Of a stretch of DNA of 21,676 bases, positions 1 to 21,676 are shown piece by piece (position 1 is the stretch's first letter; every line of letters begins with the position of its first letter). The position numbers were made by a program, and so were the translations under genes. The notes below the pieces were generated by a model, which did no database searches, was not told the DNA's origin, and was given only the letters and a program-made list of their open reading frames with translations. The DNA is from a virus: positions 1-21,676 of IMG/VR virus record IMGVR_UViG_3300025909_000016; one strand, written 5' to 3'.

Positions 1-1439
1 AGCAGCCGGTAAGTGTTAAAGACTTCGGCGCTCAATGCGATTGGAATGGTACGACAGGAACCGACGATACAGCTGCTATTCAGGCTGCAATCAACTATGT
101 CAACGGGAAGGGCGGCGGCAAAATTCTGATACCCGGCATGTCTAAATGCTCGGGCTCGCTGACTTGCGATGGAATGATCGACATTCAGTTCGTCGGCAGC
201 TCGTGGGTCCGTAACCTGATGGGTGTTTCTGGTCTGATATATACCGGGACCGGAGCGCGCTTCCTGTCTGCCCGTGGGACCAGCGGCTTCCGCCTCGACG
301 GTATAAGTGTCGCTCACACGAGCTCGTCGTTCACCGGGATCTTGGTGGATCTAACTGGATCGTCGGCGCAGAATACCCTCTTCTACGGTATTCGCAAATC
401 CCTGCTGGGAACCTTTAACGGCCCCACGTCCGCGACGTTGCTGTCTATCAACGGATCGGCAAACGGGTTGATTGAAGAGACATTATTCTCGGCCGGATCG
501 ATTCAGGTCCAACTGATAACCAGCGCCGCAACGCTTAACGACTTCTGCAATTCCGTCGAGATCCGAAAATGCACGTTTGCCGGCGCATCAGTGGCGACGA
601 TCAAGGGCGGCGGCCAGGGCATCACGCTCGATTCAAACACGTTCGAAGGATCGTCGACGACTGCGCCGATGGCGTGGGATTTTTCTGGCTGCCAAGCTCA
701 AGGCATTGCGGTAAGGGGCAACTGGCTAGGCGATGCCGCGGCCAATGGAACTTGGTTCGTTAACATGGGGCAGGTGTCAGGCTTCGTTTTCGAGAACAAT
801 TTCGTCGGCGGCAATACCGCGTTCACAACGGGCGCCGTTGATCTGACGGGATGCATCAGCTACTCGATCAAGGGAAATTTCTTCTTTTTCATGACGAACG
901 GAATCAGTGCGAACTCCGTTACGACTGGCGGGGAAATAAAGTCAAACTCATTTGTCTCGGTGACGAACCCGCTCGGCGCATCACCTGCGAACTTCTGCAA
1001 CACGGACCTATCAGGAAACTCGCCCTCTATCTCTGGGTTTAACGCATTAGGCAGCATCGGCGAATATCGATCCGCGACGGTTGGGGGCGGTGTTTCGCTG
1101 ACGAATATCGTTGCGGCGAACATCGCGTCTATCTCGCTTCCTCCTGGTGACTGGGACGTTTCCGGGGTTGTTCAATTCACGCCGGCAGCTTCCACAGTGA
1201 TGACCGGGCAGTTCGTGTCTATCAACACTGTATCCGCAACTACCGCGGGGCTAGGTGCGACTACTTCCATCATTGGCAATGTGCCAGCAGGGTCTGGAAG
1301 TACGCAAACTCCGTCTCCAGTCGTGCGCATAAGTGTTCTTGTTACGACGACGGTATATCTCGTTGCCGTTGCTGCGTTTAGCGTTAGCACGCTCACCGCA
1401 GGCGGCGTTATCCGTGCTCGCCGCGCCGTTCCTCTGTGA
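1..1439 (+). CDS. Tailspike / pectate-lyase-fold protein, 5' end outside window (spike 1)
   Basis: The reading frame is already open at base 3, so the gene starts upstream of the window; the first in-window ATG (138) lies inside the domain and is not the start. Bases 9-105 encode the typical beginning of a pectate-lyase-3 type right-handed beta-helix: VKDFGA, then TDDTAAIQAAINYVN. The middle is Gly/Asn/Ser/Thr-rich with short strand-turn repeats, as expected for a parallel beta-helix. From about base 1110 to the stop is a distinct C-terminal beta-sandwich tip (SLPPGDWDVSG early, VRISVLVTTTVYLVA and GGVIRARR late), a module seen at the ends of many phage tail proteins. The likely role is surface polysaccharide binding or depolymerisation by a trimeric spike. 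Base composition looks lower in G+C than the following genes, suggesting exchange. Catalytic residues cannot be assigned from sequence alone. Confidence 0.82.
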   Translation, partial: QPVSVKDFGAQCDWNGTTGTDDTAAIQAAINYVNGKGGGKILIPGMSKCSGSLTCDGMIDIQFVGSSWVRNLMGVSGLIYTGTGARFLSARGTSGFRLDGISVAHTSSSFTGILVDLTGSSAQNTLFYGIRKSLLGTFNGPTSATLLSINGSANGLIEETLFSAGSIQVQLITSAATLNDFCNSVEIRKCTFAGASVATIKGGGQGITLDSNTFEGSSTTAPMAWDFSGCQAQGIAVRGNWLGDAAANGTWFVNMGQVSGFVFENNFVGGNTAFTTGAVDLTGCISYSIKGNFFFFMTNGISANSVTTGGEIKSNSFVSVTNPLGASPANFCNTDLSGNSPSISGFNALGSIGEYRSATVGGGVSLTNIVAANIASISLPPGDWDVSGVVQFTPAASTVMTGQFVSINTVSATTAGLGATTSIIGNVPAGSGSTQTPSPVVRISVLVTTTVYLVAVAAFSVSTLTAGGVIRARRAVPL

Positions 1440-1463
1440 TCTAAGTAACCTAAGGAGCATTAG

Positions 1464-1691
1464 ATGCCCGCAACGAAGAAGAACCCGCATTTCTCAGAGT
1501 TGGCGACTGCGCCGACGACGTTGCCCGATCCGTTCGGCTTCCGTCGCGATGTGTCGGTTGCTCTGTCGCAGATCGCAGCAACGAGCAATGTGCTCCAGGC
1601 GAAGGCTTTGCGAGATTGGTTTATCGCCGTGGCGAATCAGGCTGATTTGATCGCTGGCGGCACTGGCTCGGGCGTGAGCGGCGGCATCTAA
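1464..1691 (+). CDS. Small hypothetical phage protein (75 aa)
   Basis: A 75-residue protein that I do not recognise. The start is supported by a good Shine-Dalgarno AAGGAG at 1452-1457, seven bases before the ATG. The stop overlaps the next start in a TAATG arrangement (1689-1693), so translation of the tail-hub gene is probably coupled to it. It has a polar, Lys-rich N-terminus, a predicted helical centre (about residues 27-62) and a Gly/Ser-rich flexible tail ending in GVSGGI. There is no signal peptide or membrane segment. Its place between a tailspike and the tail hub suggests a minor virion or tail assembly role, but that is inference only. Confidence 0.7.
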   Translation: MPATKKNPHFSELATAPTTLPDPFGFRRDVSVALSQIAATSNVLQAKALRDWFIAVANQADLIAGGTGSGVSGGI

Positions 1692-3397
1692 TGGCCCAGG
1701 TTCCGCTCGCGAACGTTCAGTACGTGCCGATCCCGTTGATGACGGGCGGCACTGTCACGACCGACGACGGGAATGTCCAAGGCGATTTCGCCGTGAATCT
1801 GCGTCTGCGCCAGATCCCGACGAAGGATAAGCCCGGAACATGCACGTCTCACGGCGGTCTGACGCAATGGGTAGCGTCGTCGCAGACTGGCGAGTCTGAC
1901 CGCGGCGGCATCCTCTGGAACGGGCTGATGTATCGCGTGCAGGGATCGTCGGTCTACTCGTACGACGCGAACGGCGTGCGGACTGGCATTGGCACCGTGG
2001 CGAATGATGGGCTGAAGGTGCGGCTCGATTACACGTTCGACAACCTCATTATCGTCAGCGCGGGCAAGCTCTATTACTATGCGCCCGATGGTTACGGTCA
2101 GATTACGTCTGTTGCGATCGCGAGCGGCGGCACTGGCTATGCGGTGAACGATACGATCACGCTCGGCGCGCTTGGTCTGTTCGCGACGCTGAAGGTAACG
2201 GCCGTGTCGGGCGGTGCGATCACGGCGGCGCAGGTTGTCACGAGCTTTCCGTTCCTGAACAAGTTCCGGCCGGTCAATCCGATCCCGCAGACGCTTTCGA
2301 GCGGCGGCGGCACTGGCGCGACGTTCAATGCGACGTGGACGAGCCTGACGAACTTCATTGTGGTCGACCTTACGTCTATCGGCATCACGAATGTGGTCGA
2401 TGCGGCTTTCATCGCCGGCTATGTGATGGTCACGGACGGAACGAGCGTCTATAACAGTTCGCTGGTGAACACGGCGTTCTTCCCTGGCTACTTCGGCAGC
2501 GCGGAATACGATCCGGACGGCATCTCGGCGATCTACAAGCTGAACAACCAGCTTTACGCGCTCGGGAAGAACACGACGCAGACGCTCGCGAACACGGGCG
2601 GCAACAATTTCCCGTTCACAGCGCAGCAGTCGTACACGTTCGACATCGGCTGTGTGTCGCGTCAGACGATGTGCTATTTCAATCGCACGCTCGCGTGGAT
2701 TGGTGGCGGCCGGAACATGCCCAATGGCGTGTGGATGCTGAACGGGAATCAGCCGGCGAAGATCAGCTCGGCCGCGGTCGATTACGAGCTCGCGCAGCTC
2801 AGCACGGATCAAATCGCGGTCGTCACGCTCGAGTCGATCTCGTTCGAAGACTCGGAACTGCTTTACGTGCATCTGCCGAACAAGACGCTGGTGTTCGATG
2901 CGACGGCTTCGACCGGGCTTGGACTGAAGTTCTGGACGCAACTGAACAGCGGCGCGACGAATGATGTGTTCTATCGCGCGCGCAACTTCGTGCGTTTCGC
3001 TGGCAAATGGCTGTGCGGCGACCTCGCAGACAACCGCGTCGGCTTCCTCGATGGCACGACTGGCGGGCATTACGGCGCGCCAGTCATGAATCGATCGACA
3101 AGCCCGATGGTGATGCTTCCGTTGGCGTCTGCGGGACTCCGATCGGCGGAACTGAAGTGCATCACAGGGCAGGCCGGCGACACGTCGCGCATCGCGTTCC
3201 GATACTCGCCGGATGGGATTCGGTGGTCTCCGGTTCGATACGCTTCTGCCGCGCCGCGTGGTGCATACGATCACCGTGTGCGCTGGCTGCCGGGCGGTCT
3301 GACGCGGAACAAGCTTCAAGTGCGCGTGGAGCACGTCACGACGCAGCATGTAACGTGGTTCGGTCTGGATCTCGAACTCGAACCTTTGGCGACCTGA
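1691..3397 (+). CDS. P22 gp10-like tail hub / packaged-DNA stabilisation protein with inserted domain
   Basis: 568 residues, against about 472 in P22 gp10, the hub that plugs the portal after packaging and forms the base for tailspikes. Shared features with gp10 include GLMYRVQGSSVY (about 78-89), DPDGISAIYKLNNQLYALG (274-292), and a run in which ISFEDSELLYVHLPNKTLVFD matches gp10's pattern of an acidic residue, HLP, and V(F/Y)DA; then NDVFYRAR and CGD. The C-terminus (SAAPRGAYDHRVRWLPGG and following) also matches the gp10 end. About 80 extra residues (roughly 139-220) containing two GGTG-type motifs (ASGGTGYAVND and SSGGGTGATFNATW) account for the larger size. This is a separate small beta domain found in many phage structural proteins. 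The start codon shares an A with the preceding stop. Confidence 0.85.
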   Translation: MAQVPLANVQYVPIPLMTGGTVTTDDGNVQGDFAVNLRLRQIPTKDKPGTCTSHGGLTQWVASSQTGESDRGGILWNGLMYRVQGSSVYSYDANGVRTGIGTVANDGLKVRLDYTFDNLIIVSAGKLYYYAPDGYGQITSVAIASGGTGYAVNDTITLGALGLFATLKVTAVSGGAITAAQVVTSFPFLNKFRPVNPIPQTLSSGGGTGATFNATWTSLTNFIVVDLTSIGITNVVDAAFIAGYVMVTDGTSVYNSSLVNTAFFPGYFGSAEYDPDGISAIYKLNNQLYALGKNTTQTLANTGGNNFPFTAQQSYTFDIGCVSRQTMCYFNRTLAWIGGGRNMPNGVWMLNGNQPAKISSAAVDYELAQLSTDQIAVVTLESISFEDSELLYVHLPNKTLVFDATASTGLGLKFWTQLNSGATNDVFYRARNFVRFAGKWLCGDLADNRVGFLDGTTGGHYGAPVMNRSTSPMVMLPLASAGLRSAELKCITGQAGDTSRIAFRYSPDGIRWSPVRYASAAPRGAYDHRVRWLPGGLTRNKLQVRVEHVTTQHVTWFGLDLELEPLAT

Positions 3398-3398
3398 C

Positions 3399-3812
3399 AT
3401 GGCGAATCTCACGCGCGTTCCGCAGATGTTCCTGACCGCCGCTCTGAACGGCGATTCGGGCGTTGCGGACGCAATCGGAAACGTCGTGAACGGATCGGCG
3501 ATGAATGGTTACGATCCGCAACCGTCAACCGGCACCGCTTCGGGTGTGTGGGCGTCGATCGGGACGTTGATATATGTAGAAATTACCCTGACAATTACGG
3601 TATCTGCAAAACCTTCAGTACAACTTCCGTTTATCCACCAAGGGCTAAGCGACCAGAGAGCGGTGATTCCTGGCGCATCGACCGCGGGTGTCATGGTTTC
3701 AGGTGTTGTCGGCCCGGAATCGTCGGTATTGACATTGAGCCGTTACGACGGCGCTGCGTTGGGTGCAGGAACCTACTTTCTATCTGGATGCTATGAATCT
3801 TCGGTGGGGTGA
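3399..3812 (+). CDS. Hypothetical beta-rich virion protein (137 aa)
   Basis: Not recognised. The ATG lies one base after the gp10-like stop and the stop is three bases before the gp7-like start, so it sits inside the virion operon. The protein has no signal peptide and reads as mostly beta-strand with Gly/Ser turns (for example VMVSGVVGPESSVLTLSRYDGA). The first 55 residues look like the neighbouring genes in base use. From about base 3565 the DNA becomes clearly richer in A+T: by hand count about 64 % G+C in 3401-3500 and 44 % in 3561-3660. This suggests a joined-on C-terminal domain. Such a layout would fit a small tail or decoration protein with an exchangeable outer domain, but no function is shown. 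Confidence 0.65.
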   Translation: MANLTRVPQMFLTAALNGDSGVADAIGNVVNGSAMNGYDPQPSTGTASGVWASIGTLIYVEITLTITVSAKPSVQLPFIHQGLSDQRAVIPGASTAGVMVSGVVGPESSVLTLSRYDGAALGAGTYFLSGCYESSVG

Positions 3813-3815
3813 CCT

Positions 3816-4499
3816 ATGGTAGCAGCAGCAATCGGGGCGACCGCTGTTGCAGGCGTGGCAAGCTCTGCCATGTCGGCCAGTGCAGCAAGCGACGCGGCCG
3901 ACGCTCAGTCGCAGGCCGCACAAAACAATCTCGAACTCGCTCAGCAGCAATACAACACGCTTCAGGGGCAGATTCAGCCCTATCTCGCGGCCGGTCAGAT
4001 TGGGCTTCAGGGATACGGCGATCTGCTCGGCGCGAACGGCACTGACGCCCAAGGCGCGGCGATCAATCAGATCAAGTCCGGCGCGCAATATCAGGGCAAC
4101 ATCCAGACGGCGAACGAGAACATTCTGGCGAACGCATCGGCAACGGGCGGATTGCGCGGCTCGAACACGAGCAACATTCTCGGCAACACAGCGATTTCGA
4201 CGCTGAATGGCCTCATCAGCAGCAAGCTCGCGGGCTACGGGAACCTGATCGGCGCCGGCCAGAGCGCGCTCGCGACATCGAACGGCGTCAGCAGCAACTT
4301 CCAGAATGCGGCGACCGCGGCAAACAACCAGACGGCCAACGCCGCAACGTCTCAGGCTGGCTCCCTCGCGAACTCGTTCAATTCCGGGCTCGGTGCGATC
4401 ACGCAGGGGATCAACGCATATTCGACGCAGGGCGCGGCTAACAACGCCACATACGGAACGACCGCCTCGGGCAATCCGATCTATTTTACGGGGACGTAA
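3816..4499 (+). CDS. P22 gp7-like ejection (DNA transfer) protein
   Basis: 227 residues, close to P22 gp7 (229). The most telling part is residues 109-120, ATGGLRGSNTSN, followed by a stretch ending in GYGNLIGAGQSAL; P22 gp7 has ATGGL, TSNQL and NYQNLANIGLGAL at matching places. The N-terminus (1-25) is hydrophobic Ala/Gly/Ser, as for a protein that later enters membranes; P22 gp7 has a cleaved N-terminal propeptide, but no cleavage site can be assigned here. Residues 25-60 are Gln/Ala-rich and probably helical (NNLELAQQQYNTLQ). In P22, gp7 leaves the capsid with gp16 and gp20 to help DNA cross the envelope. The next gene starts directly after the stop codon, with no spacer. Confidence 0.75.
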   Translation: MVAAAIGATAVAGVASSAMSASAASDAADAQSQAAQNNLELAQQQYNTLQGQIQPYLAAGQIGLQGYGDLLGANGTDAQGAAINQIKSGAQYQGNIQTANENILANASATGGLRGSNTSNILGNTAISTLNGLISSKLAGYGNLIGAGQSALATSNGVSSNFQNAATAANNQTANAATSQAGSLANSFNSGLGAITQGINAYSTQGAANNATYGTTASGNPIYFTGT

Positions 4500-5861
4500 A
4501 TGGCCGATCTCATCGACTTCTCGAACATCGGCAAGGGCATCGACACGCAGATGGCCAATGCCGCGCTGAATGGCCAGCAGATCGGCGCGAACTTGGCGAC
4601 GGCCGGATCTCGTATCGACGCGACGAACGCCGCGAATGCTGCGACCGTCTCGAACGCCGGCCTCCAGGTGAACAACAACAACCGGCAGCGCAATTTCCAG
4701 ATGGAATCTGCCGCGCTGTCGGCGAATCCGAACGCCTCGACGGCTGATTGGCAAGCGCTCGCGCAGAAGTATCCCGAATATGCGCAGCAGGTGAACCAGA
4801 ACACGAATCAGCAGCAAACGAACTGGGTGAACCTGCGCCAGCGCATGTCGTCCGATGCTGTGGCGACCGTGGCAGGTATGCAGGCGCGGCTGCTGGCGAA
4901 CGATGTGCCGGGCGCGCTCGATCTGCTCGAACAACGCGCGGTGCGTCAGGAGAACGCGGGCGACGCGGCCGGCGCGGCGCAGACGCGATCGTTCGAAAAC
5001 CTGATCAAGACGCAGCCCGAGCAAGCGAAGCAAGTCGCATCGAGCATTCTGAACGCAGGCAGCGCGAACAGTGCGGGGGATTTGTATGCGAACCAAGCCA
5101 ATCAGGCCGCTGCGACAGTTGCGCAGAACACTGTCCCGGCAAGCATCGCAAAGGCGAATGCAGGTGCTTCTGTGGCTGGAACACAAGCCCAATACGCCCC
5201 GGCGCAGGCCCAAGCGGGAATCAATGCGACTCAGGCTGGAACCGCGCTGACGCAGGCACAAACCGGCCTCACGAATCAGCAGATCACGGCGCCGCCCGCG
5301 GCGATCGCGGCCGCTCAGCCAGAATACACAGCCGGTCAATCGAACCAGCAGCTCTCCGACCAGTCCGGCGAGCTCGCGAACGCATTCAGCACGATCGAGA
5401 ACGGCGGCACGAGTGGCGTACTCGGCGCCACGTGGGATCAGGCTCAGCGCCGTTGGACTGGCGATACGTCGCGCTTGCAGCAGCTTCGGCAGGAAGCGGC
5501 ATCGCTCGTCACGCAGGCAGAGACCGCGAGCATGGTCAACGGCAACTTCACGGACGCTGCGACCGCGCGCGCGGTGCAGAACGTGCCGGCCGTGACCGAC
5601 AGCCCGCAAGCATGGGCGAAATACCTGCAAGCGCGTCAGAAGTTCCTCGCCTCGAAAGCGGCATGGTCGAATGCTCGAGGCGATTGGGCGCGTAGCAATA
5701 ACGGTTCGTTCGGTCCTGCGTATCGCGACTTCACCGTGCAGCTTCCGAACGGTCAATCGGCGTTCGTAAAGTCAGGTGACAGCTTCACGCAGTTCTCGAA
5801 AAAGGCGGCTCCGAGCTACTACACGGAACCCGGCGCACAATCTTTCGACCCGACGAAATGA
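4500..5861 (+). CDS. P22 gp20-like ejection (DNA transfer) protein
   Basis: 453 residues, similar in length to P22 gp20 (471) and in the same gp7-gp20-gp16 gene order. The assignment rests mainly on order, size and composition: Ala/Gln/Asn-rich, few aromatics, long predicted helices, and no signal or membrane segment. Residues about 210-275 form an Ala-Gln-Thr repeat-like helix (AQAQAGINATQAGTALTQAQ is typical), and residues 280-300 are a Pro/Ala linker. The C-terminus (about 385-453) is more globular. The predicted role is as a virion-internal protein injected with the genome to build part of the trans-envelope conduit. The start directly abuts the upstream stop (4497-4499) and the 3' end overlaps the next ATG as ATGA. 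Confidence 0.62.
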   Translation: MADLIDFSNIGKGIDTQMANAALNGQQIGANLATAGSRIDATNAANAATVSNAGLQVNNNNRQRNFQMESAALSANPNASTADWQALAQKYPEYAQQVNQNTNQQQTNWVNLRQRMSSDAVATVAGMQARLLANDVPGALDLLEQRAVRQENAGDAAGAAQTRSFENLIKTQPEQAKQVASSILNAGSANSAGDLYANQANQAAATVAQNTVPASIAKANAGASVAGTQAQYAPAQAQAGINATQAGTALTQAQTGLTNQQITAPPAAIAAAQPEYTAGQSNQQLSDQSGELANAFSTIENGGTSGVLGATWDQAQRRWTGDTSRLQQLRQEAASLVTQAETASMVNGNFTDAATARAVQNVPAVTDSPQAWAKYLQARQKFLASKAAWSNARGDWARSNNGSFGPAYRDFTVQLPNGQSAFVKSGDSFTQFSKKAAPSYYTEPGAQSFDPTK

Positions 5862-8800
5862 GCCAATACGACGCAACGAAGTTTCCGACCAGCTACAAGG
5901 ATCCGGTCTACGCAGCGGCCGACGAGGCTGCGTCGGCGGCGGCCGGGATTCCGCCCGGCTTGCTGACGAGCATTCGTGTCGCCGGCGAGAAGTCGAACGC
6001 CAATCAGACGAGCAGTGCCGGCGCTCAATCTCCCTATCAGGTGACGCCGGCGACTCGAGATCTGCTGATCAAGAAGTACAACATCGATCCATATTCGTCG
6101 CCCGAAGCCGCGGCGCTCGGCGCTGCGTATCTGCTGAAAGAGGGCATCCAGCGCACGGGAAGTGCGGCCGGCGCGGTGACTCAGTACATCGGCGGCACCG
6201 ATCCGTCGAACTGGGGCGGTCAGACGCGCGCGTACACGAACCGTGTGATGTCGCACTTCACGAAGGGCGGCGGAACTGACACGCCCGATGCGCAGCCGAT
6301 GCAACCGCAGACGTTGCCGAGCGCGGCATCGTATGGCCTCGATCCGACTGTTGCAGGCGTGAATCAATCCTCGACGACGCAGCCGGTGAATGTGAGCCTA
6401 CCGCAACCTTCCGTGGCTCCTGGCGCTGGTCCGAATGCGCAGATCGTCGCCGACTACAACGCCGGCCGTCTGTCTCCCGAAGACATGAAGGCCGTCGAGC
6501 AGCGTGCGTCGAAGATCGGCATTGATCCGAGCCAGTTGCAAGCGCCGTCAACCGTCGGCGCGTCACAAGCCAATGCTGGCGCGGCTCAGACGCAAGATCC
6601 AGCATCTTCAAACGCCAACCCGTCGGCGAAGACGATCGGCCCGCAAACGCTCGCCGCGATGCAGAACGGCACGCTCACGCCCGATCAGCTCGCCGTGGTA
6701 AAGAAAGGCCTCGCGGATGGCTCGCTCACGATGCCCGCGAACGCTCCGGCGCAGCAGCCGCAGCAAGACAATAGCTGGTCTCCGCTCGGTGGCGTGGCGG
6801 ATAGTTCGATGCCGACCAAGCCGATGACGCCGACGACAGCGGCGCAGAACGGTTCCACATGGTCCGACATCGCCGAAAAGGGCGTCGGTGGCGTCGCATC
6901 CGGGCTTCTGAACATCGCCGCTGCCGGTGGTCGTCTCGTCGGTGCGAACGATTTCGCCGATCAGGCGGTGAACGCGCGCAAGCAGGTCGAAGCGCAGGTC
7001 GAGCGCGACACGAATCACTCTCTCGCGGGCAAGGTAGCAGGCGTCGTCGGCGAAGCACTTCCGTATGTTTCGGCTGGCGGCGCATCGCTTCCGACCGCTG
7101 TCGCCGGTGGCGCTGTGGCCGGCGCAGTGCCTGCCATCGCTGAGAACAAATCGGGCGCAGAGATCGCGCGCGACGCTGCTGTAGGCGGTGCGGCCGGTGC
7201 GGCTGGCTTGGGCCTCGGCAAAGTGGCCGGAACGGCTGTCTCCTCGCTCGCTGAGAATCCGACCATCGCGAAAGCCATTCAGAAGGCGCAGGGATGGTTC
7301 GGCAAGTCGCCGTCTGCTGCGACGGCTACTTCCGCCGCTGGCAATGCAGCTGATGCGCACGTTGCGGCCGACATCGCGCACGCATCCGGGCAGACGCCCG
7401 ATCAACTGGCGACGAAGCTTGAAACGGCACCGGCACCGCAGACGCCAGGCTACACGCCGACCGCCGCCGAGCTCGCGAACGATGCGAACGTGACGACCGT
7501 TCAGAAGGCGAGCACGAACGCGAATCCGTCGACGTTCGCCAATGCCAGCGCGGACAATGACGCCGCGATCGCGAATCAACTGGCGCAGCATGGCCCGCAG
7601 GCTAATCCGGGCGCGCCGGCCAATCCGCAGGCTGTCGAGCAAGCGGCCGAAGCAGCAGCGCAAAAGAGCGACGCGCTCGCCGCGCAGGGTGCGGCCGAAG
7701 TGAAGCCGCTCGATACGACCATCGCGCAGAAGTTGCAGACGCCGCAATTCGAAGCGCCGGTCAAGCTCGCGCAACGCATGGCGCGCGATGAAGGCTCGAC
7801 CGTGTTTGACGATCTGCAGAAGGCGCGACAAGCCGATGCGGCTAATACGCTCGAGCAGATCATCGGCACGCCTGAGCAGCTCGAAGCGATGAAAGCGGCG
7901 CGCGGTGCGCAGGCGGCTGATGACTTTCTGTCTGCGAGCGCCGGAATCCCGACTGACACGCCGGGATTGAAGTCGATTCTTGAGCGCCCGACTGTGAAAC
8001 AAGCGCTCGCGAGTGCCGCAACCGATTCTCTTGATCGGGGCGAAGGCGCGCTCGTGAATAACGGAACGATTTCCGGGCGCGGTCTCCTCAACGTCAAATC
8101 TTCGATCGACGATCTGATCAGCAAGGCGGCGCAGGCCGGCGAATCTGGCAAGGTGAAAACGCTTCAGACGCTGAAGAACGACTATGTGAACGTGCTGGAT
8201 AGCGCGATCCCCGATTACGCCAAGGCGCGGGCGAACTACGCAGCCGCGTCCGGGCCAATCGACGCCATGCAATCGGTTCAGCAGCGGCTTTACAGTGCGA
8301 TCGACCCGGTATCGAAAGAAGTCGATCCGGGCAAGCTGGTGTCCGCAATCAACAGCATCAAGGCGGAACAGATGAAGCCGGGCATTCGGCCGGCTGATAA
8401 GGTCGATCCGACGACGCTTGACGCGCTGACCGATCTCGCGCGCCACCTGGAGAACAAGAACGACCTCACCGGACTACCCGGCGAAGGGCAGGAATACATC
8501 CGCCGCGCGCTGGCATCTAGCGAGAAGCACGCGGGCGCGCAGGCTGAGTTCCACAAGATCCTCGACGCTCAATCGCCGGCGTACAAGGAACTGCACGAAT
8601 CGCACGCGCAACAGGTCGGCGCGATCGAGTCGCAGAAGGCCAGTCAGACGGCACTCGCACAGGCTGAAGAAGCGATCCAGAACGCCGATTCTCCGAGCGG
8701 ATTGAAAGCGCTCGACAAGCTGCTGCCGAACATGGAAGCCGCCGACCGCGCCAAGGCGATTGCACTGCGCCAGCAGAAGGCGCGCGAGCTCGCAATGTCC

Positions 8801-9352
8801 GAAGTCTCCGAGCGCAACCTGAACAGCCGCGGCGAGACCGAGTTCAATCGCAACGCGTTCCGCTCGACGGCAGACAAGTACGCGCCTTTTATGGCGAACG
8901 AAGATGCGAAGCAGTTCGCGAACGTCTCGGACGATCTGCTGCGGCAGACGACGAGCTACGCGAAGACAGGCAAGATTGCCGGCAGCGACACGGCGCAGAA
9001 CCAAAACGCCGTGCGCCGATTCGGCTCGAACCTCGGCGCGGCGCTGAAGGATTCCGCCGTGCAAGCCATGATCGCGGGTGGCGTCGGGACCGCATTCGGC
9101 CCGGTCGGCACGATGGGCGGCATGGCAGCAGGCGCAATCACCGGCGCGCTGTCGCGCACGATCACGCAGAAGGTCTCGTCGATCACAACCGAGAACGCCG
9201 CAAAGCTGCTGTCGAACGGTAAACTCTTGGCAGCCGCGCTGCGCAATTACGAGTCTCTCGCCGCTCGACGCGCGTTCATCCAAGGGCTTGCTGCGAAAGT
9301 GGGCTTCGTTGGTGGCGCAACCGCAGCGAATCAGTTTAACCAGAGCCGGTAG
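5858..9352 (+). CDS. Large gp16-like ejection protein with N-terminal lytic transglycosylase domain
   Basis: 1164 residues, nearly twice P22 gp16 (609). Residues about 16-131 resemble a soluble lytic transglycosylase (SLT) domain: AGIPPGLLTSI leading to the likely catalytic E44 in VAGEKSN, then the SAGAQSPYQVTPATR segment, AALGAAYLL and a final aromatic YTNRV region. Residues 140-335 are a disordered Pro/Gln/Ala linker with two short similar helical motifs (201-214 NAGRLSPEDMKAVE; 270-283 NGTLTPDQLAVVK). Residues 341-460 and about 1065-1105 are Gly/Ala-rich hydrophobic segments with glycine-zipper character, suitable for inserting into or crossing the inner membrane. The middle is long, charged and helical. 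Inferred role: murein opening plus membrane channel during genome delivery. The start overlaps the upstream stop by ATGA. Confidence 0.78.
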   Translation: MSQYDATKFPTSYKDPVYAAADEAASAAAGIPPGLLTSIRVAGEKSNANQTSSAGAQSPYQVTPATRDLLIKKYNIDPYSSPEAAALGAAYLLKEGIQRTGSAAGAVTQYIGGTDPSNWGGQTRAYTNRVMSHFTKGGGTDTPDAQPMQPQTLPSAASYGLDPTVAGVNQSSTTQPVNVSLPQPSVAPGAGPNAQIVADYNAGRLSPEDMKAVEQRASKIGIDPSQLQAPSTVGASQANAGAAQTQDPASSNANPSAKTIGPQTLAAMQNGTLTPDQLAVVKKGLADGSLTMPANAPAQQPQQDNSWSPLGGVADSSMPTKPMTPTTAAQNGSTWSDIAEKGVGGVASGLLNIAAAGGRLVGANDFADQAVNARKQVEAQVERDTNHSLAGKVAGVVGEALPYVSAGGASLPTAVAGGAVAGAVPAIAENKSGAEIARDAAVGGAAGAAGLGLGKVAGTAVSSLAENPTIAKAIQKAQGWFGKSPSAATATSAAGNAADAHVAADIAHASGQTPDQLATKLETAPAPQTPGYTPTAAELANDANVTTVQKASTNANPSTFANASADNDAAIANQLAQHGPQANPGAPANPQAVEQAAEAAAQKSDALAAQGAAEVKPLDTTIAQKLQTPQFEAPVKLAQRMARDEGSTVFDDLQKARQADAANTLEQIIGTPEQLEAMKAARGAQAADDFLSASAGIPTDTPGLKSILERPTVKQALASAATDSLDRGEGALVNNGTISGRGLLNVKSSIDDLISKAAQAGESGKVKTLQTLKNDYVNVLDSAIPDYAKARANYAAASGPIDAMQSVQQRLYSAIDPVSKEVDPGKLVSAINSIKAEQMKPGIRPADKVDPTTLDALTDLARHLENKNDLTGLPGEGQEYIRRALASSEKHAGAQAEFHKILDAQSPAYKELHESHAQQVGAIESQKASQTALAQAEEAIQNADSPSGLKALDKLLPNMEAADRAKAIALRQQKARELAMSEVSERNLNSRGETEFNRNAFRSTADKYAPFMANEDAKQFANVSDDLLRQTTSYAKTGKIAGSDTAQNQNAVRRFGSNLGAALKDSAVQAMIAGGVGTAFGPVGTMGGMAAGAITGALSRTITQKVSSITTENAAKLLSNGKLLAAALRNYESLAARRAFIQGLAAKVGFVGGATAANQFNQSR

Positions 9353-9360
9353 GACTGCGA

Positions 9361-9822
9361 ATGGACATCAAGCCAGTTTTCACTGTCGAGCGATTCCAGG
9401 ACGTCTACGACGAACTGCTGCCGCTTCTTCATGAGCACTACGACGAAATCAGCCTGCACAAGAAGAAGGGCTATCCGCTGGTTCCGGCTGTCTCGCTCTA
9501 TCGCGCGATGCAGGATGCAGACCAGCTCGTAATGATGATTGGGCGTCTGCAAGGGAAGATCGTCGCCTACTTCGTCGTGTTCGTCCGTCCCGGCATCCAC
9601 TATCAGACCTGTTTTGAGGCGGTCGGCGACATATTTTTCGTCGAGCAATCACGGCGCGGCGCCGCGATCGGCCTGCAACTCTTCGAAGCGACCGAGCGCG
9701 AGCTGAAGCGCCGGGGCGTGAACCTCTTCATGGCCGGCGAAAAGCTGGCATTCCCGGCAACGGCTCTGTTCAAGCGCCGCGGCTTCGAACCCATTGAACG
9801 GAAATTTGCCAAATGGCTGTGA
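9361..9822 (+). CDS. GNAT-family acetyltransferase-like protein in virion operon
   Basis: 153 residues with a GNAT fold pattern. The acetyl-CoA-binding motif A is visible as SRRGAAIGLQLFEATE (97-112), matching the R/Q-x-x-G-x-G/A loop and following helix. The last part, ATALFKRRGFEPIERKFAKWL, is the usual GNAT C-terminal helix and 'GF' strand. The N-terminal 35 residues replace the typical first GNAT strand-helix, so the substrate is unclear. SD AGGA (9351-9354) lies six bases before the ATG, and the 3' end overlaps the portal start by ten bases. Related GNAT-like genes sit in virion operons of other podophages, including T7 gp13, which is needed for virion maturation. The gene may therefore be an assembly factor or modify a phage or host protein. 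No catalytic base is assigned. Confidence 0.78.
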   Translation: MDIKPVFTVERFQDVYDELLPLLHEHYDEISLHKKKGYPLVPAVSLYRAMQDADQLVMMIGRLQGKIVAYFVVFVRPGIHYQTCFEAVGDIFFVEQSRRGAAIGLQLFEATERELKRRGVNLFMAGEKLAFPATALFKRRGFEPIERKFAKWL

Positions 9823-12116
9823 CCAAACAAGAACGACTCGACAAGGTCTGGGAGCGCGCGACCAATCGGTTCGATCGCTGCTACGCGACGCAACAGCAGA
9901 TTCGCCTAGCCTCGCTCGAAGACCGGCGCTTCGCCTTTGTAGACGGCGCCCAATGGGAAGGCGGCCTCGGTCAGCAGTTCGAGAACCGGCCGCGCTTCGT
10001 CGTCAACAAGGTTCAGAAAGCCGTCCGGCGCATCGTGTCGGAATACCGCGCGAATGCGATGACGGTCAATTTCCGCGCCAGCGACGACGACAGCCGCGCC
10101 GATGACCTCGACGCGCTGCGCATCGTCTATCGTGCCGACGAGCAATACAGCGGCGCGCAGGACGTCTACGTGCAGGCATTCGAGGAAGCGTGCTCGGGCG
10201 GCGTCGGTGCATGGCGTCTGACGAACGATTACGACCAGCGCGCGGAGACGGAATACGACGACGACGCGCCCCAACGCATCCTGTTCGAACCGATTCCGGA
10301 TGCGGACATTTCCGTCTTCTTCGATCCGGATAGCCGCAAGCTCGACAAGTCGGACGCCAAATGGTGTACGGTGTTGAACCCGATCAGTTGGGACACTTAC
10401 ACGGACGAATACCTGAACGATGCAGTCACGCTGGCGGAACGGCCGTCGAGCTTCAAACAGGTGCGCTCGCTTAAACAGTTCGACTGGTTTACGAACGATG
10501 CCGTCTATATCGGTGAGTACTACGAAGTCGAGCAGAAGACAGAAGACTTCTCCGTGTGGCGCGAGCCGCATTCGGGCGTCGAGCAGAAGGTGTACGCCGG
10601 ACTCGACGCGGAGTCGCGCGAGGATGCCGCCGAGCAGGCTGAACACTGGAAGTCGATCGGCTACGTGAAGGTGCGCAGCGGCAAGCGCAACCGCAAGCGC
10701 GTGCGCAAGTATTTCATGGACGGCTGCGGCGTGATCAAGGATTGTGGCTACATCGCCGGAACCGAAATCCCGATTGTCGTCGTGTACGGCATTCGCCAGA
10801 TCATCGACGGCATCGAGCGGTTCCAAGGCGCGGTACGGCTCGCCAAGGACTCGCAGCGCCTCTACAACATGCAGATCTCGACGCTCGCGGACATCACGGC
10901 ATTCACTCCGCGTGAGAAGCCGATTCTGACGCCGGAACAGATCGCGGGGCACGAACTGACGTGGGCGGGCGATCTCGTCGCGAACAATCCGTATCTGCTG
11001 ATCAACCCGGTAACGGGTGCGGACGGCTCTGCCACCGCAACTGGCCCGGTCGGCTACATCAAGCAGCCGGACGTTCCGCCTGCTCTAGCTGGACTCGTGC
11101 AGATCACCGCGGCCGACATGCTCGATGTTACGGGCGGCGATCTGGCGGCCGGTCAGGTGACGTCCGGAACGTCTGACGCGCTCGTGAGCCGCGTTCAGGC
11201 GCATCAGGACATGCAGGTCTATATCTTCATCGATCAGATGGCGCGAGCGATGGAGCGCTGCGGGAAGATCTACCTGTCGATGGCGTGTGACGTCTACACC
11301 GAAGAAAGTCGCCAGTTCGCGGCGATCGGCGAGGACAACACGACCGAGACGACGCAGATCAACATTCCTTCGCTCAACCAGAAGGGCGAGCCGACGATCA
11401 CGCGCTCATTCACGCCCGGCCTCGATGTGTTCGTCGACGTAGGCCCGGCGTTCAACAGTCGGCGCGACGCCACGGTGAACGCGCTCGCGAAGATCATCCC
11501 GGTGATCGGCGATCCGCAGACGCAGCAGCTCATGATCATGACGCTGGTGAAGAATCTCGACGGCGAGGGCATGGAGGATCTTGCTCAGTTCGCGCGCAAG
11601 CAACTCGTTCAGGCGGGCGTGGTCAAGCCGACGCAGGAAGAAGAAGAGGAAATGCAGCAGGCGCAGGAAGAAGCCGCGAACCAGCCGCCCGACGCCGCAA
11701 CCCTCGCGCTTATCGCGCAGGCCCGCGAATCGTCGGCGAACGCGACGAAGGCGCAGGCTTCCGCAGTTCAATCGCTCTCTACTGCTGAACTCAATCAGGC
11801 GAAGGCCGCGGAATCCGTTTCGAACACGAACGCCTCGCAGCTCGGGACGATCATGCAGATGCTCGCGCACATTCAGGAGCGCGTCGGCGGGCAAGCGAAC
11901 CAGATCAGCGACAGCCAGCCGAAAAGCCCGGCCGATGCGAAGGCGAACGCGGCCATTGCTGCGAACGTCGCCGCCCCGGCGCCCGGCGTGAATCCGCTGC
12001 ATGGCGCGCAGGTTGTGCCGCAGGACCCGAACGCGCAGCAATTGACCGCGGGGAACGTGGCGGCTCCGGTGCAGGCTCCGGTGCATCAGTCGAATCGGCC
12101 CGCTGTCGGTAAATGA
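9813..12116 (+). CDS. Portal protein, P22 gp1-like
   Basis: 767 residues (P22 gp1: 725). Matches to the P22 portal are spread over the whole length: FVVNKVQKAVRRIVSEYRAN (62-81; P22 FDVVRPVVRKLVSEMRQN), GVGAWRLTNDY (130-140; P22 GVGAWRLVTDY), DKSDAKWCTVLN (P22 DKSDARHCTVIH), the YIGEYYEVEQKTE region, KRVRKYFMDGCGVIKD, then AGTEIPIVVVYG, VRLAKDSQRLYNMQIS and EKPILTPEQIAGHE. The C-terminal 160 residues are Gln/Ala/Glu-rich, as in the helical barrel or tail of this family. It forms the dodecameric ring at the capsid vertex through which DNA is packaged and ejected. It starts inside the GNAT gene and ends in ATGA with terL. Confidence 0.95.
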   Translation: MAVTKQERLDKVWERATNRFDRCYATQQQIRLASLEDRRFAFVDGAQWEGGLGQQFENRPRFVVNKVQKAVRRIVSEYRANAMTVNFRASDDDSRADDLDALRIVYRADEQYSGAQDVYVQAFEEACSGGVGAWRLTNDYDQRAETEYDDDAPQRILFEPIPDADISVFFDPDSRKLDKSDAKWCTVLNPISWDTYTDEYLNDAVTLAERPSSFKQVRSLKQFDWFTNDAVYIGEYYEVEQKTEDFSVWREPHSGVEQKVYAGLDAESREDAAEQAEHWKSIGYVKVRSGKRNRKRVRKYFMDGCGVIKDCGYIAGTEIPIVVVYGIRQIIDGIERFQGAVRLAKDSQRLYNMQISTLADITAFTPREKPILTPEQIAGHELTWAGDLVANNPYLLINPVTGADGSATATGPVGYIKQPDVPPALAGLVQITAADMLDVTGGDLAAGQVTSGTSDALVSRVQAHQDMQVYIFIDQMARAMERCGKIYLSMACDVYTEESRQFAAIGEDNTTETTQINIPSLNQKGEPTITRSFTPGLDVFVDVGPAFNSRRDATVNALAKIIPVIGDPQTQQLMIMTLVKNLDGEGMEDLAQFARKQLVQAGVVKPTQEEEEEMQQAQEEAANQPPDAATLALIAQARESSANATKAQASAVQSLSTAELNQAKAAESVSNTNASQLGTIMQMLAHIQERVGGQANQISDSQPKSPADAKANAAIAANVAAPAPGVNPLHGAQVVPQDPNAQQLTAGNVAAPVQAPVHQSNRPAVGK

Positions 12117-13417
12117 AGATCGAAGAACACTATTTCGAGCCCGGCACGGTCGGGCTCCCCGATTGGGCTGAATGCCTGCTCTCGCAGGGGCCGCGCTACA
12201 CCATCTATCACGGTGGGCGCGGCTCCGCTAAGTCGATGTCGATCGCGACTGCGCTCGTGATTCGCGCAGCACAGGCGCCAATTCGTATTCTGTGCTTTCG
12301 AGAAATTCAGGAGTCGATCGACGAGTCGGTGAAGGCGATCATCGAGCAGCGCATTAAAGATTGCGGGCTGGAAGACTTCTTCACCATCAAGGTGAAGGAA
12401 ATCGTCGGCGCGAATGGCAGCAAGTTCATTTTTCGCGGTCTGAGCGACGAGACATCGACTTCGATCAAGTCGCTGAACGACATCGACATCGCATGGGGGG
12501 AAGAAGCGCAGGCGCTATCGAAAGACTCGCTCGATCTTTTCCTGCCGACGATTCGAAAGGACACATCCGAGATTTGGTTTTCGATGAATCCTGAGATGGA
12601 CACCGACCCGGTGTACACCATGTTCATCAAGAAGAAGCCGCCCGGCGCGCGCGTCGTCGAAGTGAACTGGAACCGGAACCCGTTCTGGAACTCTGCGATG
12701 GAAGCAGAGCGGCAGCGCTTCCTCCTAGACGATCCGGACAACTACGACCACATATGGGAAGGGATTCCGAAGTCTGCGCTGTCTGGCGCGATCTACCGCC
12801 GCGAGATGCACGCTCTATCGACTCAGAATCGCATCCGGCCGCTGTTGCCCGATCCGGTGCTGACGAATCATGCCGTATTCGACTTGGGTATCAACGACTG
12901 TATGTCGATCACGATCTCGCAGGCCGACATGAGCGGGCTTCGCGTCGTCGGCTTCCACGAAGATAGCAATTACGACATCGGCCATTATTGCCAATGGCTC
13001 GACGACAACAACTGGAAGAAGTCGAACACGGTTATCTGGCTGCCGCACGATGGCAATACGCGCTCAGTGCAGACTGGCCTGACGACGAAGAAGACGGTCG
13101 AGAACCTTGGCTGGCAAGTCGAGTCGGTTCCGGACATCGGGGTCGAGCCCGGCATCAAGCTGGCGCGCACTGCGCTCAAGAATGCGTTCTTTTCCGACTC
13201 GGACGAAGTTGACGAACTGCTTGAGCATCTTCGCCGCTACACACGAAACAAGGCAGGTCATCCGAAGCACGACGAGCATTCTCACGCGGCGGATAGTTTC
13301 CGGTACACGTCGGTCGCAATGTCGCACTTCAAGAACGTTGCCGAGCGCAAGAGGCATCAGGCGCACGTCGCGCAGACGGTTCGGGTGATTCCGACCGTTT
13401 CACATTGGAATCGATAA
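12113..13417 (+). CDS. Terminase large subunit (TerL)
   Basis: 434 residues with a complete ATPase-nuclease layout. Walker A is GGRGSAKS (34-41), the Walker B-like strand with catalytic acid is IDIAWGEEA (124-132), and the coupling motif is FSMNP (156-160). The C-terminal RNase H-like nuclease shows the expected acidic residues D257 (VFDLGIND), D313 (LPHDG) and D394 (HAADSFRY). The spacing is that of the Terminase_3/PBSX-type family. The enzyme docks on the portal, pumps DNA into the procapsid and cuts the concatemer. It overlaps portal by ATGA. No small terminase subunit is visible upstream or downstream in the window, whereas in many phages it directly precedes terL. Confidence 0.95.
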   Translation: MKIEEHYFEPGTVGLPDWAECLLSQGPRYTIYHGGRGSAKSMSIATALVIRAAQAPIRILCFREIQESIDESVKAIIEQRIKDCGLEDFFTIKVKEIVGANGSKFIFRGLSDETSTSIKSLNDIDIAWGEEAQALSKDSLDLFLPTIRKDTSEIWFSMNPEMDTDPVYTMFIKKKPPGARVVEVNWNRNPFWNSAMEAERQRFLLDDPDNYDHIWEGIPKSALSGAIYRREMHALSTQNRIRPLLPDPVLTNHAVFDLGINDCMSITISQADMSGLRVVGFHEDSNYDIGHYCQWLDDNNWKKSNTVIWLPHDGNTRSVQTGLTTKKTVENLGWQVESVPDIGVEPGIKLARTALKNAFFSDSDEVDELLEHLRRYTRNKAGHPKHDEHSHAADSFRYTSVAMSHFKNVAERKRHQAHVAQTVRVIPTVSHWNR

Positions 13418-13441
13418 GAAAAAAGCCACCCGAAGGTGGCT
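13416..13441 (-). terminator. Intrinsic terminator of the minus-strand operon
   Basis: Read on the minus strand this is AGCCACC, a TTCG tetraloop, GGTGGCT (stem 13424-13430 with 13435-13441; seven perfect pairs), followed by a T-rich run over 13423-13416. On the plus strand the same hairpin has A's before it and no T-run after it, so it should act only on minus-strand transcripts. The T-run reaches into the terL stop codon (13415-13417), so the two converging units share these bases. Confidence 0.88.
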
Positions 13442-13480
13442 GAACCCTGAGAGGATAACAGGGGAGAGGAGGACTCCAGT

Positions 13481-14080
13481 CTACTTCACTTGCAGATCAA
13501 TAACCATCGAGATTCGGTCTACTGACGACTCATTCCGAACTTCATGGAATAGATCGTTGCGAAACCAGAACAAACGCCCGGTCAGCATCTGCATCGTTTC
13601 ATCCTTCGAGCCATCCTCTTCCGCGCCGCACATGATGACGGCGCCGGGTTGCCCCTGAATTACTAAGTGGAATCTGCGCCAATACCGGCAATGCTCGGGC
13701 GTGTCGGCGTGACGGAAGATCCGGCCGCCCGGACGCACGCGATTGATCATTACCCTGCCGACCCGCGTCGCGCGCGTGAACCGCGCCAAGTCGTACACGA
13801 AATCGTGTGCCTGCGGCAGCGCATCCCACGACGGCCAGAATATCGACTCGTGCTGATCGTAGCCGGGCAGCTTGTTCTGCTTGTACAGCTCTATCTGCTC
13901 GTCGGTGAGGCCCGATGCGATTTCCGGGAATCGCAGCATGATCGTGTCGGTATCGCCGAACGGACCTTGCGGGTACTTGCGGAGATAGGTGTCTGCCTCC
14001 CATCGTGCCGGGTCCATCGACACAGCGAGAGCCAGAGCGCGGACGTCCATGCCGTCTCGGATAACGTTGAAATTCCTCAT
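13481..14080 (-). CDS. 2-oxoglutarate/Fe(II)-dependent oxygenase (Asp/Asn hydroxylase-like)
   Basis: 199 residues. The double-stranded beta-helix iron site is readable: H124-A-D126 (RIFRHADTPEH), the distal H179 (FRNDLFHEVRNES), and R189 in VDRISMVID, placed ten residues after the second His as expected for the 2-oxoglutarate carboxylate. The stretch RVMINRVRPGGRIFRH is typical of the aspartyl/asparaginyl beta-hydroxylase-like family. Such enzymes hydroxylate side chains of proteins, or sometimes small molecules, using O2 and 2-oxoglutarate; the substrate here is unknown. It is the last gene of the minus-strand operon and its start overlaps the preceding gene by ATGA. No signal peptide is seen, so it should act in the cytoplasm. 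Position among structural genes makes a virion protein one possible substrate, but nothing proves it. Confidence 0.82.
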   Translation of the reverse strand: MRNFNVIRDGMDVRALALAVSMDPARWEADTYLRKYPQGPFGDTDTIMLRFPEIASGLTDEQIELYKQNKLPGYDQHESIFWPSWDALPQAHDFVYDLARFTRATRVGRVMINRVRPGGRIFRHADTPEHCRYWRRFHLVIQGQPGAVIMCGAEEDGSKDETMQMLTGRLFWFRNDLFHEVRNESSVDRISMVIDLQVK

Positions 14081-14379
14081 CTATCGTTCTTCCTGTACCC
14101 GTTCTTCGTGTCGCGCGCTTCCATGTAATCCATCAGAGAAGCCGTCACCTGCTCGGAAATCATCTTCGCGAGGCGCTCGCGATCGATCTTGGTTTGGCGC
14201 TGGTAGTACGCCTCCGTAACGGCCTGAGGCCCGGACACCAGAACGAACATTGGATCGCTGCATACATCAACCGGCTTCATCTCCCTGATGACGGCTTCAG
14301 ACAGTCTGATTACGTAGGCGACGCTTTGTTGGCGATAATCGTCGAAATCCAGCGCGATGCGGAGTGTTGCTCCGTTCAT
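14077..14379 (-). CDS. Hypothetical protein (100 aa) of accessory operon
   Basis: Not recognised. A strong Shine-Dalgarno (AGAGGAAG on the minus strand, just upstream of the ATG at 14379-14377) and an ATGA overlap with the oxygenase gene support it. The protein is soluble. The N-terminal 35 residues start MNGATLRIALDFDDYRQQSV and the region 60-100 is charged and probably helical (KIDRERLAKMISEQ, then SLMDYMEARDTKNGYRKNDR). The gap to the membrane-protein gene upstream is only about 12 bases, so co-transcription is likely. It could be a partner of the oxygenase because of the coupling, but that is inference. Confidence 0.68.
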   Translation of the reverse strand: MNGATLRIALDFDDYRQQSVAYVIRLSEAVIREMKPVDVCSDPMFVLVSGPQAVTEAYYQRQTKIDRERLAKMISEQVTASLMDYMEARDTKNGYRKNDR

Positions 14380-14391
14380 TTTCTTCCTCTC

Positions 14392-14670
14392 TCAAAACGG
14401 AATTTTGAAGAACCAGACGACCGCCAGCCATGCCGATAGCGCAGCAGCCCACCAAAGAACGACGCGAAGCACGGACATTCCATTGCGGCGCCAATCCGTG
14501 ATGATCTCGCCCGGCATTCTCGCGACTTCAGCCGCTGCGTCGATCGCAGACTCGCGCGTAACGTACAGGACTCGAAGCGCGGCCGCACAGAGCAAAACGA
14601 CACACGCAACTTTCGGGGGCAGCACGAAGATGCAGAAGGCCGCGAACCAGGCGAAGATGATGATGCTCAT
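14392..14670 (-). CDS. Small membrane protein (92 aa), accessory operon
   Basis: The start is set at 14670 (MSIIIFAW) rather than a longer upstream reading because this ATG overlaps the stop of the preceding gene (ATGA, 14670-14667) and has AGGAAAGG shortly upstream. Hydrophobic segments are at about residues 2-17, 19-37 and 66-88, giving two or three transmembrane helices separated by a polar loop (ESAIDAAAEVARMPGEIITDWRRN). No family is recognised. Small membrane proteins in phage accessory cassettes often alter the host envelope or block superinfection, so that is a reasonable but untested idea. A holin role is less likely given the separate lysis module at 20.6-21.7 kb. Confidence 0.68.
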   Translation of the reverse strand: MSIIIFAWFAAFCIFVLPPKVACVVLLCAAALRVLYVTRESAIDAAAEVARMPGEIITDWRRNGMSVLRVVLWWAAALSAWLAVVWFFKIPF

Positions 14671-15089
14671 GCCGACACCTTTCCTGACCCATCGCACACA
14701 AAGCATTCTTGATCCGTGCCAATGTCAGGATCGCGCACCATTCGGCCTGTTCCGGCGCATGCCCCGCAAGTCTCTTGCTTGTCGCTCGCGGTCAATGCAG
14801 CGAGAAGGTGTCTGAGTTCATACGCATTCAGTGTGACGACCGTGCCGGGGCTGTCCTGCACTGTTGCGATAGCGGTCCCGACGCCGTTCATTTCCCATGC
14901 GTCTAAGAAGTATTTAATGTGTTCGCGAGTCAGGTCCATCGGCTGCACATCGCTCGCTGACTTGTCTGGAGAGACCACGTAGAGCGGCGTTCCTTCATCG
15001 GGCGCTGGTTTGAGCCATCTGACTCCTACATATCCGTCTTCTGTAATTTCAACCTCCCCGACCGGATACGCCTCTTTTTTCTCGTTCAT
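14667..15089 (-). CDS. CxxCxGxG zinc-finger protein (140 aa), first gene of accessory operon
   Basis: The C-terminus has two copies of the DnaJ-type motif, C108-GA-C111-AGTG and C129-FV-C132-DGSG, so a structural zinc site is likely. The N-terminal 100 residues contain a beta-rich start (PVGEVEITEDGYVGVRWLKP) and a helical middle (REHIKYFLDAWEMNG and AYELRHLLAAL). The two-motif finger is found in many small phage proteins of unknown role and may bind unfolded protein or nucleic acid. The start is backed by an AGAGGGGG Shine-Dalgarno immediately upstream. It heads the operon and faces the divergent promoter region shared with the scaffold gene. Confidence 0.72.
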   Translation of the reverse strand: MNEKKEAYPVGEVEITEDGYVGVRWLKPAPDEGTPLYVVSPDKSASDVQPMDLTREHIKYFLDAWEMNGVGTAIATVQDSPGTVVTLNAYELRHLLAALTASDKQETCGACAGTGRMVRDPDIGTDQECFVCDGSGKVSA

Positions 15090-15181
15090 ATTCCCCCTCT
15101 CTTTTCAATTAGTTATAGCCTCTCAATCATAACCACATCCCGTATACTTGTGGGAGTTTCCACCCACTAAAAGGTGAGTCA
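15090..15181. promoter_or_regulatory. Divergent intergenic promoter region
   Basis: This 92-base gap separates the minus-strand operon from the scaffold gene. The plus strand has a -10-like TATACT (15143-15148) but no convincing -35. The minus strand has TATGAT (15131-15126) as a -10-like hexamer, also without a good -35. The two candidates are about 12 bases apart, so polymerase binding to one could hinder the other. A short inverted repeat, GTGGG at 15150-15154 and CCCAC at 15163-15167, lies at the expected plus-strand start point and could be an operator. AAAAGGTGAG (15169-15178) is the scaffold ribosome site. Confidence 0.35.
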
Positions 15182-16048
15182 ATGCAAGAAGAAATCATCG
15201 AGCAACCCGACCTCGGCGCTCAGGACAACGAAGGGCAGCAGGGCGAGCAGACGCAGCCGGAAAACACCGGTCCCGCACTGTTCGATGACGTCGAAGAAAT
15301 CGTCGACAACGGCGGCGAAGGCCAGCAGGAAGGCGAAGGTGCTCAAGGCGCAGACCAACCGCAGCGCGAAAGCCTCACGTTCCGAAAGCTTCGCGAAATC
15401 AGTAATGCCGCGCTGAAGGATAAGCGCCGCCTGGAACGCGAGCTCGAAGAGATCCGCGCGAAGCTCCCGCAGGAAAAGCCGCAACTCGGCGCAAAGCCGA
15501 CGCTCGATCAGTACGACTATGACGAGTCGCGCTTCTCGGAAGCCTACGACAAGTGGATGGAGCAGAAGGTCGCGCAGGACCGCGCCGACCAGGAAAAGCT
15601 CAACGCGCAGCGCCGCGAGCAGGAAGAACTCGAAAACTTCAAAAAGTCGTACAAGGCGCGCGCTGATGCGCTCGGTGTCGACGACTTCCAAGAAGCCGAA
15701 GCCGAAGTCGGCGGCATCCTCAACCAGACGCAGAGCGGGCTGCTCATGCGCGGGGCTGATGACCCGGCGACGCTCGTCTATGCGCTGTCGAAGTCGCCCG
15801 AGCGCCTCATCGAACTGTCGAAGATCAGCGATCCGGTGAAATTCACCGTCGCCATTGCCAAACTGGAGTTGAACTTGACCACTCGCAAACAGAGCCGTCC
15901 CGCGCCGGAGCCGCGCGTGTCGTCGGAACGCTCGTCGTCTTCGGGCGTTGCAAGCAGTTCGCAACTCGACCGACTGCGCGAGAAAGCCGCTCGGACGGGC
16001 GACTATTCCGAAGTCGTTGCCTACAAGAAGCAACACAATATTCGCTGA
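15182..16048 (+). CDS. Scaffolding protein
   Basis: 288 residues (P22 gp8: 303). It lies immediately upstream of the coat gene, as in P22. Composition fits a scaffold: a very acidic, Gln/Gly-rich disordered N-terminus (1-62), long charged helices (65-160, for example RRLERELEEIRAKLP and NAQRREQEELENFKKSYKAR), and a short basic C-terminal helical hairpin (about 261-288, LDRLREKAARTGDYSEVVAY then KKQHNIR). The C-terminal basic helix-turn-helix is where scaffolds of this type bind coat protein. It directs procapsid assembly and is removed before or during packaging. It has a good ribosome site (AAAAGGTGAG). Direct sequence identity to gp8 is not obvious, so the call rests on position and architecture. 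Confidence 0.82.
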   Translation: MQEEIIEQPDLGAQDNEGQQGEQTQPENTGPALFDDVEEIVDNGGEGQQEGEGAQGADQPQRESLTFRKLREISNAALKDKRRLERELEEIRAKLPQEKPQLGAKPTLDQYDYDESRFSEAYDKWMEQKVAQDRADQEKLNAQRREQEELENFKKSYKARADALGVDDFQEAEAEVGGILNQTQSGLLMRGADDPATLVYALSKSPERLIELSKISDPVKFTVAIAKLELNLTTRKQSRPAPEPRVSSERSSSSGVASSSQLDRLREKAARTGDYSEVVAYKKQHNIR

Positions 16049-16062
16049 CTGCTTAGGTATCC

Positions 16063-16091
16063 TTGATTCACATAACTTAAAGTAGTAACAT
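16063..16091 (+). promoter_or_regulatory. Possible sigma70-type promoter for the coat leader
   Basis: TTGATT (16063-16068) and TAACAT (16086-16091) are separated by exactly 17 bases. Each matches four of six consensus positions. The predicted start point, about 16097-16099, lies just before the two-stem structure. This is a moderate match only, found by eye. Confidence 0.4.
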
Positions 16092-16097
16092 TCGGTG

Positions 16098-16230
16098 AAA
16101 CGCTGCCTGACGCACATAAGAGACATTCCTTCTGTGCTACCGGCAGCCACCGTATCTCAGCCCATCGGCGCGTAGGCGTTAGTTCTAGCTGGATGCGAAA
16201 TCTGTGGCGTTTCGACGCCTTTCATTTTTC
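16098..16230 (+). ncRNA. Structured leader of the coat gene, possible small RNA
   Basis: Two nested stems can be drawn: GCTGCC/GGCAGC (16102-16107 with 16142-16147), a symmetric 4/4 internal loop, then GCACA/TGTGC (16112-16116 with 16133-16137) with a 16-base loop. Further on is GGCGT, a TTCG loop, ACGCC (16206-16219) followed by TTTCATTTTTC, an intrinsic-terminator-like element. CGAAA at 16196-16200 can instead pair with TTTCG at 16210-16214, which would break the terminator stem. So this could be an attenuated coat leader or a separate RNA of about 130 bases. No known RNA family is recognised. Confidence 0.42.
16206..16230 (+). terminator. Intrinsic-terminator-like hairpin upstream of the coat gene
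   Basis: Stem GGCGT/ACGCC with a TTCG tetraloop, followed by TTTCATTTTTC. The stem is short (five pairs) but capped by a stable loop and followed by a T-rich run. It lies between scaffold and coat, 25 bases before the coat ATG, so it would limit read-through from the scaffold unless antitermination occurs. Confidence 0.55.
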
Positions 16231-16254
16231 GTCTCTTATTTAGGACTACACGTC

Positions 16255-17571
16255 ATGAGCAATCCTCCGTCCGCTCCTTTTCTGTCGACCGCGAACTCCT
16301 TCTCGAAGGAAGAGCGCGTCGCTTTCGAACGACTCCTCGAAGGCTTCAATGACCAATTGGTCATGTCGAAAGCCGTCACCGTGTTCCAAAACGATCAAAC
16401 GATGATGGCTCGCGCAGGCGACATCATCCGCCGCCCGATGCCCTACATCGCGCGTTCGTTCTCGGGCCTCGATCAAACGGCCAACTTCGTCGGCAAGACG
16501 CAGCTCACCATCCCGGCAGCGATCGACACGATCAAGAGCTCGCCGTGGACGATGGACGCAACCGAACTGCGCGACGCGCTGCAAGAAAATCGCCTGGGCA
16601 CCGCTGCGAAGCAAAAGATCGCGTCGGACATCAACCTGTCGGTCGTGAATGCCGTTTCGACGCTCGGCTCGCTCGTCGTCAAGCGTACCGTCGCCGCGAC
16701 CGGCTTCGACGATCTTGCGCAAGCTGATTCGTTGATGAACGAATCGGGTATCGACTACGACGGGCGCTATGCGGTATTCGGCTCGCGTGACTACAACGCG
16801 ATGGCCGGTAACCTCGCATCGCGCGCGTATCTGGTCGAAGGCCAGAAGGCCGCAGATGCGTTCGAAATGGCAACGGTCGGCCGTCAGGTCGCCGGCTTCG
16901 AGCGCGTTCTGAAGGCTGATTACATCGCGCGTCTGACGGCTGCGGCCGGCGTGACGGTGACGGTCAACGGCGCGAACCAGTTCACCACGCCGAAGGCGTT
17001 GGCAGCAAGCCCGAGCGGCCCCCTGCAATCGAACGTCGACAACCGCATCCAAGCGCTGGCGATCACCGTCACGTCGGGCACGGTCAAGGTGGGCGACGCC
17101 TTCACGATCGCGGGCGTGAACAACGTCCACCCGATCACGAAGGTCGACACCGGTCAGCCGAAGACCTTCCGCGTCGTCAGTATCGTTTCGGGCGCGGGTG
17201 GCACCGGCACGATCCAGATCACCCCGGCGATCATCTCGGGTCAGGGCGGCACCGACGCGGAACTCGCGTATCAAAACGTGACGGCAACCCCGGCATCGGG
17301 TGCGGCGATCACGTGGCTCAACACGGTTTCGACCGGCGTGAACTGCTTCTGGAAGAAGGAAGCGGTCGAAATCCTGCCGGGTCGTCTCGCAGTGCCGGCC
17401 GATCAAGGTCTCGCCGTTATGCGCGGCACGACCGATCAGGGTATCGAGATCGTGATGACCAAGCAGGCGCACATCGAGACGTACAAATCGCTGTATCGCG
17501 TCGACGCATTCTGGGGGACTTCGGTAACGAACCCTGAGATGTGCGGGGTCATCCTCTTCAACCAGACGTAA
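16255..17571 (+). CDS. Major capsid (coat) protein, P22 gp5-like
   Basis: 438 residues (P22 gp5: 430). Matches to the P22 coat include GRQVAGFERVLKADYI (209-224; P22 QRQVAGFDDVLRS), VTVNGANQFTTP (235-246; P22 ITVSGAQSFKP), VDNRIQALAITVTSGTVKVG (261-280; P22 [20 protein letters not shown]), then a DAFTIAGV continuation, and ITPAIIS. The stretch about 230-355 corresponds to the telokin-like I-domain inserted in the HK97 fold of P22-type coats. The C-terminus (SLYRVDAFWGTSVTNPEMCGV) is also alike. Start chosen at ATG 16255 because an in-frame GTG at 16204 would overlap the terminator-like hairpin and adds a 17-residue hydrophobic tail not expected in this family; AGGA lies nearby upstream (16242-16245). 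Confidence 0.93.
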   Translation: MSNPPSAPFLSTANSFSKEERVAFERLLEGFNDQLVMSKAVTVFQNDQTMMARAGDIIRRPMPYIARSFSGLDQTANFVGKTQLTIPAAIDTIKSSPWTMDATELRDALQENRLGTAAKQKIASDINLSVVNAVSTLGSLVVKRTVAATGFDDLAQADSLMNESGIDYDGRYAVFGSRDYNAMAGNLASRAYLVEGQKAADAFEMATVGRQVAGFERVLKADYIARLTAAAGVTVTVNGANQFTTPKALAASPSGPLQSNVDNRIQALAITVTSGTVKVGDAFTIAGVNNVHPITKVDTGQPKTFRVVSIVSGAGGTGTIQITPAIISGQGGTDAELAYQNVTATPASGAAITWLNTVSTGVNCFWKKEAVEILPGRLAVPADQGLAVMRGTTDQGIEIVMTKQAHIETYKSLYRVDAFWGTSVTNPEMCGVILFNQT

Positions 17572-17586
17572 GCAAGCAGCACAGGA

Positions 17587-17606
17587 AAGCGCCCTTCGGG
17601 GCGCTT
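17587..17606 (+). terminator. Stable hairpin after the coat gene (terminator-like, weak T-run)
   Basis: AAGCGCCC, a TTCG loop, GGGCGCTT: eight perfect pairs. It lies 15 bases after the coat stop. Only two T's end the stem, followed by CGCTTACC, so it lacks a proper T-run on either strand. It may pause or weaken transcription into the tail-fibre gene, or protect the 3' end of coat mRNA. Confidence 0.5.
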
Positions 17607-17628
17607 CGCTTACCACTGGGAGAATGCT

Positions 17629-18693
17629 ATGGCCACAAGCGAGGCGCGTGCGCTTCCTTACTTTTCCGACATTTACGGGCTTCCGCTCGAATCCGGCTCG
17701 ATCTATATCGGTCAGCCTGGACTCGATCCTGTCGCCTATCCGCAGACCGTCTATTCCGACGTCGATCAAACGACCGTCATTGCTCAGCCGGTGCGCACCG
17801 TTCACGGTCGCGCGGTATCGGCTGGCGCGCAGGTTCACATGTATTGCCAAGTGCCGTACTCGATCACGGTACTCGACTCCGCGGGCCGCACGGTCTTTAC
17901 GTCGCTGAACGAGATCGACCCGACTCTGACGACGCAGGTCACGACGACCGTGCAGAGCGTTGGCAGCCTGACCGAACTCCGCGCGCGTTCTGGTGCGTCG
18001 ACGAATCAGGCGTATGTGGCGAACTTCGGCATGTACGTCAAGAACTCGGCAGACAACACGTCGCCTGAGACGATCCCGTTCGTCATCGTCGGCAACGACG
18101 GCACGCGCTATTACCTCGATATTCAGAAGGGAAATTTCCAGTACCTGCGTGCATCGGGGCCATCTGTTAGCCCTGCCAATGGTGGCGGCGGCGGATGGAT
18201 GAGCTGGAATGACGCCAGCGACGGCGTGACGTGGCTCACGAACAACAAGGGCGGTGGTCCTGGCGGCTTCGTCTTTCGCAACATCAACGCAGACAACACG
18301 TCCGAGCTCGGGCGTGTCTCTGTCACATCGACTGGCGGTCTCACGACGACCGACTTCATCAGTTCAGGCGGCAAGATTTCGACGGTTTCTTCGGATATTC
18401 AGTCGGGTAGCAATCTCATCGCCAACGGAGGGATTGTCGCTGTTACTGCCGATGGGACGCGCAATCTGCATTGGGATCCGATCAATCAGCAATATGTCTT
18501 ACCGTCCTCGCCGCTCCTGATTAATAACTCGCTGGCTGTCACGGTCGCGAGCCTAGTCACGATCATGCAGAACCAGCAAGTCGGCGCGCTGATGAACACG
18601 GTCGGCGCAGCTCCCGCGTTTCCGGGCACATGGCAAGCGCTCGCGACCGGTCTCGGGCCGAATGACATCCGCCTCTACGTGAGAACTGCATGA
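17629..18693 (+). CDS. Tail fibre/adaptor with P22-tailspike-type head-binding domain
   Basis: 354 residues. Residues about 10-100 match the P22 tailspike head-binding domain: ESGSIYIGQPGLDPVAYP (P22 ANGKIYIGQIDTDPVNPA), VYSDVDQTTVIAQPVRTVHG (P22 VYIENEDGSHVQITQPLI), then VPYSITVLDSAGRTVF (P22 [20 protein letters not shown]). In P22 this trimeric domain attaches the spike to the tail hub. The rest (110-354) is not the P22 endorhamnosidase beta-helix but a Gly/Ser/Thr/Asn-rich beta region with a poly-Gly stretch (about 184-188), ending IRLYVRTA. Likely role: a fibre or connecting piece bound to the gp10-like hub. SD GGGAG (17618-17622) supports the start. It follows the hairpin after the coat gene and overlaps the next gene by ATGA. 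Confidence 0.8.
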   Translation: MATSEARALPYFSDIYGLPLESGSIYIGQPGLDPVAYPQTVYSDVDQTTVIAQPVRTVHGRAVSAGAQVHMYCQVPYSITVLDSAGRTVFTSLNEIDPTLTTQVTTTVQSVGSLTELRARSGASTNQAYVANFGMYVKNSADNTSPETIPFVIVGNDGTRYYLDIQKGNFQYLRASGPSVSPANGGGGGWMSWNDASDGVTWLTNNKGGGPGGFVFRNINADNTSELGRVSVTSTGGLTTTDFISSGGKISTVSSDIQSGSNLIANGGIVAVTADGTRNLHWDPINQQYVLPSSPLLINNSLAVTVASLVTIMQNQQVGALMNTVGAAPAFPGTWQALATGLGPNDIRLYVRTA

Positions 18694-18890
18694 TGGAATA
18701 CACGTCGGTTGCCAATCCGGTTTGGTTCGATGCGGCGCACAGCATGATCGTCGTCGATGTCCTGTTTCCGGCTCTCGGGGAGACGCCGGTCAAGTTCAAC
18801 GCGTCTCCGAATGACTCGATGGCCTACGGGCGCGAGATCTACGCAGACATCATCGCCGGCAAGTACGGCGCCATCTCGGACCCGAAATGA
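18690..18890 (+). CDS. Small tail-fibre-associated protein (66 aa)
   Basis: A short conserved phage type with the pattern YTSVANPVWFDAAHSMIVVD, then VLFPALGE, F.ASPNDSMAYGREIYADIIAG and KYGAIS. Similar short proteins, or C-terminal domains, are frequent next to tail-fibre genes of phages of Proteobacteria, where a role as fibre partner or chaperone is often suggested but seldom shown. It is locked between its neighbours by ATGA overlaps at both ends (18690-18693 and 18887-18890), so expression at matched levels with the fibre and spike is expected. A second ATG three bases downstream of the first could also be used; the first is preferred for the overlap. Confidence 0.7.
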   Translation: MMEYTSVANPVWFDAAHSMIVVDVLFPALGETPVKFNASPNDSMAYGREIYADIIAGKYGAISDPK

Positions 18891-20593
18891 CAACAATCAA
18901 CGATCTGTGCGTCGCGAGTTCTTTCTCTGGCGACGACAAGCTTCCGATGTGGCAAACGGCCAACGGCGTTACGCGCGCGTTGCCGATGTCCGTCCTGACG
19001 GCTCAGTTCCTGACGGCCGATTCGATCGCGCAGCTCGCCGCGAGTCCGACCGTCGAAACGTTCTCTTCCGGCACCGACTTCGCGCCGGGCGTAACGACCG
19101 TGTTGACGGTCGCTAATCAGTACCTTTCCGGGAACAACATCGAAGTCTTCTTCGACGCAGCGTACCAGGGTCCGGACCAGTATTCGCTCTCGGGCACTGC
19201 TCTCGTTTTCATTTCTCCTATTCCGGTAGGAGTACAAAAGGTGTACGTCCGCGGTGGCGTAGCGCGGCTCACCGGCGCTCCGTCCGATGGCACCGTGACA
19301 GACGTCAAAGTCGCATACGGTTCGAAGCTCTGGAACCGGGTCAGGAATCGCGTCGATGTGCAAGATTTCGGAGCGGTCGGCGATGGCGTGACGGATGACA
19401 CTGCCGCTATCCAGGCTGCGATCAACTATGCGATGACGCTCACGAGCGGCACGCGGATTTACTTCCCTCCCGGCAAGTACGTCGTCAATTTCGCCATCCA
19501 GATTCCGAAGAACGCTTCGAAGGCGCTGATTCTGTATGGCGACGGCTCCGCGACGGTGATTCAAGCCGGCGCGTCGCTGCCGACTGGCGCGATCTTCAAT
19601 CTCGGCGCGGGCAGTTCCGCGGCGGGCGGCGTCGATATGGTGATCAAGTCGATGTCGGTTCAGCCGACGCCGGGCGTGAATCACATAGGTTTCGCCTGCC
19701 TGAACATGAACGGCATCATCTTCGACAAGGTGACGTTCGGTGCGCTCCAGAACGGCGTTACGCTGAATGCGTGCTTTGCGACTCGATTCATCGGCTGTCA
19801 ATGGGTCAGCACGTCTCTTTACGCCGTCTACTCATACACGGCCGCGCACAACATCATCTTCGACCGGTGCAGCGCATTCGCTGTTGGCACCAACGTTCTG
19901 CGACTCGACGGCGCGACGAACAACATCGTCCTTCAGAACTGCGATTTCGAGAGCTGCGGAAACGTCTATTCGGTGGCTGCTGGATCGTCGAGCATTCAGG
20001 TGACGGGCTGCTACATCGAATACACGACCAACGTTGAGTTCTCCCATCAGGGGCTTTGCTACAACATCGCGGTCGAAGGCAACTGGATCGCGCTGAACGG
20101 CGGCGGCTCGGGTGCCGGGCTCGGCGGCGGAACATCGACCTATCAGAACTGGGTCGGCGGCTCGTTCAAGAACAACTCCGGCTTCAACATGTCGGTCGCA
20201 TGGGACGCGACAGCGAAAGACATCGATGTCGGCATGAACTACAACGTCGGCTCTTTCTCGGTCGGCGCGGCGCCGTTCACGACTGTTTCGTCTTTCTCGA
20301 ACACGTGGACGGCTGGCACTCATGTGGTCGGCTACAAGAAGTATGAAAGCGGCCTCGTAGAGCTTCGCGGCAACTGCACGGCCGGTGCTTCCGCACTCGG
20401 TGCTCCTGCATTCGTTCTTCCTGCCGGCTATCGACCCGCGCAGCAGCGAGTCTTTGCCTGCATCACCGCGGCTAACACGCTTGCACAGGTGATCGTCGAC
20501 ATCAACGGGAACGTCGTGCCGAACGTGCCGGGCGGAAGCGCTGGCGCGGTCGTAAATCTGGACGGGTGCATGTTCAATGCGTCCCCCCAATAA
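18887..20593 (+). CDS. Tailspike with pectate-lyase-fold domain (spike 2)
   Basis: 568 residues, complete. Residues 1-125 are a phage-tail attachment region of a widespread type (MTTINDLCVASSFSGDDKLP early, VQKVYVRGGVARL late). The beta-helix begins at about residue 157 with VDVQDFGAVGDGVTDDTAAI and QAAINYAM, the standard pectate-lyase-3 opening. It continues through repeated short strands rich in N, G, S and C (for example NIVLQNCDFESCGNVY and IQVTGCYIEYTTN). A C-terminal beta module starts at about 475 (HVVGYKKYESGLVELRGN) and includes LPAGYRPAQQ, a tip domain common in tail proteins. It probably binds and may cut capsular or O-antigen polysaccharide as a trimer. It lacks the P22 head-binding domain found in the gene two positions upstream. 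Confidence 0.85.
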   Translation: MTTINDLCVASSFSGDDKLPMWQTANGVTRALPMSVLTAQFLTADSIAQLAASPTVETFSSGTDFAPGVTTVLTVANQYLSGNNIEVFFDAAYQGPDQYSLSGTALVFISPIPVGVQKVYVRGGVARLTGAPSDGTVTDVKVAYGSKLWNRVRNRVDVQDFGAVGDGVTDDTAAIQAAINYAMTLTSGTRIYFPPGKYVVNFAIQIPKNASKALILYGDGSATVIQAGASLPTGAIFNLGAGSSAAGGVDMVIKSMSVQPTPGVNHIGFACLNMNGIIFDKVTFGALQNGVTLNACFATRFIGCQWVSTSLYAVYSYTAAHNIIFDRCSAFAVGTNVLRLDGATNNIVLQNCDFESCGNVYSVAAGSSSIQVTGCYIEYTTNVEFSHQGLCYNIAVEGNWIALNGGGSGAGLGGGTSTYQNWVGGSFKNNSGFNMSVAWDATAKDIDVGMNYNVGSFSVGAAPFTTVSSFSNTWTAGTHVVGYKKYESGLVELRGNCTAGASALGAPAFVLPAGYRPAQQRVFACITAANTLAQVIVDINGNVVPNVPGGSAGAVVNLDGCMFNASPQ

Positions 20594-20602
20594 GGAGAGA
20601 GC

Positions 20603-20938
20603 ATGGCCGACGTTCAACAAAACGCCCGCTGGTTCGATACGACCGTGAACGTCCAAACACTGGTGACCGGGATCATCGGCGCCGGCATTGCGCTGGTCAC
20701 TGTCTATATCGCGCTGCTCGGGCGTGTTTCCACGCTCGAGGAACACGACAAGCAGCAGGAAGCGCATTTCACGCGCATCGAGAGCGCGATGCAGGAACAG
20801 CGCTCCGACATGCGCGACCAGCTTCGCGACATTAGTCAGAGCGTAAAGGACACGAACGCGAAGATCGATCTGTTGAAGGATCAACTGATGGCAAACAGCG
20901 CCGGCAATCGGCCCGGCATCAAAGGGTGGACGAAATGA
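20603..20938 (+). CDS. Membrane-anchored coiled-coil protein of lysis module
   Basis: 111 residues: a short soluble N-terminus, one transmembrane helix at about 18-39 (QTLVTGIIGAGIALVTVYIA), then a charged heptad-like helix from 42 to 97 (STLEEHDKQQEAHF and onwards) and a short polar tail. A strong Shine-Dalgarno AAGGAG (20592-20597) directly follows the spike stop. Position before a two-TM holin candidate and the endolysin makes this a lysis gene candidate, either an accessory holin or antiholin-like protein; it is reminiscent of hemolysin XhlA-type phage proteins but with the order of TM and coil reversed. It ends in an ATGA overlap with the next gene. Confidence 0.72.
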   Translation: MADVQQNARWFDTTVNVQTLVTGIIGAGIALVTVYIALLGRVSTLEEHDKQQEAHFTRIESAMQEQRSDMRDQLRDISQSVKDTNAKIDLLKDQLMANSAGNRPGIKGWTK

Positions 20939-21186
20939 AGCAAATCCTGATTGACGACTGGCGCAAGGCGTACAAATTCGCGTCGATTCGTCTCGCGGCG
21001 TTTCTCGCGCTCGTGTATTCGCTGATTCCGCTCGCTGCGGATCAGTGGCCGAACGTGATGCCGTCGTTTATCTCGTGGTTTCCGAAGAATGGCCAGCAGT
21101 GGGCGCCGATCGTTGGCAGCGTTCTGTTCATCCTCGCGCGCGTCGTTCAGCGCCCGCCTCGGGAGCACAAAGATGGCGCGAATTGA
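20935..21186 (+). CDS. Holin candidate (83 aa, two TM helices)
   Basis: Start taken as ATG 20935 because it overlaps the previous stop (ATGA); a GTG nine bases upstream in frame is less likely. The protein has a charged N-terminus (MKQILIDDWRKAYKFASIRL), hydrophobic segments at about 17-35 and 54-72, a short loop with Trp and Pro residues (DQWPNVMPSFISWFPKNGQQ), and a basic C-terminal tail (RVVQRPPREHKDGAN). Length, two helices and position directly before the endolysin are what class II-type holins show. It should form the inner-membrane holes that let the signal-less endolysin out. Its 3' end overlaps the endolysin gene by 14 bases. Confidence 0.75.
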   Translation: MKQILIDDWRKAYKFASIRLAAFLALVYSLIPLAADQWPNVMPSFISWFPKNGQQWAPIVGSVLFILARVVQRPPREHKDGAN

Positions 21187-21661
21187 CGTCGGCACGGCGG
21201 GCGGCGAAAACCGTCTCGCGTTTCTCGACATGATCGCTGTAAGCGAGATCGGTGCGCCGCTGCTCGCCGTGAGTGACGATGGTTACAACGTGCTTGTCGG
21301 CTCGACGGCTGCGAAGCCTCTTCTGTTCAAGAGCTATGCGGACCATCCGAACATCTTAAATTCGGCGCTGCGATCGACAGCCGCAGGGCGCTATCAGATC
21401 CTAAATCGCTGGTGGCGGCTGTACAAGGCGCAGATGTATTTGCGTGACTTCTCGCCGATCTCTCAGGACCGGTATGCACTCCAGCAACTGAAAGAGCATG
21501 GCGCGCTGCCTCTGATCGACGCCGGGCGCTTCGATGAGGCGGTCGCGAAGGTCGCGAACGTCTGGGCGAGTCTTCCGGGTGCCGGCTATGGTCAGCATGA
21601 GAACCAACTTGAGCATCTGCGCGACGCGTATCTGTCCGCGGGCGGGAGCGTATCGAAATGA
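21173..21661 (+). CDS. Endolysin, lambda R-like lytic transglycosylase
   Basis: 162 residues (lambda R: 158). Clear likeness to R: RLAFLDMIAVSE (R: KAFLDMLAWSE) with the catalytic Glu at E25, aligned to R's E19; DDGYNVLVG (R: NHGYDVIVG); RSTAAGRYQILNRWW (R: KSTGAGRYQLLSRWW); LRDFSPISQDRYALQQLKEH then GALPLID (R: LKDFSPKSQDAVALQQIKER then GALPMID); WASLPGAGYGQHE (R: WASLPGAGYGQFE). It cleaves murein by forming 1,6-anhydro ends. The start is ATG 21173 because homology begins there; a longer frame from 21089 only reads through the holin gene. No signal peptide or SAR anchor is present, so it depends on a holin. Confidence 0.94.
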   Translation: MARIDVGTAGGENRLAFLDMIAVSEIGAPLLAVSDDGYNVLVGSTAAKPLLFKSYADHPNILNSALRSTAAGRYQILNRWWRLYKAQMYLRDFSPISQDRYALQQLKEHGALPLIDAGRFDEAVAKVANVWASLPGAGYGQHENQLEHLRDAYLSAGGSVSK

Positions 21662-21676
21662 TCAGTCTTCTTCTCC
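21658..21676 (+). CDS. Start of next gene, probable i-spanin (Rz-like), cut by window end
   Basis: An ATG overlaps the endolysin stop as ATGA and opens a frame reading MISLLL before the window ends. In lambda-like lysis cassettes the gene directly after the endolysin is the inner-membrane spanin, which starts with a short hydrophobic anchor. Only six codons are visible, so the call is based on place and the hydrophobic beginning. Confidence 0.42.

Follow-up and report, generated by a model that had tools for sequence, protein, structure and literature searches.

A structured leader before the coat gene of a P22-like phage as a candidate two-state translational switch

Cis-acting translational switches are a known kind of regulatory element, and the balance of scaffold and coat protein in tailed phages is a long-standing question. 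Feedback by the scaffold protein of phage P22 has been known since the 1980s, to our knowledge without a defined RNA operator. According to a passage in PMC5744158 that cites Wyckoff and Casjens (1985), the P22 scaffold protein autoregulates its own gene, gene 8. That gene and the locus described here both belong to the capsid-assembly genes of P22-type phages and share a common gene neighbourhood, but in P22 the scaffold and coat genes overlap, leaving no leader between them, and neither of the two scaffold-start elements described below (an H-type pseudoknot and a C(A/G)CC..GGUGAG hairpin) was found in P22 itself. In phage T4, gene 32 is subject to autogenous repression through a leader pseudoknot 67 nt upstream that nucleates cooperative binding (PMC3014915). 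The scaffold-start pseudoknot of other P22-like phages resembles the T4 system in combining a phage protein gene, initiation control and a leader pseudoknot; unlike in T4, the Shine-Dalgarno (SD) sequence lies inside the helix, and inspection revealed no such pseudoknot in the leader studied here. Translational riboswitches and ribosomal-protein leaders, as a general class, use mutually exclusive anti-SD:SD and anti-anti-SD helices of the kind predicted here, whereas the present leader precedes a phage structural gene and has no Rfam match.

A conserved leader between scaffold and coat

The window, by which we mean the whole 21.7-kb viral contig analysed, derives from a P22-like phage of Burkholderiaceae and encodes, besides the scaffold and coat genes (Table 1), a P22-type portal and large terminase subunit. 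The scaffold gene was identified by composition, by its place ahead of a P22-type coat, and by tblastn, which matched it to the ORF that precedes coat in relatives. The closest coat protein, 100% identical, was encoded by a Caballeronia turbans prophage; prophages of Paraburkholderia, Robbsia and C. glathei were further close relatives, and about 60 viral contigs encoded a coat at least 86% identical. Between terminase and scaffold, four small genes lay on the opposite strand (13481-15089, - strand), one of them encoding an Asp/Asn beta-hydroxylase-like protein; relatives carried other sequence at that place.

Table 1. Features of the scaffold-coat region of the window, and scaffold-start pseudoknots at other loci
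Feature	Position	Strand	Details
Scaffold start	15143-15178	+	-10 TATACT 15143-15148; CACC 15161-15164 / GGTG 15173-15176; SD GGTGAG 15173-15178
Scaffold gene, upstream neighbour of coat	15182-16048	+	288 aa; no Pfam match
Coat promoter	16063-16091	+	-35 TTGATT 16063-16068; 17-base spacer; -10 TAACAT 16086-16091; expected start near 16098
P1	16102-16147	+	Stem variable; apical loop GAG..A(U/A)UCC (16120-16129) conserved
P2 (predicted open state)	16151-16197	+	CGTATC-T-CAGC 16151-16161 with GCTGGATGCG 16188-16197
P2 inner stem	16167-16171 / 16176-16180	+	GGCGC / GCGTT
Anti-SD	16180-16187	+	TAGTTCTA; AGUCCUA in most relatives; in P2 internal loop, 3' side; nearly invariant
Switch strand	16195-16200	+	GCGAAA; invariant; pairs with TTTCGT 16227-16232 in the closed state (ensemble folds)
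P3 (terminator hairpin of the first-pass annotation)	16206-16219	+	UUCG-capped; then T-run 16220-16229, TTTCATTTTT
Coat SD region	16241-16248	+	TAGGACTA; predicted to be sequestered by 16180-16187
Coat gene	16255-17571	+	438 aa; Pfam P22_CoatProtein match, E 5e-97
Scaffold-start pseudoknot loci	L143:551-620, L149:561-638, L208:571-638, L313:239-272 and ~28 more		CRCCC(A)..(U)GGGUG with GCGG..CCGC-type second stem

The first-pass annotation of this DNA had drawn attention to a 206-base non-coding gap before coat; the gap was real, and every element named within it was located where the annotation had placed it. In nearly all measurable relatives (coat at least 86% identical) the scaffold-coat gap measured 200-219 nt; L050 and L085 had 440 nt by a scaffold-stop estimate, yet were alignable over the leader itself. 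Because indels that are not multiples of 3 break every reading frame, the coat leader is non-coding. A conserved upstream ORF starting at the near-invariant GGAUGCG was considered and ruled out, its frame and stop varying among relatives. As a lone consensus match the coat promoter scored 8/12, below the scan threshold, but comparison bore out the promoter-like pair of the annotation: all 21 of the 21 representatives had TTGNNN-N17-TANNNT at an unchanged register. At the scaffold start, 21 relatives shared TATACT and C(A/G)CC..GGTGAG, the -10 departing in a few cases; since this conserved TATACT lies ~35 nt before the scaffold start codon, each of the two genes, scaffold and coat, has its own promoter in the window clade. 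The fold of the gap gave z -3.2, one of 200 shuffles being equally good, and the terminator-like site was one of 11 found, against 8.9 expected from shuffles. Singly the elements are unremarkable; together they are more than chance.

Length, promoter and structure of the leader were conserved in about 50 relatives. It was present as a single copy per genome, always before coat, and was found nowhere else in 399 Burkholderiaceae genomes and in 148 and 58 congeneric genomes, and searches of plasmids and annotated phages returned no copies. Conservation, covariation and the presence of both promoters support the view that the gap is a conserved regulatory leader, structured and under its own promoter, that separates coat expression from that of scaffold; to this extent the annotation's interpretation is supported. 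Against Rfam 15 the window matched no family at the gathering cut-off; the best permissive match had E 0.54 and was antisense to coat, and permissive searches gave low-scoring matches only, far below any family's cut-off. No earlier description of such a leader was found in the open-licence literature, and it is probably a new RNA family.

Hairpins and predicted folds of the leader

When the gap was compared across relatives, compensatory changes were strong in P1 and weaker in P3. P1, which the annotation had recognized as a two-part stem, showed double changes in 10 of 10 core pairs, and its own arms paired far more strongly than swapped arms did (z -9.1). P3 covaried as well (swap z -5.3), so that of the proposed UUCG-capped hairpin and T-run the hairpin stood, conserved and covarying, and the T-run did not, being absent in the L046/L047 and L050 sub-clades. 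An all-pairs covariation test with a phylogenetic null placed three P1 pairs among its top four column pairs, P1 and P3 together making up all four, with E<0.05 for one pair only; this test is underpowered, though each of its four best pairs belongs to a genuine helix. P1 was also supported against a null in which column rates were kept. P2 was nearly invariant, with 99% of cells paired: in RNA its outer stem joins CGUAUC-U-CAGC with GCUGGAUGCG, and its inner GGCGC/GCGUU stem showed some covariation together with whole-helix insertions. Pairing of the P1 loop UCC with the coat SD was also considered; the two are complementary in some relatives, but the pairing was not favoured in folds, in which RNAfold cannot score it as a pseudoknot.

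The anti-SD AGUCCUA lies ~60 nt upstream of the SD UAGGA, and in full-length folds of nearly all relatives it paired with the SD region UAGGAYU. In the same closed fold GCGAAA was computed to pair with UUUCGU around P3, again in nearly all relatives. Two features of the SD-sequestering class of leaders were predicted, namely an anti-SD:SD pairing above shuffles (SD-paired probability 0.97-1.00 in 16 of 18 relatives, against ~0.7 with the upstream part shuffled) and a competing helix, P2, that would free the SD. Nascent-RNA folding of eight divergent leaders favoured P2 until the U-rich tract or the SD emerged, and the closed fold from then on; L050 ended mixed, with only about half closed in one folding frame. 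As nascent and full-length folds exchange P2 and the SD-closed fold, the two are predicted to be mutually exclusive, and the GGAUGCG strand is common to both. An RNA thermometer was rejected, the SD remaining paired from 20 to 50 C in seven of eight leaders and becoming more paired on heating in L050.

Within the window clade, swap tests of these parts gave z -2.6 for the P2 outer stem, -2.7 for the anti-SD and -1.6 for the whole switch strand, covariation being weak because the shared parts hardly vary there. The rate-keeping null held the SD pairing equally well in the leaders of this clade, which we call type I. Taken alone, the window clade offers conservation and thermodynamics, which are not proof of a switch.

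Look-alike leaders and scaffold-start elements in other P22-like phages

In most P22-like phages the gap before coat is short: it was <60 nt at about 200 of 238 coat loci, and in two phages other than P22 measured 37 and 17 nt. At about 29 coat loci it was at least 80 nt, and most of these held a look-alike leader, here termed type II, with about 28 leaders of the same layout in all: CCAUCC-NGCC-[anti-SD]-GGAUGAG-[hairpin]-CUCAUUC-[SD]-ATG. When all viral contigs were scanned for the motif, 15 matches were obtained, and in each the start codon of coat followed 72-79 nt after the beginning of the motif; the reading frame there was a P22-type coat in 15 of 15, truncated in some by the contig end or by the stretch read. 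The type II anti-SD and SD covaried (e.g., GCCUCUUGA/UCAAGAGGC, CCCUUUA/UAAAGGG and CCGAAA/UUUCGG). As this variable part does not align by column, and a column-wise count of the switch helix in a MAFFT alignment found no double changes, an alignment-free swap test was used. Among 25 type II sequences the closed helix had -19.2 kcal/mol with native partners and -13.8 kcal/mol with swapped ones (z -9.8, 0/20000); z was -9.5 for the anti-SD by itself and -4.7 and -5.3 for the competing hairpin, values that relatedness may inflate, though the set is diverse (mean column identity 39%). Because these helices covary in swap tests, there is good support in type II phages for a two-state SD switch that acts on coat.

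Type I and type II leaders occupy the same place and have the same order of parts: a hairpin strand, an anti-SD in a loop directly before a GGAUG strand, a hairpin, a pairing tract, the SD and the ATG. Type II leaders have a UCGCC..GGCAG hairpin and a short pseudoknot (CAUCC/GGAUG plus GG(C/U)/GCC), of which stem S2 was present and too uniform to test (z -0.1); P1 and the inserted GGCGC/GCGUU stem belong to type I, in whose sequences inspection alone revealed no S2 equivalent (GG(C/U) with GCC). In cross-searches, model R2 fell exactly on the L050 and L046 leaders (E 0.88 and 2.1), the window not being reported, and model R1 on the L322 leader (E 4.7). Homology between the types is thus not significant and suggestive only, and as the cross-searches were weak, we propose that the window leader works like type II and do not count it as a proven member. 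In L322, L164, L218/L219 and L385, an ORF of about 20-25 codons, mostly hydrophobic, lay between scaffold and coat and overlapped or abutted the coat start, a possible case of translational coupling; in L322 and L164 it came directly after the type II leader. A different leader was seen in L162 about 180 nt before coat, where a pairing of CCAGUUAAU with AUUAACUGG(AGG) is possible and would likewise mask the coat SD.

The type II model also recognized a compact element where the scaffold gene begins in many P22-like phages, although most of these matches scored below threshold. The element folds as an H-type pseudoknot, and its 3' strand, GGGUGAG, probably serves as the SD of scaffold; across 26 distinct sequences its stems covaried (S1 z -6.0, S2 z -6.2, control 0.2). 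The scaffold SD of the window clade lies instead in a simpler C(A/G)CC..GGUGAG hairpin.

Control of coat translation and alternative readings

We consider it likely that the window leader is a two-state translational switch that controls coat by SD sequestration, with P2 as its open state. The coat mRNA would have a 5' leader of ~155 nt when made from its own σ70-like promoter, and the leader would also be present on read-through transcripts from scaffold. During transcription P2 would form first, keeping the anti-SD in its internal loop and occupying the GCUGGAUGCG strand, and the coat SD would be free; in the closed state the anti-SD would cover the SD and GCGAAA would hold UUUCGU, with P3 enclosed, so that initiation is blocked. 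Binding of a factor to the P1/P2 part, with stabilization of P2, would turn coat translation on, and RNA without the factor would relax to the closed state. The first candidate for this trigger would be a phage protein, most simply the scaffold protein. The analysis supports such a switch through conservation, covariation of P1 and P3, the predicted exclusive folds and the covarying equivalent helices in the coat leaders of other phages; we infer that it works in the cell, in this direction and with a trigger of this kind. Unless there is a trigger, an off-by-default state for the most abundant virion protein is hard to explain.

The annotation had favoured a transcription attenuator or small RNA, in which P3 and its T-run would end most transcripts near 16230 and a competing pairing or regulated termination would set the coat level or free an RNA of about 130 bases. 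P3 (-5 to -10 kcal/mol, most relatives having 5-6 T among the next 8 bases) and the promoter just upstream would fit this idea, but the clades that have lost the T-run, those of L046 and L050, are the two most divergent, terminator-like sites were about as common as in shuffles, and the U-tract is accounted for by the pairing of UUUUCGU with GCGAAA in the SD-closed fold. For a small RNA, a discrete transcript with a conserved 3' terminator would be expected; the promoter was conserved and the U-tract was not. The proposed antiterminator pairing (CGAAA 16196-16200 with TTTCG 16210-16214), although present in the window, needs a loop sequence that most relatives lack and was not conserved among them. 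As the alternative pairing that is conserved is anti-SD:SD, control of translation initiation is indicated in place of attenuation, which we regard as very unlikely.

Control at initiation might also operate with no trigger, new mRNA being open while P2 lasts and closing as it relaxes, with the effect that coat would be made only from fresh mRNA. The order of folding, with P2 favoured before the SD is made and the closed fold after, agrees with a timer of this kind; such a timer leaves the conserved P1 loop and P2 internal loop unexplained, the folds computed are equilibrium folds only, and we think it unlikely. 5' hairpins commonly stabilize mRNA, and a passive leader, whose hairpins protect the message or fix its translation rate without switching, would suit the little covariation of the type I anti-SD:SD. 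We rate it as quite improbable, given that few parts of the leader are as well conserved as P2 and the anti-SD, which surpass the P1 stem, and that the equivalent SD helices of other phages show clear covariation and have a competitor hairpin that covaries too. Conserved loop bases, two mutually exclusive folds and the compact pseudoknot at other phages' scaffold starts could instead suggest a metabolite riboswitch with a ligand pocket formed by P1 and P2. This is the least probable of the readings weighed here, as the element matched no Rfam family and all its occurrences lay ahead of capsid-assembly genes, none ahead of a metabolic gene.

If the two-state switch on coat is real, it would represent a new translational RNA family absent from Rfam. 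SD-sequestering switches at the coat and scaffold starts of dozens of P22-like phages offer exact base pairs to mutate and sequences for binding tests, and since look-alike switches stand at the shell and scaffold gene starts across the family, RNA folding may govern shell assembly at the level of translation. Because the P22 scaffold autoregulates and related elements occur at both scaffold and coat starts of P22-like phages, we also raise, as an attractive but speculative reading that we consider doubtful, the idea that one phage RNA-binding protein, probably scaffold, might read both, repressing where the scaffold SD is held in a helix and activating where the coat anti-SD is held off the SD. 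In many P22-like phages the proportion of scaffold to coat would then depend on one protein-RNA contact, which would also hold coat back until scaffold had appeared. Beyond the leader, a strong UUCG hairpin (GAAAGCGCCCTTCGGGGCGCTTC) without a T-run was observed right after the coat stop (17585-17608), where it perhaps has a role in protecting the mRNA 3' end.
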